DNA of 64,000 nt from Streptomyces beijiangensis (GTDB lineage: Bacteria; Actinomycetota; Actinomycetes; Streptomycetales; Streptomycetaceae), in NCBI RefSeq assembly GCF_017315755.1, contig NZ_JAFLRJ010000157.1, positions 461-64,460 on the forward strand, in the 5' to 3' direction. Under the pieces are notes generated by a model. That model was not told the origin of the DNA, made no database searches, and saw only the letters and a program-made list of their open reading frames with translations. The position numbers and the translations under genes are program-made. Shown piece after piece: positions 1 through 64,000 of this stretch; position 1 is the stretch's first letter, and every line of letters starts with the position of its first letter.

Positions 1-631
1 CGGCGCTCGCGCCCGCCTCGATCTGGATCTTGAGGAAGGCGGAGGTGATCTCCGCGAGACGGTCGAGCAGGTCGGCCCAGAGCTGCGGGTCGCCGTACAT
101 CAGCGCCTTGGTGTGCTCGTGGTTGCGTGAAGGACCGCCCTCCACGAGGTAGCTCGCGAGAGTGAAAGGTGCGCCCGCGAATCCGATGAGCGGAGTGGAG
201 CCGAGTTCGGCGGTCAACAGTCCGATCGCCTCGGTGACGTACCAGACGTCTTCCGGGGTCAGATCCCGCAGCCGGTCCAGATCGGCGCGCGTACGGATCG
301 GATCCGCGATGACGGGCCCGACCCCCGGCTTGATGTCGAGGTCGATGCCGATGGCCTTCAGCGGGACCACGATGTCGCTGTAGTAGACCGCCGCGTCCAC
401 GTTGTGCCTGCGTACGGGCTGCATGGTGATCTCGGCGACGAGCTCGGGACGCGTGCAGGAGTCGAGCATCGCGATGCCCTCGCGCACCTTGAGGTACTCG
501 GGAAGCGAGCGCCCTGCCTGCCTCATGAACCAGACCGGCGTGTGCTCCACAGGCTCCCGCCTGCAGGCCTTCATGAAGACCGAGTCGTACGTCTTGCTCT
601 GCTGGCCCTGGGGGCGGTCGTTGGCGCTCAC
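1..631 (-). CDS. hemE: Uroporphyrinogen decarboxylase, N-terminal part (3' end off window)
   Basis: This encodes the first ~210 residues of uroporphyrinogen III decarboxylase, the cytoplasmic heme-pathway enzyme that removes four acetate carboxyls to give coproporphyrinogen III. Family signatures are clear: WFMRQAGRSLPEY near residue 40, the substrate-contacting Asp in VYYSDIVVPL, and GFAGAPFTLASYLVEGG near residue 150. The GTG at 631 (MSANDRPQG) is chosen because the only nearby upstream ATG runs into a stop. It is divergent from the DUF3000 gene. The C-terminal half lies beyond the window edge. Confidence 0.95.
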   Translation of the reverse strand, partial: MSANDRPQGQQSKTYDSVFMKACRREPVEHTPVWFMRQAGRSLPEYLKVREGIAMLDSCTRPELVAEITMQPVRRHNVDAAVYYSDIVVPLKAIGIDLDIKPGVGPVIADPIRTRADLDRLRDLTPEDVWYVTEAIGLLTAELGSTPLIGFAGAPFTLASYLVEGGPSRNHEHTKALMYGDPQLWADLLDRLAEITSAFLKIQIEAGASA

Positions 632-686
632 GTCCAGAAGTTTCGCATGACGGGTGTCCCTCCCCGTGCGAAGCCCCCGTTCCGCC

Positions 687-692
687 TAGTCT
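687..692 (+). promoter_or_regulatory. Putative -10 element, leaderless DUF3000 gene
   Basis: TAGTCT fits the TAnnnT -10 pattern and lies 7 nt before the ATG at 700. No Shine-Dalgarno sequence lies in front of that ATG. A leaderless transcript starting at the A of the start codon is the simplest reading. Confidence 0.4.
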
Positions 693-699
693 TCCCCGC

Positions 700-1350
700 A
701 TGGCTGCGGCTCAAGGACGATTTTCAGATGGCGCTGATGGTTCGGACGGCGCGGACGGGGACCCCGTTCCGCCCGCTTTTCAGCGGGCGGTCGATGCTCT
801 GCAGTCGGCGCGGTTGCGTCCGGAGGTGGAGATCGACCCGACGAAGCCGCCCAAACGGCTCGCGCCGCACGCCTATGCCCTGGAGGCGGCGGTCGTCCAG
901 GACGATCTCGATCTGGCCGACGGCCGGCTCGTGCTCCTCCACGACCCGGCGGGGCACGAAGCCTGGCAGGGCACCTTCCGCCTGGTCACGCTCGTACGCG
1001 CGGAGCTGGAGCCGGAGATGGCCGCGGACCCCCTCCTGCCCGAGGTCTGCTGGTCCTGGCTGACCGGGGCGCTGGAGGCGCGCGGTCTGTCGTACGGGGA
1101 GGCGAGCGGCACGGTCACCCGTGCCGGGTCGCACTACTTCGGCGGGCTCTCGGAGCGCAGGCCCGCGACGCAGATCGAGATCCGGGCGTCCTGGACCCCG
1201 CGCGAGGGTATGGGCGGGGTGCCCGACGCCGCCTCCCATCTGGCTTCCTGGTGCGACCTGCTCTGTCAGATCGGTGGCCTGCCGCCGGCCGGTCCGATGG
1301 ACACCGGAGTGGTGTCGCTGCCGCAGCGGCGCGGTCCGCAGACCCTGTGA
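700..1350 (+). CDS. DUF3000 family protein
   Basis: A 216-aa protein recognised as the actinobacterial DUF3000 family, which in Streptomyces normally sits divergently from hemE. The body (PAFQRAVDALQSAR through WCDLLCQIGGLPPAG) contains the aromatic-rich conserved core. There is no signal peptide or membrane segment. An acidic, Gly/Asp-rich tract (residues 8-22) precedes the domain. Biochemical function is unknown to me; a link to heme metabolism is suggested only by its neighbour. The start at 700 has no ribosome binding site but has a well-placed -10, so it is probably leaderless. Confidence 0.85.
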   Translation: MAAAQGRFSDGADGSDGADGDPVPPAFQRAVDALQSARLRPEVEIDPTKPPKRLAPHAYALEAAVVQDDLDLADGRLVLLHDPAGHEAWQGTFRLVTLVRAELEPEMAADPLLPEVCWSWLTGALEARGLSYGEASGTVTRAGSHYFGGLSERRPATQIEIRASWTPREGMGGVPDAASHLASWCDLLCQIGGLPPAGPMDTGVVSLPQRRGPQTL

Positions 1351-1525
1351 AGACTGCCCGTATCCCTCCCGCTCCCTCCCGCATCCCCTCGAACAATCGC
1401 GCGCGCGTCCGAATTGCCGGAATTGTTACTCACCAAATCGTGATCTTTCTCTAAAGCCTGGGCCAATTGGTGCCGAAGAGGTCAGTGACCCATCAAGCAC
1501 CCCACTCTTCTCCCCAGGAGGCCTG

Positions 1526-2188
1526 GTGTCCGTTCTCCTCGAGCAGCCCGCAAGCCTGGTCGCCTACCGCCCGAACAAGCCGACGGCCATGGTCGTCGTG
1601 GCCGACCCTCGCGTGCGCTCCACCGTCACCCGCCACCTGTGGGCCCTCGGAGTACGTGATGTGATCGAGGCTTCGTCCATCGCGGAGGCACGTCCCCGCG
1701 TCAGCAGCCCGCGCGACATCTGCGTTGCCGACGTCCACCTGCCCGACGGTTCCGGGCTGACCCTGCTGTCCGAAACCCGAGCCGCGGGGTGGCCGAACGG
1801 CCTGGCCCTCTCCGCAGCCGACGACATCGGCGCCGTACGCAATGCCCTCGCGGGCGGCGTGAAGGGCTACGTAGTCACCGGCACCCGTACAAATGTCGGG
1901 CACCCGACCCGCCCGGGCGCCGCACCCATCGGCGCCAACGCCGCCCGTCTGCACCGCCGCCCCCCGGGCGCCCCGAGCCACCCGGGCGGTTACCGCGAGC
2001 TGTCGGGCCGTGAGGTCGAGGTGCTCCGCCTCGTCGCCGAAGGCCAGTCCAACAAGGCCATCGGCGTCTCCATGGGGCTCTCCGCCCTGACCGTCAAGAG
2101 TCACCTGGCCCGCATCGCGCGCAAGCTCGGCACGGGCGACCGCGCCGGCATGGTCGCGGTGGCTCTCCGTACCGGAATCATTCACTGA
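1526..2188 (+). CDS. Orphan NarL/LuxR-type response regulator
   Basis: A 220-aa transcription factor. An N-terminal receiver-like domain (~residues 18-125) carries the candidate phospho-acceptor Asp in ICVADVHLPDGSG and the conserved Lys in GVKGYV, but the usual N-terminal acidic pair is reduced to a single Asp (VVVADP). A Pro/Arg/Ala-rich linker leads to a C-terminal LuxR helix-turn-helix (LSGREVEVLRLVAEG ... SALTVKSHLARIARKLG). The GTG at 1526 is chosen because AGGAGG lies 5-10 nt upstream; the open frame extends further 5' but reads as non-coding. No histidine kinase is adjacent. A strong terminator follows. Confidence 0.9.
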   Translation: MSVLLEQPASLVAYRPNKPTAMVVVADPRVRSTVTRHLWALGVRDVIEASSIAEARPRVSSPRDICVADVHLPDGSGLTLLSETRAAGWPNGLALSAADDIGAVRNALAGGVKGYVVTGTRTNVGHPTRPGAAPIGANAARLHRRPPGAPSHPGGYRELSGREVEVLRLVAEGQSNKAIGVSMGLSALTVKSHLARIARKLGTGDRAGMVAVALRTGIIH

Positions 2189-2205
2189 CCGGTTTACACC
2201 CCCTC

Positions 2206-2241
2206 AGGGCCCGTCGACGGATCGTTCCGTCGACGGGCCCT
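2206..2241 (+). terminator. Strong hairpin terminator after the response regulator
   Basis: Perfect 16-bp stem (2206-2221 with 2226-2241) and a 4-nt TCGT loop, 17 bp after the response-regulator stop and 25 bp before the rnd start. It separates the two transcription units. Confidence 0.85.
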
Positions 2242-2254
2242 GTGCATACACAGA

Positions 2255-2260
2255 TACCCT
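2255..2260 (+). promoter_or_regulatory. Putative -10 element, leaderless rnd
   Basis: TACCCT fits TAnnnT and ends 6 nt before the GTG at 2267, which lacks a Shine-Dalgarno. With the terminator immediately upstream, rnd needs its own promoter, and this is the best candidate. Confidence 0.4.
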
Positions 2261-2266
2261 TGACAG

Positions 2267-3550
2267 GTGACCGACGCCCAAGAGACCGCAGCAGAGACAG
2301 CACTGCGCACCACGGGGGGCGCTCCCCCCGACGACGTCGATTCGGCGCCGATTCCTTTGTTGGAGCCCCGCGAGGGCATTCCGCAGGTGGTCGCGACCGA
2401 TGAAGCGCTCGCCGAAGTGATCGCGGCCTTCGCCGCGGGCACGGGTCCCGTCGCCGTCGACGCCGAACGTGCGTCCGGATATCGCTACGGGCAGCGCGCC
2501 TATCTAGTCCAGCTCCGCCGCGAGGGCGCGGGCTCCGCACTGATCGATCCGGTCGGCTGCCCCGACCTGTCGGGGCTCGGCGACGTCATCGCGGATGCCG
2601 AGTGGGTGCTCCACGCGGCGACCCAGGATCTTCCGTGTCTGCGCGAAATAGGCATGGTCCCGACCCGGATCTTCGACACCGAGCTGGCCGGGAGGCTCGC
2701 CGGGTTCCCGCGGGTCGGCCTCGGCGCGATGGTCGAGAACGTGCTGGGTTACGCCCTGGAGAAGGGCCATTCCGCCGTCGACTGGTCGACCCGCCCGCTG
2801 CCCGACCCCTGGCTGCGCTACGCCGCCCTCGACGTGGAACTCCTCGTCGACCTGCGCGATGCGCTGGAGAAGGAGCTGGACCGGCAGGGCAAGCTGGAGT
2901 GGGCCCTGGAGGAGTTCGACGCGATCGCCTCCGCGCCGCCCGCGGCCCCGCGCAAGGACCCCTGGCGCCGTACATCCGGGATGCACAAGGTGCGACGACG
3001 CCGTCAGATGGCCGTCGTCCGGGAGCTGTGGACCGTACGGGACACGGTGGCCCAGCGCCGGGACGTCTCCCCGGGCAAGGTCCTCGGTGACGGCGCGATC
3101 GTGGAGGCGGCCCTGGCGCTGCCCCTCGATGTGACCGCGCTGACGGCGCTGCCCGGGTTCGGCCACCGCATGGGCCGGCGCGCGCTGGACCAGTGGCAGT
3201 CCGCGGTCGACCGCGCCAAGGCGCTGCCGGACAACGAGCTTCCGCAGCCGGGTACGCAGGTGGCGGGTCCGCCGCCGCCGCGCGCCTGGGCCGACAAGGA
3301 CCCGGCGGCGGCGGCCCGGCTCGCTGCGGCGCGTACGGCGGTCTCGGCCCTGGCCGAGGAACTGAACATGCCGCAGGAGAACCTGATGACGCCGGACACG
3401 GTGCGCAGGGTGTGCTGGGAGCCGCCGAGGGACCGTTCCGAGGAAAAGATCTCGGCCGTTCTTTCCGGGCTCGGTGCACGGCGGTGGCAGATCGAGCAGG
3501 TCGCACCGCTGCTGGTGACGGCGCTCCAGGACGGACCGGCTCAGAGCTGA
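2267..3550 (+). CDS. rnd: Ribonuclease D family 3'-5' exoribonuclease with HRDC domain
   Basis: A 427-aa DEDD-family exonuclease for RNA 3'-end processing. The 3'-5' exonuclease domain spans ~residues 40-235: VAVDAERASGYRY carries Exo I Asp and Glu, HAATQDLPCLREIG Exo II, and WLRYAALDVELLVDL Exo III. An HRDC domain (~270-350, containing ALTALPGFGHRMGRR) follows, then a C-terminal extension typical of actinobacterial homologues. The GTG start has no clear ribosome binding site and is probably leaderless. A hairpin terminator lies just after the stop, so it is likely monocistronic. Confidence 0.9.
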   Translation: MTDAQETAAETALRTTGGAPPDDVDSAPIPLLEPREGIPQVVATDEALAEVIAAFAAGTGPVAVDAERASGYRYGQRAYLVQLRREGAGSALIDPVGCPDLSGLGDVIADAEWVLHAATQDLPCLREIGMVPTRIFDTELAGRLAGFPRVGLGAMVENVLGYALEKGHSAVDWSTRPLPDPWLRYAALDVELLVDLRDALEKELDRQGKLEWALEEFDAIASAPPAAPRKDPWRRTSGMHKVRRRRQMAVVRELWTVRDTVAQRRDVSPGKVLGDGAIVEAALALPLDVTALTALPGFGHRMGRRALDQWQSAVDRAKALPDNELPQPGTQVAGPPPPRAWADKDPAAAARLAAARTAVSALAEELNMPQENLMTPDTVRRVCWEPPRDRSEEKISAVLSGLGARRWQIEQVAPLLVTALQDGPAQS

Positions 3551-3556
3551 GGGTGA

Positions 3557-3586
3557 CCGGGGCCGCGGCGGATGCCGCGGCCCCGG
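3557..3586 (+). terminator. rnd terminator
   Basis: 13-bp perfect GC stem (3557-3569 with 3574-3586), 4-nt GGAT loop, starting 6 bp after the rnd stop and followed by a T-rich stretch. Confidence 0.75.
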
Positions 3587-3663
3587 CTTCATTTCCGGGG
3601 TGCTCCGGGATGTTCCGGGGTGTGACCTTCGCCGCTCCTGCCGCAGAGGGTGGGCAGTCTGGT

Positions 3664-3675
3664 TACCCGTGGGTA
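3664..3675 (+). promoter_or_regulatory. Palindrome upstream of the fatty-acid oxidation operon
   Basis: TACCC-GT-GGGTA is a perfect 12-bp dyad 75 bp before the thiolase start, in the promoter-sized gap after the rnd terminator. It is the size and shape of a TetR-family operator. Which regulator binds it is unknown. Confidence 0.45.
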
Positions 3676-3750
3676 GCATGACCGTATGCGGAACACGATC
3701 CGTCGTGCCCGCAGCAGCAGTGCCATCCCGCACCCTGGAGGAGAGCCATC

Positions 3751-4977
3751 GTGCCTCGTACCATCCGGGACGTCGTCTTCGTCGACGGCGTCCGCACCCC
3801 GTTCGGCAAGGCGGGCCCGAAGGGCATCTACCACGAGACCCGGGCCGACGATCTCGTCGTGAAGGCGATCCGGGAGCTGCTGCGACGCAACCCGGAACTC
3901 GACCCCGCGAAGATCGACGAGGTGGCCATCGCCGCCACCACCCAGATCGGTGACCAGGGCCTGACGCTCGGCCGGACCGCGGGCATCCTCGCCGGTCTGC
4001 CGCAGTCCGTACCCGGCTACTCCATCGACCGCATGTGCGCGGGCGCGCTGACCGCCGTGACGGCGACCGCGGGCTCCATCGCCTTCGGTGCGTACGACGC
4101 CGTCATCGCCGGTGGCGTCGAGCACATGGGCCGCCACCCCATGGGCGAGGGCGTCGACCCGAACCCGCGGTTCGTGAGCGAGAAGCTCGTCGACGAGTCC
4201 GCCCTGTTCATGGGCATGACCGCCGAGAACCTGCACGACCGCTACCCCACCATCACCAAGCAGCGCGCCGACGAGTACGCCGTGCGCTCGCAGGAGAAGG
4301 CGGCGAAGGCGTACGCGAACGGGAAGATCCAGCAGGACCTGGTCCCGATCTCGGTGCGCAACACCAATGCCGAGGTGGGCGAGACCGGCTGGGGCCTGGT
4401 CACCGCCGACGAGCCGATGCGTCCGGGGACGACCCTGGACAACCTCGCCGGGCTGAAGACGCCGTTCCGTACGCACGGACGCGTCACCGCGGGCAACGCC
4501 GCCGGTCTCAACGACGGCGCGACCGCCTCGATCCTCGCCTCCGAGGACTTCGCCCGCGAGAACAACCTCCCGGTGAAGATGCGCCTCGTGTCCTACGCGT
4601 ATGTGGGCGTCGAGCCGGAGGTCATGGGCTACGGCCCGATCCCGGCCACCGAGAAGGCGCTGGCCAAGGCCGGCCTGTCGATCGAGGACATCAACCTCTT
4701 CGAGATCAACGAGGCCTTCGCGGTCCAGGTGCTCGCGTTCCTGGAGCACTACGGCATCGCGGACGACGACGCGCGCGTCAACCAGTACGGCGGCGCCATC
4801 GCCTACGGCCACCCCCTCGCCTCCTCCGGTGTGCGTCTGATGACGCAGCTGGCGCGGCAGTTCGAGGAGCAGCCCGAGGTCCGCTACGGCCTGACCACGA
4901 TGTGTGTCGGCTTCGGCATGGGCGCCACGGTCATCTGGGAGAACCCGCACCACAAGGACGCCGGAGGCGACAAGTGA
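3751..4977 (+). CDS. fadA: Acetyl-CoA C-acyltransferase (thiolase), beta-oxidation subunit
   Basis: A 408-aa thiolase that would cleave 3-ketoacyl-CoA with CoA in the last step of beta-oxidation. The nucleophilic Cys is in DRMCAGALT (near residue 96); the GHPLASSG motif supplies the catalytic His (~354) and CVGFGMG the second Cys near the C-terminus. Length and motif order are canonical. The GTG at 3751 has GGAGAG upstream. Its stop overlaps the FadB start by 4 nt (GTGA), implying translational coupling and a FadA/FadB multienzyme complex. I recall S. coelicolor having the same gene pair. Confidence 0.93.
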   Translation: MPRTIRDVVFVDGVRTPFGKAGPKGIYHETRADDLVVKAIRELLRRNPELDPAKIDEVAIAATTQIGDQGLTLGRTAGILAGLPQSVPGYSIDRMCAGALTAVTATAGSIAFGAYDAVIAGGVEHMGRHPMGEGVDPNPRFVSEKLVDESALFMGMTAENLHDRYPTITKQRADEYAVRSQEKAAKAYANGKIQQDLVPISVRNTNAEVGETGWGLVTADEPMRPGTTLDNLAGLKTPFRTHGRVTAGNAAGLNDGATASILASEDFARENNLPVKMRLVSYAYVGVEPEVMGYGPIPATEKALAKAGLSIEDINLFEINEAFAVQVLAFLEHYGIADDDARVNQYGGAIAYGHPLASSGVRLMTQLARQFEEQPEVRYGLTTMCVGFGMGATVIWENPHHKDAGGDK

Positions 4978-7130
4978 GCACCACCACCGCTGAGCTTCTG
5001 AAGGGCGCGGCCGAGCTGTTCCCCGGTGAGGTCGTCACGTCGGCGCACGTACGCCACCTCGATCTGCCGGCAGTGCCCAATAGCGGCTCCGCCGCGGGCG
5101 CGGGCAAGTTCGCGCTCATCACGCTGGACAACGGCTTCGACCACACCAAGCCGACCACCTTCGGCCCCGGTTCGCTCGCGAACCTGGACCTCGCCATCGA
5201 CCAGGTGGAGAAGGAGGCGGCCGAGGGCACGATCGTCGGTGTCGGTATCACCGGCAAGCCGTTCATCTTCGCCGTCGGCGCCGACCTCAAGGGCGTCGAG
5301 CTCCTCAAGAACCACGACGACGCGCTGGCCATCGGCAAGGGCGGCCATGAGGTCTTCAAGCGGCTCTCGGGCCTGGCCGTGCCGACCTTCGCGTACTACA
5401 ACGGTGCCGCGATGGGCGGCGGTGTCGAGGTCGGTCTGCACTGCTCGTACCGCACGGTCTCCAAGGCGCTGCCGGCCTTCTCGCTGCCCGAGGTCTTCCT
5501 CGGCCTGGTCCCCGGCTGGGGCGGCTGCGCCCTGCTGCCGAACCTGATCGGCGCGGAGCGCGCGGTCTCGGTCATCATCGAGAACTCGCTCAGCCAGAAC
5601 CGTCAGCTCAAGGGCAAGCAGGTCTTCGAGCTCGGGATCGCCGACGCGCTCTTCGAGGGCGCGGACTTCCTGGAGCAGTCGCTGATCTGGACGGCGAACG
5701 TCCTCAAGGGCGACGTGAAGGTCGAGCGCCCCGAGGTCGACCGCGGCGAGGCCTGGGACCAGGCCGTCGCCAAGGGCCGTGTCATCGCCGACTCCAAGGT
5801 GCACGGCGCCGCCCCGGCCGCGTACCGCGCGCTCGACATCATCGCTGCCGCCAAGAGCGGTGACCTGCAGGCGGGCTTCGACGCCGAGGACCAGGCCCTC
5901 GCGGACCTGATCATGGGCGGGGAACTCCGCAGCGGTATCTACGCGTTCAACCTCGTACAGAAGCGCGCCAAGCGCCCGGCGGGTGCGCCGGACAAGAACC
6001 TGGCGCGTCCGGTGACGAAGGTGGGCGTCGTGGGCGCGGGCCTGATGGCCTCGCAGCTCGCGCTGCTCTTCCTGCGCCGCCTTGAGGTCCCGGTCGTCCT
6101 CACGGACATCGACCAGGCGCGGGTCGACAAGGGTGTGGGCTACGTCCACGCCGAGATCGACAAGCTCCTCGGCAAGCACCGCATCAACCAGGACAAGGCC
6201 AACCGCCTGAAGGCCCTGGTCACCGGTGTGCTGGACAAGGCCGAGGGCTTCTCCGACGCCGACTTCATCATCGAGGCCGTCTTCGAGGAGATCGGCGTCA
6301 AGCAGCAGGTGTTCGCGGAGGTCGAGGCGGTCGCCCCGGCGCACGCGATCCTCGCCACCAACACCTCGTCCCTCTCGATCACCGAGATGGCGTCGAAGCT
6401 GAAGAACCCCGAGCGGGTCGTCGGCTTCCACTTCTTCAACCCGGTCGCGATCCTCCCGCTCCTGGAGATCGTCCGCGGCGAGCAGACCGACGACGCCGCG
6501 CTCGCCACGGCGTTCGCTGTCGCGCGGAAGCTGAAGAAGACGGCGGTCCTGGTGAAGGACGCTCCGGCGTTCGTCGTCAACCGCATCCTGACCCGCTTCA
6601 TGGGCGAGATCCAGAACGTCATCGACGAGGGCACCCCGGTGGAGGTCGCCGAGAAGGCGGTCGAGCCGCTGGGCCTGCCGATGTCGCCGCTGGTGCTTCT
6701 GGAGCTGGTCGGTCCGGCGATCGGTCTGCACGTCTCGGAGACCCTGAACCGCGCCTTCCCCGACCGCTTCACGGTCTCGGAGAACCTGGCCGCCGTGGTC
6801 AAGGCGGGCAAGCGCGGCTTCTACGTCTATGACAGCGGCAAGCCGGAGCTGGACCCGGAGGTCGCGGCGCTGCTCAAGCAGGGCGACACCGTACTGACCG
6901 AGGAGCAGACTCGTGACCGCGTCCTGGACGCGGTGGCGCAGGAGATCGGCCTGATGCTGGCCGAGGGTGTCGTGGCCGAGGCCCAGGACATCGACCTCTG
7001 CCTGATCACGGGCGCGGGCTGGCCCTTCCACCTCGGCGGGATCACCCCGTACCTGGACCGCGAGGGCGTCTCGCAGCGGGTGAACGGGAAGCCGTTCCTG
7101 GCGCAGGGCCTGGCGAGCGTTCCGGCGTAA
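4974..7130 (+). CDS. fadB: Fatty-acid oxidation complex alpha subunit (enoyl-CoA hydratase/3-hydroxyacyl-CoA dehydrogenase)
   Basis: A 718-aa bifunctional enzyme. The N-terminal crotonase domain (~residues 1-300) hydrates enoyl-CoA; AVGADLKGVELL and YNGAAMGGGVEVGLHC are its oxyanion-hole and active-site loops, and SLPEVFLGLVPGWGG follows. The 3-hydroxyacyl-CoA dehydrogenase part begins with the NAD fold KVGVVGAGLMASQLA (~residue 350), contains NTSSLSIT and the catalytic-His motif GFHFFNP, then the C-terminal HCDH domain. The GTG start at 4974 overlaps the thiolase stop, fixing the start. A strong terminator follows 18 bp after the stop. Confidence 0.93.
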   Translation: MSTTTAELLKGAAELFPGEVVTSAHVRHLDLPAVPNSGSAAGAGKFALITLDNGFDHTKPTTFGPGSLANLDLAIDQVEKEAAEGTIVGVGITGKPFIFAVGADLKGVELLKNHDDALAIGKGGHEVFKRLSGLAVPTFAYYNGAAMGGGVEVGLHCSYRTVSKALPAFSLPEVFLGLVPGWGGCALLPNLIGAERAVSVIIENSLSQNRQLKGKQVFELGIADALFEGADFLEQSLIWTANVLKGDVKVERPEVDRGEAWDQAVAKGRVIADSKVHGAAPAAYRALDIIAAAKSGDLQAGFDAEDQALADLIMGGELRSGIYAFNLVQKRAKRPAGAPDKNLARPVTKVGVVGAGLMASQLALLFLRRLEVPVVLTDIDQARVDKGVGYVHAEIDKLLGKHRINQDKANRLKALVTGVLDKAEGFSDADFIIEAVFEEIGVKQQVFAEVEAVAPAHAILATNTSSLSITEMASKLKNPERVVGFHFFNPVAILPLLEIVRGEQTDDAALATAFAVARKLKKTAVLVKDAPAFVVNRILTRFMGEIQNVIDEGTPVEVAEKAVEPLGLPMSPLVLLELVGPAIGLHVSETLNRAFPDRFTVSENLAAVVKAGKRGFYVYDSGKPELDPEVAALLKQGDTVLTEEQTRDRVLDAVAQEIGLMLAEGVVAEAQDIDLCLITGAGWPFHLGGITPYLDREGVSQRVNGKPFLAQGLASVPA

Positions 7131-7148
7131 CATCGACCTACTTACGTT

Positions 7149-7187
7149 GTACGGGCCGTATGAGTTCGACTCTCATACGGCCCGTAC
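7149..7187 (+). terminator. Terminator of the fadAB operon
   Basis: Perfect 16-bp stem (7149-7164 with 7172-7187) with a 7-nt loop, between the fadB stop and the ribosome binding site of the next gene. Confidence 0.85.
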
Positions 7188-7206
7188 GCCTGTTCAAGGA
7201 GGGTTG

Positions 7207-8109
7207 ATGCGCCGACATACCGGCCTCAACATGCTGCGCCCGCGTAACTGGACTCGACGCACGGCCATTCCGCTGATGTGCGTTGTCGTTGTCGCGGTCG
7301 CACTGCTCTCCATCCACCATCCCACGCAGAAGATCACGGGGCGACAACTGCGCATAGCCACCTGGAACATGTGCGACATCAAGCCGTGGGGGTGCCCGAA
7401 CACCGGCAGCAATCTGCAGAAAGTGATGGAGCTGAAACGGCTCGCCACCGTCGATGGCGCGCAGGTGATCCTCGTCCAGGAGACCTGCTCCTCGGACCTC
7501 GAGCGGGCTCGAAAAGGGCTGGGGCATGGCTGGAGCAGTGTCTTGCGCCCTTACGTGAACGCCGACAAGAACGGCAAGCGCTCCACGATGGCGTGCACCG
7601 TCGGCAATCGAGGCACGGCGGGCTTCGGGATCCTGGCCTCCACCGCATTGTCCCGGGTCTCTGAGGTGTCCTCGCCAGAACCGACGGTCGGAATGCAACG
7701 AGGCATCATCTGTGCCTCAGTCGCCGCGCAGAACCTTCGGGTGTGCAATGCCCACCTCACCCTGCCCGGCAGTGATCTGGCACACCCGCACCGGGAGTAC
7801 CGAGCCGACGAGTTGAAGATCCTCGTGAAAGCAGCGGCGGGCGACCGGACCGTTTTCGGCGGAGACTTCAACAGCACCCCGCCGGACCCCGGCGACCCTG
7901 GGAGCTGGATCTGGCCGCAGGAAACCTACAGTCGTTACCGTGAGTGCGACCAGAAGGACAAGAACTCCCGCAGCGGCAGGACCACACACAAGACCGGCCA
8001 CAAACTGGACTACCTATTCACCGCACTGCCGCGCACTGGATGCACCGTGCGCAACACAGGGGCCTCGGACCACCGCGCGCTGATCATGCAAATCAAAATC
8101 TCGGACTGA
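7207..8109 (+). CDS. Membrane-anchored endonuclease/exonuclease/phosphatase (EEP) family protein
   Basis: A 300-aa protein with a positively charged N-terminus and one membrane helix (IPLMCVVVVAVALLS, ~residues 22-37), then an extracytoplasmic EEP domain. Catalytic signatures are present: Asn in RIATWNM, Glu in ILVQET, Asp/Asn in GGDFNSTP and the terminal Asp-His in ASDHRAL. The family includes DNase I-like nucleases, sphingomyelinases and phosphatases; the substrate here cannot be told. Six or more Cys in the outer domain suggest disulfides. The ATG at 7207 follows AGGAGGG, in preference to an earlier in-frame start. Its last 17 nt overlap the convergent hydrolase gene. Confidence 0.82.
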   Translation: MRRHTGLNMLRPRNWTRRTAIPLMCVVVVAVALLSIHHPTQKITGRQLRIATWNMCDIKPWGCPNTGSNLQKVMELKRLATVDGAQVILVQETCSSDLERARKGLGHGWSSVLRPYVNADKNGKRSTMACTVGNRGTAGFGILASTALSRVSEVSSPEPTVGMQRGIICASVAAQNLRVCNAHLTLPGSDLAHPHREYRADELKILVKAAAGDRTVFGGDFNSTPPDPGDPGSWIWPQETYSRYRECDQKDKNSRSGRTTHKTGHKLDYLFTALPRTGCTVRNTGASDHRALIMQIKISD

Positions 8110-9532
8110 AGTACCCCTGCGGAGCAGGTTCGGCATAGGCGTTCACCACGGTGAACGCGACGGCGGCCGGGGACGTCTTGTTGCCTGTCGCATCCACTGC
8201 GACAGCCTCGACAACATGCTCCCCCTCGTTCCAGGCCCAGCCCGAATCCCATCCCCAACTGCCGTCGACCGCCACGCCGCTCACTCCCAGGCTCACACCG
8301 CGCTCCCAGAACTCCACATGTACGGAGCCTGGGGCGAAGCCCATGAAACCCACGACAGGTCCCTGTACGTGCTGGCCCTGCGACGGCATCGTGAACGTCG
8401 GCTGAAGCGTTCCTTCCACCACGTCGAAGGCGACCTCAGTACGGCCGGAATGCTGGCCGGCCGCGTTCACCGCGAAGAGCCTCACCACATGCTGACCCAT
8501 GCCCCAGGGACGAGCCGGTGACCAAGTCCAGCTTCCGTCGGCGGCGACGTCCGGCGAGGCGATGAACTTGCCGTTCTCCCACAGGCTGACCCGCTCGGCG
8601 CCGGGTGCGGAGCCCATGAACGTGACGGCACCGCCGGGCACTTGCTGGCCGGCGGTCGGTACCGACACCACCGGGGCGGGGAACGACAACTGCACCTTGG
8701 ACGTGGCCGCGAGGTAGTTGTTGATACCAGTCTTGTCGACGTCGGGCTGCTCATAGCCGTTGCGGACGAATCCCAACCTCGGGGCAAGGCCATCGATGAG
8801 GAAGTTCAGGATGCCCATGAGCAGCGGGACATTCCGCCTGGTCACGTCGGTGTGGCCGGTGATGAGGGGTGATTCACTGAAGATGAAATTGAAGTTCGCG
8901 TACCCGTCGAACAACGGGAGGAAGGGACCTATCTGATCCGCATACTGCTCGTCCTGCGGCGACGAGAGCATGTAAATATTGGCACCGCGATTTGCTCCCT
9001 GGCGCACCAGGTCGGGAAGAATCGAGTCGAGGATACCGACGTTGCCGTCCGTGACCTCACCCATCATGAACTCCGCAACGGAGGGAATCGACAACACATA
9101 GGTGCCGATCCTGAACTGGGGGACGACGGAAACAATATTGCGGAATCCATACTTGAGCCCGAAGTGCAGTGCGGCACTGCCGCCCTTCGAACCACCCCAC
9201 ATCGTCACGTCGTTCGGGGTCAAGCCAAGGGAGCCCATCACGTTCGATATCAGTGCGATAACAGAGTTCTCCAGCGAGAAATCCATTCCCTTGCACAAAT
9301 AATAACTGTTCTTCGTGTCGAACAGATCGCGAATCCAGAGAACATTCGAACGAAGAGTGTCGAAGACGCCGTTCGACCAGCCATATTCGTCAGGTGCGCT
9401 AAAATTGGCGAACACCACCACCAAATGGCGGTTTCCGTTCTTGGCGTGAGCGAATTTGTATTCCACCGGATAATTTCCGGAAGTTTCAATGCCGTTGAGC
9501 GTGGGACGCTCGCCTGTCTTTCCTTTAGGCAC
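8093..9532 (-). CDS. Asp2-like alpha/beta hydrolase with two C-terminal Ig-like repeats
   Basis: A 479-aa protein. Residues ~1-275 resemble the accessory-Sec Asp2 hydrolase fold: a nucleophile elbow GGSKGGSA (Ser ~115), preceded by a beta strand, and a candidate catalytic His in GHTDVTRR (~231). Residues ~290-470 hold two tandem ~85-residue Ig-like repeats, each with a P..GQ.V start, a GxAPG turn and an ADGSW/VDGSW strand. No signal peptide is visible. Asp2 proteins act on glycans as O-acetyl transferases/esterases; that activity here is inference. It starts 8 nt inside the end of the upstream glycosyl/glycerophosphotransferase gene, so the two are translationally coupled. Confidence 0.65.
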   Translation of the reverse strand: MPKGKTGERPTLNGIETSGNYPVEYKFAHAKNGNRHLVVVFANFSAPDEYGWSNGVFDTLRSNVLWIRDLFDTKNSYYLCKGMDFSLENSVIALISNVMGSLGLTPNDVTMWGGSKGGSAALHFGLKYGFRNIVSVVPQFRIGTYVLSIPSVAEFMMGEVTDGNVGILDSILPDLVRQGANRGANIYMLSSPQDEQYADQIGPFLPLFDGYANFNFIFSESPLITGHTDVTRRNVPLLMGILNFLIDGLAPRLGFVRNGYEQPDVDKTGINNYLAATSKVQLSFPAPVVSVPTAGQQVPGGAVTFMGSAPGAERVSLWENGKFIASPDVAADGSWTWSPARPWGMGQHVVRLFAVNAAGQHSGRTEVAFDVVEGTLQPTFTMPSQGQHVQGPVVGFMGFAPGSVHVEFWERGVSLGVSGVAVDGSWGWDSGWAWNEGEHVVEAVAVDATGNKTSPAAVAFTVVNAYAEPAPQGYFSPRF

Positions 9533-12500
9533 GCGCTGAATCCATTCTCACCGGTTGCTGCGGAATCTGAACGAGAAGCCGATCTGGCTGCGAGATCGTC
9601 TGGCTGGCGACACCGTTCATGCCGCCGGCGGTCGGCTCCGGCGCCCGTCCAGGGCCGAGGTCGCCACCGGCCACCAGGATGCGATCGGTCAGCCTCGCGG
9701 CGGCGTACCCGTCGTCGAGGTCGCAGAACTCTCCCTGGAACCACCGGTACCGATCGGCGTATCCATCCTGGATACGGTCGACGTCGCGGATCGCGGAGAC
9801 CAGCGCGGCGGACTCGAAGAGCAGCGGCCCCGGAGCGCTCTGCTCGAAATCGAAGTAGAAGCCTCGCAGAGTGTCCCGGTAGTGGTCCAGGTCGTAGGTG
9901 AAGAACAGGATCGGGCGCCCTGTGTTGACGAAGTCGAACATCAGGGACGAATAGTCAGTGATCATCACGTCGGTGATCAGTGACAGATCGGCCATGTCCG
10001 GGTAGTCGGAGACATCGAAGACAAAGCCGTCGCCCGCCCCCGGCACGGCATCCACCACGTTCGGGTGGCGCCGCACCATCAGCACGTGGTCGGCGCCCAG
10101 CCGCGCCCGGGCGTCCTCGAGGTCGATCCTGAAGTCGAGCTTGTACTTGCCCGGTGCGTAGAACTGGTCGTCACGCCAGGTGGGGGCGTACATGATGATG
10201 CGTTTGCCCGGCGGCAGGCCGATCCGCCGACGGATCTCCGCCGCCCGGCTCTCCATGCCGGGGCGGCGCAGGATGTCGTTGCGGGGATAACCGCTTTCAA
10301 CCATTTCGCCGGGGAACTGGAAGGCCCGCTTGAGGATAGGGGTGGAGAAGCTGTTGGGGGACACCAACATGTCCCAGTTCTGCACCTCCTTCTCGACGCG
10401 CTCCAAGTACCGTTTGTCCGCGAAATGCACTGCCTCGATGTCGTGCCCGATGCGCTTGAGCGGAGTGCCGTGCCAGGTCTGTACGACGATCTGGCCCTCA
10501 CGCTTCTGGAACCAGTCCGGCAGGTGATTGTTGACGACGACGTAGTGCGCGGTCCCGAGCGCCTCGTACCACTCGGGCGACCACATACGGACCGGACGGG
10601 CGGTGGGCGGGACCTCGACCTGGTCGTCACGCACCACCCAGAGATGCTCGACCGGCACGCCCCGACTCACCATTTCCTCGTGCAGCGCGCGCGGGCTGTC
10701 CGAGTACTGGGTTCCCTTGAAGGCGTCGAAAAGGACGGTCTGCTTGATCGGCCTGTTCCGGGCCTCCGGGTAGACCTTGGTCCGCATCAGCTTCTGCCGG
10801 TACGGCCCGCGGGCCTCGTCCGGCATGGCCGAGTGGACCAGGAGCGAGAGCCGGTCGTAGGCCTCGGCCTGCAGTTCGTAGCGCCGTTCGTTGATACTCA
10901 CTTCGGCCGGGAACGACGAGATCAGACTCTGCTCGATCTTGATCATGAGGTCTTCGGAACGGTCCTCCCCTGCGCAGGCCGACGGATCCTGCCTGCGGAG
11001 GAAGAAGTCCCAGCGGCCGGCGGCCAGCGGGATGTCCCCGGCCAGATTCCTCATGGCCGCCGGGGTGACGGCGAAGCGGAATTCGTCGCCGTACCAGCGG
11101 ATCGGGACGACACGCTCGGCACCATGGGCCCTGGAGCGCACGACGATGTGCGCGGCGTCGTACTCGACCTCGCTGAGTACGCCCTCCGCCGCGTACTTGG
11201 CAACGATCTCCAGCGAGCCGTCCTCCAGCCAGGTGGCCGAATGCGCCAGCGGCAGGGTGGCTCGCTCGAACAGCACCACGTATCCGGAGCCGTTGCGGTG
11301 TACGAAGACCTCGCGATCACCGGTGTCGCTCTGCAGAGCCTCCGGTACCCGGTAATGGCCGTCGGTGGCCTCCTCCGCCATGACCGGGTAGATCGCCGCC
11401 GCACGGCCCTCGACATGGAAGGTGGTCTTCCACCCGTTGCTTCCCATGCTCCACGACTGCGGGACCCCGCTGTCGGCGCCCCCGCGCTGACTGGGGACGA
11501 GCGCGCTCAGGGGTACGCGGGTGCTGAAACTGCACCAGCCCTCGCCGCCGGGCTTGAAGTGGACCCAGGAGTCATGCCGCCCGGCGCCACCCATGCTGGT
11601 GATGCGGAACTTGCCCCACTCGGGCACCTGGGGCCCGAGGTAGACCCCGCCGAGTTCCAGGTGGTCTCCGATGATGCGGTGCCGGGTGATACGGCAGCGG
11701 ACTTTCTCCACACGGAGCTTGAGCTTCCCCTGGAGAAAGAGCGGAACCACTCGGGTGTTCTTGTCGACGTACCGATAGGGCGGATTGGCCGCACTGTCCG
11801 AGCTGCCTCGCCCCACGCCCTTGTAGCGGAAGAGACCGCGGCTGAGGACACCGGCCGCAACGTCCCAGGTGCCCTCGACCCACTCACCCTTCCGCTTGAG
11901 CCGGGTGGTGTCGAAGCGCACCTGAATACCGGACCAGTCATAACAGTAACGATTCTGCTGAGAGCTCTCCGTCGCCTGCGGGTAATAAGTGGTCTTCGCC
12001 TTGGCTACGACCGTCCTGCCCAACTTCTTGTTGCGCACCGCGATGGCCTTCATCGACATGTGCCGCTTGTGCACGTTGATGAAGCGGACATACGCGGAAC
12101 CCTCGATGGTCAGCCACTCGGAGTTCCAGTACGCGTTCGTCAGCGAGCTGTGGAGTGAGAGTTCCTTGTCGAGCCGGTAGGCGCTCTTGTCGAGGCCCAC
12201 CGACCGGTCACCGAGATAGGGGTAGTTGAGGTAGCGGTGCAGCCGCCGCCGGACGGGCAGCGGTCCGCCCTTGCGCTCGAATTCGAGGACATCGAGCAGC
12301 TCGTCCAGCCTGCCTTCGCGCACGAGCAGCCACTTGACGCGGGCTTCAGCGGGCAGTTCGTCGACGATGTCGTCGTCCGCCTCGTCCAGGAACTCGTTCG
12401 CCCACCGCATGAAGGCGTCCCGGTAATCCTCGTCGGCGTCCGGCAGCACCTTCAGGTGCAGCATCAGGTCCGATTTCAGACAGGCGAGGTCATACTTCCG

Positions 12501-13274
12501 CTTGTGGTCGACATAGGACTTGGAGCGGTGTCCCGCAAGGAAGCGGCTGACCGACTGCACCGCGGCGACCCGGTCCTCGAGGTTGCTGAACTCGGTGTGC
12601 CGCTGGGTGATCGACGGAGCGGCACCACCCTCGCGCCGACGCCAGAAGTAGACGATATCGGTGAGGGTGTCGACCTTGGTGGCCCGGAAGTGGGCGAACA
12701 TGTTGACCCAGGAGTCCTCATACATGACTCCCTCGGGGAACGCGATGTAGTGGTAGTCCCAGAAGGACCGCCGGAACAGCTTGTTCCACACCGTGCGGTC
12801 GTAGATCAGGGCGGGAAGCCTCGTGATGTGCGTTCCCCGTCTGTTCTTCTCCATCGGCGTCTTGTGCAGAGGGGACTGCCACTTCTTGGTGGAGTTCATC
12901 ATCTGCACATTGCCGGACACGAAGTCGGAACCGGAGCCCTCGAGCGTCTGGACGAGCAACTCGTAGGCGTACTCGGGGATGACGTCGTCCCCGTCGACGA
13001 ACGCGAGGAATTCGGCGTCAGGGTGAGCGGCGCGAATGCCGACGTTCCTGGCGTGCCCCGGCCCCATCGACTCCTGCCGCAGGAGCCGGAACCGCGGGTC
13101 GCGGCGAGTGAATTCCGCGGCTATCTCGGTCGAGGAGTCGGTCGAACCGTCGTCGACCATGATGACTTCGAGATCCTGGAACGTCTGCCGGGCTATGGAC
13201 TCCAGGCACTCCACGAGATAGATCTCGACGTCCTGGAAGGGCACGACAACACTCAGGCGGGGCTGGCCGGCCAC
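9525..13274 (-). CDS. Giant bifunctional GT2 glycosyltransferase / CDP-glycerol glycerophosphotransferase-like protein
   Basis: A 1249-aa fusion. Residues ~5-250 are a family-2 glycosyltransferase (LSVVVPFQDVEIYL, VDDGSTDSS, VDGDDVIPEY). A central region of ~500 residues, including beta-rich stretches with no recognised motif, follows. The C-terminal ~400 residues match TagF/TarF-type polyol-phosphate polymerases: VVQTWHGTPLKRIG (~930), APTWRDDQFY, the His in MVRRHPNVVD and ITDYSSLMFD (~1105). The GTG at 13274 has GAGGAG 8 nt upstream; the longer open frame reads as non-coding. It likely builds a (teichoic-like) wall polymer; donor and product are unknown. Confidence 0.85.
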   Translation of the reverse strand: MAGQPRLSVVVPFQDVEIYLVECLESIARQTFQDLEVIMVDDGSTDSSTEIAAEFTRRDPRFRLLRQESMGPGHARNVGIRAAHPDAEFLAFVDGDDVIPEYAYELLVQTLEGSGSDFVSGNVQMMNSTKKWQSPLHKTPMEKNRRGTHITRLPALIYDRTVWNKLFRRSFWDYHYIAFPEGVMYEDSWVNMFAHFRATKVDTLTDIVYFWRRREGGAAPSITQRHTEFSNLEDRVAAVQSVSRFLAGHRSKSYVDHKRKYDLACLKSDLMLHLKVLPDADEDYRDAFMRWANEFLDEADDDIVDELPAEARVKWLLVREGRLDELLDVLEFERKGGPLPVRRRLHRYLNYPYLGDRSVGLDKSAYRLDKELSLHSSLTNAYWNSEWLTIEGSAYVRFINVHKRHMSMKAIAVRNKKLGRTVVAKAKTTYYPQATESSQQNRYCYDWSGIQVRFDTTRLKRKGEWVEGTWDVAAGVLSRGLFRYKGVGRGSSDSAANPPYRYVDKNTRVVPLFLQGKLKLRVEKVRCRITRHRIIGDHLELGGVYLGPQVPEWGKFRITSMGGAGRHDSWVHFKPGGEGWCSFSTRVPLSALVPSQRGGADSGVPQSWSMGSNGWKTTFHVEGRAAAIYPVMAEEATDGHYRVPEALQSDTGDREVFVHRNGSGYVVLFERATLPLAHSATWLEDGSLEIVAKYAAEGVLSEVEYDAAHIVVRSRAHGAERVVPIRWYGDEFRFAVTPAAMRNLAGDIPLAAGRWDFFLRRQDPSACAGEDRSEDLMIKIEQSLISSFPAEVSINERRYELQAEAYDRLSLLVHSAMPDEARGPYRQKLMRTKVYPEARNRPIKQTVLFDAFKGTQYSDSPRALHEEMVSRGVPVEHLWVVRDDQVEVPPTARPVRMWSPEWYEALGTAHYVVVNNHLPDWFQKREGQIVVQTWHGTPLKRIGHDIEAVHFADKRYLERVEKEVQNWDMLVSPNSFSTPILKRAFQFPGEMVESGYPRNDILRRPGMESRAAEIRRRIGLPPGKRIIMYAPTWRDDQFYAPGKYKLDFRIDLEDARARLGADHVLMVRRHPNVVDAVPGAGDGFVFDVSDYPDMADLSLITDVMITDYSSLMFDFVNTGRPILFFTYDLDHYRDTLRGFYFDFEQSAPGPLLFESAALVSAIRDVDRIQDGYADRYRWFQGEFCDLDDGYAAARLTDRILVAGGDLGPGRAPEPTAGGMNGVASQTISQPDRLLVQIPQQPVRMDSARA

Positions 13275-13632
13275 TCGGTGAACTCCTCGATAGTTTCCGC
13301 TTCCTCCGATGCGCGTCGGCTCGCCGCTCATGCCCTGGGCCCACCCCTGGCCGTTATCGCTCGCCGCTCCCCCGCGATCCGCAGGCCCCCCGGCCCTCGG
13401 CTGCCCGCACACTTATACGGACTTCACAGATTCTGCACAAGGTACGCCGGTTGGTCAACACCAGGCAACCTTCTGTAAACCTCTAGCTAAATGGGACATA
13501 TAGCTCGGTGAAAAGGGAGGCAAACGGCACCTGACGGGCATGCCAAGTCCTCCCCACGCGCAGGGGGGAGGGAGACGGGTCAGGGGAGGGGAACCGCGCC
13601 CGGCCAAGGGGCGGAACGGTCACCGAGAGGGG
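13275..13632. other. 358-bp non-coding stretch before the GT2/TagF gene
   Basis: It contains the minus-strand promoter described at 13430-13458, a roughly 150-nt predicted 5' untranslated region, and an A/T-rich patch around 13480-13510. I see no convincing gene or strong terminator in it. Confidence 0.6.
13430..13458 (-). promoter_or_regulatory. Vegetative-type promoter of the GT2/TagF - hydrolase operon
   Basis: On the minus strand TTGACC (-35, 13453-13458), a 17-bp spacer and CAGAAT (-10, 13430-13435) form a good HrdB-like promoter. The predicted transcription start near 13423 leaves ~150 nt of untranslated leader. Confidence 0.55.
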
Positions 13633-14784
13633 TCATCCCACCCGGCGCCACGCGCCGAAGGCGAGGCCCACTTCCGAGAGGTCCCGGCGAGCGACTCTCA
13701 GCCCGCCATCCATGTCGACAATCGCAATTGTGACCGCACCGAGACCGTCGATGCCCATGGCCGGCAGGCCGACGCACCGGTCCCCGACGGGAGCCCACCA
13801 GGCGCCGTACTGCTCGCCTTCCGTCGGATAGGCCCCGATCTCGGGGTATCCCTCGGCACCGAGCTGCAGCATCACCGTGCAGTCATAGCCGTTGACGGGG
13901 GTCCGCACGATGCCCACCGGGCCGACACCGCCCGCCCCGCCCAGCGGCATGAGGGCACTCGCCTGTCCCGCCGCGCTGCGCGGACGGTAGGCGACGACAC
14001 TGCCGTCCGCCGGATGGCGCCAGAAGTAGGTGCCGATACCCGGACTCGTCTCGTACGAGCTGTACGTCCCCTCGACCGCATCAGCGTGCACCCGCCCCCG
14101 CCACTTGAAGGCGGCACCGGGCCGCTCCTGGCGCACATACACGGCCCCGCCCCGGAAGGGCGTGAGGTATTCGCCATATCCCTCGGAGGTCACCAGAGGC
14201 ACGACCGATCCGCGCACCCACTTCCCGTCGAGGTCGGTCCACTTGCCCCAAGCGCCGTCCGTGCTCCGGGTCCGACCGCGCACACCTTGCCCGAAGCGTG
14301 CGCCCACGACATGGAGCAGGCCCGCGCCGTCGGTCAGGACGACAGGGTCTCCCAGGCCGGACAGTGTCGGCTCGTTCGTACGAAACGGATTTCCGACCGG
14401 GCGCCAGGCGCTGAGCGGCCGTGCCGTCTGATACTGCGTGGCGACGATGAACTCAAGGCCGCCAGGCATCCCCTCGCGGTGCCGCATGCCGGCAAAAGAG
14501 ATGAATCCATCAGAGTCCTGGCTCAGCGTGAACCGCCCGTGCCAGTCCTCGACGGGGAGCAGCTCGGGCCCCTGCCAGTGGTCCGAGCCGGGCGACGACT
14601 CGGTCCAGCGCACCAGACCGTCGGCGCAGCTCGCGTATGCGGTCAGCCGGCCGTCACGCCCAAGGCGCAGCCAATTCGAGGCCGCATGCCCGCCATCGGT
14701 CGCGGCGACGATCTCAGAACCCATGACAGCGGGGGGCCTCGAAATGAACTCTCGAGCCGCCTCCGAACGACCGCGTCGCGCCAT
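13633..14784 (-). CDS. Propeller-like protein A (paralogue of the 17.2-18.2 kb gene)
   Basis: A 383-aa protein of unknown function. It shows repeated Trp/Gly-rich blades typical of lectin-like or PLL-type beta-propellers: LVRWTESSPGSDHWQGP, SQDSDGFISF, LSAWRPVGNP, WGKWTDLDGKW, YFWRHPADGSVVAYRP. It aligns over its whole length with the protein encoded at 17155-18198. There is no signal peptide or membrane helix. The ATG at 14784 follows GGAGG by 11 nt; upstream in-frame codons look non-coding. Position beside galU, an LCP ligase and the GT2/TagF gene suggests a surface-glycan role, but that is inference. Confidence 0.7.
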   Translation of the reverse strand: MARRGRSEAAREFISRPPAVMGSEIVAATDGGHAASNWLRLGRDGRLTAYASCADGLVRWTESSPGSDHWQGPELLPVEDWHGRFTLSQDSDGFISFAGMRHREGMPGGLEFIVATQYQTARPLSAWRPVGNPFRTNEPTLSGLGDPVVLTDGAGLLHVVGARFGQGVRGRTRSTDGAWGKWTDLDGKWVRGSVVPLVTSEGYGEYLTPFRGGAVYVRQERPGAAFKWRGRVHADAVEGTYSSYETSPGIGTYFWRHPADGSVVAYRPRSAAGQASALMPLGGAGGVGPVGIVRTPVNGYDCTVMLQLGAEGYPEIGAYPTEGEQYGAWWAPVGDRCVGLPAMGIDGLGAVTIAIVDMDGGLRVARRDLSEVGLAFGAWRRVG

Positions 14785-14923
14785 GAACCCAGCCACCTCC
14801 CCGCCTCGTGTTCTTCGTGGACCGACCCGACGAGCCGACGGACAACCTACGGCAGCACTTCGGACACCTGACGCCCGGGCCAAATGTTCGGAGGAGGCAG
14901 GTTACCCACTCGGCCCAGGTGGG

Positions 14924-15844
14924 TCAGAGGCCCTCCGCCACGAACTGCCGCAGCCAGGTTCTGAAATCGGGCCCCAGATCCTCGCGTTCGCACGCGAGGC
15001 GAACGATGGTGCGCAGGTAGTCGCCACGGTCTCCGGTGTCGTACCTCCGGCCCTTGAAAACGACGCCGTGGACCGGGCCGCCGGGCGATCCGGGCCCGGC
15101 GAGACTGCGCAGGGCGTCCGTGAGCTGGATCTCGCCACCGCGGTCGGCCTCGGTCGTCCGCAGTACCTCGAAAACCGCCGGGTCGAGAATGTACCGGCCG
15201 ATCACCACATGGTTGCTCGGCGCCTCACCCGCGGCAGGCTTCTCCACCAGGTTCGTGATCCGCACCACGCCGTCGAGGGGCGTCGGCTCCACTGCGGCGC
15301 ATCCGTAAAGGTGCACCTGCTCGGGCTCGACCTCCATGAGCGCGACCACGCTGCCGCCGAACTCGCGCCGTACTTCAGCCATCTTGTCCAGGAGCGGATC
15401 ACGCGGGTCGATCAGATCGTCGCCCAGCAGCACGACAAACGGCTGGTCACCGACGTGCGGTTCCGCGCAGAGCACCGCGTGCCCCAGTCCCCGCGGATCG
15501 CCTTGGCGCACATAGTGCAGCGATGCGAGTCCCGTCGACTCTTCCACCCGTGAGAGCCGGTCGTAGTCACCCTTGCGCCGCAGGGCGTCCTCCAGCTCGT
15601 AGTTGCGGTCGAAGTGATCTTCCAGGGCACGCTTGTTGCGGCCCGTGATCATCAGTACGTCCGTGAGACCGGCGGCCACGGCCTCCTCGACGACGTACTG
15701 GATGGCGGGCTTGTCCACCACCGGAAGCATCTCCTTGGGCGTCGCCTTGGTGGCCGGCAGAAACCGCGTCCCCAGTCCCGCTGCGGGTATGACCGCCTTG
15801 ACGATTGCGGGATGTGCATTGTTCACGAAGAGATTCCACTTCAT
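14924..15844 (-). CDS. galU: UTP--glucose-1-phosphate uridylyltransferase
   Basis: A 306-aa cytoplasmic nucleotidyltransferase making UDP-glucose from UTP and glucose-1-phosphate. Motifs are canonical: AVIPAAGLGTRFLPATKATP with the KEMLPVVDKP and IQYVVEEAV blocks, then LLGDDLID (metal-binding Asp), LVEKPAAGEAPSN and GGEIQLTDALR. Start choice is uncertain: the ATG at 15844 gives MKWNLFVNNAHPAIVKAV with no ribosome binding site; a GTG at codon 7 is an alternative. It shares a dyad-rich 222-bp region with the divergent LCP gene. It supplies an activated sugar for the wall-polymer genes around it. Confidence 0.93.
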   Translation of the reverse strand: MKWNLFVNNAHPAIVKAVIPAAGLGTRFLPATKATPKEMLPVVDKPAIQYVVEEAVAAGLTDVLMITGRNKRALEDHFDRNYELEDALRRKGDYDRLSRVEESTGLASLHYVRQGDPRGLGHAVLCAEPHVGDQPFVVLLGDDLIDPRDPLLDKMAEVRREFGGSVVALMEVEPEQVHLYGCAAVEPTPLDGVVRITNLVEKPAAGEAPSNHVVIGRYILDPAVFEVLRTTEADRGGEIQLTDALRSLAGPGSPGGPVHGVVFKGRRYDTGDRGDYLRTIVRLACEREDLGPDFRTWLRQFVAEGL

Positions 15845-15908
15845 ATAGCGACGGAGCGACAGCGGAGTGCGACTACCTGGGGGTGGTCGAGGTCACAGGA
15901 GTGCCTGA

Positions 15909-15925
15909 CGGATTGACACAATCCG
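15909..15925. promoter_or_regulatory. 17-bp palindrome between galU and LCP gene
   Basis: CGGATTG-ACA-CAATCCG has perfect 7-bp arms and contains a TTGACA (-35-like) on the plus strand. It is a candidate operator over a promoter for the LCP gene or a divergent galU promoter. Confidence 0.4.
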
Positions 15926-15953
15926 AGACGAAGATATCCGGCGCTCCCAAGAA

Positions 15954-15986
15954 CTTGAAAACATGCTTATAGTGCATTTCTTCAAG
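15954..15986. promoter_or_regulatory. 33-bp nested dyad between galU and LCP gene
   Basis: Symmetric arms CTTGAA...ATGC and GCAT...TTCAAG are placed exactly about a 7-nt A/T-rich centre (TTATAGT). No gene ends here, so a terminator is unlikely; an operator for the divergent pair is the better reading. Confidence 0.45.
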
Positions 15987-16066
15987 CCTGACCGAGCGGA
16001 CCCGTCCCCCACCCGAGTCCCATCGGCCCACGACGGGTCGATCCAGTAAAGGACTCGAATCTCCGC

Positions 16067-17146
16067 ATGACACAGAACAACGTGACCGTCGGCGCCTCGG
16101 ACGACGCCAGATCCCATGGCCGCCGCAAGCCCCGGCGCCGCCGCGGACTCAAGATCACTCTGAGTGTTCTCCTCGTCCTGGTGCTGGCCGGCGGCGGCAC
16201 CGCCTGGTGGTTCTACAGCCAGCTCAACGGCAACATCAAGGGCGTCGACATCAACAAGGCGCTCGGCACCGACCGCCCGGAGAAGCTCCCCACCAGCGGA
16301 CAGAACGTGCTGGTCCTGGGCTCGGACTCGCGTGCCGGTGACAACAAGGGGCTCGTGGGCGGCGACGTCAGCGGCGCCCGCTCCGACACCGCGATGGTGG
16401 TGCACATACCGGAGGGCCGTAAGAAGGCCGTCGCCGTCAGCATTCCGCGCGACACCCTGGTGACCCGGCCCGAGTGCACCAAGAAGGACGGCTCGACGCT
16501 CTCCTCCGCGCACCGCGTCATGTTCAACTCGGTGTACTCGATCGCCGGTCCGGCCTGTGTGGTCAAGACCGTGGAGAAGATGTCCGGGGTCCGCATCGAC
16601 CACTACATGGAGATCAACTTCGCCGGGTTCAAGGGGCTCGTCGACGCGATCGGCGGGGTCAGTGTGACCACGGACCAGGCGATCCACGACACGTCCTCCG
16701 GGCTCGACCTCGTGGCGGGTACGCACAAGCTGAACGGCACCGATTCGCTCGCGTTCGTCCGTACCCGGCACGGCATCGGCGACGGCAGTGACCTCGGGCG
16801 CATCGGGCTGCAGCAGCAGTTCATGCTGGCCCTGCTCAGTGAGGTCAAGTCGCAGGATCTGCTGGGCAGTCCGACCAAGTCGTACAAGATCGCCAACTCG
16901 CTCACCAAGTCGCTGACCACCGACTCCGAGCTCGCCTCGCTCACCTCGCTGGCCGACTTCGCGCGGAGCCTGAACGGGGTCGATCCCGCCACCATGGAGA
17001 CGATCATGCTTCCGGTGGCGTACGACAAGATCGACCGGAACCGGGTGATTGCCGCCGAACCGCAGGCGAAGACCCTCTGGAAGGCGATCCGCACCGACTC
17101 GACGATTCCGGAGTCGGCGAAGAAGTCACCCGCGACCGGGGGCTGA
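16067..17146 (+). CDS. LytR-CpsA-Psr (LCP) family wall-polymer ligase
   Basis: A 359-aa protein with a short basic cytoplasmic N-terminus (RRKPRRRRG), one membrane helix (~residues 27-48) and an extracellular LCP domain. The pyrophosphate/lipid-binding signatures are visible: VLGSDSR (~82), SDTAMVVHI, SIPRDTLV (~128), the FAGFKGLVDAIGGV block and LAFVRTRH (~228) with the following acidic/Arg region. LCP enzymes transfer lipid-linked glycopolymers to peptidoglycan. Its location beside galU and the GT2/TagF gene supports a shared polymer pathway. The ATG at 16067 has no strong ribosome binding site. Confidence 0.9.
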   Translation: MTQNNVTVGASDDARSHGRRKPRRRRGLKITLSVLLVLVLAGGGTAWWFYSQLNGNIKGVDINKALGTDRPEKLPTSGQNVLVLGSDSRAGDNKGLVGGDVSGARSDTAMVVHIPEGRKKAVAVSIPRDTLVTRPECTKKDGSTLSSAHRVMFNSVYSIAGPACVVKTVEKMSGVRIDHYMEINFAGFKGLVDAIGGVSVTTDQAIHDTSSGLDLVAGTHKLNGTDSLAFVRTRHGIGDGSDLGRIGLQQQFMLALLSEVKSQDLLGSPTKSYKIANSLTKSLTTDSELASLTSLADFARSLNGVDPATMETIMLPVAYDKIDRNRVIAAEPQAKTLWKAIRTDSTIPESAKKSPATGG

Positions 17147-17154
17147 TCCGCTCG

Positions 17155-18198
17155 CTACACCCCGGCCCAGGCCGCCAGGGCCAGCCCCGGCTCGGCCTTC
17201 TGGCGGGCTACGCGCAAGGTGCCGTCCGTGGCGATGACCGCCATGACCACCCGGCCCTCCGCGTCCAGCGCGAGGGTCGGGGCGCCGATGGAGGCTTCGC
17301 CGGTCGGCGTCCACCACAGGCCGTCCGCCTCGGCCTCGGTGGGACAGGCCGCGATGGCGGGACGGCCGTCCCTCCCCCGGTAGGCCAGGACCGTGCAGTC
17401 GTGGCCCTCGATCGGGGTGCGCAGGAGCGCCGGGGGGCCTTCGTCCGGTTCGCCGCCCAGGGATACGGGGTCGGAGCCGTGGCGGTGGGCGACGATGCCG
17501 GGGGTCTCGCGGTCGCTCCAGTAGTACGTGGCACGGTCGTCGGCGGTCTGCAGGCCGGCCACCGATCCCGGGAACGGTGTGCCGTCGACCGCTTCCGCCT
17601 CGGTGAACTCGCCGCCGGGGGCGGCCTGTTCGCGGCGGAGCAGTTCCTTGTCCACGGGGGCCACCATCTCGATCAGGCCGCCGACCGCGACGACCGCGGC
17701 CATGCCCTCGCGGAAGTGCGCGCCCTTGAGGTCCTTCCACCCCTCCCACTTCACGGACTTGGTCTGGCGCCGCATGTTGACCGCGCCGTTGCCGTTGTTG
17801 AGGAAGATGTGGACATGGCCGTCGGCGTTGACCTCGGCCGCGGGGACACCCACGGCACGGGCCTTGTTCATGTCCTTGGTGTGGGGATTGCCCAGCGACT
17901 GCCAGGGGCCGATCGCGCGCCCGCTCTGGTACTGGACGGCGTGCATCACGTCGTCGCCCTGGGACCGTCTGCGGCGGGCGAGCAGATGGACGTATCCGTC
18001 GGGGCCCTGCGCGAGGGACAGGTGGGTGAGACCGGCGGCCACGATGAAATCGGGTCCTGACCAGTCGGGTCCGCCGGGCCTGGTCTCCGTCCAGCGCAGG
18101 ACGCCGCCCTCGGTCAGGGCGTAGGCGGTCAGCCTGCGGTCCTTGCCGCGGAAAAGCCAGCGGCTGGTGCTGGGAGCTTGGGCGGTACGCGGCGACAT
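17155..18198 (-). CDS. Propeller-like protein B (paralogue of the 13.6-14.8 kb gene)
   Basis: A 347-aa protein of unknown function with Trp-rich blade-like repeats: RLTAYALTEGGVLRWTETRP, DWSGPDFI, IGPWQSLGNP, WEGWKDLKG, YYWSDRET and LWWTPTGE. It aligns with the protein at 13633-14784 (shared GRLTAYA/RRLTAYA, RWTE, GPW/SAWxxxGNP, HDCTV/YDCTV and GTLRVAR/GGLRVAR). The ATG at 18198 follows GGGAAGG by 9 nt. It has no secretion signal. It is convergent with the LCP gene, 8 bp apart, so the two paralogues bracket galU and LCP. Confidence 0.7.
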   Translation of the reverse strand: MSPRTAQAPSTSRWLFRGKDRRLTAYALTEGGVLRWTETRPGGPDWSGPDFIVAAGLTHLSLAQGPDGYVHLLARRRRSQGDDVMHAVQYQSGRAIGPWQSLGNPHTKDMNKARAVGVPAAEVNADGHVHIFLNNGNGAVNMRRQTKSVKWEGWKDLKGAHFREGMAAVVAVGGLIEMVAPVDKELLRREQAAPGGEFTEAEAVDGTPFPGSVAGLQTADDRATYYWSDRETPGIVAHRHGSDPVSLGGEPDEGPPALLRTPIEGHDCTVLAYRGRDGRPAIAACPTEAEADGLWWTPTGEASIGAPTLALDAEGRVVMAVIATDGTLRVARQKAEPGLALAAWAGV

Positions 18199-18278
18199 GG
18201 CTGGCTGCCAGCCTTCCCTCAACTGGTCATACTTGCGGTCAAGACTAACATTCGCGCTGGTGAGGGGCGGTGTGCGGG

Positions 18279-18656
18279 GTGTCCCTGTTGATCGTGGACG
18301 CGGCAAATGTGGTGGGTTCCGTACCCGACGGGTGGTGGCGGGACCGGCGGGGGGCCGCCGTACGGCTGCGGGACAGCCTGGTCGGGTACACGGACTCGGG
18401 CGGGGACGCCGTGGAGGTCGTGCTCGTCGTCGAGGGCGCCGCCCGGGGCGTCGGGTCCGTCGAAGGGGTGCGGGTGGAGTCGGCCCCCGGCAGCGGGGAC
18501 GACCGGATCGCGGAACTCGCCGCCGAGGCCGGGGCCGCCGGGCTGGAGTGCACCGTGGTCACCGCCGACCGGGAGCTGCGGCGCCGGGTGGAGGCGTACG
18601 GGGCGCGGTGCGCCGGGCCGCGTACCGTGCGTCAGCCGCCCGGGGAGCGTACGTAG
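18279..18656 (+). CDS. NYN/PIN-like domain protein
   Basis: A 125-aa protein with the N-terminal Asp strand SLLIVDAANVVG, a central EVVLVVEGAAR strand, SGDDRIAELAAEAG with paired acidic residues, and a TVVTADRELRRRVEAYGA strand-helix. This pattern is that of the NYN/PIN ribonuclease fold; homologues are often labelled NTP pyrophosphohydrolase. The start could be the GTG at 18279 (better spaced from GAGGGG) or the one at 18270. It is divergent from the propeller B gene and its last 25 nt overlap the convergent glycosyltransferase gene. Confidence 0.65.
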   Translation: MSLLIVDAANVVGSVPDGWWRDRRGAAVRLRDSLVGYTDSGGDAVEVVLVVEGAARGVGSVEGVRVESAPGSGDDRIAELAAEAGAAGLECTVVTADRELRRRVEAYGARCAGPRTVRQPPGERT

Positions 18657-20104
18657 AGGACCGCCCCGTCGACCGTGGACCGCTCGGTGTAGTGGCCGGC
18701 CAGCAGCCGGCGCAGGGTGGGGATCCGGTCGGGGGCGAAGGGCTTGCCGCGCGAGTCGTCGACGATCAGGTCCGGCGGGCGCTCGGCCATCTCCTCGCGG
18801 AAGAGGGACCAGGCCCCCTCGACGGCGTACTTCTCGCCGACCTGCGGTCCGTCGCGGCCGCCGCTGTAGTTGGTGAGCAGTCCGGCGGTGAGGAAACGGC
18901 TGGCCGGGGTGCGGTCGGCGAAGAGATACGTCTCGGGGTGTATCCCCCAGACCAGGACGCGGTCGTCGGGCGCGGTCCGCGACCGCACCGCTTCGGCCAG
19001 GCGCTGGGCGTGTGCGAGTTCGGGGCGCGGCGCGAGCAGTCCCCAGGCGAGGAAGAGCGCGCAGGCGCAGGCCGAGGTGAGCACGGTGGCGGGCAGCCAG
19101 TCGTGCGGCAGGATCTGCAGCGCCGCCGTCGCCAACAGGACCAGGGGCGGGATCAGTTGAAGGTAGTAGTGCCCGAAGAAGTGGAATCCGACGACGACCG
19201 CGGCGGCCGATGAGGCGAGCCATAGCCAGAGGTCGGCGGCCCCGGTGCGAGCGATGCGCAGGACACGCAGGACCGGGGGGATCAGACCGGCGCAGGCGAC
19301 GGTGAGGATCACGGTGTTGGTCAAGGCGCGGACCAGCACATGGAGTTCGGATCCGGTGAAGGAGGCGTACGCACCCGATCCGGTCACCGTCCAGAAGAAG
19401 AAGCCCGTCGGCGTGGTGAGCAGGGCGGCCGCAGCCACGGGCACGGTGAGCCCGACTGCCGTACGCAGCAAGGCGTTCCGGGTCGGTGCGGTGTGCCAGA
19501 GCAGCCACAGCACCGGGAGCAGCACCGCGCCGCCGGTCTGCTTGGTGAGGAGGGCGGCCGCCACCGCGGCTCCCGCGCCGGCCCAGCGCCTGCGGTCCGC
19601 GCACCAGAGCGCGGCCGCGGTGAAGGGCAGCATGAAGACCTCGAAGGTGGCTGCCTGGGCGTCCTCCGGGTTGAGGCCGATGGAGGCCAGGAGATAGAGG
19701 ACCCCGGCGGTGCGCCCCGCCCGGTCGCCCCAGCGGCGGCGGGCGATGGCGGACAGGAGGACCGCGGTGGTCAGCTGGGCGAGGACGGCGAGGACCTTGA
19801 GCGGGCGCAGCGAGTCGTCGCCGCAGAGCGCGAAGGCGGCTTCGTACAGCCAGGGCAGGAGGGGTGGCTTGCGGTCGACGACGGTGCCGTACAGGGTGCC
19901 GCCGCCCGCCAGTATCCGCGCCTGGACGGCGAGATACCCCTCGTCCGGGTTCCAGAGCGGGAGCCGGAAGGAGGGGATGCGGGTGACGGCGGCCAGCACG
20001 GCGAGGAGGGGGAGGACACGGCGCCAGAAGGGGGCGGCCTGTGCCCGTCGTGGCAGCCGGGGGGCGGATACGTACCGTAGCGACGGCGGCGGCTCGACAA
20101 GCAT
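18632..20104 (-). CDS. GT39/ArnT-type integral-membrane glycosyltransferase
   Basis: A 490-aa polytopic protein with ~10 hydrophobic segments. After the first helix comes the GT-C signature NPDEGYLAVQARIL...DRKPPLLPWLYEA, with the catalytic-type acidic pair in the first outer loop. Such enzymes use polyprenyl-phosphate sugars. The C-terminal ~130 residues form a soluble domain with DRVLVWGIHPETYLFADR and LIVDDSRG. The acceptor is unknown. The ATG at 20104 (MLVEPPPSLRYV) is preferred over an earlier in-frame start. The amino-acid permease gene lies upstream, separated by a hairpin. Confidence 0.8.
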   Translation of the reverse strand: MLVEPPPSLRYVSAPRLPRRAQAAPFWRRVLPLLAVLAAVTRIPSFRLPLWNPDEGYLAVQARILAGGGTLYGTVVDRKPPLLPWLYEAAFALCGDDSLRPLKVLAVLAQLTTAVLLSAIARRRWGDRAGRTAGVLYLLASIGLNPEDAQAATFEVFMLPFTAAALWCADRRRWAGAGAAVAAALLTKQTGGAVLLPVLWLLWHTAPTRNALLRTAVGLTVPVAAAALLTTPTGFFFWTVTGSGAYASFTGSELHVLVRALTNTVILTVACAGLIPPVLRVLRIARTGAADLWLWLASSAAAVVVGFHFFGHYYLQLIPPLVLLATAALQILPHDWLPATVLTSACACALFLAWGLLAPRPELAHAQRLAEAVRSRTAPDDRVLVWGIHPETYLFADRTPASRFLTAGLLTNYSGGRDGPQVGEKYAVEGAWSLFREEMAERPPDLIVDDSRGKPFAPDRIPTLRRLLAGHYTERSTVDGAVLYVRSPGG

Positions 20105-20118
20105 GGTCGCCAAACTAT

Positions 20119-20158
20119 CGGCCCCGCACACCGCAGCTTATGCGGACATACGGGGCCG
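20119..20158 (-). terminator. Composite hairpin after the amino-acid permease
   Basis: Outer 8-bp stem (20119-20126 with 20151-20158) encloses an inner CCGC/GCGG stem. It lies between the permease stop and the GT39 start, so it likely ends permease transcription. Confidence 0.55.
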
Positions 20159-20177
20159 GGGACGAAATCCGGTGTGA

Positions 20178-21689
20178 TTACCGGGAGTTGCGGTTGAGGT
20201 GGCTGTGCTTGCGTCCGTACACGAAGTAGATGACGATCCCGATCGCCATCCAGATCCCGAACCGCAGCCAGGTCTCCACCGACAGATTGAGCATCAGCCA
20301 GACCGAGCAGGCGACGGAGAGCACGGGCAGGACAGGCACCCAGGGCGCCTTGAAGTTGCGCGGCAGGTCGGGGCGGGTGCGGCGCAGGATGATCACGCCG
20401 AGGGCCACGACGACAAAGGCGAAGAGCGTGCCGATGTTGACCAGCTTGGAGAGCTCGTCGAGCGTGACGAAACCGGCTACCAGCGCGGAGATGAAGCCCA
20501 GGATGAGCGTCGAGCGGTAGGGCGTACGGAACTTGGGGTGGACGTGGCTGAAGAGCGGCGGCAGCAGTCCGTCGCGGCTCATCGCGAAGAAGACCCGGCT
20601 CTGGCCCATCAACAGGATCATGCAGACGGTGACCAGGCCGATGATCGCGCCGAAGTTGATGAGCCCGGCCCAGAAGGGGTGCCCGACGGACTTGAAGGCC
20701 TCGGAGAGCGGGGCTTCGGAGTCGAGCTTCGTGTACTTCTGCATGCCGGTCACGACGAACGCGACGGCGACGTACAGCACCGTGCAGATGACCAGCGAGC
20801 CGAGGATGCCGCGCGGGATGTCCTTCTGCGGGTTACGGGTCTCCTCGGCAGCGGTGGCGACGACGTCGAAGCCGATGAACGCGAAGAAGACGACGGCCGC
20901 GGCGGTGAAGATGCCCATGAAGCCGAAGCTGGTGGGCGTGAATCCGAAGATCGCCTCCAGGAGGGTGGCGCTGAGTCCGCCGCCGCCCTTGGTCTCCTGC
21001 GAGGGCGGGATGAACGGGTGGTAGTTGGAACCGTTGATCAGGAAGGCGCCGACCGCGATCACGATCAGGACGACGATGACCTTGATGGTCACGACGACCG
21101 AGGTGACCATCGCGGAGAGCTTCATGCCGACGACGATCACCGCGGTGACGGCGAGGATGAGGAGGAAGGCGGCGATGTTGAAGCCGAACCCTCCGCCCGG
21201 GGGCGGCCCCTGGAGCTTCTCGGGCAGCGGGATGCCCCAGCTGTCGAGGAGCGACTGGACGTATCCTGACCAGCCGACGGCGACCGTCGCGCAGCCCAGC
21301 GCCAGCTCCAGGACCAGGTCCCAGCCGATGATCCAGGCGGGCAGCTCACCCATGGAGGCGTAGGAGAAGGTGTACGCAGATCCGGCGACCGGGACGGTCG
21401 AGGCGAACTCGGCGTAACAGAGGGCCGCGAGCGCGCAGACCACGGCGGCGACGACGAAGGAGAGGGTGACGGCCGGGCCCGCGTAGTTCTTGGCCGCCGT
21501 ACCGGTGACGACGAAGATCCCCGAGCCGATGACGACCCCGACACCGAAGACCGTGAGGTCGAGGGCCGAGAGCGACTTCTTCAGCTTGTGCTCCGGTTCC
21601 TCCGTGTCCTGGATCGACTGCTCGATGGATTTCGTCCGCAGGAGTCCCTGCTGCCGTTTGCCGGTGCTGTGGTCGGTGTGTGTGGACAC
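20178..21689 (-). CDS. APC-superfamily amino-acid permease (cationic amino-acid transporter type)
   Basis: A 503-aa inner-membrane transporter with ~12-13 helices. Helix 1 carries the APC signature GVGVVIGSGIFVVTG, and TAAEETRNPQKDIPRGILGS is the conserved loop after helix 6. The hydrophilic N-terminus (KSIEQSIQDTEEPEHKLKKSL) is typical of CAT-type permeases of Streptomyces. The GTG at 21689 has GGGAGG 7 nt upstream, so the longer open frame is rejected. Exact substrate (Lys, Arg or other) is not determined by sequence. It is transcribed in the same direction as dxs but lies beyond the dxs terminator. Confidence 0.87.
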   Translation of the reverse strand: MSTHTDHSTGKRQQGLLRTKSIEQSIQDTEEPEHKLKKSLSALDLTVFGVGVVIGSGIFVVTGTAAKNYAGPAVTLSFVVAAVVCALAALCYAEFASTVPVAGSAYTFSYASMGELPAWIIGWDLVLELALGCATVAVGWSGYVQSLLDSWGIPLPEKLQGPPPGGGFGFNIAAFLLILAVTAVIVVGMKLSAMVTSVVVTIKVIVVLIVIAVGAFLINGSNYHPFIPPSQETKGGGGLSATLLEAIFGFTPTSFGFMGIFTAAAVVFFAFIGFDVVATAAEETRNPQKDIPRGILGSLVICTVLYVAVAFVVTGMQKYTKLDSEAPLSEAFKSVGHPFWAGLINFGAIIGLVTVCMILLMGQSRVFFAMSRDGLLPPLFSHVHPKFRTPYRSTLILGFISALVAGFVTLDELSKLVNIGTLFAFVVVALGVIILRRTRPDLPRNFKAPWVPVLPVLSVACSVWLMLNLSVETWLRFGIWMAIGIVIYFVYGRKHSHLNRNSR

Positions 21690-21813
21690 TGCCGCGCCTC
21701 CCTGGTGGTCCGGTTCCGATGGCCGAGTCACCGCAATGATCGAGACCACACCTCCCCGCACGGAGATCGGATGGGGCAATTCACCCAATGGGGTCCATGC
21801 GGGGGAAAACCAA

Positions 21814-21855
21814 TGGGCCGTACGGACCACCCTGACGGATGGTCCGTACGGCCCA
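21814..21855 (-). terminator. dxs terminator
   Basis: Perfect 16-bp stem (21814-21829 with 21840-21855), 10-nt loop, ~30 bp after the dxs stop on the minus strand. Confidence 0.8.
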
Positions 21856-21885
21856 GGGGCTGACGGAGGGTGCCTGCCGGACGCG

Positions 21886-23799
21886 TCAGTCGCGCGCGAC
21901 CTCGGCCGGTTCGTCCTCCATGCGGCCGTCCAGCTTCGCCACCAGACCGGTGACCTGGCGGGCGATGTCCGGGGCGGTCAGACCGATCTCGGCCATGACC
22001 TCCTTGCGGGTGGCGTGGTCGAGGAAGCGCGACGGGATGCCGAAGTCGCGCAGGGGTACGTCCACGCTCGCGTCCCGCAGTGCCTGGGAGACGGCGGAGC
22101 CGACGCCGCCGGCCCGGCTGTTGTCCTCGACGGTGACGACGACCCGGTGCTGCTCGGCGAGCGGGGGCAGGGCCTCGTCGACGGGCTTGACCCAGCGGGG
22201 GTCGACGACGGTGGTGGTGATGCCCTGCTTGTTGAGCAGTTCGGCGATCTCCAGGCACATGGGCGCCAGGGCGCCGACCGAGACGAGGAGAACGTCGGGG
22301 GTGTCCGTGCCGGCCTCGCGCAGGACGTCCATGCCGCCGATCCTGCCGACGGCGGGGACGGCCGGGCCGACGACGCCCTTGGAGTAGCGCACGACGGTCG
22401 GGGCGTCGCGGACCCCGACGGCCTCGCGCAGCTGGGCGCGGACCTGCTCGGCGTCGCGCGGCGCGGCGATGCGCAGGGTGGGCACGCACTGCAGCATCGA
22501 CATGTCCCACATGCCGTTGTGCGAGGCGCCGTCGTCGCCGGTGACACCTGCCCGGTCCAGGACGAAGGTGACACCGCACTTGTGCAGGGCCACGTCCATC
22601 AGGACCTGGTCGAAGGCGCGGTTGAGGAAGGTCGCGTACACGGCGAAGACCGGGTGCAGACCGCCGGTGGCAAGCCCGGCCGCGGAGGTCGCCGCATGCT
22701 GCTCGGCGATCCCGACGTCGTAGATACGGTGCGGGAACACCTCCGCGAACTTCTTGAGGCCGACCGGCTGGAGCATCGCCGCGGTGATGGCGACGACGTC
22801 GGGGCGGTCGTGACCGATCTTGACCATCTCGTCGCCGAAGACCGAGGTCCAGCTGGCGGCGGCGGTCTTGATGGGCAGGCCGGTGTCGGGGTGGATCGGG
22901 CCGATGCCGTGGAAGCGGTCGGCCTCGTCCTGCTCGGCCGGCTGGTAGCCGCGGCCCTTCTCGGTGAGGCAGTGGACGATCACCGGGCCGCCGAAGCGCT
23001 TGGCACGCTCCAGGGCCGACTCCAGGGCGGTGATGTCGTGGCCGTCGATCGGTCCGAGGTACTTCAGGCCGAGGTCCTCGAACATGCCCTGCGGGGCGAT
23101 GAAGTCCTTGAGGCCCTTCTTGGCGCCGTGCAGGGTCTCGTACAGCGGCTTGCCGACGACCGGCGTGCGCTCCAGGAGGTCCTTGCCGCGGGCCAGGAAA
23201 CGCTCGTAGCCGTCGGTGGTGCGCAGGGTGGCGAGGTGGTTGGCCAGGCCGCCGATGGTGGGGGCGTAACTGCGCTCGTTGTCGTTGACGACGATCACCA
23301 GGGGGCGGTCCTTGGCGGCGGCGATGTTGTTCAGCGCCTCCCAGGCCATACCGCCGGTGAGCGCGCCGTCGCCGATGACGGCGACGACGTGGTCGTCCTT
23401 GGCCAGCACCTCGTTCGCCTTGGCGAGGCCGTCGGCCCAGCCCAGGACGGTGGAGGCGTGGCTGTTCTCGATCACGTCGTGGTCGGACTCGGCGCGCGAG
23501 GGGTAGCCGGAGAGGCCGCCCTTGGTGCGCAGCTTGACGAAGTCCTGACGGCCGGTGAGGAGCTTGTGCACATAGCTCTGGTGACCGGTGTCGAAGAGGA
23601 CACGGTCCTTGGGGGAGTCGAAGACGCGGTGCAGTGCGATCGTCAGTTCGACGACGCCCAGGTTGGGGCCGAGATGGCCACCGGTCTTGGACACCGCGTC
23701 GACGAGGAAGGTCCGGATCTCTCCGGCCAGCTGGTCCAGCTGCTCCGGGGTGAGCCGGTCCAGATCGCGCGGTCCCGTGATGCGGGTCAGCAGCGCCAC
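21886..23799 (-). CDS. dxs: 1-deoxy-D-xylulose-5-phosphate synthase
   Basis: A 637-aa thiamine-diphosphate enzyme that condenses pyruvate with glyceraldehyde-3-phosphate, the first step of the MEP isoprenoid pathway. Motifs in order are [13 protein letters not shown], the ThDP-binding [16 protein letters not shown] (~residue 150), the transketolase pyrimidine-domain block [18 protein letters not shown] (~residue 420) and a C-terminal domain with [13 protein letters not shown]. Length is canonical. The GTG at 23799 has AAGGAGG 6 nt upstream. It appears monocistronic. Confidence 0.97.
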
Positions 23800-23914
23800 C
23801 CGTGCCTCCTTGCGTTCTAGCTGATCGAGCTTCTGCCGGATCTTCCCGAGTCTAATGTTCCGGTCGCGGCAGTGTTCATCGGGCGGTGCGTTCTATCTCA
23901 CGCGGGAACGTCAC

Positions 23915-23958
23915 GCAGGAGCGCCCGGCACCGCGGTTGCGGTGCCGGGCGCTCCTGC
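23915..23958 (-). terminator. Terminator of the xylFGH-type operon
   Basis: Perfect 20-bp stem (23915-23934 with 23939-23958) with a 4-nt loop, 11 bp beyond the permease stop on the minus strand. Confidence 0.85.
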
Positions 23959-23968
23959 GGATCCGCGG

Positions 23969-25267
23969 TCAGGCGCGGCCCGCGGTCTTCTGGGTCTTGC
24001 GGGAGACCGAGTCGATGATCACGGCGATGAGGAGTACTCCACCGGTGATCATGTACTGGATCGCGTTGGAGGAGAGGTTCATCTGGTTGAGCCCCTGGAC
24101 GATCGACTGGATGACCAGGATGCCGAGGAGCGCGGACCAGACCTTGCCGCGTCCGCCGAACAGTGACGTACCGCCGATGACCGCCGCGGCGATGCACATC
24201 ATCAGCTGGTTGCCGCCGCCGAGCGAACGGTCGGCGCCGCCGGTGGCGGAGGCCAGGAAGAGACCGCCGATCGCGCCGAACGTGCCGGAGATCATGAACA
24301 CCGAGATACGGATCCAGGACACGTTGATGCCGGCCCTGCTGGCCGCCTCGACGCCACCGCCGACCGCGAAGATCTGACGGCCGTACGTGGTGCGGCGCAG
24401 GACGAAGTCGGTGATGACCAGGATCGCCAGGAAGATCACCAGGGAGAGCGGGAGGCCCTGCTCCTGGTTGAACGCGTAGGCGGCGAGGAGAGCGCCGAGC
24501 GCGAGCAGCACGGTGCGCAGGATGATTTCGCTCTGCGGGCGGTGCGGCAGGTCGGCGGCCTTGCGCCGGCGCGCGTCGCGCAGCTGCGTCAGATAGAAGG
24601 CGACGATCACGAACACGGCGAGGCCGTAGGCGGCCGCCACGTCGGCGAAGTAGTACTTGGTGAGGTCGTCGACGAAGCTGCCGAGCGGGGTGGTGATGGT
24701 GGACTTGTCACCCATCACCCAGGTCTGCAGACCGGCCCAGCCCAGGAAGCCGGCGAGCGTCACGACGAACGCGGGCACGCCGATCTTGGCGAAGACGATG
24801 CCGTGGAAGGCGCCGAGGACCGTGCCGGACAGGATGCCGAGCACGATGGCGAGGGAGTCGGGCATGTGGGTGCCGAGCACGGCCCACATCGAACCCGCGA
24901 GACCCGCGACGGAGCCGACCGCGAGGTCGATCTCGCCGAGCAGCAGGACGAAGACGATGCCGACGGCCATGATGCCGGGGCCCGCCGCGTACAGCGTGAT
25001 CTGGTCGAGGTTGTACGAGGTGAGGAAGTTTCCGGTCTCGAGCTGGAAGACGACCGCGATGATGATCAGGCCCACCACGACGGGCAGCGAGCCGATCTCA
25101 CCCGAGCGCACCTTGCGCTTGAACTCGGTCCAGTAACCCTTGAAGCCCTGCTCACGGATGAGCAGGCGGGGGTCGATGACCTTGACTGCTCCGGCCGCTG
25201 CTGCGGGAGCCTCGGTGGCTTCGGCCTGGGCCGGGACCTGGGCCGGAGTCTTGCTGAGCTTGCTCAC
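23969..25267 (-). CDS. xylH: Sugar ABC transporter permease, XylH type
   Basis: A 432-aa integral-membrane permease of the monosaccharide (ribose/xylose) ABC family, larger than RbsC because of an extra central segment, as in XylH. It has an Ala/Pro-rich cytoplasmic N-terminus, ~10 helices, and the permease signatures FVVTLAGFLGWAGLQ and SLFGGRGKVWSALLG. The GTG start at 25267 overlaps the upstream ATPase stop by 4 nt (GTGA). With the ATPase and binding protein it forms an importer; xylose specificity is inferred from the resemblance to S. coelicolor xylFGH beside a ROK regulator. Confidence 0.85.
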   Translation of the reverse strand: MSKLSKTPAQVPAQAEATEAPAAAAGAVKVIDPRLLIREQGFKGYWTEFKRKVRSGEIGSLPVVVGLIIIAVVFQLETGNFLTSYNLDQITLYAAGPGIMAVGIVFVLLLGEIDLAVGSVAGLAGSMWAVLGTHMPDSLAIVLGILSGTVLGAFHGIVFAKIGVPAFVVTLAGFLGWAGLQTWVMGDKSTITTPLGSFVDDLTKYYFADVAAAYGLAVFVIVAFYLTQLRDARRRKAADLPHRPQSEIILRTVLLALGALLAAYAFNQEQGLPLSLVIFLAILVITDFVLRRTTYGRQIFAVGGGVEAASRAGINVSWIRISVFMISGTFGAIGGLFLASATGGADRSLGGGNQLMMCIAAAVIGGTSLFGGRGKVWSALLGILVIQSIVQGLNQMNLSSNAIQYMITGGVLLIAVIIDSVSRKTQKTAGRA

Positions 25268-26043
25268 TTGGATGCCTCCGCGCTGCGGGACGAACGGCGC
25301 GTCACGGCGTTGTCCGTGGCGCCCGTGATCGCGGCGATGATTTCTTCGTGGCTGGTCGTCGCCACGGGGAAGATGCCGTTGTTGTGACCGAGTCGCAGCA
25401 CGGCGACCTTGTCGGCGACAGCCTTGACGTCAGCCATGTTGTGGCTGATGAGGATGACGCCCAGGTTCTGCTCGCGCAGCCGCTCCACCAGGTCGAGGAC
25501 CTGCGCGGTCTGCTCGACACCGAGGGCCGCGGTCGGCTCGTCGAGGATCACGACCTTGGGGTTGCCGACCAGGGCGCGGGCGATGGCCACGACCTGGCGC
25601 TGACCACCGGAGAGCGCGGCGACCGGGATACGGACGCTGGGGATACGGATGGAGAGCGTGGACAGCAGATCCTGTGCCCGCTTCTCCATCGCGACCTCGT
25701 CGAGGACTCCGGCCTTGCGAATCTCCCGGCCGAGGAAGAGGTTGGCGACGACGTCCAGGTTGTCGCAGAGCGCGAGGTCCTGGTAGACGGTGGCGACGCC
25801 GAGGTTCTGGGCGTCGTGCGGGCGGTTGATCTCCACCTTCTCGCCCTCCCACTCGATGATGCCCTCATCGATGGGGTGCACGCCGGCGATCGTCTTGACC
25901 AGCGTGGACTTTCCGGCACCGTTGTCGCCGACGAGGGCGACTACTTCTCCGGCGTGGACTTCAAGATCGACACCGGAGAGGACTTGCACCGCTCCGAATC
26001 GCTTGAAGATTCCACGCAACGCCAGCACGGGCGTCTGTGACAC
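25264..26043 (-). CDS. xylG: Sugar ABC transporter ATP-binding protein, single-domain XylG type
   Basis: A 259-aa cytoplasmic ATPase. Walker A GDNGAGKSTL (~residue 40), Q-loop YQDLAL, signature LSGGQRQVV, Walker B KVVILDEPT and the H-loop His in ISHNM are all present. Unlike E. coli XylG, which carries two ATPase domains, this is a single domain. The GTG at 26043 (MSQTPVLALRG) is 9 nt after GAAGGAG; the ATG three codons upstream abuts that site and is less likely. A hairpin separates it from the binding-protein gene upstream. Confidence 0.85.
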   Translation of the reverse strand: MSQTPVLALRGIFKRFGAVQVLSGVDLEVHAGEVVALVGDNGAGKSTLVKTIAGVHPIDEGIIEWEGEKVEINRPHDAQNLGVATVYQDLALCDNLDVVANLFLGREIRKAGVLDEVAMEKRAQDLLSTLSIRIPSVRIPVAALSGGQRQVVAIARALVGNPKVVILDEPTAALGVEQTAQVLDLVERLREQNLGVILISHNMADVKAVADKVAVLRLGHNNGIFPVATTSHEEIIAAITGATDNAVTRRSSRSAEASK

Positions 26044-26351
26044 GTGAACCATCTCCTTCGCCGCCTGACCGGCGGGGATGTGCCGCCTGAGCGGCGGAGA
26101 CGTCGCACCGTCGGCACGACGTCGACATTCTGGAAGTTCTTGAGGGGGGAGAGTGTCCGGCACCCGGCCGACAGCGGGGTGTTGGCCGGCCGGGGCCGGA
26201 CAGTCATGGGGCGGGCAGACTCCGCGGACGGAGGACCGGGCGCCGCATCCGGGCCGGGACGGCACGGCCGGGGCAGTGCGTCCCGGGCCGGTGTACGGCG
26301 CGGGTCAAACCCGTGTGTGCCAGGGCCTGTCGGCCCTGGCACACGAGGTGA
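26044..26351 (-). other. 308-bp spacer between xylF and xylG
   Basis: Same-strand intercistronic spacer. It holds the hairpin at 26315-26344 immediately after xylF and the ribosome binding site of xylG. I see no gene in the rest, and no obvious promoter. Confidence 0.6.
26315..26344 (-). terminator. Intercistronic hairpin after xylF
   Basis: 13-bp perfect stem (26315-26327 with 26332-26344), 4-nt loop, 7 bp after the xylF stop on the minus strand. It could act as a partial terminator or a 3'-stabilising hairpin, giving more binding protein than transporter core. Confidence 0.65.
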
Positions 26352-27419
26352 CTACTTGATGCCCAGCGCGGTGCACTTGGCGGCGATGTCCGCGGAGCAG
26401 ACGTCCGACACCTTGTAGATGCCGTCCTTGATCACGGTGGACGCGATGTTGTCCTTCTTGATCACGGTCGGCTCGAGCAGCGTGGACGGAACGCCGTCCG
26501 TCTTGCCCTGGGCGCCGATGTCCTTGCCCTGGAGCAGGTTGACCGCGAACTGGGCGGCCGCCGGGGCGAGCTGCTTCGGGGACTTGTAGATCGTGAAGGT
26601 CTGCGTACCGGCGATGATCCGCTGGATACCGGGGAGTTCGGCGTCCTGGCCGCCCACCGGGATGCCCTTGATGCCGGCGTTGGCGATGGCGGTGATGATG
26701 CCGCCCGCCATGCCGTCGTTGGCGGAGTAGACCGCGTTGATCTTGTCCTTGCCGACCGAGGAGACGGCGGCGGCCATCTTCTCGCCCGCGATCTTCGGGT
26801 CCCACTCGCCGGACGCCTCGTAGGCGATCTTGATCTTGCCGTCGAGGGACTCGTGGGCGCCCTTCTTGAAGAGGCCCGCGTTCGGGTCCTTCTCGTCGCC
26901 GTTGATCATCACGAGGTTGGAGGTGGCCGCCTTGGTGCCGAGGGCATCGAGGATGGCCTGGCCCTGGAGCTTGCCGATCTTCTCGTTGTCGTGGCTGACG
27001 TAGGCGTCGGCACCGGCGATGGCGCGGTCGTACGCAACGACCTTGACACCCTTGGTGTGCGCGGTCTTGACCCACGAGGCGGACTTCTCGGCGTCGACCG
27101 AGGAGATCGCGATGACCTTGATGCCATCGGCTATCTGCTGGTCGAACTGCTGCTTCTGCGCGCCCACGTCTCCGGCCGCGTTCTTGTACTCGACCACGCA
27201 GTCGGGGCAGTCCTTCTTGACTGCTTCGACGAACAGCGGCTTGTCGAGCGTCTCGTAGCGCGCGGTCTTGTTCTCGGGGAGCAGCAGACCGATCTTGGTC
27301 TTGCTGCCCGAGTCCTTCGCGTCCTTCGAGTCGTCGCCGGCCTTGCCACAGGCGGCGATGGAAAGGGCCATCGAGACCGCTGCGGTACCGATGACTGCGC
27401 GGCGCATCATTGCGTTCAT
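26352..27419 (-). CDS. xylF: Sugar ABC transporter substrate-binding lipoprotein, XylF type
   Basis: A 355-aa lipoprotein. The signal peptide ends in the lipobox SIAAC (Cys ~22), followed by a Lys/Asp/Ser linker and a periplasmic-binding-protein type 1 fold: KIGLLLPENKTARYE, QQIADGIKVIAISSVD, VKVVAYDRAI, NAVYSANDGMAGGII and IPVGGQDAELPGIQ. These match the xylose-binding subgroup. The ATG at 27419 has GGGAGG 9 nt upstream, so the longer open frame is not used. It is the first gene of the transporter operon, downstream of the ROK regulator gene on the same strand. Confidence 0.9.
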   Translation of the reverse strand: MNAMMRRAVIGTAAVSMALSIAACGKAGDDSKDAKDSGSKTKIGLLLPENKTARYETLDKPLFVEAVKKDCPDCVVEYKNAAGDVGAQKQQFDQQIADGIKVIAISSVDAEKSASWVKTAHTKGVKVVAYDRAIAGADAYVSHDNEKIGKLQGQAILDALGTKAATSNLVMINGDEKDPNAGLFKKGAHESLDGKIKIAYEASGEWDPKIAGEKMAAAVSSVGKDKINAVYSANDGMAGGIITAIANAGIKGIPVGGQDAELPGIQRIIAGTQTFTIYKSPKQLAPAAAQFAVNLLQGKDIGAQGKTDGVPSTLLEPTVIKKDNIASTVIKDGIYKVSDVCSADIAAKCTALGIK

Positions 27420-27440
27420 GTGGAGATGCCTCCCTGACGA

Positions 27441-27458
27441 GGCCGCAACGTTGCGGCC
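27441..27458 (-). promoter_or_regulatory. 18-bp palindrome before xylF
   Basis: GGCCGCAACGTTGCGGCC is a perfect palindrome starting 22 bp upstream of the xylF start codon, i.e. in the 5' untranslated region or promoter. It is a candidate operator for the ROK regulator or a LacI-family protein. Confidence 0.5.
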
Positions 27459-27497
27459 GAGGTGGGAGTGAGTCAACTCGGCCGCCACGTAGGCGTC

Positions 27498-27540
27498 AAG
27501 GAGTAAATCCTTAACGAGATGGCAACGGTGTCATTCGTTA
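27498..27540 (-). promoter_or_regulatory. Small inverted repeats in the ROK gene - xylF gap
   Basis: AAGGA-N5-TCCTT (27498-27512) and TAACGA-N17-TCGTTA (27512-27540) sit in the A/T-rich part of the 122-bp gap, where the xylF promoter is expected. They are possible operator half-sites; no convincing -35/-10 pair was resolved. Confidence 0.25.
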
Positions 27541-27541
27541 T

Positions 27542-28741
27542 CTAAGTGAAGGCAGGGGTACCCGCGGGCACAGTGCTGTCAAGAAGGGTCGAATCGCCCA
27601 TTTCGTTCAGTACGAGGGCGAGGGCGCCCAGCACCTCCGCGCGTCCGCCGAGCGCGCCGGGGAGCACCGAGAGTTGCCGCGCCGCACTGGGGATCGCGTA
27701 CCTTCCGACCGATTCGCGGATCGGCCCGAGCACCAGCTCACCGGCCTCCGCGAGGTCTCCGCCCAGCACCACCCTGCTGGGGTTCAGCAGGTTGCACAGG
27801 TTGGCGACACCGCTGCCGATGTGACGTCCGACGTCGGCGACGACCCGGCGGCAGCCAGGGTCCCCCTCGCGCGCCAGCTGGACGACCCGCTCCATGGTCA
27901 GGTCCACGCCGTGGCTGGACTGGAGCAGGGGCAGTACGTACCGGGCCGCGGTGAACGTCTCCAGGCAGCCCCGGTTGCCGCAGCGGCAGACCGGACCCGA
28001 CTCGTCGAGGGTGATGTGGCCGATCTCGCCGGCCGTGCCGCCGGGGCCCCGGTAGATCTGCCCGTCGATGACGAGCCCGGCGCCCACACCGCTGGCGACC
28101 TTGATGTACGCCAGGTCCTTGACCCCCCGGCCGCTCCCCCAGACCAGCTCGCCGAGCGCGCCCAGGTTGGCGTCGTTGTCGACGTACACCGGCACCCCCA
28201 GACGTGCGGAGAGCTCCTCGGAGGGGTTGATGCCGGTCCAGCCCGGCAGGATCGACGTGGAGCCGAGCGTGCCCGACTCGACGTCGATGGGACCCGGTAC
28301 GCCGAGCCCCACTCCGATCACCTTGTCCGCGCCGATGCCGGTCGCCGCGATCAGCCGCTTGACCAGCTCTTCCGCGCGGCCGAAGCCCTGCGCGGACGAG
28401 GCGTCCACATCCAGCGGCTCGGACTCCTCGGCGAGCACCTGGTGGGCCAGGTTGCCGACCGCCACCCGCAGGTGCGTATGCCCGAAATCGACGCCGATGA
28501 CGATGCCCGCGGACCCACTGAGCGAGACGCTGCGGGCCCGGCGGCCGCCGGCGGAGGTCGGGGTGACCTCGACGGTCCCGCCTTCCTTCAACTCCCGGAC
28601 GATATTGGAGACCGTGGCTGCCGAAAGCCCGGTGGAGCGGGCGATCTCCGCCTGAGTGAGCGAGCCCGCCATCCGCACCGCGCGAACGACCCGCTCAAGG
28701 TTGGCCCGGTGCAGAGATGTCTGCGACCCCGGAGTCTCCAT
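27542..28741 (-). CDS. rok7B7: ROK-family transcriptional regulator (Rok7B7-like)
   Basis: A 399-aa regulator. An N-terminal winged helix-turn-helix (~residues 15-70, SLTQAEIARSTGLSAATVSN) is followed by a ROK domain with the ATP-site strand GVDFGHTHLRVAV, GVPGPIDVESG, GHITLDESG and the zinc-binding CRCGNRGCLETF. In S. coelicolor the ROK protein Rok7B7 sits next to xylFGH and influences the xylose operon and carbon repression; the same arrangement here supports the name. The ATG at 28741 is preferred (GGGAG upstream), with a GTG four codons earlier as an alternative. Confidence 0.85.
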   Translation of the reverse strand: METPGSQTSLHRANLERVVRAVRMAGSLTQAEIARSTGLSAATVSNIVRELKEGGTVEVTPTSAGGRRARSVSLSGSAGIVIGVDFGHTHLRVAVGNLAHQVLAEESEPLDVDASSAQGFGRAEELVKRLIAATGIGADKVIGVGLGVPGPIDVESGTLGSTSILPGWTGINPSEELSARLGVPVYVDNDANLGALGELVWGSGRGVKDLAYIKVASGVGAGLVIDGQIYRGPGGTAGEIGHITLDESGPVCRCGNRGCLETFTAARYVLPLLQSSHGVDLTMERVVQLAREGDPGCRRVVADVGRHIGSGVANLCNLLNPSRVVLGGDLAEAGELVLGPIRESVGRYAIPSAARQLSVLPGALGGRAEVLGALALVLNEMGDSTLLDSTVPAGTPAFT

Positions 28742-28940
28742 CGACTCATCCACTCCCGCCGTTTGGCAGACGGCACGACGGCCGCCCCCCGCGCGGGGTC
28801 GCAACAACGAGACCCCGCCCTATCTCCAACATGTGAACTCTAAGATGAGCCTTTGGGGTTCCTATCCGTCAAGACCTTGAGCAGGGGAAGGCACGAATGA
28901 GCGGCCTGCCCGCTGACCTCAGTTGAGACAGAAGCGCAGG

Positions 28941-29954
28941 TCAGGCAGGTAGGAAGGGCGTAAGAGCCGGGACGGGCGGATTACCGCCGGTAAATTTCGC
29001 GTGGAGCGAGATGTGTTCGGCCTCCCGCACCGGGTTCAGGACCTCGCCCGCGGCGAGCCAGGCGGCGGCTCCGGCTCCGCTTCCTGCCGTACGGACCGGG
29101 GTGTCCCACCGCTCCCCGAGGAGCTCCTGTACCGCCGAGCGCAGGGGTCCTTCGCTGGTCAGCACGGATCCGGCGAGCACGATCGGCCCCTGTGGACGGT
29201 GTACGCGGGCCGCCGTCGCGACGAGGAGGCGTGCTCCTTCTCGTACGATCTCCAGCGCCCTCGGATCTCCGGCCTCGGCGGCCCTGTTCACCGCGGGAGC
29301 GAGCCGGGTGAGCGACTGGGGATCGGCCTGGGCCCGGGCGACCAGCGCGAACGCCTGATCGTTCAGGTCACGAAAGGATCTCGGCGTACCGAGCAGCTCC
29401 GCCATGACCAGTTCCGCGAGCAGTCCCGGCGGTGTGCCGTCCGGCCGGGTGAGGTCATGGACGACCGTCCTCGCCGCCGACCGCCCGAGCCAGAAGCCCG
29501 ACCCCTCGTCGCCGAGCAGCCAGCCGAGCCCGTCCGACCACGCCTCGGCCGTCCCGTCCGTGACCCGGCAGGCGATCGCGCCCGTACCACTGAGCAGCAG
29601 CGTCCCCGACGACTGCGGGGTGCCGGCGACGAAGGCGATCAGCGCGTCGCCCTCGGGGCGGGGCACACAGCCGAGTCCGGCCTCCCGCCACACCGCTTCG
29701 AGCACGCTCGGGGAGAACGCCAGGCCGCCCGCGATGCCTGCCACACCGCCCACCACATCGGCCGGGTCCACCTCGCGCAGGGCGTCGGCGAGCGCCGCGG
29801 CCAGCTGGGCACGGGCCGCCGGCTGTCCATGGGTGGTGGGGTTGCCGCCGCCGGCCCGTCCGCTGCCCAGCAGCTCTCCGTCGAGTCCCGTGACGACCGC
29901 GCGGGTCGCGGTGCCTCCCGCGTCGATCCCCAGGACGAGTCGGTGATCCGTCAT
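28941..29954 (-). CDS. BadF/BadG-family sugar kinase, N-acetylglucosamine kinase-like
   Basis: A 337-aa ASKHA-fold kinase. Phosphate-1 motif VLGIDAGGTATRAVV at the start, the LLLSGTGAIA phosphate-2 strand, and the family block GLGWLLGDEGSGFWLGR (~residue 150) are clear. The family phosphorylates GlcNAc-type amino sugars. It is divergent from an RpiR regulator/SIS pair and lies near ngcEFG, which supports an amino-sugar substrate. The ATG at 29954 (MTDHRLVLG) is chosen over an earlier in-frame start. Confidence 0.8.
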   Translation of the reverse strand: MTDHRLVLGIDAGGTATRAVVTGLDGELLGSGRAGGGNPTTHGQPAARAQLAAALADALREVDPADVVGGVAGIAGGLAFSPSVLEAVWREAGLGCVPRPEGDALIAFVAGTPQSSGTLLLSGTGAIACRVTDGTAEAWSDGLGWLLGDEGSGFWLGRSAARTVVHDLTRPDGTPPGLLAELVMAELLGTPRSFRDLNDQAFALVARAQADPQSLTRLAPAVNRAAEAGDPRALEIVREGARLLVATAARVHRPQGPIVLAGSVLTSEGPLRSAVQELLGERWDTPVRTAGSGAGAAAWLAAGEVLNPVREAEHISLHAKFTGGNPPVPALTPFLPA

Positions 29955-29970
29955 GCCGACATGGTGGGTC

Positions 29971-29999
29971 TTGACGGGAGCCGATGGCAAGAATAATTT
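29971..29999 (+). promoter_or_regulatory. Promoter of the RpiR-SIS operon
   Basis: TTGACG (29971-29976), a 17-bp spacer and TAATTT (29994-29999) make a near-consensus vegetative promoter, with a start near 30006 and the regulator ATG at 30019. Confidence 0.6.
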
Positions 30000-30025
30000 T
30001 CATGCGGTTGGCACTCCAATGAAAA
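29997..30025 (+). promoter_or_regulatory. Inverted repeat over the RpiR start site
   Basis: TTTTCAT-N15-ATGAAAA spans the end of the -10, the predicted transcription start and the start codon. Its placement fits autorepression by the RpiR-family protein. Confidence 0.45.
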
Positions 30026-30909
30026 GAGTTACCTTGACAGCGGGGACAGTTGGGCGGATCACGGATGAACTGCCCGAATTGCCGGGCGCGTTGCGCCGGA
30101 TCGCGGAGGCCGTCCTGGCCGACCCCGCGGCAGCGGCACGATCGACGATCATCGAACTGGCGGCCCGCGGCGAGGCCTCCCCCGCGACGGTGACGCGCTT
30201 CGCCAGGACCTTCGGATTCGCCGGGTACACGGAGCTCCGCTACGCCCTGGCCGCCGACACCGGACGTACGGAACAGGCGAGTTGGGAGAACGCGTCCGGC
30301 GGCGCGGCCTCCCCGGACGACTCGCTCGCCACCCTGGTCCAGTCGCTGCTGACCACCGACACCGAGCTGCTGCGCGAGACCGGCGAGCGGCTCGACCTCG
30401 ACGCGGTCGCACAGACGGCCGCCGCCATGGTGGCGGCCCGGCGCGTCCTGTTCTTCGGTACGTCGGTCAGCGGGGCCGTCGCCGGGCTGATGGCGGGGCA
30501 GTTCAACCGCATCAGGCTGCCCTGCTGGAGCTCCACCGACCCGCACGAGGCCCTGCCCAACGCGGCCCTGCTCCAGCCGGGCGACGTCGTCATCGGGGTG
30601 TCCCACCGGGGCCGTACCCGCGAAGTCCTCGAAGTACTGACCGAGGGGGCCGACAACGGCGCGGTCTCCGTCGCCGTCACCTCCTCCGCCCGTTCCCCGC
30701 TCGCGGAGGCGGCGGACCACGTTCTGCTCACCGCCGGACGGGAGGGCGTGCTGCACGCCCGCGGCATGGCCACCGTCCACTCCCAGCTGTTCGCGCTGAA
30801 CGCCCTCTACATGGCGGTCGCCATGCGGACGTACGAACGCACCACGCACGCCCTGGAGATCACCAGCCAGGCCACCGCCAGCCACCGGACAGAGAAGAGA
30901 CGACCATGA
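30019..30909 (+). CDS. MurR/RpiR-family transcriptional regulator
   Basis: A 296-aa regulator. The N-terminal HTH_6 domain (~residues 1-80) contains the recognition helix region GEASPATVTRFARTFGFAGYTELR. A C-terminal SIS sugar-phosphate-sensing domain (~120-270) carries VLFFGTSVSGAV, VIGVSHRGRTREVLEV and VAVTSSARSPLAEAADHVL. The ATG at 30019 is preferred to upstream in-frame starts because a good promoter lies between them, although its ribosome binding site is weak. Its stop overlaps the next start (ATGA), so it is coupled with the SIS gene. Confidence 0.85.
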   Translation: MKRVTLTAGTVGRITDELPELPGALRRIAEAVLADPAAAARSTIIELAARGEASPATVTRFARTFGFAGYTELRYALAADTGRTEQASWENASGGAASPDDSLATLVQSLLTTDTELLRETGERLDLDAVAQTAAAMVAARRVLFFGTSVSGAVAGLMAGQFNRIRLPCWSSTDPHEALPNAALLQPGDVVIGVSHRGRTREVLEVLTEGADNGAVSVAVTSSARSPLAEAADHVLLTAGREGVLHARGMATVHSQLFALNALYMAVAMRTYERTTHALEITSQATASHRTEKRRP

Positions 30910-31658
30910 CCATCGACGCCCAGTCGTTCGTCGGCCACATCGAGAAGCTGATCCCCTCGGTGGCCACCAGCCAGGCCGAGGCGGTCGGCCGTGCCGCCCG
31001 GCTCATCAGTGCGTCGCTCCTCGACGGCGGTGTGGTCCAGGCCTTTGGTTCCGGGCACTCCGAGTCCATCTCCATGGAGATAGCGGGCCGGGCCGGCGGG
31101 CTCGTCCCCACCAACAAGATCGCCCTGCGCGACCTGGTGCTGCACGGCGGCGAGCCCGCCTCGCTGCTCGGCTCCCCGGAACTGGAGCGCGATCCCGCCA
31201 TCGCCCGGAAGCTGTACGACCTCGCACCCGTACAGCCGCAGGACGTCTTCGTGATCACGTCCAACTCCGGCGTCAACGGGACGATCGTGGAGTTCGCGTC
31301 GATCGTGAAGGAGCAGGGGCACGGTCTGATCGCCATCACCTCGCTCCAGCACACGAACGAGATGACCTCGCGCCACCCCTCGGGCCGCAAGCTGATCGAG
31401 CTGGCCGACGTGGTCCTGGACAACGGCGCCCCGTACGGGGACTCGGTGATGAATCTCCCCGGCGGCGGCACCTTCGGCGCCGTCTCCACCATCACCTCCG
31501 CGCTGCTCGCGCAGATGACGGTCGCCGAGGTGGTCAAGGATCTGCTGGCCGCCGGCCAGGTTCCGCCGGTCTATCTCTCCGCCAATATGGCGGGCGGCGA
31601 CGAGCACAACAGCGCACTCGAAGCCCGTTATGCGGGCCGGATTCGTCGCGGCGCCTGA
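30906..31658 (+). CDS. SIS-domain sugar isomerase-like protein
   Basis: A 250-aa cytoplasmic SIS-fold protein of the UPF0309 / sugar isomerase domain type. It begins with a helical region, then VVQAFGSGHSESISMEIAGR (phosphosugar-binding Ser/His), VFVITSNSGVNGTIVEFA, and LIAITSLQHTNEMTSRH. Members bind phosphosugars; an isomerase, deaminase or etherase role cannot be fixed from sequence. Coupling to an RpiR regulator and divergence from an amino-sugar kinase suggest action on the kinase product. The start at 30906 overlaps the regulator stop by 4 nt. Confidence 0.75.
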   Translation: MTIDAQSFVGHIEKLIPSVATSQAEAVGRAARLISASLLDGGVVQAFGSGHSESISMEIAGRAGGLVPTNKIALRDLVLHGGEPASLLGSPELERDPAIARKLYDLAPVQPQDVFVITSNSGVNGTIVEFASIVKEQGHGLIAITSLQHTNEMTSRHPSGRKLIELADVVLDNGAPYGDSVMNLPGGGTFGAVSTITSALLAQMTVAEVVKDLLAAGQVPPVYLSANMAGGDEHNSALEARYAGRIRRGA

Positions 31659-31664
31659 TACAGC

Positions 31665-31700
31665 GCAATGCCCCGGCGGATTTCCCCGCCGGGGCATTGC
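31665..31700. terminator. Bidirectional terminator between SIS gene and ngcG
   Basis: Perfect 15-bp stem (31665-31679 with 31686-31700) and 6-nt loop between two convergent gene ends. Confidence 0.8.
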
Positions 31701-31718
31701 CTCTGCTTTACCGCACTG

Positions 31719-32660
31719 CTACTTGAGCGTGCCCGCGGTGAGACCGGACTGGATCTGCCGCTGGAACGAAAGGTAGACGACCAGCATCGGGAGCATCGCG
31801 ATGGCGACACCGGCGAAGAGCACCGGCAGGTCGGTCGCGTAACCCTGCTGTTGCTGCAGCTGGATCAGGCCCTGGGTGAGCATGTACCGCTCCGGCTCGC
31901 CGGAACTCTGCGGCTGCATGAGGACCGAGGGGAGAATGTACTGGTTCCACTGGCCGAGCACATTGAAGATACCGATGCTCAGCAGACCCGGCTTGGCCAT
32001 CGGCATCATCACCTGGAAGAACACCCGGGTGTGCGAGGCCCCGTCGATGACCGCCGCTTCGTGGATCGCCGTGGGCAGCGTCCGGAAGAAGGAGTGCATG
32101 AAGAAGACGGTGAACGGCAGCGAGTACGCGATGTAGACGCCGATCAGGCCCTGGTACGTGTTCAGCAGCTCGAGCCGCTTCATCATGAAGAAGAGCGGGA
32201 TGAGCGCGAGGAACACGGGGAACATCGCGCCGCTGACGAAGAAGTAGTAGATGAGCCGGTTGCCCGGGAACTGGTACCTCGCCAGTACGTACGCGGCCAT
32301 GGATCCGAAGAGCATGGTGAGCGGCACCGAGAACACCAGCACGATCGCGGTGTTCAGGAAGTAGTCGCCGATGTGGCCCTTGCTCCAGGCACGGCTGAAG
32401 ACGTCGAAGTCCCAGGACGTCGGCCAGCTGAGGGCCGAGCCGCCGATCTGCGCGTCCGTCTTGAAGGAGCTGAGTATCAGCCACAGCAGCGGCAGGACGA
32501 TCAGGACGGCCCACAGGATCAGGAATCCGTGCGAGAAGACGTTGAGGGTCATCCCCTCGGAGCGGGAGTCACCGGGCCTCGCGGACTTCTTGGTGCCCCG
32601 CTGGCCGGGGACGACGCTGCCGCCCTCGGTGACCGACGGGTCTTTGATGGGTGTGCTCAT
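31719..32660 (-). CDS. ngcG: Carbohydrate ABC transporter permease, NgcG-like
   Basis: A 313-aa MalG-type permease with six helices after a hydrophilic N-terminus. The EAA loop that docks the ATPase is HEAAVIDGASHTRVFFQVMM followed by PMAKPGL. It ends the ngcEFG operon, 15 bp after ngcF. No ATPase gene is nearby; Streptomyces Ngc-type importers generally borrow the shared MsiK ATPase. N-acetylglucosamine/chitobiose specificity is inferred from resemblance to the Streptomyces Ngc system and neighbourhood. Confidence 0.8.
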   Translation of the reverse strand: MSTPIKDPSVTEGGSVVPGQRGTKKSARPGDSRSEGMTLNVFSHGFLILWAVLIVLPLLWLILSSFKTDAQIGGSALSWPTSWDFDVFSRAWSKGHIGDYFLNTAIVLVFSVPLTMLFGSMAAYVLARYQFPGNRLIYYFFVSGAMFPVFLALIPLFFMMKRLELLNTYQGLIGVYIAYSLPFTVFFMHSFFRTLPTAIHEAAVIDGASHTRVFFQVMMPMAKPGLLSIGIFNVLGQWNQYILPSVLMQPQSSGEPERYMLTQGLIQLQQQQGYATDLPVLFAGVAIAMLPMLVVYLSFQRQIQSGLTAGTLK

Positions 32661-32675
32661 GTCTGGGTCTCCCGC

Positions 32676-33608
32676 TCAGAACTCGATGCGCTCGCGGCGG
32701 GTGGCACGCAGCGTGATGACGGAAATGATCATGGTGAGGACGAGCATCACGATGCCCATCGCGCAGGCGTAACCGCTCTTGCCGAAGTAGAGGAAGTTAC
32801 GCATCAGCACAGTCGCGATGACTTCGCCATGATGGTCCGGTCCGCCGCCGAAGCCCGTGCCCGGAGTCAGGGTCGACGCCAGGACGAACATGTCCATCGC
32901 CACGATGCCCAGATAGACCCAGGCAGTCTGTACGGATTCCCAGAGCAGCGGCAGCGTGACGCGGAAGAAGGTCTGCGAACGGCCGGCCCCGTCGAGCAGC
33001 GCGGCCTCGTAGATCTCCCTCGGGATGGACTGCATCGCCGCGGAGAAAAGCACCAGATAGAAGCCGACCCCGTGCCAGATGATGACCACCATCAGGCACC
33101 AGAGCACCAGCTTCGGGTTGTTCATCCACTCGATGGGGCTATTGGCGTCGACGAGCCCCAGCTTGATGAGGATCCCGTTGAGCAGACCACCCTCGTCACT
33201 TCGGTACAGCGCCTGGAAGAGCACCGCGAGAATCGCGAGCGACAGCACCTGTGGGAAGAAGTAGATGATCTTGTAGATATTCGAGCCCTTGACGCCGCTC
33301 ACTCCGCCCGCACCACCCCGGCCGCCCACGTTCACCATGAAGGCGAAGAAGAGGGAGATCAGAATGGTGAGGACCGGAATGAACACCAGGAGCAGGACGT
33401 TGTGCCAGATCGCCTGCTTGAAGACGTCATCGTGGAACAACGCTGTGTAGTTGTCCAAACCGACGAACTTGAAGTTCGGCGACTCCCCCGACCAGTCGGT
33501 CAGGGAATATCCGAAGGTCTGTATGTACGGCCAGATCACGAAGATCAGATACAGCGCCAACGGTGCGAGAAGAAATCCCGCGACAAATCTGTACTGCCCT
33601 TTTCGCAT
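32676..33608 (-). CDS. ngcF: Carbohydrate ABC transporter permease, NgcF-like
   Basis: A 310-aa MalF-type permease with six helices; the first is FLLAPLALYLIFVIWPYI near residue 15. The EAA loop is EIYEAALLDGAGRSQTFFRV with TLPLLWE. It pairs with NgcG as the membrane channel for the binding protein encoded 36 bp upstream. A Gly-rich cytoplasmic loop (NVGGRGGAGGVSGV) is a small peculiarity. Start 33608 gives MRKGQYRFV, a normal permease N-terminus. Confidence 0.8.
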   Translation of the reverse strand: MRKGQYRFVAGFLLAPLALYLIFVIWPYIQTFGYSLTDWSGESPNFKFVGLDNYTALFHDDVFKQAIWHNVLLLVFIPVLTILISLFFAFMVNVGGRGGAGGVSGVKGSNIYKIIYFFPQVLSLAILAVLFQALYRSDEGGLLNGILIKLGLVDANSPIEWMNNPKLVLWCLMVVIIWHGVGFYLVLFSAAMQSIPREIYEAALLDGAGRSQTFFRVTLPLLWESVQTAWVYLGIVAMDMFVLASTLTPGTGFGGGPDHHGEVIATVLMRNFLYFGKSGYACAMGIVMLVLTMIISVITLRATRRERIEF

Positions 33609-33644
33609 GGCATCCTGCCCCTGGTGTTGCGGTGAGCGTTGTGA

Positions 33645-35090
33645 CTAGGCGCGGTGGTTCTTCTTGGAGGCCGGGTCCTTCGCGGCCTTGTCCACAGCGG
33701 CCTGTGCCCGCTTCAGCCACTCAGCAGGCTGGATGCGCTTGGACATGAGCTCGTTGGACGCGTTCTGGATCGCGACGTCCATCTCGCTGTACCAGTTCGG
33801 GTAGAGGAAGTTGAAGGAGTTGGCGTCGCCGGCCGCCTTCACCGCCTCGACCGTGGACTGGGTACCCGGGCGCAGCTTGACGCTCGGGTCGACACCGTCC
33901 TTCAGGATGGTGAGCGAGTTCGCCTCCTTCGCGAAGCTCGTCGACCACTCCTTGGAGAGCATCAGGCGCATGAACTCCTGCGCCTCGGCCTTGTTGGAGG
34001 CCTTCGTCGGGATGATGAAGGGCTCGCCGGAGCCGGCGCGGATCGCCTCGAAGGGCAGCTTGCTGCCAGGCAGCAGCGGAACCGGGAGGAACTTCATGTC
34101 GAAGTCCGCCGGGGTCTGCTTGAGCTGCTCGTTCTCCAGCCAGGAGCCGGAGGGGATGAAGGCTGCCTTGTACTGGTTCCAGCGGGTCTGCGACTCGGTG
34201 TGCGTCAGACCGTTGGTGCCCGGCATCAGCAGGCCCTGGTCGACGATCTCGTAGACGGCCTCGATGGACTTCTTGGCGGCGTCGCTGCCGACGAACGCCT
34301 TCGGGTCGAGGTTGTCGATCGCCTTCATGGCGTCAAGACCACCGGTCTTGGCGATGAGGTCCATGATCAGCAGGTTGATGTAGTACGGGAACTTGCCCTG
34401 GTGGGCGAGGCCGCCGATGCCTGCCGCCTTGGCCTTCTTGCAGATGTCCAGGAAGTCGTCCCACGTCTTGGGCTCGGCCCAGCCCTTCTCCTTGAAGAGC
34501 TTGCCGGAGTACCACAGACCCCAGACCGTGTAGACGTAGTTCAGGGAGACGACCTTGCCGCCCTGCAGACCCGGGTCGGTGGAGCCGGCGATCAGGGTCT
34601 CCGAGACCTTCTTCGACGGGTCGTCGACCGACGGCGCGTCGAGCACGGCCTGGAGGTCGAGGAGCTGACCGCCCTTGAAGAGCACGTCCAGCTTGATCTG
34701 CTGGGCGCCCGAGTCGTCGATGACGTCCGGGGGGTTGCCGCCGTTGAAGCGCGGCTGCAGCTTGCCGGTGATCTCCTGCGTGCCGAGGTGGGACGTCTTG
34801 GTGCCCCACTTCTTGGCGAACAGCGCCTCCCACGCCTTGGCGTAGTCGTCGCCGTAGCCGCCCTTGAAGACGACAACCTCGAGCTTGCCGTTCTTGGCGA
34901 CGCCGAAGGGGTTGTCCTTGGTGACCTTCCCCTTGGACGTGTCCTTGGAACCGCTGTCGTCACTGCCGGACGCGCACGCCGACAGGAAGCTCATCGTCGG
35001 GACGGTGATCAGGCCGAGCGCAGCAGAACGCTTGATCAGATCGCGACGGCCGAGGCCCTCACCGTTGTTGCGGGTGGAGGTAGATCCCAT
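33645..35090 (-). CDS. ngcE: Sugar-binding lipoprotein, NgcE-like, twin-arginine signal
   Basis: A 481-aa extracellular solute-binding lipoprotein. The signal peptide has a twin-arginine motif (GRRDLIKRSAALG) and a lipobox FLSAC (Cys ~40), so it is probably Tat-exported and lipidated, as known for several Streptomyces lipoproteins. The mature part (DNPFGVAKNGKLEVVVFKGG onward) is a family-1-type binding protein with LNYVYTVWGLWYSGKLFKE. The ATG at 35090 has GAGG 8 nt upstream, so the longer open frame is rejected. It heads the ngcEFG operon; substrate is inferred to be GlcNAc or chitobiose. Confidence 0.83.
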   Translation of the reverse strand: MGSTSTRNNGEGLGRRDLIKRSAALGLITVPTMSFLSACASGSDDSGSKDTSKGKVTKDNPFGVAKNGKLEVVVFKGGYGDDYAKAWEALFAKKWGTKTSHLGTQEITGKLQPRFNGGNPPDVIDDSGAQQIKLDVLFKGGQLLDLQAVLDAPSVDDPSKKVSETLIAGSTDPGLQGGKVVSLNYVYTVWGLWYSGKLFKEKGWAEPKTWDDFLDICKKAKAAGIGGLAHQGKFPYYINLLIMDLIAKTGGLDAMKAIDNLDPKAFVGSDAAKKSIEAVYEIVDQGLLMPGTNGLTHTESQTRWNQYKAAFIPSGSWLENEQLKQTPADFDMKFLPVPLLPGSKLPFEAIRAGSGEPFIIPTKASNKAEAQEFMRLMLSKEWSTSFAKEANSLTILKDGVDPSVKLRPGTQSTVEAVKAAGDANSFNFLYPNWYSEMDVAIQNASNELMSKRIQPAEWLKRAQAAVDKAAKDPASKKNHRA

Positions 35091-35307
35091 GCTCAAGTCC
35101 TCGCCTTCTCCAGGACTCAGGCGGTGTGCCGGTCGCCCGTATAAATACGCCAAAGGCGAAGGGCCCCGCCACCGCGGTCAGTTGTAGCTGGGTAGTACTG
35201 AGTTCAGTGGGTACATAGGGAAGTACGACGGCGGAAGCAGAACAGCCCTCCCCGCTGTCTTCCCGTCCCCCTGGCCTGCTGCCTAAAACGCGGCTTGGCA
35301 GACGCCG

Positions 35308-35323
35308 ACAGGTATAGTCCACT
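35308..35323. promoter_or_regulatory. DasR-responsive-element-like site
   Basis: ACAGGTATAGTCCACT matches 12 of 16 positions of the published dre consensus ACTGGTCTAGACCAGT. It lies midway between ngcE and the GH92 gene. DasR controls amino-sugar uptake in Streptomyces, so context agrees, but the match is imperfect. Confidence 0.4.
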
Positions 35324-35520
35324 TCCCTTCAAGTGGGCAAGATCGAATGCAGGTTTGAACGTCAGTCTTTCCCGAGTTGAGACCTCACGGACATCTGGGG
35401 CTCCGGCGCAGCGCACTGGACGGGCATATTCCGCATCCGTGCGAAACACCCCACCGACACGTCCAACAGCCTTGACACCACTGGGCACTTGCCTTCCTAC
35501 TTGTCCCTGCGCATCACAAT

Positions 35521-35532
35521 GACAACGTTGTC
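35521..35532 (+). promoter_or_regulatory. GACAACGTTGTC palindrome before the GH92 gene
   Basis: Perfect 12-bp palindrome 29 bp upstream of the GH92 start, between the expected promoter and the GGGAGG ribosome binding site. Its CAACGTTG core is the same as in the palindrome before xylF and resembles LacI-family operators. Confidence 0.45.
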
Positions 35533-35561
35533 CAGATCGCATCCTTGGGAGGACGTCCTTC

Positions 35562-38500
35562 ATGCTGCCCAGACCCCGGCACCGATTGAATTCCGTAACC
35601 GTCCTGATGGCGACAGCCTTCGCGCTCGTCGTCTCGGCTCAGGGGGCCGCCGTGGCCCGGCCCGCGCAACCACAGGGGCCGGGGGGTGAGTTCAGCTCCT
35701 CCTTCGAGACGGGACAGCCGCAGCCCGACTGGCGCAACACCGTCGAAGTGGGGCCCGACGGTCAGAAGCGCGCTTCAGGTGTCGAAGGCGGATTTACCAG
35801 CGGAATACCGGGCAATGTCACGGACCGGGTCACCGACGTCCGGGCCAGCGGCGAGAACAGCGGCGGCGGGGAGGTGAAGGAGAACCTCATCGACGGGCAG
35901 CCCTCCACGAAGTGGCTGGCGTTCTCCCCGACCGCCTGGACCGAGTTCGACCTGGACGAACCGGTCAAGGTCGTGACGTACGCCCTCACATCGGCCAACG
36001 ACCACGCCGAGCGCGACCCGAAGGACTGGACGCTCCAGGGCTCCGCCGACGGCACCACCTGGAAGACGCTGGACACCCGCAAGGGCGAGACCTTCAGCGG
36101 GCGTCTCCAGACCAAGTCGTACGACTTCGCCAATGACACGGCGTATGCGCACTACCGTCTTGACATCACCGGCAACGGAGGGGCGACGGACGCCCTCCAG
36201 CTCGCCGACGTTCAATTCTCGAACGGTGACACCAGCACACCGGCGCCGACCGACATGCGCACCCTGGTCGACAGCGGCCCCACCGGATCCCCCACCGCGA
36301 AGGCGCGGGCCGGCTTCACGGGGACGAAGGCGCTCCGTTACGCGGGTACGCAGTCGGGCACCGGGCACGCGTACTCGTACAACAAGGTCTTCGACGTCAA
36401 CACCCGCATCGCCCGGGACACCCAGCTCTCCTACAAGGTCTTCCCCTCGATGGCGGAGACCGATCTGAACTACCCCGCCACCAATGTCTCGGTCGACCTG
36501 GCCTTCACCGACGGCACCTATCTGAGTGACCTGGGCGCCCTCGACAGCAACGGCGGGACGCTGACGCCGCAGGGCCAGGGCGCGGCCAAGCGGCTGTACG
36601 TCAACCAGTGGAACGCGGTCGCCTCGCGGATCGGCTCGGTCGCGTACGGCAAGACGGTCGACCGTGTCCTGGTGGCGTACGACTCCCCCAAGGGCCCGGC
36701 GAAGTTCCAGGGCTGGATCGACGACATCACGATCGCCCCGAAGGCCCCGGAGAAGCGGCTGGCGCACCTTTCGGACTACGCGCTGACCACCCGCGGCACC
36801 AACTCCAGCGGCTCCTTCTCGCGCGGCAACAACTTCCCCGCGACCGCCGTGCCCAACGGCTTCAACTTCTGGACGCCGGTGACCAACGCCGGCTCCACGA
36901 GCTGGCTGTACGACTACGCCCGCGGCAACAACGCGGACAACATGCCGACACTCCAGGCCTTCGCGGCGAGCCATGAGCCGAGCCCCTGGATGGGCGACCG
37001 GCAGACCTTCCAGCTGATGCCGTCGGTGGCCTCCGGCACCCCGGACGCCGACCGCACCAAGCGGGCCATGCCCTTCCGCCACGAGAACGAGATCGCGAAG
37101 CCGCACTACTACGGCGTCACGTTCGAGAACGGTCTCAAGGCGGAGATGACGCCGACCGACCATGCGGCGATGATGCGGTTCACCTATCCCGGTGATGACG
37201 CCAGCATGATCTTCGACAACATCTCCAACGACGGCGGTCTGACCCTCGACCCGGCCACGGGCTCCTTCTCCGGCTTCTCGGACGTCAAGAGCGGCGGCTC
37301 CACCGGGGCGACCAGGCTCTTCGTATACGGGACCTTCGACACCCCCGTCACCGCGGGCGGCAAGCTCACGGGCGGAGGCGGCGACGACGTCACCGGCTAC
37401 CTGCGCTTCAAGCCCGGCAAGAACAAGACCGTCACCCTCAAGATGGCGACCTCGCTGATCAGCCTGGACCAGGCGAAGGACAACCTGCGCCAGGAGCTCC
37501 CGGCCTCCGCGACCTTCGCGAGCACCGAGAACCGCGCCCAGTCCGCCTGGGACAAGATCCTCAAGAAGGTGGAGGTCGAGGGCGCGACCCAGGACCAGCT
37601 CACCACCCTCTACTCCTCGCTCTACCGGCTGTACCTGTACCCCAACTCGGGCTCGGAGAAGGTCGGTTCGAAGGTCCAGTACGCCAGCCCCTTCTCCAAG
37701 GCGACCGGCGAGAACACCCCGACCCAGACCGGCGCGAAGATCGTCGACGGTCAGGTCTACGTCAACAACGGCTTCTGGGACACCTACCGCACGACCTGGC
37801 CCGCGTACTCCTTCCTCACCCCGAAGAAGGCCGGCACGCTCGTCGACGGTTTCGTGCAGCAGTACAAGGACGGCGGCTGGACATCGCGCTGGTCGTCCCC
37901 CGGCTACGCGGACCTGATGACCGGCACCAGCTCGGACGTGGCCTTCGCGGACGCGTACGTCAAGGGCGTCACCAACTTCGACGCGAAGGCGGCGTACGAG
38001 GCGGCCCTGAAGAACGCCACGGTCGTCCCGCCCAGCTCGGGCGTCGGCCGTAAGGGCATGGACACCTCTCCCTTCCTCGGATACACCTCGACCTCCACCG
38101 GGGAGGGCATGTCCTGGGCGATGGAGGGTTACGTCAACGACTACGGCATCGCCAAGATGGGCGATGCCCTCTACAAGAAGACGCACGAGAAGCGCTACAA
38201 GGAAGAGTCCGCGTACTTCCTCAACCGCGCCCAGGACTACGTCAAGCTCTTCGACTCCAAGGCCGGCTTCTTCCAGGGCAAGGACGCCAAGGGCGACTGG
38301 CGCGTGGACTCCGACAAGTTCGACCCGCGCGTCTGGGGCTACGACTACACGGAGACCAACGCCTGGGGCATGGCCTTCACCGCCCCGCAGGACTCGCTCG
38401 GCCTCGCCAACCTCTACGGCGGCCGCGACGGCCTCGCCAAGAAGCTCGACACGTACTTCTCGACGCCCGAGACCGCTTCCCCCGAGTTCGCGGGATCGTA

Positions 38501-39392
38501 CGGCGGTGTCATCCACGAGATGACCGAGGCGCGCGACGTGCGGATGGGCCAGTACGGGCACAGCAACCAGGTCGCCCACCACATCACGTACATGTACGAC
38601 GCGGCCGGCCAGCCCTCCAAGACCCAGGAGAAGGTCCGCGAGGTCATGAGCCGCCTCTACACGGGCAGCGAGATCGGCCAGGGCTACCACGGCGACGAGG
38701 ACAACGGCGAGCAGTCGGCCTGGTACCTCTTCTCCTCGCTCGGCTTCTACCCGCTCGTCATGGGCAGCGGCGAATACGCCATCGGCTCCCCGCAGTTCAC
38801 CAAGGCGACGGTCCACCTGGAGAACGGCCACGACCTGGTGGTGAAGGCACCGAAGAACAGCGACAAGAACATCTACATCCAGTCGCTGAAGGTGAACGGC
38901 AAGTCCTGGAACTCCACCGCCCTCCCGAACGACCTTCTGGAGCGCGGCGGCACCCTGGACTTCTCGATGGGCTCGAAGCCGTCCGACTGGGGTACGGGCA
39001 AGAACGCGGCGCCCGTCTCCATCACCAAGGACGACAAGGTCCCCGCCCCGCGCGAGGACAAGATCACCGGGACCGGCCCGCTGTTCGACAACACCTCCGC
39101 CACATCGGGGGAGTTCACCTCGACGGACCTCCCGGTGGCGGGCCCGACGCGCACGGTCCAGTACACCCTCACCTCGTCCGACAAGGCGAAGGCGCCGACG
39201 GCCTGGACCCTGCAGGGCTCCGACGACGGTGAGAAGTGGACCTCGCTGGACCAGCGCGCCGGTGAGTCGTTCAGCTGGGACAAGCAGACCCGTGTCTTCA
39301 CGGTGGCGCACCCCGGTACGTACAAGAACTACCGCCTGGTGAACACGGCCACGGGCGCGGCGACCCTCGCGGAGGTGGAGCTGCTCTCCTGA
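35562..39392 (+). CDS. Secreted GH92 alpha-mannosidase with discoidin-type carbohydrate-binding modules
   Basis: A 1276-aa secreted enzyme. A Sec signal peptide ends near residue 33 (VSAQGAAVARPA). A discoidin/F5-8C-like module (~75-220, WTLQGSADGTTWKTLD) and a jelly-roll segment (~230-395) precede the GH92 body (~400-1120), with YGHSNQVAHH and GDEDNGEQSAWY (~1043, acid Glu). A second discoidin-like copy (WTLQGSDDGEKWTSLD) ends the protein. GH92 enzymes are Ca-dependent exo-alpha-mannosidases acting on N-glycan or yeast mannan chains. GGGAGG precedes the ATG. It is divergent from ngcE and followed by a terminator. Confidence 0.9.
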   Translation: MLPRPRHRLNSVTVLMATAFALVVSAQGAAVARPAQPQGPGGEFSSSFETGQPQPDWRNTVEVGPDGQKRASGVEGGFTSGIPGNVTDRVTDVRASGENSGGGEVKENLIDGQPSTKWLAFSPTAWTEFDLDEPVKVVTYALTSANDHAERDPKDWTLQGSADGTTWKTLDTRKGETFSGRLQTKSYDFANDTAYAHYRLDITGNGGATDALQLADVQFSNGDTSTPAPTDMRTLVDSGPTGSPTAKARAGFTGTKALRYAGTQSGTGHAYSYNKVFDVNTRIARDTQLSYKVFPSMAETDLNYPATNVSVDLAFTDGTYLSDLGALDSNGGTLTPQGQGAAKRLYVNQWNAVASRIGSVAYGKTVDRVLVAYDSPKGPAKFQGWIDDITIAPKAPEKRLAHLSDYALTTRGTNSSGSFSRGNNFPATAVPNGFNFWTPVTNAGSTSWLYDYARGNNADNMPTLQAFAASHEPSPWMGDRQTFQLMPSVASGTPDADRTKRAMPFRHENEIAKPHYYGVTFENGLKAEMTPTDHAAMMRFTYPGDDASMIFDNISNDGGLTLDPATGSFSGFSDVKSGGSTGATRLFVYGTFDTPVTAGGKLTGGGGDDVTGYLRFKPGKNKTVTLKMATSLISLDQAKDNLRQELPASATFASTENRAQSAWDKILKKVEVEGATQDQLTTLYSSLYRLYLYPNSGSEKVGSKVQYASPFSKATGENTPTQTGAKIVDGQVYVNNGFWDTYRTTWPAYSFLTPKKAGTLVDGFVQQYKDGGWTSRWSSPGYADLMTGTSSDVAFADAYVKGVTNFDAKAAYEAALKNATVVPPSSGVGRKGMDTSPFLGYTSTSTGEGMSWAMEGYVNDYGIAKMGDALYKKTHEKRYKEESAYFLNRAQDYVKLFDSKAGFFQGKDAKGDWRVDSDKFDPRVWGYDYTETNAWGMAFTAPQDSLGLANLYGGRDGLAKKLDTYFSTPETASPEFAGSYGGVIHEMTEARDVRMGQYGHSNQVAHHITYMYDAAGQPSKTQEKVREVMSRLYTGSEIGQGYHGDEDNGEQSAWYLFSSLGFYPLVMGSGEYAIGSPQFTKATVHLENGHDLVVKAPKNSDKNIYIQSLKVNGKSWNSTALPNDLLERGGTLDFSMGSKPSDWGTGKNAAPVSITKDDKVPAPREDKITGTGPLFDNTSATSGEFTSTDLPVAGPTRTVQYTLTSSDKAKAPTAWTLQGSDDGEKWTSLDQRAGESFSWDKQTRVFTVAHPGTYKNYRLVNTATGAATLAEVELLS

Positions 39393-39408
39393 CCTGTCAC
39401 TCCAGGAA

Positions 39409-39451
39409 CACACCCCGGGCCACGGCCGTGACGGCCGTGGCCCGGGGTGTG
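39409..39451 (+). terminator. GH92 terminator
   Basis: 18-bp perfect stem (39409-39426 with 39434-39451) and 7-nt loop, 17 bp after the GH92 stop. It can also serve the convergent LysE gene. Confidence 0.8.
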
Positions 39452-39479
39452 TGTCCACGCCTGGCTTCGCGCCTTGCGG

Positions 39480-40118
39480 TCAGTTGCTGAGCGCCAGCTT
39501 GATGCCGAATGCGCCGACGACGGTCCCGGTGATCCGGTCGAGTGCGCGGCGGGCCCGGGGCTTGCGGAGCCAGGTGTGCAGGACACGGGCGAAGCCGATG
39601 AGGACGGCCGACCAGAGAAGACCGATGAAGATGTGCACCGTGGTGAGCGCGAGCCCCATGGCGAAGTGGCTGGTGCCCGCGGGGATGAACTGGGGCAGGA
39701 CGGCGACGTAGAAGGCGCCCATCTTCGGGTTGAGGAGGTTGGTGAGCGTCCCCTGCCGCCAGCCGCCGCTGACCGAGTCCGCGCCGGCCGACAGGAGAGA
39801 GTCGTCCGTGTCCGAAACGGGTGAGGCGCGGAAGGTGTCCCGGAGCATCCGGAAAGCCATCCAGACCAGATAAGCGGCACCGACCCAGCGCAACGCCGTA
39901 TAGGCGAGATGGGAAGCCGTGAGCAGCGCGGTCACTCCGAGGGAGGTGAGCGCACCCCACAACAGGGTGCCGGTCTGAATTCCGAGGACGACACCCCACG
40001 CTCTCCTGCGTCGGCCAAGGGCAGAGGTGCGCAGAATCAGCGCGGTGTCGAGTCCAGGAGTCAGGGTGAGAAGCCCTACAACCAGGGCGAAGGACCAGAG
40101 GGCGGTACTTATTGCCAT
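39480..40118 (-). CDS. LysE/RhtB-family amino-acid exporter
   Basis: A 212-aa membrane protein with six hydrophobic segments. Helix 1 holds the family motif LLTLTPGLDTALILR, followed by the GVVLGIQTGTLLWG helix and the NLLNPKMGAFYVAVLPQF block. Such exporters release amino acids or homoserine lactone-like compounds; the substrate is unknown. It is convergent with the GH92 gene and separated from the WhiJ-like trio by ~60 bp. Confidence 0.85.
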   Translation of the reverse strand: MAISTALWSFALVVGLLTLTPGLDTALILRTSALGRRRRAWGVVLGIQTGTLLWGALTSLGVTALLTASHLAYTALRWVGAAYLVWMAFRMLRDTFRASPVSDTDDSLLSAGADSVSGGWRQGTLTNLLNPKMGAFYVAVLPQFIPAGTSHFAMGLALTTVHIFIGLLWSAVLIGFARVLHTWLRKPRARRALDRITGTVVGAFGIKLALSN

Positions 40119-40181
40119 GGAATGCCAGGCTACCCCACCCGATCTGCCGGGCGGCAGGTGAGGCCGATCACGTCCGGCCGG

Positions 40182-40586
40182 TCACGCCAGGCACCCGAAC
40201 TCGCACCACACCACCTTGCCCGGGTCCCGCTCCCCCACGTCCCACTTGTCGGCGAGGGCCTCCACCAGGAGCAGCCCCCGGCCGCTCTCGCTCACCGCGC
40301 GGTCCGCCTCCCGCCCTATGGCCGGTACGCCGTCGCCGCTGTCGTGGACCTCGATACGCACCCCGTCGTCGCACGGCAGCACACGCAGGAGGAAGCCACG
40401 GCCGGGCGGGACGCCGTGAATGAGGGCGTTGGTGGTGAGCTCGCTGACGCAGAGCAGGATGTCGTACGAGCGGCTCCGCACACCCCAGTCTTCGAGCGCC
40501 TCGCGCGTGAACTCCCGCGCGGCGGGGACGGATTGACGCTCGCGACGGTAGAAGCGCTCCCGGAAAGCGGCTTTCACAGGTTTCAT
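40182..40586 (-). CDS. Anti-sigma-factor-like ATP-binding protein (HATPase)
   Basis: A 134-aa GHKL ATPase domain of the RsbW/SpoIIAB class. N box ELTTNALIHG (~residue 50), G1 VHDSGDGVP (~81) and G2 SGRGLLLVEALAD (~101) are present. In Streptomyces such proteins occur beside WhiJ-like HTH and DUF397 genes, as here, and are thought to regulate developmental transcription by protein partner switching. The ATG at 40586 (MKPVKAAFRERF) has only a weak ribosome binding site; a longer open frame exists but reads as non-coding. Confidence 0.82.
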   Translation of the reverse strand: MKPVKAAFRERFYRRERQSVPAAREFTREALEDWGVRSRSYDILLCVSELTTNALIHGVPPGRGFLLRVLPCDDGVRIEVHDSGDGVPAIGREADRAVSESGRGLLLVEALADKWDVGERDPGKVVWCEFGCLA

Positions 40587-40604
40587 GAACGGGAATGTCG
40601 CGCA

Positions 40605-40656
40605 CAGTGATTCACTGGGTACAGTGCGTCGACCCCGACAGATTTTCTGTCGGGGT
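40605..40656. promoter_or_regulatory. Two dyads in the divergent WhiJ-like promoter region
   Basis: CAGTGA-T-TCACTG (40605-40617) and an 11-bp hairpin-forming repeat ACCCCGACAGA/TCTGTCGGGGT (40632-40642 with 40646-40656) lie between the divergent ATPase and HTH genes. No gene ends here, so operators are more likely than a terminator. Confidence 0.45.
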
Positions 40657-40700
40657 TCGGGTGGGGTCAAGGGAGAGTGGGGGCGGGGAGATTGACCGTC

Positions 40701-41525
40701 ATGAGCCCGGGAAAGCGTCCGCCGAAGAACCCGTCGGCGATGAGGATGGTCGGCGACCTGGTGGCCCTGTTCCGCAAGGCGGCCGGGTTCACGCAGGCGG
40801 CGCTCGCCGAGCGTCTGGTGGCGGCCGAGTCGACCATCGCCGCGATCGAGCAGGGCAGGCGTCCGCTGCTGCCGGACATGGCTGTCGCGATGGACCAAGT
40901 CCTCGACACGAAGGGGGCATTGGCGGTCGCGGTGGCGGGGATGCCGGAGATCGACCAGTATCCGCTGTACGCCGAGCAGTACATGGCGCACGAGCGCGAG
41001 GCCATCACCTTGTCCTGGTACGACGTCCTGACCGTGCCGGGCATCCTCCAGACCGAGGAGTGCGCCCGTACGGTGCTGCGCAACCGTGTGCCCGCGTACG
41101 ACGAGGACGAACTCGGCGCGAAGACGGCGGGCCGCATCGAGCGCCAGGAGATCCTGCACCGCAGATACCCGCCGACGCTGAGCTTCGTCGTGTGGGAGGC
41201 TGCGCTGAAGTTGGCCTACCTGGAGCCGTTGGCGCGCGCGGACCAGCTGCGCCATCTGCGAGCCTGCGCCGAACTCCCCGGCCTGGCAATGCAGTTCCTG
41301 CCACTGGACGCGCCGACGCATGCCGGGCTCGACGGGGCCTTCACTCTCGTAGAAACCCCCGACCACCAGCATCTGGCGTACACCGAGTCACAGCGCGGCA
41401 GCCAGTGGGTCTCCGACCGCGACGAAGTGTCCAACCTGGCGCGCAAATATGCGATGCTGCGATCACAGGCCCTGACGCCCGAGCAGTCCAAGGGCCTGCT
41501 GAACCGGCTGCTAGGAGAGCAATGA
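40701..41525 (+). CDS. WhiJ-like XRE-family regulator with DUF5753 domain
   Basis: A 274-aa protein. An N-terminal XRE helix-turn-helix (~residues 12-65, AGFTQAALAERLVAAESTIA) is followed by the DUF5753 domain (~90-265) with LSWYDVLTVPGILQTEECAR and AYTESQRGSQWVSD. This is the Scr1/WhiJ class, which works with a small DUF397 partner. The ATG at 40701 has GGGGAG 10 nt upstream. Its stop overlaps the DUF397 start (ATGA), so the two are coupled. The signal it responds to is unknown. Confidence 0.87.
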   Translation: MSPGKRPPKNPSAMRMVGDLVALFRKAAGFTQAALAERLVAAESTIAAIEQGRRPLLPDMAVAMDQVLDTKGALAVAVAGMPEIDQYPLYAEQYMAHEREAITLSWYDVLTVPGILQTEECARTVLRNRVPAYDEDELGAKTAGRIERQEILHRRYPPTLSFVVWEAALKLAYLEPLARADQLRHLRACAELPGLAMQFLPLDAPTHAGLDGAFTLVETPDHQHLAYTESQRGSQWVSDRDEVSNLARKYAMLRSQALTPEQSKGLLNRLLGEQ

Positions 41526-41764
41526 GCACCGCACCGAACTGGTTCAAGTCGAGCTACAGCGGCAGCGAAGGCGGTGACTGCCTCGAAGTCGCCTACGACT
41601 GGCGGAAGTCGAGCTACAGCGGCAGCGAGGGCGGCCAGTGCGTAGAGGTCGCCGCCCACCCCACCGCCGTCCACATCCGCGACTCCAAGAACCCCGACGG
41701 CCCGCACTTCACCGTCAGCCCGGCCGCCTGGTCCGCCTTCGTCAGCGCCGAGCGCCGCCCGTAA
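41522..41764 (+). CDS. DUF397 protein with internally duplicated motif
   Basis: An 80-aa small acidic protein of the DUF397 family, partner of the WhiJ-like regulator. The hallmark KSSYSGSEGG..CVEVA occurs twice in tandem: WFKSSYSGSEGGDCLEVA (residues 7-24) and WRKSSYSGSEGGQCVEVA (27-44), i.e. a 20-residue (60-nt) duplication at 41540-41599 and 41600-41659. The C-terminal IRDSKNPDGPHFTVSPAAWSAFV is normal and single. DUF397 proteins usually have one such motif. The start overlaps the upstream stop by 4 nt. Confidence 0.88.
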   Translation: MSTAPNWFKSSYSGSEGGDCLEVAYDWRKSSYSGSEGGQCVEVAAHPTAVHIRDSKNPDGPHFTVSPAAWSAFVSAERRP

Positions 41765-41822
41765 CTTCAGCTGTGCGCGTACGCGCCTTGCCTCCAACTC
41801 CCCGCAGTGCAACGTTAATTAC

Positions 41823-42350
41823 ATGATTACAGCCGAACAGCACGAGCAATTGCGCGGCTGGTTCGCCGGCCGCCTCCCCGAAGGCCTCTTCGAGGAGCCC
41901 GCCGAGATCACCGTGGACCGCGAGGAGATCACCGTCGTCGGCCGCATCGCCGAGCCGCAGCTCGCGAAGGACGTGTCCGACGCCGAACGGGCGGCCGCGG
42001 TCGAGGGCCGCATCCAGGAGTTCCGGGAACGCACCCGCGAGGAGCGGATCGCGGTCGCCAGGGACGCCGAGCACCGGTACCGCAGGAAGGTCTCGTGGGG
42101 CGTGCGCTGCGGGGACGAACAGGCCCTGTTCACCCACGTGTCGGCCCCGGCCATGACCCGGCTGCGCCAGCCCGAGCGGCAGGTCCTGGACACCCTGGTC
42201 GCCGGCGGTGTGGCACGCAGCCGGAGTGATGCGCTCGCCTGGTGCGTACGCCTGGTGCAGCGCAACGCCGACACCTGGCTCACCGACCTGGGCGAGTCCC
42301 TGGAACAGGTACGGCGCGTCCGGGCACAGGGCCCGGACGCGGCCGTCTGA
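41823..42350 (+). CDS. Conserved hypothetical protein
   Basis: A 175-aa soluble, charged protein that I recognise only as of a type common in Streptomyces. The N-terminal half (QLRGWFAGRLPEGLFEEP, ITVDREEITVVGRI) is a mixed alpha/beta region and a helical stretch (AAAVEGRIQEFRERTREERIAVA) follows; the C-terminal half (RQVLDTLVAGGVARSRSDALAWCVRLV) resembles a ribbon-helix-helix-like segment. No ribosome binding site precedes the ATG at 41823. Its stop abuts the stop of the convergent gene with no spacer. Confidence 0.6.
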   Translation: MITAEQHEQLRGWFAGRLPEGLFEEPAEITVDREEITVVGRIAEPQLAKDVSDAERAAAVEGRIQEFRERTREERIAVARDAEHRYRRKVSWGVRCGDEQALFTHVSAPAMTRLRQPERQVLDTLVAGGVARSRSDALAWCVRLVQRNADTWLTDLGESLEQVRRVRAQGPDAAV

Positions 42351-42791
42351 TCAGGACGCCGCCAGTTCGGAGTTGGCGCGCTCGGTGACCAGGGCCAGGA
42401 CGCGGCCCGCGGTCTCCAGGTCGGCGGCCGGGATGTCCCCGTACAGCCGCACAGTGAGCTCGGCGCCCGCAGCGCGGGTGTTCGCGTGCAGTTCGGCCCC
42501 CGCGTCCGTGAACCGGACCAGGTCGCCCGGCGCCGCCTCCAGCAGCTTCGCGGCGATCAGTTCGTCGACGACCGTGCGGGCGAGCTCCGCCTCGATCTTC
42601 ACCCCGCCGACCAGCGCGTCGACGATTGCCCCGATGTCGGCGGAACCGCCGCGCGTGGCAACGTAGTTGAGCCCCAGCGTCTGATGGAAGGTGGCACCGC
42701 TCTGGACCAACAGGCCCTCCAGGAGGGCGCGGGTTGCGTAGTGGGCCTGGCCTATGACCTGACCGTTGACGGTGGTGGGTGCAGTGGTCAT
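42351..42791 (-). CDS. Small winged-helix protein, MarR-associated
   Basis: A 146-aa protein with a winged-helix-like pattern: ALLEGLLVQSGATFHQTLGLNYVA, ARTVVDELIAAKLLEAA, LVRFTDAGAELHANTRA. It is probably a MarR-like DNA-binding or ligand-sensing protein. It follows the MarR gene by 2 nt, so they form one operon. Function is unknown beyond regulation. Confidence 0.6.
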   Translation of the reverse strand: MTTAPTTVNGQVIGQAHYATRALLEGLLVQSGATFHQTLGLNYVATRGGSADIGAIVDALVGGVKIEAELARTVVDELIAAKLLEAAPGDLVRFTDAGAELHANTRAAGAELTVRLYGDIPAADLETAGRVLALVTERANSELAAS

Positions 42792-42793
42792 GA

Positions 42794-43258
42794 CTACTCC
42801 TCGATGATGTCGAGTGATACGTCGAGCAGCGCCGTCAGCTCTCTGGCGAGCGCCTTGGTACGTGCGCCGCCCAGCCCTCCGAGCGGCGCCAGCATCCGTC
42901 CGTGCAGCTCCTGTACGACCTTGATCGCGCTCCGCACGACCTCACGCCCCTCCCCCGTGAGCGCAAGCCGCACCGCCCGCGAGTCGGCCGGGTCCTTCGT
43001 GCGCTCCACGAGTCCGGCGGACTCCGAGGCGCGGGCCAGCTTGGAGACGTACAGCGCCTCCAGGCCTGTGTGGTCGGCGAGTTGGCGCTGGCTGGGCTGC
43101 ACTCCGGAGTACTCCATGCCGTACAGCGATGCGAGCAGCGAGTACTGCGCGTGCGTCAGCCCCAGGGGCGCGACCGCCCGGTCTACGGCGACCCGCCATT
43201 TCATGGACAGGCGCCAGACCAGGAAGCCGGGTGTCGAGCCTTCGTATGCCGTACTCAT
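42794..43258 (-). CDS. MarR-family transcriptional regulator
   Basis: A 154-aa winged-helix regulator with the MarR core: LTHAQYSLLASLYGME, PSQRQLADHTGLEALYVSKLARASESAG (helix-turn-helix) and the wing VERTKDPADSRAVRLALTGEG. It is divergent from an aldo/keto reductase. A TACTGT -10 lies 7 nt before its ATG with no Shine-Dalgarno, so the mRNA is probably leaderless, and the -10 sits inside one of two direct repeats that are likely its own binding sites. Confidence 0.87.
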   Translation of the reverse strand: MSTAYEGSTPGFLVWRLSMKWRVAVDRAVAPLGLTHAQYSLLASLYGMEYSGVQPSQRQLADHTGLEALYVSKLARASESAGLVERTKDPADSRAVRLALTGEGREVVRSAIKVVQELHGRMLAPLGGLGGARTKALARELTALLDVSLDIIEE

Positions 43259-43267
43259 GAGAAATAC

Positions 43268-43294
43268 AGTACATGGCTATTAAGTACATGGCTA
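43268..43294. promoter_or_regulatory. Direct-repeat operator between MarR gene and aldo/keto reductase
   Basis: AGTACATGGCTA occurs twice at 43268-43279 and 43283-43294, with a 15-bp period. The copies cover the MarR -10 (TACTGT on the minus strand) and approach the TACTAT (43293-43298) that may serve the reductase. Confidence 0.6.
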
Positions 43295-43334
43295 CTATTT
43301 TCGTGAGTGCACTCCAGGACCTACGGTCGAAGGC

Positions 43335-44327
43335 ATGACCTCAAATCTCCCCACCCGCCGGCTCGGCGCACTGACCGCCTCCGCCCAGGGCCTCGGCTGC
43401 ATGGGCATGAGCCACGCGTACGGCGCTGCGGACGACGGTGAGTCGATCGCGACCATCCACCGCGCCCTCGACCTCGGCGTCACGCTCCTCGACACCTCCG
43501 ACTTCTACGGACAGGGCCACAACGAGGAGCTGATCGGCCGCGCCCTCACCGGCGCCCGCCGTGAACAGGCCGTCGTGGCGACGAAGTTCGGCTTCTCCAA
43601 CCAGCTCGGCGAACCGACCGCGATCCGTGGCGACGCCGCCTATGTACGGCAGGCCTGCGAGGCCTCGCTGCGCCGCCTCGCCACCGACCACATCGACCTC
43701 TACTACCAGCACCGGGTCGACCCGCAGGTGCCGATCGAGGAGACCGTCGGCGCGATGGCCGAGCTCGTACAGGCCGGAAAGGTGCGCCACCTCGGCCTCT
43801 CCGAGGCGGGTGCGGAGACGATCCGCCGCGCACACGCGGTGCACCCCATCGCGGCACTGCAGAGCGAATGGTCGCTGTGGACACGGGACTTGGAGGCGGA
43901 GATCGCCCCGGTCTGCCGTGAGCTCGGGGTCGGCCTGGTGCCGTTCTCACCGCTCGGCCGGGGGTTCCTGACCGGCCGCTACACCTCGGTCGAGGGGATG
44001 GAGGCGTCCGACATGCGCCGTACCCAGCCGCGCTTCGCGGACGGCAACCTCGAACAGAACCTGGCGATCGTCGACCACCTCAACACTCTTGCCGCCGAGA
44101 AGGGCGTCACCGCGGGCCAGTTGGCGCTGGCCTGGGTCCAGCACCGGGGCGCGGACGTGGTGCCGATCCCCGGCACGCGCCGCCAGAAGTACCTGGAGGA
44201 GAACCTCGCCGCCGTGGCCGTCGAGCTGTCGCAGCAGGAGCTGGCGGCGATCGACGCGGCCGCCCCCGCGGGCAAGGTGGCCGGCACCCGTTACGACGAG
44301 GGCAGCCTGCGCTTCGTCAACGGCTGA
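43335..44327 (+). CDS. Aldo/keto reductase
   Basis: A 330-aa NADPH-dependent (beta/alpha)8 oxidoreductase of the AKR13-like group. Catalytic tetrad residues are visible: Asp and Tyr in [15 protein letters not shown] (~50-56), Lys in VVATKFG (~82) and His in YYQHRVDP (~122). The cofactor region [17 protein letters not shown] lies near the C-terminus. Substrate unknown. It is likely under the divergent MarR regulator, perhaps induced by an aldehyde or phenolic compound. Confidence 0.9.
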
Positions 44328-44338
44328 GCGGGAACGAC

Positions 44339-44375
44339 CGAGGGCCGCACCCCCCGCCTGGGGGTGCGGCCCTCG
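44339..44375. terminator. Bidirectional terminator, aldo/keto reductase and aconitase
   Basis: 16-bp perfect stem (44339-44354 with 44360-44375), 5-nt loop, between two convergent stops. Confidence 0.85.
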
Positions 44376-44393
44376 ACTACGTGCCCGTACCGC

Positions 44394-47213
<2,820 letters not shown>

Positions 47214-47233
47214 TTATCTCGATGTCGAGATAA
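47214..47233 (-). promoter_or_regulatory. 20-bp dyad at the acnA promoter (TamR-like operator candidate)
   Basis: TTATCTCGA-TG-TCGAGATAA has perfect 9-bp arms. Read on the minus strand its end forms GATAAT, a plausible -10. S. coelicolor TamR, a MarR-family sensor of aconitate-type metabolites, is reported to control aconitase; that this dyad is its site is inference. Confidence 0.5.
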
Positions 47234-47325
47234 CTCTAGTACACCACCGCTCCGGGGTCATGTCCGGGCCGCTCCTGACGGCTCCTGACCGCTCTCATCC
47301 GATCTCATCCGATCGAGGCGTTCAC

Positions 47326-48411
47326 TCAGCGCAGTACGGCCGCCAGCAGGTCGGTTCCCAGCGCCGTCAGATCATGCAGATTGAGGGTGTAGCGGACGTA
47401 GCGGCCCTCCCGCTGGGCCGTGAGCAGGTCCGCGCGGCGCAGGACAGCGAGGTGGCGGGAAACCTCCGGGGGCGAAAGCCCCCAGGCATGGGCCAGCTCA
47501 CCGGTGGTGTGCGGGCCGCGGGCCAGGGTGCGCAGCAGCCGTAGCCGTACCGGATGCGCGAGTGCCTCCAGCCGTAGCGTGACCGTTTCCAGCGATACCG
47601 GCTCCGGTGGACTCGCCTCGGCCACGGGGTACTGCACCACCGGCTGCCACCCGGGCGCGTGGACCACCACCAGGTGCGGGCGCCCGAAGACGCTGGGGAG
47701 GAAGGTGACCCCGGCGCCGTGGGCGGCGGTCGCGTTGTCCTGCAGCTTGTCCACGATGATGCAGTTGCCGTCGGGCGCCAGGGTGACGGCGCCGGAGACC
47801 GATGAGAGCGCCGCCCCGGTGCCCTGGCGCTTCAGCAGGTCGTTCTTCAGGCGCAGGTCGGTGGCGAGTCGCACGGCGACGCCCGTCCAGGCGGCGTCGA
47901 AGAAGGCCTCGGCGCACTGTTCGAGGGTGTCACGCACCCGCGCCCGTACGGCGGCCGGATCCGCGAGCAGCCGTTCCGCGAAGGCCTCTTGGAGCGCGCC
48001 GCGGGCCTGGGCCAGATCCAGGGCCCGCTCGCGCGCCGTCAGGTCGGCGAGGGGCGACGGCGCGGCGAAGTGGACCCGGTTGCTGCCGCACGTGGTGACG
48101 AGCGCGGCGGTCACATACGTTTCATCGTCGATCCGGTCCACATCGTCCAACTCCTCGGCGAGGGTCGGACGGGGACGGGCGGGGACCAGGAAGTCGGCTC
48201 GTGAGGAACGCCAGAGGAACTCCGCCTCCCTGAGCCGCTCGGCCAGCTCCGGCCGCAGCCCGGCCCAGACGTCCCCGGCCCAGTCGGCGAGCTGCGGGTG
48301 ATGCGCGGGTTCGGCCAGCACGTGCAGCATCGCGGTCAGCTCGGCCAGCGGGGAAGCGGCGAACCGCAGTCGCCCGGACGGCAGGCCGCCGATGTCGATC
48401 CTCAACGTCAT
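47326..48411 (-). CDS. ArsR-type regulator with N-terminal DUF5937 domain
   Basis: A 361-aa regulator. The first ~250 residues (FAASPLAELTAMLHVLAEPAHHP ...) form the DUF5937-type domain seen in Streptomyces; the C-terminal ~85 residues are an ArsR winged helix (LEALAHPVRLRLLRTLARGP, LSPPEVSRHLAVLRRADLL, REGRYVRYTL). The Cys pairs of metal-sensing ArsR proteins are absent. It is divergent from an MFS transporter, with a palindrome between them, which suggests it represses that transporter. The ATG at 48411 has GAGGGG upstream. Confidence 0.82.
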   Translation of the reverse strand: MTLRIDIGGLPSGRLRFAASPLAELTAMLHVLAEPAHHPQLADWAGDVWAGLRPELAERLREAEFLWRSSRADFLVPARPRPTLAEELDDVDRIDDETYVTAALVTTCGSNRVHFAAPSPLADLTARERALDLAQARGALQEAFAERLLADPAAVRARVRDTLEQCAEAFFDAAWTGVAVRLATDLRLKNDLLKRQGTGAALSSVSGAVTLAPDGNCIIVDKLQDNATAAHGAGVTFLPSVFGRPHLVVVHAPGWQPVVQYPVAEASPPEPVSLETVTLRLEALAHPVRLRLLRTLARGPHTTGELAHAWGLSPPEVSRHLAVLRRADLLTAQREGRYVRYTLNLHDLTALGTDLLAAVLR

Positions 48412-48452
48412 CCCCTCATTCTCGGTGCTCGGACCGCCGACGACCGCGTCGA

Positions 48453-48469
48453 TTGACGTTGTCCGTCAA
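48453..48469. promoter_or_regulatory. Palindrome between ArsR-type regulator and MFS gene
   Basis: TTGACG-N5-CGTCAA, 17 bp, in the 99-bp divergent gap. The arms themselves resemble -35 elements in both directions, fitting an ArsR-type operator. Confidence 0.5.
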
Positions 48470-48510
48470 CCGGCACGGCCGTCCCGGCGGCCGAACGCAC
48501 CGTTGGCGCC

Positions 48511-49800
48511 ATGGCAACCACCACCAAGCTCCAGCCGCGCGCTCTCGTCCGTGCCTCCGGAGGCCCCCGCTATGCCGTCGCCCTGGCCGTGGACGCGCTC
48601 GGCACCGGCATGCTGCGGCCCTTTCTGCTGCTGTACGGGGTGACCGTGCTCAGGCTGTCCGCGTCGGCCACCGGCATCGCCATGACGGTCGGCACCGTCG
48701 TGGGCCTGGTGTGCATGCCCGCGGTCGGCCGATGGCTGGACCGGGGTGCACGCAGCACGGTCGTGGCAGCGTCGATGCTGGTGCGCGTGCTGGGCGTGGC
48801 GCTTCTGCTGGCCGCCCCGGCAGGGCACGTCGGGCTGTTCGCGACGGCGGCACTCTTCCTCGGCATCGGCAACCAGGCCTGGCCGGCCGCCCACGCAGCC
48901 CTCGTGGCCACGGTCGCCCACGGCCGCGAACGCGATGCCGCTCTCGCGGGAGGCCGCGCCCTGCGCAACGCCGGCATGGGCGCGGGCGCCCTCGTCGCCA
49001 CCGCATGCCTGGCGGGCGGCACCACCGCGATGCAGGCGCTGGCGGCCGTGACCGGGCTCGCCTATCTCGCTGCTGCGGCCTTGGCGTGGTCGGTCCACCT
49101 GCGCGCGTATCCGGCCGCTGCCCCGGCCAAGGACAGGAAGGACAGGAAGGACAGGGGCGACGAGCCCGCACCCCGGATGCGCGCGCTGCTCGCCGCCAAC
49201 GTGGCCTACGCCTTCTGCCTCAACGTCACCGAAATCGCGCTTCCCCTGGTCCTGGTGACACAACTGCACGCATCCCCGATGTGGTCGGCAGCCATCTTCG
49301 TGGCCAACACGGTGCTGGTGGTCACCCTGCAGGTTCCGGTCACCGTCCTGATGTCCCGCTTCCCCCGGCGGACCGTACTGGCTCTCGCCGGCGTGGTGCT
49401 CACCGTGTCCTACCTCGGCTTCCTCGCGGCCACCTCACTCGGACACGGCTGGGGTGCCCCGGCCGTCGCCGCGGTGTCCGTGATCTGCACCATCGGCGAG
49501 ATCATCTATGCCGGCAGCGCCACCGCGCTCGTCACCGCCATCGCACCGGCCCATGTCCTGGGGCGCGTCCTGGCGCGCTTCCAGCTCTCGACGGGCTTCG
49601 GCCTCGCCGTCTCCCCGGCGGTCATCACCGCTCTCGCACCCCACGGCTCGGCCGCCCTCTGGGGCAGCCTCGCCGCTGCGACGCTTCTGTCCGCCTCAGC
49701 CGTCGCCACCGAGCCTCCGCAAAAACCCGTTTGCGGACCACCGCGACCACTGCTAATTTTCCGGTGGCCGTGCAAGAGAACGAGGAGGTGGTACCCGTGA
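48511..49800 (+). CDS. MFS transporter
   Basis: A 429-aa major-facilitator protein with ~12 helices and the loop 2-3 motif GRWLDRGARS (~residue 72). The central cytoplasmic loop is rich in Lys/Asp (APAKDRKDRKDRGDEPAP). It is probably an exporter regulated by the divergent ArsR-type protein. The last ~25 residues are unusual, Pro/Arg/Trp-rich and encoded by DNA that can fold into a TCCGCAAA/TTTGCGGA hairpin (49716-49737) and contains the ribosome binding site of the next small ORF. Its TGA overlaps the start of that ORF (GTGA). No strong ribosome binding site precedes the ATG. Confidence 0.82.
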   Translation: MATTTKLQPRALVRASGGPRYAVALAVDALGTGMLRPFLLLYGVTVLRLSASATGIAMTVGTVVGLVCMPAVGRWLDRGARSTVVAASMLVRVLGVALLLAAPAGHVGLFATAALFLGIGNQAWPAAHAALVATVAHGRERDAALAGGRALRNAGMGAGALVATACLAGGTTAMQALAAVTGLAYLAAAALAWSVHLRAYPAAAPAKDRKDRKDRGDEPAPRMRALLAANVAYAFCLNVTEIALPLVLVTQLHASPMWSAAIFVANTVLVVTLQVPVTVLMSRFPRRTVLALAGVVLTVSYLGFLAATSLGHGWGAPAVAAVSVICTIGEIIYAGSATALVTAIAPAHVLGRVLARFQLSTGFGLAVSPAVITALAPHGSAALWGSLAAATLLSASAVATEPPQKPVCGPPRPLLIFRWPCKRTRRWYP

Positions 49801-49850
49801 ACACAGTATCGACATGGGTGCTCCCCTCTGGGGTCATGGTCGGGCGATAG
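49797..49850 (+). CDS. 17-codon ORF, candidate leader peptide
   Basis: A tiny ORF, MNTVSTWVLPSGVMVGR, starting with GTG. It has an excellent Shine-Dalgarno, GAGGAGG (49782-49788) with 8-nt spacing, better than those of the genes on either side. Its start overlaps the MFS stop by 4 nt, and its stop lies 45 nt before the hydrolase gene. The RNA after it can form CCCC-TCT-GGGG (inside the ORF) and CGGGAG/CTCCCG (49857-49862 with 49878-49883). It may be a translated attenuator leader for the hydrolase; a chance ORF is possible. Confidence 0.5.
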   Translation: MNTVSTWVLPSGVMVGR

Positions 49851-49895
49851 GTCGTCCGGGAGCGCCGTCTCTGAGCCCTCCCGAAAGGCACGACC

Positions 49896-50633
49896 ATGCA
49901 ATTCACTTCTGAACAACACCTCGACGACGGCGTCATCGAACGCGAATTCACCCTCGGCGAGATCCCCGGCATCCTGTGGACGCCCTCATCCGTATCCGCA
50001 CCGACGCCGCTGATCCTGATCAGCCCCCCTCCCCTCGGACTGCGCAAGATGCACCCCCGGCTGGCGGGGCGGGCCCGGCACTACGCGACGAAGTACGGCT
50101 GGGCCGCGGCCACCATCGAGCTCCCCGGGAGCGGTGACCGGCCCCGTTGGGCCGCCGCCGAGCAGGCCCGCGCCGACCTGCGCCGGGCGATGGAGGCAGG
50201 CGAGCCGGTGACCGACGAGATCATCGACGCCCTCGTCCTCCCGCTGGTCGAAAAGTCGGTCCCGGAATGGCGGACCGCCCTGGACGCCCTCCTTTCGCTG
50301 CCGGAGATCGGCGGCCCGGTCGCGTACGAGGGGGGAGTGATCTCCATCGGCGTCCGCCTTGCGGTGGTCGAGCCGCGCATCGCGGTGGCCGGCTTCTACG
50401 CCGGGAGTTTCATTCCCGCCGCCATCCTTGAAGAGGCCCGCCAGGTCACCGTTCCGCTGCGGGTCCTGTTGCAGTGGGACGACGAAGGGAACGACCGGCA
50501 GGCGGCACTCGACCTGTTCGACGCCTTCGGCTCCAAGGAGAAGTCCCTGCACGCCAACCTCGGCGGGCACGCCGGTGTCCCGCGGTCCGAGATGGAGGAC
50601 GGGGCCCGGTTCTTCGCCCGGCACCTGAAGTGA
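49896..50633 (+). CDS. Dienelactone-hydrolase-like alpha/beta protein
   Basis: A 245-aa alpha/beta-hydrolase-fold protein: PLILISPPPLGLRKMHPR (oxyanion strand), ATIELPGSGDRPRW, VLLQWDDEGNDRQAALDLFDAFGS (acid region) and HANLGGHAGVP (His). The usual nucleophile elbow G-x-S-x-G is degenerate here (GVISIG), so catalytic activity is uncertain. GAAAGG lies 7 nt before the ATG. It follows the 17-codon ORF and the MFS transporter, possibly in one transcript, and a large inverted repeat follows it. Confidence 0.72.
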   Translation: MQFTSEQHLDDGVIEREFTLGEIPGILWTPSSVSAPTPLILISPPPLGLRKMHPRLAGRARHYATKYGWAAATIELPGSGDRPRWAAAEQARADLRRAMEAGEPVTDEIIDALVLPLVEKSVPEWRTALDALLSLPEIGGPVAYEGGVISIGVRLAVVEPRIAVAGFYAGSFIPAAILEEARQVTVPLRVLLQWDDEGNDRQAALDLFDAFGSKEKSLHANLGGHAGVPRSEMEDGARFFARHLK

Positions 50634-50672
50634 GGCACGGCCGTCGGGCCGACGGCGGAAAGTAGCTGATGT

Positions 50673-50735
50673 CTGCCGGCATGCCGCTCGTCGAGGACGG
50701 GTCCCGGCCCTCCTCGATGAGCGGCATGCCGGCAG
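50673..50735 (+). terminator. Large inverted repeat, probable terminator
   Basis: 25-nt arms (50673-50697 and 50711-50735) pair with a single G:U position; the 13-nt loop is GC-rich. It follows the hydrolase stop by 39 bp and precedes the next gene by 25 bp. The length is unusual for a terminator. Confidence 0.6.
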
Positions 50736-50760
50736 GCGCGACTTCGAACGGAGCCATCTG

Positions 50761-51219
50761 ATGACAGAGCACACGATCACGCTGCACATCGACCGTGACA
50801 GGGTCCATGCGGGGGACGACGATTCCCCGTACCGCACGATTGGCGAGAGCCGTACCGTGCGCGGGGACATCACCGTCGGCGAGGCTCTCGACGCCATCAC
50901 TCACGGCCGTGACCGTTACCACCTGGCCTCCATAGCGGGAGGGGCGACCTGGGTGCTGTACGGCGGCCCGGCGGACAGCGAGAAGTCCCGCGCGGTGGGC
51001 AGGAGCAGCACCGCGCTCGCCGTCATCGAAGAGCCGGATCGGGCAGACCGGCGCGAGGAGCCCGGACTGCTGGTCGACCCGGGCCTGGCACTGTCCTCTC
51101 TCGCGGGCACGGGCGGGGGCGTGATGTTTGTTTTCCAATGTCTCCAGCAGGCCGACCCGCAACAGACGTGGCAACGCCTGCACGACGAATGCTCTGTCCC
51201 TCCATCTCCCCGCGCATGA
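50761..51219 (+). CDS. Hypothetical protein
   Basis: A 152-aa protein I do not recognise. It starts with a strand-rich segment (HTITLHIDRDRVHAG, RTVRGDITVGEALDAI) and continues with YHLASIAGGATWVLYGG; the second half is less ordered, ending in FVFQCLQQADPQQTWQRLHDEC. No signal peptide. GGAG lies 7 nt before the ATG. It is isolated from the upstream hydrolase by a 25-bp stem and lies 65 bp before the dienelactone hydrolase. Confidence 0.6.
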   Translation: MTEHTITLHIDRDRVHAGDDDSPYRTIGESRTVRGDITVGEALDAITHGRDRYHLASIAGGATWVLYGGPADSEKSRAVGRSSTALAVIEEPDRADRREEPGLLVDPGLALSSLAGTGGGVMFVFQCLQQADPQQTWQRLHDECSVPPSPRA

Positions 51220-51284
51220 AAGGGTGGTGATCGACTCGGGGCCGGTCCGTCGCCCCGGACGCCGTCCCGCAGGAGCTGACCGCC

Positions 51285-51995
51285 ATGACCGAACTGCCGA
51301 AGCCGACCGGGGCCCCGGCCCACCAGAACGTGACCTTCCCCAGCGCCGGGGGCTCCGCGCACGGCTATCTCGCGCTTCCGCCGACCGGACAGGGTCCCGG
51401 CGTCATCGTCATCCAGGAGTGGTGGGGTCTGACCGACCACATCGCGAATGTCGCCGACCGGCTCGCGGCGGAGGGCTTCGTCGTCCTCGCACCCGACCTC
51501 TACGGCGGCAACGTCGCGCACGACAGCGGAGAAGCGTTCCGGATGATGCGGGAGCTTCCGGTGGAGCACGGCGTCGAGCTGCTGTCCGGCGCCGTCGACC
51601 ACCTGCTGGGGCTGCCCGAGGTCACGTCGGGCACCGTGGGATCGGTCGGCTTCTGCATGGGCGGCGGCTTCGTGATCCAGCAGGCCGCGGCCGATCCGCG
51701 CGTCAGTGCCGCGGTGCCCTTCTACGGAGTGATCCAGGGCCCCCTGCCGGACTTCTCGGGTCTGAAGGCCCAGATCCAGGGTCACTACGGCGAGCTCGAC
51801 AGCACCGTTCCGCTCGACAGCCTCACAGAGCTGAGCGAAGCGGTCGAGCGGCAGTCCGGCGTCACCGCCGACCTGCGCCTCTACCCCGCCGGGCACGCCT
51901 TCTTCAACGACGGCCACCCGGAGGTATACGCCCCCGGACCGGCCGCGCAGGCCTGGGAGAGCACGCTGACGTTCCTGCACGAGCAGCTGGGCTGA
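51285..51995 (+). CDS. Dienelactone hydrolase family protein
   Basis: A 236-aa alpha/beta hydrolase with the family triad: nucleophilic Cys in VGFCMGGGF (~123), acid Asp in YGELDSTVP (~171) and His in YPAGHAFFND (~205). The conserved Glu that tunes the Cys is in VIQEWWGLTDHI (~45). Dienelactone hydrolases act in aromatic catabolism, but many homologues have unknown ester substrates. GGAG precedes the ATG. It ends 7 bp from the convergent iron-permease gene. Confidence 0.9.
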   Translation: MTELPKPTGAPAHQNVTFPSAGGSAHGYLALPPTGQGPGVIVIQEWWGLTDHIANVADRLAAEGFVVLAPDLYGGNVAHDSGEAFRMMRELPVEHGVELLSGAVDHLLGLPEVTSGTVGSVGFCMGGGFVIQQAAADPRVSAAVPFYGVIQGPLPDFSGLKAQIQGHYGELDSTVPLDSLTELSEAVERQSGVTADLRLYPAGHAFFNDGHPEVYAPGPAAQAWESTLTFLHEQLG

Positions 51996-52002
51996 GCCCC
52001 GC

Positions 52003-54081
52003 CTAGCGCGCCCCTCCCCGGCTCCGTACCAGCAGCCAGAGGAAGTACGGCGTCCCGATCACCGCGGTGAGCAGACCGGCCCCGAGCTGGGCCGGTGCGA
52101 TCACCGTCCGGCCCACCACGTCCGCCGTGCACACCAGCACCGCACCGAGCAGCACCGCCACCGGCACCACCCGCGCATGCCGGCGGCCCACCAGTGCGCG
52201 TGCGGCGTGCGGGGCCACCAGGCCGACGAAGGCGATGGTCCCGGCGGCGGCGACGGCCGCCGCGCTCAACAGGACGGCCAGCGCCAGGAATCCCGGACGC
52301 GACCGGGCCAGCCCGAGGCCCAGCAGTCTCGGAGTGTCCTCGTCGAGCGAGACCAGGTCGAGTTCGGTACGCCGTACGACCGCGACAGCGAGCGCCGCCA
52401 CCAGCACGACGGCGAGCGGCAGCAGGTCCGGCATGGTCCGCCCGTACGTCGAACCGGACAGCCAGGTCAGCGCCTTGGTGGCGTTGAACGGGTCGGTGAG
52501 GACGATGAACAGGCTGATCAGGGCGGAGCTCGCGGTGGCGACCCCCATGCCGACCAGGACGAGACGGTTCTGCTGGAAGCCGCCGCGCGCGGACAGCCCG
52601 AAGACGATGACGGAGGCCAGGGCCGCGCCCGCGAAGGCCGCACCGGCGAGCGCCGTGGGACCGGCCGACGGCACGGACGTCAGAAGGATCACCGCGCCGA
52701 GCGCGGCTCCGCCGGAGACGCCCATGACGCCCGGTTCGGCGAGCGGATTGCGGGTCACCGCCTGGACCAGGGTGCCTGCCAGTGCGAGGGCCGCACCCGC
52801 GAGGAGGGCGGCGAGCACGCGCGGCACCCGGGTGTCGAGGACGAACGTGACGGCCCGGCCCGACCTGCCCTGCGCCCAGTTCATGACATCGCCGAACAAC
52901 AGCTTGGTGTCGCCGAGCAGTACGGAGGCGACGGTCAGCGCGATCAGTACCGCCACCAGCGTCCCGGCCACGGCCAGGAAGACGGCCCGGCTGCGGATGC
53001 GCAACCGGTCGGGCGCGGCGGCGGCCCCGCTGTCCCGGCCCCTGGTCGCCAGTCCCACCAGGAACACAGCGCCGAGCAGACTCGTCACCACACCGGTCGG
53101 CACGGCCACCGCCACGTCGGCCGGCACCAGTGTCCGCAGGACGACGTCCGAGCCGAGGACCAGGGCCGCACCGGCCAGCGCGGACACCGCCACATTCGTA
53201 CGCAAGCGGGAGAAGGCGCGGTAGCGGCGTGCCGGCAGGCGTACGGCGGCCGGGGCGCAGAGCCCGACGAAGCCGATCGGGCCCGCGAGGGTGACGGCCG
53301 CGGCGGACAGCAGGGCGCAGAGCACGACGGTGGTGACACGGGTGGCCCGCACCGGTACGCCCAGACCCCGCGCGGCGTCGTCGCCGAGCGCCAGGGCGTC
53401 GACCCGGCGGGCGACCAGCAGCAGTCCCGCGAGACCGGCGAGAGCGAGCGGCACCATCCAGAGCACCCCGCCGAAACCGTTCTGCGCGATGCTGCCCTGG
53501 TTCCAGGCGTACAGCCCCTGCGTCTGTACGGGGAACAGCAGCAGCAGTCCTTCCGTGACGGAGCTGAGGCCGAGGGTGAGGGCGCTGCCCGCCAGGACCA
53601 GCCGTACGGTCCCGGCTCCCAGCCCCGACATGCCGAGCACGACGGCCGCAGCCGCCAGGCCGCCGACGAAGGCGACGCCCGACGAGGCGAGCAGCGGCAG
53701 CGAGACGCCGGTCGCGGCGACAAGTCCGAGCGAGAGATAGGAACCGGCGTTGACCGCCAGGGTGTCGGGCGCGGCGAGCACATTGCGGCTGACGGCCTGG
53801 AGGGCGGCGCCCGCCATGCCGAGCACCGCCCCGACGAACAGTCCGGCGGCCATGCGCGGCAGCCGTGAGGCGATGACGACGGAGGCGTCGGCCGGGTCGG
53901 CCTGCCCGGTGAGCGCCTTCCAGACCTCTGCGGCGCCGACGGCGGCTGTGCCCTGCGCGATGTCGACGACGGCGAGTGCGGTGACCAGCAGGACGAGCAC
54001 GGCCGTCACCGCTGCCGCGCCGCCCTTCCGGGAAGCCGCCGCCGCGGTGGGGCCGGCGGGAACGGTGGTGGTGACGGCCAT
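52003..54081 (-). CDS. Fused FecCD-type iron-siderophore ABC permease
   Basis: A 692-aa membrane protein formed by two tandem FecCD permease units (~residues 20-345 and ~360-690), each with ~10 helices, like FhuB. Paired motifs recur: RLPRMAAGLFVGAVLGMAGA with RVPRVLAALLAGAALALAGT, LGSDVV with TADVV, and a GFVGL..P segment in both halves. The fusion supplies both halves of the channel from one chain. It ends an operon whose upstream genes encode the ATPase and binding protein, and it starts 22 bp after the latter. Confidence 0.9.
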   Translation of the reverse strand: MAVTTTVPAGPTAAAASRKGGAAAVTAVLVLLVTALAVVDIAQGTAAVGAAEVWKALTGQADPADASVVIASRLPRMAAGLFVGAVLGMAGAALQAVSRNVLAAPDTLAVNAGSYLSLGLVAATGVSLPLLASSGVAFVGGLAAAAVVLGMSGLGAGTVRLVLAGSALTLGLSSVTEGLLLLFPVQTQGLYAWNQGSIAQNGFGGVLWMVPLALAGLAGLLLVARRVDALALGDDAARGLGVPVRATRVTTVVLCALLSAAAVTLAGPIGFVGLCAPAAVRLPARRYRAFSRLRTNVAVSALAGAALVLGSDVVLRTLVPADVAVAVPTGVVTSLLGAVFLVGLATRGRDSGAAAAPDRLRIRSRAVFLAVAGTLVAVLIALTVASVLLGDTKLLFGDVMNWAQGRSGRAVTFVLDTRVPRVLAALLAGAALALAGTLVQAVTRNPLAEPGVMGVSGGAALGAVILLTSVPSAGPTALAGAAFAGAALASVIVFGLSARGGFQQNRLVLVGMGVATASSALISLFIVLTDPFNATKALTWLSGSTYGRTMPDLLPLAVVLVAALAVAVVRRTELDLVSLDEDTPRLLGLGLARSRPGFLALAVLLSAAAVAAAGTIAFVGLVAPHAARALVGRRHARVVPVAVLLGAVLVCTADVVGRTVIAPAQLGAGLLTAVIGTPYFLWLLVRSRGGAR

Positions 54082-54103
54082 GATGTCTACGTGCGTCCCG
54101 TCG

Positions 54104-55084
54104 TCACTTCTTCAGCGCGGCGACGACGGAGTCGACGTACGACTCCATCGACGCGGTGCCGCCGAACATCCACACGCCGTCGGGCAGCCGGTGCACATTG
54201 CCCGCCTTCACGAACGGAAGCGACTTCCACACCGCGTTGCCCGCGAGCGCTCCGGTGAACGGTGTGCTGCTCTTGTCGTCGTCGCTGGCGATGTACGCGA
54301 ACTCCACGTCACCGAGCCTGGTCAGGCCCTCGACGTCGGTGGTGGCGAGCCCGTAGGCCAGGTCGCCCTTCATCGTCCAGGGGTTCTTCAGCCCGAGCTT
54401 CTCGTTCACGGCGCCGAGCAGCGAACCGCTGGTGTACGGCCGGATGGAGACCTGATTACCGGTCACATACCCGTCGGCGAAGGCGAGTTCGGTCCCCTTG
54501 TGACCGGACTTCTCCAGCTCCTGCCTGCCTTCGGCGAGCTTCGCCTCGAAGCCCTTCTTGAGCTCGCCGGCGCGGGCCGTGGTGCCGGTGGCCTTGGCGA
54601 TCATGTCCAGATCGCTGTTCATCCGGCCGATCGGGTCGGCTGCGTCGGCCGCCTTCAGGTCGAGCACCGGGGCTGTCTTCCGCAGCTGCGTGAGGGCGGC
54701 CGCGGGCAGGTCGCTGGTGGCGACGATGAGATCGGGCGCGAGAGCGGCGACGGTGTCCATGCTGGGCTCGCCGCGGGTGCCGATGTCCTTCGGCGTGTTC
54801 GTCAACGGGGCTGCCTTGTCCCAGGACTTGTACCCCTTGACGTCGGCGACACCTGCCGGCGCGACACCCAGCGAGACCAGGTGCTCGACGACGTTCCACT
54901 CGGTCCCGACGACCTTCTTCGCGGGCCCGTCGAGCTCCACCTTCTTACCGTCCGCGCCGGTGAGGGTGATGTGCTCGGCGGGCTTGTTCTCCGCCTGGTC
55001 CGCGGCGGGTTCGGACGTACCGCACGCGCTCAGGGCGAGCATGGCGGTGGTGGCCGCGGCGGCGGTGAGGAGGAGTCGTCTCAT
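54104..55084 (-). CDS. Iron-siderophore-binding lipoprotein
   Basis: A 326-aa lipoprotein; the signal peptide ends in LALSAC (Cys ~21). The FecB/BtuF-type fold is evident from VVGTEWNVVEHLVSLGVAPAG, GEPSMDTVAALAPDLIVAT and the long connecting helix. It captures ferric siderophore at the outer membrane face for the fused permease. The ATG at 55084 overlaps the ATPase stop by 4 nt (ATGA), so it is coupled to it. The exact siderophore is unknown. Confidence 0.9.
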   Translation of the reverse strand: MRRLLLTAAAATTAMLALSACGTSEPAADQAENKPAEHITLTGADGKKVELDGPAKKVVGTEWNVVEHLVSLGVAPAGVADVKGYKSWDKAAPLTNTPKDIGTRGEPSMDTVAALAPDLIVATSDLPAAALTQLRKTAPVLDLKAADAADPIGRMNSDLDMIAKATGTTARAGELKKGFEAKLAEGRQELEKSGHKGTELAFADGYVTGNQVSIRPYTSGSLLGAVNEKLGLKNPWTMKGDLAYGLATTDVEGLTRLGDVEFAYIASDDDKSSTPFTGALAGNAVWKSLPFVKAGNVHRLPDGVWMFGGTASMESYVDSVVAALKK

Positions 55085-55971
55085 GAGGTGGTACTGAGCC
55101 TTTCGCTGTGCGCGTGGTGCACTTGGTGCGTGTTCCGTCGTGTGTGGTGCCGGCCGATGGCGCGGGTGCGCAGCCGCCCGGTCAGCGGATCGGTGGAGAC
55201 CTCGATACGGATGCCGTACGTCTCGGTCAGGCGCTCCGGGGTGAGTACGCCGTCCGGCTCCCCGTCGGCGATCACCCGTCCGTCCCTGAGCAGCACGATC
55301 CGGTCGGCGACTGCCGCCGCCTGGTCCAGGTCGTGCAGCACCACGCCGACGGCGATGCCGTGGTCGTCCGCCAAGTCCCGTATCAGATCGAGCAGTTCCA
55401 CCTGGTACCGCAGGTCGAGGTAGGTCGTCGGCTCGTCGAGGAGCAGTACGCCGGTCTCCTGCGCGAGACAGCCCGCGAGCCACACGCGCTGGAGCTGGCC
55501 GCCGGAGAGGTGCTCGGCACCCCGCTCGGCCAGTTCGGCGACCCCGGTCATCCCGAGCGCCCGCTCCACGGCCGCGTGCCCGCCCGGATCGGCCCGCCCC
55601 CAGCGGCCCCGGTACGGATACCGCCCGAACTCCACGACGTCCCGCACGGTGAGCCCGCTGGGTGTGGGCCGCCCCTGGGTCAGCAGCGCCACCTGCCGCG
55701 AGAACTCACGGGGCGTCAGCGCGAAGCCGTCCGTGCCGTCGTCGAGGGTCAGCGCCGCGGTCCGCGCCCGCTGCAATCGCGCCACGGTCCGCAACAGCGT
55801 CGACTTCCCACTGCCGTTCGGCCCGACCAGTACGGTCACCCGTCCGGGCGAAAGGTCCAGGAACGCCTCGTGCACGACGTCGACACCGTCGTACGCCACG
55901 GTGACACCCGTGGCCGAGAGGGTGTGGCCGCGCGGTGGCGCGGCCCGGGTAAGTTCTTCACCGACTTTCAC
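55081..55971 (-). CDS. Iron-siderophore ABC transporter ATP-binding protein
   Basis: A 296-aa ATPase of the FecE/FhuC class. Walker A VGPNGSGKSTL (~49), Q-loop VALLTQGRP, signature HLSGGQLQRVW, Walker B GVLLLDEPT and H-loop VLHDLDQA are intact. A His/Arg-rich C-terminal tail is extra. The GTG at 55971 has no Shine-Dalgarno, but TAACCT lies 7 nt upstream, so the transcript is probably leaderless. That -10 is inside a near-perfect iron box, so the operon should be repressed by DmdR/IdeR when iron is plentiful. Confidence 0.9.
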   Translation of the reverse strand: MKVGEELTRAAPPRGHTLSATGVTVAYDGVDVVHEAFLDLSPGRVTVLVGPNGSGKSTLLRTVARLQRARTAALTLDDGTDGFALTPREFSRQVALLTQGRPTPSGLTVRDVVEFGRYPYRGRWGRADPGGHAAVERALGMTGVAELAERGAEHLSGGQLQRVWLAGCLAQETGVLLLDEPTTYLDLRYQVELLDLIRDLADDHGIAVGVVLHDLDQAAAVADRIVLLRDGRVIADGEPDGVLTPERLTETYGIRIEVSTDPLTGRLRTRAIGRHHTRRNTHQVHHAHSERLSTTS

Positions 55972-55976
55972 GAGAT

Positions 55977-55995
55977 GAAGGTTAGCCTAACCTAA
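55977..55995 (-). promoter_or_regulatory. DmdR/IdeR iron box over the siderophore-transporter promoter
   Basis: The 19-bp site matches 17 of 19 positions of the actinobacterial iron-box consensus TTAGGTTAGGCTAACCTAA (either strand). It overlaps the putative -10 (TAACCT) and ends 5 bp from the start codon. Confidence 0.85.
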
Positions 55996-56094
55996 GTTCG
56001 GCTGAAAATACCTGGTCCCTTTACGGTGTCGATCCGGCCGCTCCCCGTTCGACGTACTCGTAAGAGCAGATGGAGACGGGCCAAGGAGCGCACC

Positions 56095-56724
56095 ATGCCC
56101 AAGCTTCGCGTACACAACCTCACGGTCACCCTGGACGGCTTCGCCTCCGGCGTCGGCCAGCGCCCCGGCGCACCCTTCGGCGACGGCGTCGACGGGCTGC
56201 ACGAATGGGCCTTCGCCGGGATGCGGGAACTGACCGACGGCAAGGGCGGGATCGACGCCGGGTGGATCGAGCGCGGCGACGAGAACATCGGCGCGACCAT
56301 CATGGGGCGCAATATGTTCGGCCCCGTGCGTGGACCGTGGCAGGACGAGTCATGGACGGGCTGGTGGGGCGAGAACCCGCCGTACCACCACGATGTGTTC
56401 GTCCACACCCACCATCTGCGCCCCTCACAGCCCATGGAGGGCGGGACCGTCTTCCACTTCACGGACGAGCCGGTCGAGACCGTGCTGCGGCGGGCGTTCG
56501 ACGCCGCGGGCGGGCAGGACGTACGGATCGGCGGCGGTCCGGCCACCGTCCAGCAGTATCTGCGCGCCGGTCTGGTCGACGAGATGCATGTGGTCGTCGT
56601 CCCGCTCCTCGCCGGCCGGGGCGAGCGTCTCTTCGACGACCTGGGGGACGCGCTCGACGGCTATCGGGTCGCCGAGGTGGTCGCCTCCCCTGCCGCCACG
56701 CACTCCCTGCTGGTGCGGCGCTGA
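56095..56724 (+). CDS. Dihydrofolate reductase-like (RibD C-terminal family) protein
   Basis: A 209-aa reductase-fold protein with the family layout: NLTVTLDGFASG at the start, IGATIMGRNMFG (cofactor loop, ~70), DVRIGGGPATVQQYLRAGLVDEMHV and PLLAGRGERLFDD. It is one of the dihydrofolate reductase-like proteins of unknown substrate found widely in Streptomyces. The ATG at 56095 has AAGGAG upstream, so the earlier in-frame start is rejected. It lies between the iron operon and the HTH-MurA gene. Confidence 0.87.
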   Translation: MPKLRVHNLTVTLDGFASGVGQRPGAPFGDGVDGLHEWAFAGMRELTDGKGGIDAGWIERGDENIGATIMGRNMFGPVRGPWQDESWTGWWGENPPYHHDVFVHTHHLRPSQPMEGGTVFHFTDEPVETVLRRAFDAAGGQDVRIGGGPATVQQYLRAGLVDEMHVVVVPLLAGRGERLFDDLGDALDGYRVAEVVASPAATHSLLVRR

Positions 56725-56759
56725 GATCCATCGCATGATCACCCCGATGGCCCACCCCC

Positions 56760-56785
56760 GAGATGCGGCATCTCATATCTGAGAT
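56760..56785 (+). promoter_or_regulatory. Overlapping GAGAT palindromes at the HTH-MurA promoter
   Basis: GAGATGC-G-GCATCTC (56760-56774) overlaps ATCTCA-N4-TGAGAT (56770-56785), giving three GAGAT/ATCTC half-sites about one helical turn apart. The last one merges with a TAACCT -10 (56785-56790), 6 nt from the ATG. This is a likely binding site for the protein's own HTH domain. Confidence 0.55.
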
Positions 56786-56796
56786 AACCTGCCGAT

Positions 56797-58323
56797 ATGG
56801 CAGACGACTACCTCGTACGTATCGGCAAGCTCATCCGTGACGCCCGTCAGCACCGGGGCTGGACACAGAGTCAGCTTGCCGATGCGCTCTCCACCAGCCA
56901 GAGCGCGGTGAACCGCATCGAGCGCGGCAACCAGAACATCAGCCTTGAGATGATCGCGCGTATCGGCGAGGCGCTCGACAGCGAGATCGTGTCGCTGGGT
57001 TACGCCGGACCGATGCATCTGCGTGTCGTCGGCGGCCGCCGCCTCTCGGGCTCGATCGACGTCAAGACGAGCAAGAACGCGTGTGTGGCACTCCTCTGCG
57101 CCTCCCTGCTCAACAAGGGCCGTACCGTGCTGCGCAGGGTGGCGCGCATCGAAGAGGTCTACCGGCTCCTGGAGGTCCTCAACTCCATCGGTGTGCGCAC
57201 CCGTTGGATCAACGACGGCAAGGACCTGGAGATCGTGCCGCCCGCGCGCCTGGAGATGGACGCGATGGACGCGGAGGCCGCGCGCCGCACCCGCTCGATC
57301 ATCATGTTCCTTGGCCCGCTGCTGCACCGCATGGACCGCTTCAAGCTGCCGTACGCCGGCGGCTGCGACCTCGGTACGCGCACGATCGAGCCGCACATGA
57401 TCGCGCTGCGCCGCTTCGGCCTGGACATCTCCGCGACGGAGGGCATCTACCACGCCGAGGTGCAGCGCACCTCCCCCGACCGCCCGATCGTGCTGACCGA
57501 GCGCGGCGACACGGTGACCGAGAACGCGCTGCTGGCCGCCGCACGCAACGCCGGTACGACCGTGATCCGTAACGCCTCGTCCAACTACATGGTCCAGGAC
57601 CTCTGCTTCTTCCTGGAGGCCCTGGGCGTACGGGTCGACGGCGTCGGAACCACGACGCTGACCGTGCACGGGGTGCCGGAGATCGACGTGGACGTCGACT
57701 ACTCGCCCTCGGAGGACCCGGTCGAGGCGATGAGCCTGCTGGCCGCTGCCGTGGTGACCGAGTCGGAGCTGACGATCCGCCGGGTGCCGATCGAGTTCCT
57801 GGAGATCGAACTCGCGGTCCTGGAGGAGATGGGACTCGACCACGACCGCAGCGCGGAGTACCCGGCGGACAACGGGCGGACCCGCCTCATCGATCTGACG
57901 GTGCGGCCCTCGAAGCTCGAGGCGCCGATCGACAAGATCCACCCGATGCCCTTCCCCGGCCTCAACATCGACAACGTGCCGTTCTTCGCGGCGATCGCGG
58001 CCGTCGCTCAGGGCCAGACCCTGATCCACGACTGGGTCTACGACAACCGCGCGATCTATCTGACCGATCTGAACCGGCTGGGCGGGCGCCTCCAACTCCT
58101 GGACCCGCACCGGGTGCTGGTCGAAGGACCGACCCGGTGGCGGGCCGCCGAGATGATGTGCCCGCCCGCGCTGCGGCCCGCGGTGGTGGTGCTGCTCGCG
58201 ATGATGGCGGCCGAGGGCACCTCGGTGCTGCGGAACGTCTATGTCATCAACCGCGGTTACGAGGACCTGGCGGAGCGACTGAACTCGGTGGGCGCGCAGA
58301 TCGAGATCTTCCGCGACATCTGA
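56797..58323 (+). CDS. murA2: HTH-domain fusion to a MurA-like enolpyruvyltransferase
   Basis: A 508-aa protein. Residues 1-68 are an XRE-type helix-turn-helix (GWTQSQLADALSTSQSAVNR). Residues ~73-508 are a UDP-GlcNAc enolpyruvyl transferase (EPT) domain. Active-site landmarks survive: Lys-Asn in KTSKNACVALL (K93-N94), the PEP-binding Cys in AGGCDLGTR (Cys190) and Arg195. The catalytic-Asp region is altered (PFPGLNIDNVPFF). Streptomyces usually has another, standard murA elsewhere, so this second copy may be a regulator, an enzyme or both. It is probably leaderless. I recall SCO5998 as the equivalent. Confidence 0.85.
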   Translation: MADDYLVRIGKLIRDARQHRGWTQSQLADALSTSQSAVNRIERGNQNISLEMIARIGEALDSEIVSLGYAGPMHLRVVGGRRLSGSIDVKTSKNACVALLCASLLNKGRTVLRRVARIEEVYRLLEVLNSIGVRTRWINDGKDLEIVPPARLEMDAMDAEAARRTRSIIMFLGPLLHRMDRFKLPYAGGCDLGTRTIEPHMIALRRFGLDISATEGIYHAEVQRTSPDRPIVLTERGDTVTENALLAAARNAGTTVIRNASSNYMVQDLCFFLEALGVRVDGVGTTTLTVHGVPEIDVDVDYSPSEDPVEAMSLLAAAVVTESELTIRRVPIEFLEIELAVLEEMGLDHDRSAEYPADNGRTRLIDLTVRPSKLEAPIDKIHPMPFPGLNIDNVPFFAAIAAVAQGQTLIHDWVYDNRAIYLTDLNRLGGRLQLLDPHRVLVEGPTRWRAAEMMCPPALRPAVVVLLAMMAAEGTSVLRNVYVINRGYEDLAERLNSVGAQIEIFRDI

Positions 58324-58330
58324 ACCACAG

Positions 58331-58837
58331 GTGCCGCGGCATCGCGCCATGGTGCGAAACCGGCTCCTGCCCTGCGACCTCAACCTTGCTCAACCCATGG
58401 TGTGGGCGCTGGTCAGCGGGAGCGATCCTGAGGACGGGTCGCTCCCGCTGACCCCGCTGCGCGTGATCACGATCCTGGGTGTCGGGACGGTCCAGGTCGC
58501 CCTGGTCTGTGTATGGCGACTGGTGGCGATGGTGCGACGCGGAACCGTGTTCTCCCACGCCGCCTTCCGGTACGTGGACGGCATCATCGGCGCGATCGTT
58601 GCGGCTGCTCTCGTGTGGTTCGCGGCCACGGCCATCAATGCGCCCGGCCAGCGGGACGATCCGGGCGTCACCGGCATCATGGGCAGGATCGGCGTGGCCA
58701 TCCTGGGAGTCGCGCTCATCGTGCTCGTGCTGCGGATACTGCTCACCCAGGCTGTCGCCCGCGACGTCGAAGCGGCGCATATGCAGGCCGAGTTGGACGA
58801 GGTGATCCGATACCGATCGCCGTCGACATCGACGTGA
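58331..58837 (+). pseudogene. DUF2975-type membrane protein, 5'-truncated
   Basis: The open frame encodes a recognisable C-terminal part of the DUF2975 family: TPLRVITILGVGTVQVALVCVWRL, VRRGTVFSHAAFRYVDGIIGA, two further helices and QAVARDVEAAHMQAELDEVI. The usual first membrane helix is missing; the first ~45 residues are unlike the family. The frame also reads past where the family normally stops, by ~8 residues, into the partner HTH gene. It is most likely a decayed gene, though expression of the stub cannot be excluded. The start is unclear (GTG 58331 or ATG 58397). Confidence 0.6.
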
Positions 58838-58893
58838 TGCCGGCCCGGCGGAAAATGTCCGTGGGAGACCTCGCGGACCGCGTACGAGGGTGA
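58810..58893 (+). pseudogene. Remnant of a small XRE-family HTH gene
   Basis: The codons read PIAVDIDVMPARRKMSVGDLADRVRG then TGA. This is the typical N-terminus of the small HTH regulator that accompanies DUF2975 genes, but the start codon position is ATA and the protein is cut after the first helix; the rest of the HTH is gone. It overlaps the end of the DUF2975 frame, as the intact pair would. Confidence 0.55.
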
Positions 58894-58974
58894 GAAGATC
58901 CGGCGCCGATCGAGGCCCCCTCCGGGCCACCGCGGCAGTTCACCATCGCCGACTCGAACCACCGCTTCAGATCC

Positions 58975-59478
58975 TCAAGTCGAGGGCTGCACGACGACCT
59001 GCTCGCCCTCTCCACTCGGATCCTCGAAGTTGGCCAGGTAGCGGTTGAACAGCGCCTCATCCACCGTGACGGCGTTGGCACCTTCCACGCCGTTCCGTAC
59101 TTCGAGGCGGCGCTCCAGCGTCGCCCGGTCGGCCTTGAGGTGGACCAGTTCCCAACGGCAACCGTGGCTTTCTACCAGCGCCTTGTAGTCGTCGCGGGCG
59201 GCGCGACTCCAGAAGCTGTAGTCCACCACCACGTCGCGCCCGGCCAGCATCAGCTCGACCAGTTCCTGCCGCTGCTCGCGGCGGACCTCTTCCTTGAGCC
59301 GGTCGAACGCTTCGGCTCTCAGCACCAGGCCGGCGTCGCGCTGCCCGAGTCGTTGCCAGACCAACTCGTCGATCGACAGCCGGGCGAATCCGCGTCGCAC
59401 CAGCCCCATCGCATAGGTGGTCTTGCCCGCTCCCGGAAGACCACACATCAGCACCACCGTGCTCACTTGCTGCGTCAC
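58975..59478 (-). CDS. P-loop kinase-like ATPase
   Basis: A 167-aa AAA_33/zeta-like P-loop protein. Walker A is MCGLPGAGKTTYAM (~residue 12); the strand DVVVDYSFWSRAARDDY carries the catalytic-type Asp, and HLKADRATLERRLEVRNG is the lid Arg region. Such small kinases phosphorylate nucleotides, sugars or antibiotics; the substrate is unknown. The GTG at 59478 lacks a Shine-Dalgarno, but TAACCT lies 6 nt upstream, suggesting a leaderless mRNA. The 137 bp beyond its end hold only the decayed HTH region. Confidence 0.8.
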   Translation of the reverse strand: MTQQVSTVVLMCGLPGAGKTTYAMGLVRRGFARLSIDELVWQRLGQRDAGLVLRAEAFDRLKEEVRREQRQELVELMLAGRDVVVDYSFWSRAARDDYKALVESHGCRWELVHLKADRATLERRLEVRNGVEGANAVTVDEALFNRYLANFEDPSGEGEQVVVQPST

Positions 59479-59561
59479 GGGGCCAGGTTAGACCGACTGA
59501 CCCGGCGAGCCTATGCGGTCAGAGAACCAGGGCGTGTATCGAATGTCGGCGGCTGCCCCGG

Positions 59562-60413
59562 TCACGCCGCAATCGCGTCCTCACCGGCCAGGAAGGGATG
59601 CAACAGCATGAGCAGGGCGTTCGGTCGGTGCAGTGGAATGATGTGGCCACAGTCTTCGATGACGTGTCCGGTGAGGTCGTCGGTGACGGGTCGGAGCTGG
59701 CGTTCCAGTGCGGCGCCGACGGGTTGGGCGCCCAGCGCCATTGTCGGCACCGTCAGGCGGGCGGTGGTGACGGCCTGCGAGATCTGCAGTGCGCTTTCGG
59801 GCAGGGCCCGGTAGTACGAGAACGCGCGGCTCAACGCGTGGCTGCCCGTGTATGCGTGGACAAAGGCGTCCCGGATGGCAGCGGGCACTCCGTCGCCGAG
59901 CGTGCCGGTGTGCAGGAACCAGTCGATATAGGCGGCCTCGTGGCCTTCCAGTACGGTCTCGGCGAGGCCTGGCGCGGCGGTATGGAAGCCGAACCACCAC
60001 GGCGGCCCGCCGGCAAGGAAATCCTCGGCGCCCGGCAGCCCGCCCAGCACGGACTCCATGACGACCAGGCGTCGGACGAGACCGGGGTGGCGCAGGGCGA
60101 GGAGGAAGGCCGCCGGGGTACCCGCGTCGATACCCACTACTGCGGCGGAAGACACGCCGAGCTCGGTGAGAAGCGCTGCGGCGTCCTCTGCCAGGGTGCC
60201 TGCGTCATACCCGGAGGCGGCCGGGCCGCTCGCGCCGAATCCGCGCAGGTCCGGCGCGATGACGCGGTAGCGGTCGGACAGGTCGGCCATGATGTCCGTC
60301 CATAGCTCCCAGGTGTGCGGAAAGCCATGCAGCAGCAGGACGGCCGGGCCGGATCCGGCGAGAGCGACGTTGATTTCGACACCGTTGGCAGGGACGCGTC
60401 GCAGTTCGGGCAT
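59562..60413 (-). CDS. Alpha/beta hydrolase, epoxide-hydrolase-like
   Basis: A 283-aa alpha/beta hydrolase. The HGFPHTWELW oxyanion motif (~29) and APDLRGFGAS strand are followed by a nucleophile elbow with Asp, VVGIDAGTPAA (~95), as in epoxide hydrolases and dehalogenases rather than esterases. A cap domain (~130-210) and the terminal His in EDCGHIIPLHRP (~260) complete the fold. It is divergent from an HxlR regulator, which probably controls it. The substrate is unknown. Confidence 0.87.
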   Translation of the reverse strand: MPELRRVPANGVEINVALAGSGPAVLLLHGFPHTWELWTDIMADLSDRYRVIAPDLRGFGASGPAASGYDAGTLAEDAAALLTELGVSSAAVVGIDAGTPAAFLLALRHPGLVRRLVVMESVLGGLPGAEDFLAGGPPWWFGFHTAAPGLAETVLEGHEAAYIDWFLHTGTLGDGVPAAIRDAFVHAYTGSHALSRAFSYYRALPESALQISQAVTTARLTVPTMALGAQPVGAALERQLRPVTDDLTGHVIEDCGHIIPLHRPNALLMLLHPFLAGEDAIAA

Positions 60414-60514
60414 GGAGGGACTCCAGGGGTGGTGAGGAATGGTGACAAGGTCACGCTAGGGAACTAGCCTGGTCCTTCCAAGACGGCACTTTCCCATCAG
60501 GTGGTGAGCCCCGG

Positions 60515-60925
60515 GTGACCACGTCCATGCCCGACGAACCCGGTCGGCGGTCCGGTGAGCGCGGTGATCTACTGGACCCGCTCTGCCCGACCCGCCAGTT
60601 GCTCGACCGTATCGGTACCAAGTGGACGTCGATGGTGGTCAAGGTGTTGGCCGAGACGGATCCCGGCGAGCTCCGGTTCGCGGAACTTCGGCGTCGCATT
60701 CCGGGCATCTCGCAGAAGATGCTGTCTGTCACGCTGCAGAGTCTGGTCCGTGATGGCCTGGTCGGGCGCCGTGTGGAACCCACAGTGCCGCCCGCCGTCC
60801 ACTATCGGCTCACCGAGCTCGGCCTGTCCCTCGAAAGGCCGCTCTCCTCCCTGCGGGTCTGGGCCGAGACACACATGCCGGAGATCGACCGCAGTAACCG
60901 GCTCGCCGAGGCCCGACAGCCCTGA
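60515..60925 (+). CDS. HxlR-family transcriptional regulator
   Basis: A 136-aa winged-helix regulator with the HxlR pattern: CPTRQLLDRIGTKWTSMVV (the conserved Cys near the N-terminus is at ~24), RFAELRRRIPGISQKMLSVT (helix-turn-helix), LQSLVRDGLVGRR and the wing PPAVHYRLTELG. HxlR proteins respond to aldehydes, quinones or other electrophiles. It is divergent from the alpha/beta hydrolase, with ~100 bp between them. Confidence 0.88.
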   Translation: MTTSMPDEPGRRSGERGDLLDPLCPTRQLLDRIGTKWTSMVVKVLAETDPGELRFAELRRRIPGISQKMLSVTLQSLVRDGLVGRRVEPTVPPAVHYRLTELGLSLERPLSSLRVWAETHMPEIDRSNRLAEARQP

Positions 60926-61098
60926 CAGCCCTGACAGAAAGAGCGATGGTCACAGCCACTCGTTGATGGCGGCAGCGAGGACGGCCGCCTCGTGGCGGAC
61001 CGTCATCGAAGCTGAACCGGCACACCCGGGTGGGCCGGCAGTCGTGACTCTCCACGCGAGCGGAGGTGAGCCGCCCATCGCCCGTCCGCTCTCTTGCC

Positions 61099-61863
61099 TC
61101 ACACCTGGGACTCGGCGAGCAACCGCAGCGCGAACGCCTTGAGTTGCGGGTCGGCGTCCGCGGCGTTGCCCGCGTGGAACGGCGGCTGCGGATCGTATTC
61201 GACGGCCAGTTGAACGGCCTTCGCCGTCGGCTCCCCGGCGATCAGGGACGCCAGGTACAGGGCCATGTCCAGCCCCGCCGAGACTCCCGCCGCGGTGATG
61301 ATCTTCCCTGAACGCACATAGCGCTGCGGCCGGTAGACCACGTCGAACTCGGACTGCAGATAGTCGGCCGAAGCCCAGTACGTCGTAGCCTGCCGTCCGT
61401 CAAGCAGCCCCGCGGCGGCGAGGACCAGCGCCCCGGTGCACACGGACGTCGTCCATGTGGTGTGCCGGTGGATGTCCCTGATCCAGCGCAGCAGCGCCTG
61501 GTTCTCCATCGCCCCCACCGTGCCGCGATTTCCGCCGCCTGGCACCAACAGGACGTCCAGGCGGCCGACTTCGGCGATCGACCTGTCCGCCGTCACGGCC
61601 ACGCTCCCGGTGTCCGTACGGACCTGTCCCCGCCGCTCGGCGATCATGGTCACGTTCGCGCCGGGCAGCCGGGACAGCACCTCCGCGGGGCCCGTGGGGT
61701 CCAGCAGGCTGAAGCCGTCGTACAGCAGGATGCCGATCTCCAGCTCCCGGGCGCCGGGCTGAGCGGCCTGCGCTTCGGTGGCCCGGGCCGCGGCCGCGGC
61801 AGCCAGCGCGGCGGCGGCCGCGGTTCCGCGGAGCACGGTTCTGCGTGTCGTCTCAGGTGTCAT
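61099..61863 (-). CDS. Exported DJ-1/PfpI-family protein
   Basis: A 254-aa protein with a twin-arginine-type signal (TRRTVLRGTAAAAALAAAAAA), so probably Tat-exported. The mature part is a DJ-1/PfpI domain: IGILLYDGFSLLDPTGPAEV, VLLVPGGGNRG and the nucleophile elbow TSVCTGALVLAAAGLLDG (Cys ~152). It is related to the N-terminal half of the GlxA regulator encoded just upstream (VCTG.. ..AAAGLLD). The ATG at 61863 lies 11 nt inside the regulator's 3' end. Function is unknown; isocyanide-hydratase-like enzymes share this fold. Confidence 0.85.
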   Translation of the reverse strand: MTPETTRRTVLRGTAAAAALAAAAAARATEAQAAQPGARELEIGILLYDGFSLLDPTGPAEVLSRLPGANVTMIAERRGQVRTDTGSVAVTADRSIAEVGRLDVLLVPGGGNRGTVGAMENQALLRWIRDIHRHTTWTTSVCTGALVLAAAGLLDGRQATTYWASADYLQSEFDVVYRPQRYVRSGKIITAAGVSAGLDMALYLASLIAGEPTAKAVQLAVEYDPQPPFHAGNAADADPQLKAFALRLLAESQV

Positions 61864-62872
61864 GGGGCGCAGTCTTCTCGCGTACGGGAACGAGCGTCCG
61901 CCCCATGTCCGGCATCCTGCGCATCGTGTCCCCGCCGACGCCATAGTGATCCAGGAATGCCTGCCGCAGCGTCTGCGCGGACCTGAAACCGCAGCGGCGG
62001 GCTATCGCGGCCAGGGGCAGCCCGCTGGACCTGACCAGTACCGCCGCCGCTTCCGTACGGGCGGCCCGCACGGCCCGTGCCGGTGTGGTGCCGAGATGGG
62101 CGTTGAACAGGCGGGTCAGGTGACGGGCGCTCACTCCCGCGCGGGCCGCCAGCGCCCTGGGGGTCAGGTCCTCGGCCAGGTGGCCCGAGATGTATCCGGA
62201 GAGATCCCGTACGAGACGGTCCTCCGGCGGCGGGGCGGCCAGGAACATGCTGATCTGGGCCTGATCCGCGGACCGGTGGACAGGGGCGACGAGTTCGCGG
62301 GCGACGGTACGGGTCAGTGTCGGCCCGTGGTCGTCCTCGATCAGGGACAGCGTCAGATCGAGTGCGCTCGTCACCCCGGCCGAGGTGTAGATGTGGCCGT
62401 CCCTGATGTAGAGCGGACCCACGTCGACGGCGACCGCGGGATGCCGGGCGGCGAGCCGTTCGCCGTACCGCCAGTGGGTGGTGACCCTCCGGTGGTCGAG
62501 GAGTCCGGCGGCGGCGAGTAAGAAGGTGCCGGTGCAGACGGAGGCGACACGGCGGCTGCACGAGGCGAGCCGGCGTACCTGGGCGAGCAGTTGCTCGTCC
62601 GCCGCCGCGTTCTCGCTCCCCACGCCACCCACGACGATCAGCGTGTCCAGCCGCCCCGTCACCGCCTCGAGTCCCTGCGCGGCTCCCAGCACGATGCCGG
62701 CCGAACTGCGCGCGGCACGGCGGCCGACGGTGCCCAGCTCGACGGCATAGGGCGGGTCCGCGCCGTACCGGTTGGCGATGTCGAGAGCGCCGCTGGGGCA
62801 GGCGATGTCGAGGATCTGTACGTCGTCGTACGCCACGATGAGGATGCGCCGCTGATGACCCATGACCCCCAC
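61853..62872 (-). CDS. GlxA-family AraC-type transcriptional regulator
   Basis: A 339-aa regulator. The N-terminal DJ-1/PfpI-like ligand domain (~residues 8-185) contains ILIVAYDDVQILDIACPSGA, TLIVVGGVGSEN and VASVCTGTFLLAAAGLLDH. The C-terminal ~100 residues are an AraC DNA-binding domain with two helix-turn-helix units (LTPRALAARAGVSARHLTRL; LAAIARRCGFRSAQTLRQAF). It overlaps and probably co-transcribes with the exported DJ-1 gene. Confidence 0.9.
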   Translation of the reverse strand: MGVMGHQRRILIVAYDDVQILDIACPSGALDIANRYGADPPYAVELGTVGRRAARSSAGIVLGAAQGLEAVTGRLDTLIVVGGVGSENAAADEQLLAQVRRLASCSRRVASVCTGTFLLAAAGLLDHRRVTTHWRYGERLAARHPAVAVDVGPLYIRDGHIYTSAGVTSALDLTLSLIEDDHGPTLTRTVARELVAPVHRSADQAQISMFLAAPPPEDRLVRDLSGYISGHLAEDLTPRALAARAGVSARHLTRLFNAHLGTTPARAVRAARTEAAAVLVRSSGLPLAAIARRCGFRSAQTLRQAFLDHYGVGGDTMRRMPDMGRTLVPVREKTAPHDT

Positions 62873-62960
62873 CTCCAGCAGAGACCGGTACGTACTTCGC
62901 CGCCGCCCCCGGCGAGTGGGAGAAGGACGACTCGAAGCCGGGTGCGGCGGCGCGGACCGG

Positions 62961-63884
62961 TCAGCCGGCGCCGAGGACCTCGCGCTCCAGGTGCGCGGAG
63001 ACGACCCAGTTGGGAGCGTCCACGACCTCCGAGATCTTCAGGTCCGCCGCCACGCTCGCCAGCAGGTACGCATCCTCCGGGGCCAGCCCGGTGCGGGCGG
63101 TGATCTCCTCGATGAGCGCACGGACCGCGTCCCGGGACGCCTCCATCAGATCGGGGCCGATCCCGGTGGTGGCCAGCGCCGCACCGGTCCGTGCGCTGAC
63201 CGGGTGGGTCTCGATCACCGGGGTGCGGGGCGCGGCTCCCTTGGTCACGTCCACCCGCAGCCGCACCGTCGCCGAGGTCTCCACGCCGGTGCCGCAGACC
63301 TCGCCGTCGCCCATCGCGGCGTGGGTGTCGCCCGCGGAGAGCAGTGCGCCCCCGACGCCGACCGGGAGGATCAGCCGGGCGCCGGGCCCGATGTGCCTGA
63401 TGTCCATGTTGCCGCCCCAGCGGCGCGGCGGGATCACCGAGTGCGGGCCCGGCTCGGGCGGGGCGACGCCGATCGTGCCGATCATCGGGACGACGGGGAC
63501 ACGCAGTCCCGGCAGGAGGTCGGCGTACCCGCCGGTGATGCGCGAGATCCTCAGGTGCGGATCGGGGAACTCGTCGGCGAGGAGCCCGAATCCGGGGATG
63601 CAGGCGGTCCATCCCCACTCCCCCACCTCCACGTCGAGGATGTCGACGACCAGGGCGTCACCCGGCTCGGCCCCCTCCACATACAGCGGTCCTGTGACCG
63701 GGTTGAGCCGCCCGAAGTCCAGCTTGCCGAGGTCGGCGGCGGTGGACTCCGCGGTGAGCTGACCACCGCCCGCGTCGACGAGCTGGAGGGTCACCTCGTC
63801 GCCGGGGGCGAGGGTCGCTACGGGGGCGATGGCCCGGTCCCAGGTGTGGTGGACCTGGCCACTGTGGATGCTGAAGGAGGTCAT
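62961..63884 (-). CDS. Acetamidase/formamidase family protein
   Basis: A 307-aa FmdA/AmdA-family amidohydrolase. Family features: GDALVVDILDVEVGEWGWTA (~75), PPRRWGGNMDIRHIGPGARL (~150) and the metal/active-site loop LLSAGDTHAAMGDGEVCGTG (~180-200). It would release ammonia from formamide, acetamide or a related short amide. A membrane-protein-like fragment lies just upstream on the same strand, perhaps its transporter. AAGGAGG lies 2-8 nt upstream-sense of the ATG region (around 63890), supporting the start. Confidence 0.88.
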   Translation of the reverse strand: MTSFSIHSGQVHHTWDRAIAPVATLAPGDEVTLQLVDAGGGQLTAESTAADLGKLDFGRLNPVTGPLYVEGAEPGDALVVDILDVEVGEWGWTACIPGFGLLADEFPDPHLRISRITGGYADLLPGLRVPVVPMIGTIGVAPPEPGPHSVIPPRRWGGNMDIRHIGPGARLILPVGVGGALLSAGDTHAAMGDGEVCGTGVETSATVRLRVDVTKGAAPRTPVIETHPVSARTGAALATTGIGPDLMEASRDAVRALIEEITARTGLAPEDAYLLASVAADLKISEVVDAPNWVVSAHLEREVLGAG

Positions 63885-63890
63885 GAAACG

Positions 63891-64000
63891 TCAGTGTTCC
63901 AGGGCGTGTCGGCCCCTGCCGAGGGCGTCGTCCATGCGGTGCAGTTTGCGGGTGGCACGCCGACGCGTCCACAGCGCGACGCCGACACCGGCCGCGCCGA
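63891..64000 (-). CDS. C-terminal fragment of an unknown protein (5' part off window)
   Basis: The minus-strand frame ends GVGVALWTRRRATRKLHRMD followed by DALGRGRHALEH and a TGA at 63891-63893. A short hydrophobic run then a very basic tail looks like the C-terminus of a membrane protein. It lies 6 bp upstream of the acetamidase start, so the two are probably in one operon. Identity cannot be told from 36 residues. Confidence 0.45.
   Translation of the reverse strand, partial: GAAGVGVALWTRRRATRKLHRMDDALGRGRHALEH

Follow-up and report, generated by a model that had tools for sequence, protein, structure and literature searches.

The window, that is, the whole 64,000-nucleotide stretch of Streptomyces beijiangensis DNA analyzed here, contains a gene that we take to be the Streptomyces murA2 (SCO5998, sven5810, vnz_28735). 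Its product consists of an N-terminal XRE domain, a short linker and an EPSP/MurA-fold domain. The features of the gene are as follows:

56797-58323, forward strand: murA2, encoding the HTH-MurA fusion of 508 amino acids (ORF translation and domain searches)
56833-56988, forward strand: XRE/HTH_3 domain, residues 13-64 (Pfam HTH_3)
56893-56922, forward strand: recognition-helix region T33-E42, TSQSAVNRIE (alignment of HTH domains)
57019-58320, forward strand: MurA/EPSP-fold domain, residues 75-508 (Pfam, NCBIfam, solved MurA structures and alignment)
57364-57366, forward strand: Cys190, the equivalent of E. coli MurA Cys115 (Cys in 182/182 proteins)
57505-57513, forward strand: Gly237-Asp238-Thr239, in place of Ser162-Val163-Gly164 of the diphosphate-binding region (G-D-T in 182/182 proteins)

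The Pfam model HTH_3 matched residues 13-64 (E = 9.8e-14; 51.6 bits against a cut-off of 23), the Pfam model EPSP_synthase matched residues 79-495 (E = 3.2e-43), and solved MurA structures aligned to residues 73-507. Alignment placed Lys93 and Cys190 at the positions of E. coli MurA Lys22 and Cys115, so that the fusion of an XRE domain to a MurA domain with both residues intact, as first proposed from the window alone, was borne out. MurA2 passed the NCBIfam MurA subfamily model PRK09369 (324.5 versus 297 bits) and failed both the murA equivalog cut-off of TIGR01072 (308.3 versus 392.7 bits) and, for EPSP synthase (AroA), the NCBIfam aroA equivalog cut-off (73.3 versus 287.25 bits). Among solved structures, C.BclI, C.AhdI and HipB were among the better matches to the HTH profile, with the designed DBP48 scoring highest. 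An alignment of 22 HTH domains, down to 45% identity to that of the window, left S34, Q35, A37, R40 and E42 invariant, the recognition helix contributing these five of the 13 invariant HTH positions. PADLOC matches concerned the HTH alone and carry no information on defence, and an AlphaFold2 model built from 30 near-identical sequences (mean pLDDT 43) was too poor to use.

The same genome encodes a separate canonical MurA on contig C1073, about 30-33% identical to MurA2, and a third, more distant MurA paralogue (28% identity) on contig C1549. The latter (G000:C1549:1828-3069, reverse strand, locus L003) aligns with E. coli MurA at 28% identity over most of its sequence, with a Cys at the 115 position and S-R-G where MurA has S-V-G. 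Upstream of murA2, unrelated iron-siderophore-type ABC import genes (permease fusion, binding protein and ATPase) occupy 52003-55971 on the reverse strand; they were named by eye, the ATPase by Pfam.

In excerpts of the published work, SCO5998 bears the name MurA2 and counts as one of two UDP-GlcNAc transferases, a DmdR1 site being predicted between it and acnA (PMC12161575), and its promoter is SigB-dependent (PMC8346170). The S. venezuelae murA2 promoter was footprinted by BldM-WhiI (excerpts of PMC4125116), and overexpression of murA2 during S. venezuelae exploration did not reproduce the whiI overexpression phenotype (excerpts of PMC11005364). The SCO5998 promoter segments printed in PMC8346170 were sought by sequence match in four loci. 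S. ardesiacus (L064) and S. tendae (L074) carry them ~335-355 bp ahead of the fusion gene, S. coelicoflavus (L062) carries one segment nearer to it, and the S. violaceoruber locus (L085) has none. Through these relatives of S. coelicolor, the names murA2 and SCO5998 can be tied to the fusion.

Matches to MurA2 at E <= 1e-100 were obtained in 245 of 246 Streptomyces genomes, the missing genome being 82% complete, and all Streptomyces matches listed span residues 1-508. A class-wide sample gave matches in 116 of 394 genomes (E <= 1e-58). The HTH was covered as well in 114 of the 116 matches, spread over 25 of the 137 genera with identity down to 65% (three of these 114 are split by frame breaks or gaps); the remaining two, from one further genus, comprise the MurA part only. 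Family f35 stood at 170 of 186 genomes and 49 of 53 genera at E <= 1e-100, and its genus g46 at 0 of 11 sampled genomes. Because all 11 g46 genomes are without a match, murA2 is dispensable, and this genus provides a natural deletion for comparative metabolomics. A sample of 296 genomes across the phylum yielded no fusion outside the class, the five same-phylum matches covering the MurA part only (E <= 1e-62). A tblastn search of PLSDB found MurA2 at 87% identity in Nonomuraea gerenzanensis. The gene is apparently split by frame breaks or gaps at L210/L248 (G119), L309/L319 (G339), L314/L318 (G247), L313/L320 (G1023) and L315/L321 (G1034), as pseudogenes or through sequencing errors.

The region preceding the start codon carries these features:

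56739-56754, forward strand: BldM-WhiI-like activator site TCACCCCGATGGCCCA, matching in reverse complement 10 of the 12 specified bases of the Group II consensus published in PMC4125116 (excerpts)
56760-56774, no strand assigned: outer dyad GAGATGCGGCATCTC, noted in the original prediction
56769-56786, no strand assigned: conserved operator CATCTCATATCTGAGATA, family consensus TAWCTCA-N4-TGAGWTA (cross-locus comparison)
56785-56790, forward strand: -10 element TAACCT (TANNNT) of a putative leaderless promoter, with two bases common to the operator, 6 nt before the start codon

The three GAGAT half-sites that had been proposed are all present in the window, the third as GAGATG at 56760-56765. 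The outer dyad, however, occurs in only 4 of 195 loci (not deduplicated), and the conserved operator is the inner dyad. Its core ATCTCA-N4-TGAGAT, at 56770-56785, is the sole exact match in the window; with up to two mismatches there are four matches versus 0.79 expected, and four were reached in 0 of 100 shuffles. Conservation was followed in 182 loci, drawn from 212 by removing 16 pattern-fetched loci, one with an N at the start and 11 identical ones. No variation occurs in this set at CTCA (positions 4-7), GA (13-14) or the final TA, and the remaining arm positions are mostly constant too; C occupies position 1 in 123 of the 182, chiefly in Streptomyces. Strict covariation of the arms is not claimed, as the choice between A and T at position 3 is independent in the two half-sites.

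In 206 of 209 loci (not deduplicated), 8-13 nt separate the end of the dyad from the start codon. A TANNNT -10 element begins with the final two bases of the dyad in 179 of 182 loci, and it stands 6-7 nt ahead of the start codon in 167 of the 182. For the inner dyad, the proposed merging with the -10 element holds across the family; that transcription is leaderless, the other part of the proposal, is suggested by the sequence. Part of the conservation of the dyad belongs to the overlapped -10. The BldM-WhiI-like site of the window lies at -58 to -43, outside the dyad. Counting distinct 120-nt upstreams only, such a site scores at least 9/12 in 119 of 144 Streptomyces upstreams, and 113 of the 119 start 56-60 nt before the start codon; shuffled sequences scored at least 9 in 15% and 10 in 1.1% of cases. 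Outside Streptomyces the site is not enriched (6 of 40 at 9/12 or better, the same as shuffles). A search of 56700-58500 for a sigma-70-type -35/-10 pair gave none, as would be expected if the murA2 promoter depends on an activator.

The presence of the dyad was then compared with the state of the recognition helix in 253 distinct loci (from 274, minus 19 identical, one with an N and one fragment; pattern-fetched loci and matches below 55% identity were excluded, and L285, which reads TSQNVVAR, was counted as intact). At least 11 of 14 dyad positions were present in 247 of the 248 loci with an intact helix, the sole exception, L335, having 10/14, and in 0 of the 5 loci with a degenerate or deleted HTH. 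Shuffled upstreams reached at least 11/14 in about 0.07% of cases. The five losses represent two evolutionary events, each with a relative keeping both helix and dyad. In genus g59, G910 has both and G911, G909, G311 and G119 have neither; in genus g81, G166 has both and G926 (L310) lacks the dyad and the entire HTH, its MurA2 beginning at the enzyme domain. Dyads upstream of orthologues, on which the original prediction had staked itself, were thus looked for and found, and its proposal that the protein regulates its own gene gains support from the joint presence and loss of helix and dyad.

The site is also nearly unique in the genomes that carry it. Of 110 distinct genomes, 47 have the strict 18-mer, each in a single copy (22 of 55 and 25 of 56 in two samples, with G086 common to both and counted once in the totals), and it lies at murA2 in 46 of the 47 (positions compared by eye; G1086 and G977 settled separately). 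None of the 27 distinct genomes lacking a MurA2 match has it, nor do the five whose HTH is degenerate or absent. No strict copy occurs in 31 of the 78 genomes with MurA2 and a presumably intact HTH, the promoters examined carrying variants of one to three bases. The only strict site away from murA2 is in G977, ~50 bp upstream of an sdhC-like gene (L342, position 1552-1569); at its murA2 promoter, G977 carries the dyad with one base changed. The looser 16-mer is located at murA2 in 16 of 19 Streptomyces genomes, the rest being two variants and one unreadable start. Twelve non-Streptomyces genomes in which no murA2 was found were scanned with this looser form, and nine had at least one site, elsewhere than at murA2, some at GntR-type promoters.

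Other sites were considered as possible further targets. The genome of the window has another exact 16-mer beside a MarR-type gene (named by eye from its translation) and seven further one-mismatch sites, one of which adjoins that same gene. Two copies of ATCTCAACGTTGAGA(T/G), ~50 bp apart, were seen beside a MarR-like regulator gene at L125 (G000:C146:10340), and in family f3, in genomes with no murA2 match (L118, L119, L121, L122), a similar palindrome, ATCTCATATATGAGAT, lies just upstream of GntR-like regulator genes (by eye). A search for a regulon beyond the own gene gave nine one-mismatch loci in five related Streptomyces genomes, none judged a credible promoter: six are inside called reading frames, and the remaining ones are L194, L197 and L200. 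The sole target that recurs consistently for MurA2 is its own gene. Coarse ORF clustering, in which many of the predicted ORFs resembled antisense artefacts due to high G+C content, revealed no neighbor family shared by most loci; outside Streptomyces the largest cluster, with 11 of 40 loci, resembled by eye a glycerophosphodiester phosphodiesterase. Because conservation, natural losses and uniqueness of the site agree, the dyad is best read as the target of the HTH, binding of which to the murA2 promoter is very probable, and autoregulation of murA2 is strongly supported by these comparisons.

The enzyme half was examined in 182 distinct MurA2 proteins, leaving out the truncated L210, L104, pattern-fetched loci and identical proteins. 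The equivalents of K22, N23, R91, C115, R120, D305, R331, R371 and R397, the catalytic and PEP-site residues, are invariant in 182/182 and are also kept in the three full-length g59 proteins that have lost the helix. MurA2 thus shares with E. coli and canonical actinobacterial MurA the fold and the Cys115/Lys22/Asp305/Arg397 machinery, but is 27% identical to the E. coli enzyme and differs in its extra HTH, G-D-T, I304 and P369. These replacements (S162-V163-G164 to G-D-T, T304 to I and D369 to P) are found in 182/182 MurA2 proteins. The canonical MurA of the same genome and four canonical MurAs of the same order retain S-V-G, T304 and D369. Replacements at K160, P121 and L124 were rejected as evidence, since canonical MurAs vary there too. 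S162-V163-G164 is described as the biphosphate binding region of MurA (excerpts of PMC8698320), and the negative charge brought into this loop argues against ordinary binding of UDP-GlcNAc. The suggestion that the protein senses UDP-GlcNAc through a MurA-like pocket is therefore weakened. The replacement of D369 by Pro could lower or abolish catalysis. Taken with the invariant residues, the changes suggest that MurA2 probably remains an active enolpyruvyl-transferase whose acceptor has changed; this acceptor would be other than UDP-GlcNAc or handled differently from it.

If catalysis were abolished, MurA2 could be purely a transcription factor, its dead MurA domain serving as a ligand sensor alone. 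The fixed D369 to Pro change and altered acceptor loop, as well as the strong conservation of the operator, would fit. We consider this unlikely, as the nine catalytic and PEP-site residues never vary in the 182 proteins, G926 retains the enzyme domain without the HTH, the three helix-lost species keep all nine residues, and a single consistent target, the own gene, would be an odd regulon for a dedicated sensor. Rather than as an enzyme turned transcription factor, the original description, MurA2 is probably better read as an enzyme that also regulates itself, because its active-site residues are invariant and its enzyme domain outlasts the loss of the helix.

Intact Cys/Lys/Arg machinery would equally be expected of an ordinary second MurA, a redundant UDP-GlcNAc enolpyruvyl-transferase for sporulation whose HTH is vestigial or merely structural. 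The description of SCO5998 as one of two UDP-GlcNAc transferases (excerpts of PMC12161575) and the reports, also seen in excerpt, of murA2 as a BldM-WhiI and SigB target agree with such a role. This explanation appears quite improbable: a vestigial HTH would hardly hold five of the 13 invariant positions in its recognition helix and lose them together with the operator, the diphosphate loop, T304 and D369 are replaced in every MurA2 and kept in the canonical MurA of the same genome, and the murA equivalog cut-off was failed.

We consider it likely, from these sequence comparisons, that MurA2 is an autoregulated bifunctional protein, with an XRE domain acting on its own dyad in autorepression and a probably working enolpyruvyl-transferase with a changed acceptor, whose ligand would adjust DNA binding. 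The N-terminal XRE domain would bind the inner dyad TAWCTCA-N4-TGAGWTA, presumably as a dimer. The dyad fills the -35/-10 spacer and overlaps the -10 of what would be the gene's own leaderless promoter, so that bound MurA2 would exclude RNA polymerase; we infer repression because a bound dimer would lie across both spacer and -10. In Streptomyces, the BldM-WhiI-like site (56739-56754) may supply activation during sporulation. With PEP and the Cys/Lys/Arg machinery of MurA, the C-terminal domain would most likely act on an acceptor that is not UDP-GlcNAc or is handled in a different way, and binding of substrate or product would probably adjust DNA binding, by analogy with other enzymes with an HTH.

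The opposite sign of control, in which MurA2 on the dyad activates its own promoter in positive feedback, would be compatible with the missing sigma-70-type pair in 56700-58500. It would also be compatible with the resemblance of the HTH to restriction-control C proteins, among its better matches, which both activate and repress. A dyad in the spacer and overlapping the -10 is nevertheless in a repressor position, and the Streptomyces promoters already have an upstream activator site, the BldM-WhiI-like one, making activation by MurA2 rather improbable. It is very unlikely that the dyad belongs to another conserved regulator, with the MurA2 HTH acting elsewhere or not at all: similar 16-mers do occur at MarR- and GntR-type genes and Streptomyces murA2 has known regulators (according to the excerpts cited), but the site is tied to the gene and not to the genome, with strict copies in 0 of 27 genomes without MurA2 and in 0 of 5 that have lost the helix or HTH, and the BldM-WhiI-like site is outside the dyad and not enriched outside Streptomyces.

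A parallel is HipB, which autoregulates and whose operator TATCC-N8-GGATA has a spacing and geometry equal to the TATCT-N8-AGATA at murA2 (excerpts of PMC3376134). HipB, C.AhdI and C.BclI are, however, small stand-alone proteins, whereas the HTH of MurA2 is joined to an enzyme. In this it resembles BirA, PutA and NadR, metabolic enzymes with a DNA-binding domain, or "trigger enzymes," which act on transcription through their own HTH, as MurA2 would. MurA2 differs from these in its enzyme class (an enolpyruvyl transferase) and in having its own gene as the only consistent target found, and its coupling to a ligand is putative. The excerpts of PMC12161575, PMC8346170, PMC11005364 and PMC4125116 contain no mention of the HTH, the dyad or the altered acceptor pocket. 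Titles and abstracts of the open-licence PMC literature gave no description of a MurA2 DNA-binding domain or operator among the matches listed. The dyad motif may be in the supplement of a wide survey of XRE operators (PMC12565409). An enzyme with a DNA-binding head is a known arrangement; as far as our literature searches reach, an enolpyruvyl-transferase with a private, class-wide operator is new.

Extended to the whole class, these observations lead to a model that we advance tentatively, as plausible rather than probable. The MurA2 proteins would form a class-wide group of self-regulating enolpyruvyl-transferases with an acceptor other than UDP-GlcNAc. The level of that acceptor or of PEP would be read in the active site, and a single operator at a leaderless -10 would receive the signal, so that sensor, enzyme and repressor are combined in one protein with a one-gene regulon. 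The gene is annotated as a spare copy of the fosfomycin target, yet it is present in almost every sampled Streptomyces genome and in many other Actinomycetes, with a tightly linked private operator and a pocket not expected to accommodate UDP-GlcNAc in the normal manner. If this reading is true, genome annotations and the developmental literature give MurA2 a wrong or incomplete function, and a new enolpyruvyl acceptor awaits discovery. MurA2 and its dyad would then be a one-protein, one-site feedback switch, easily tested and perhaps usable as a sensor.
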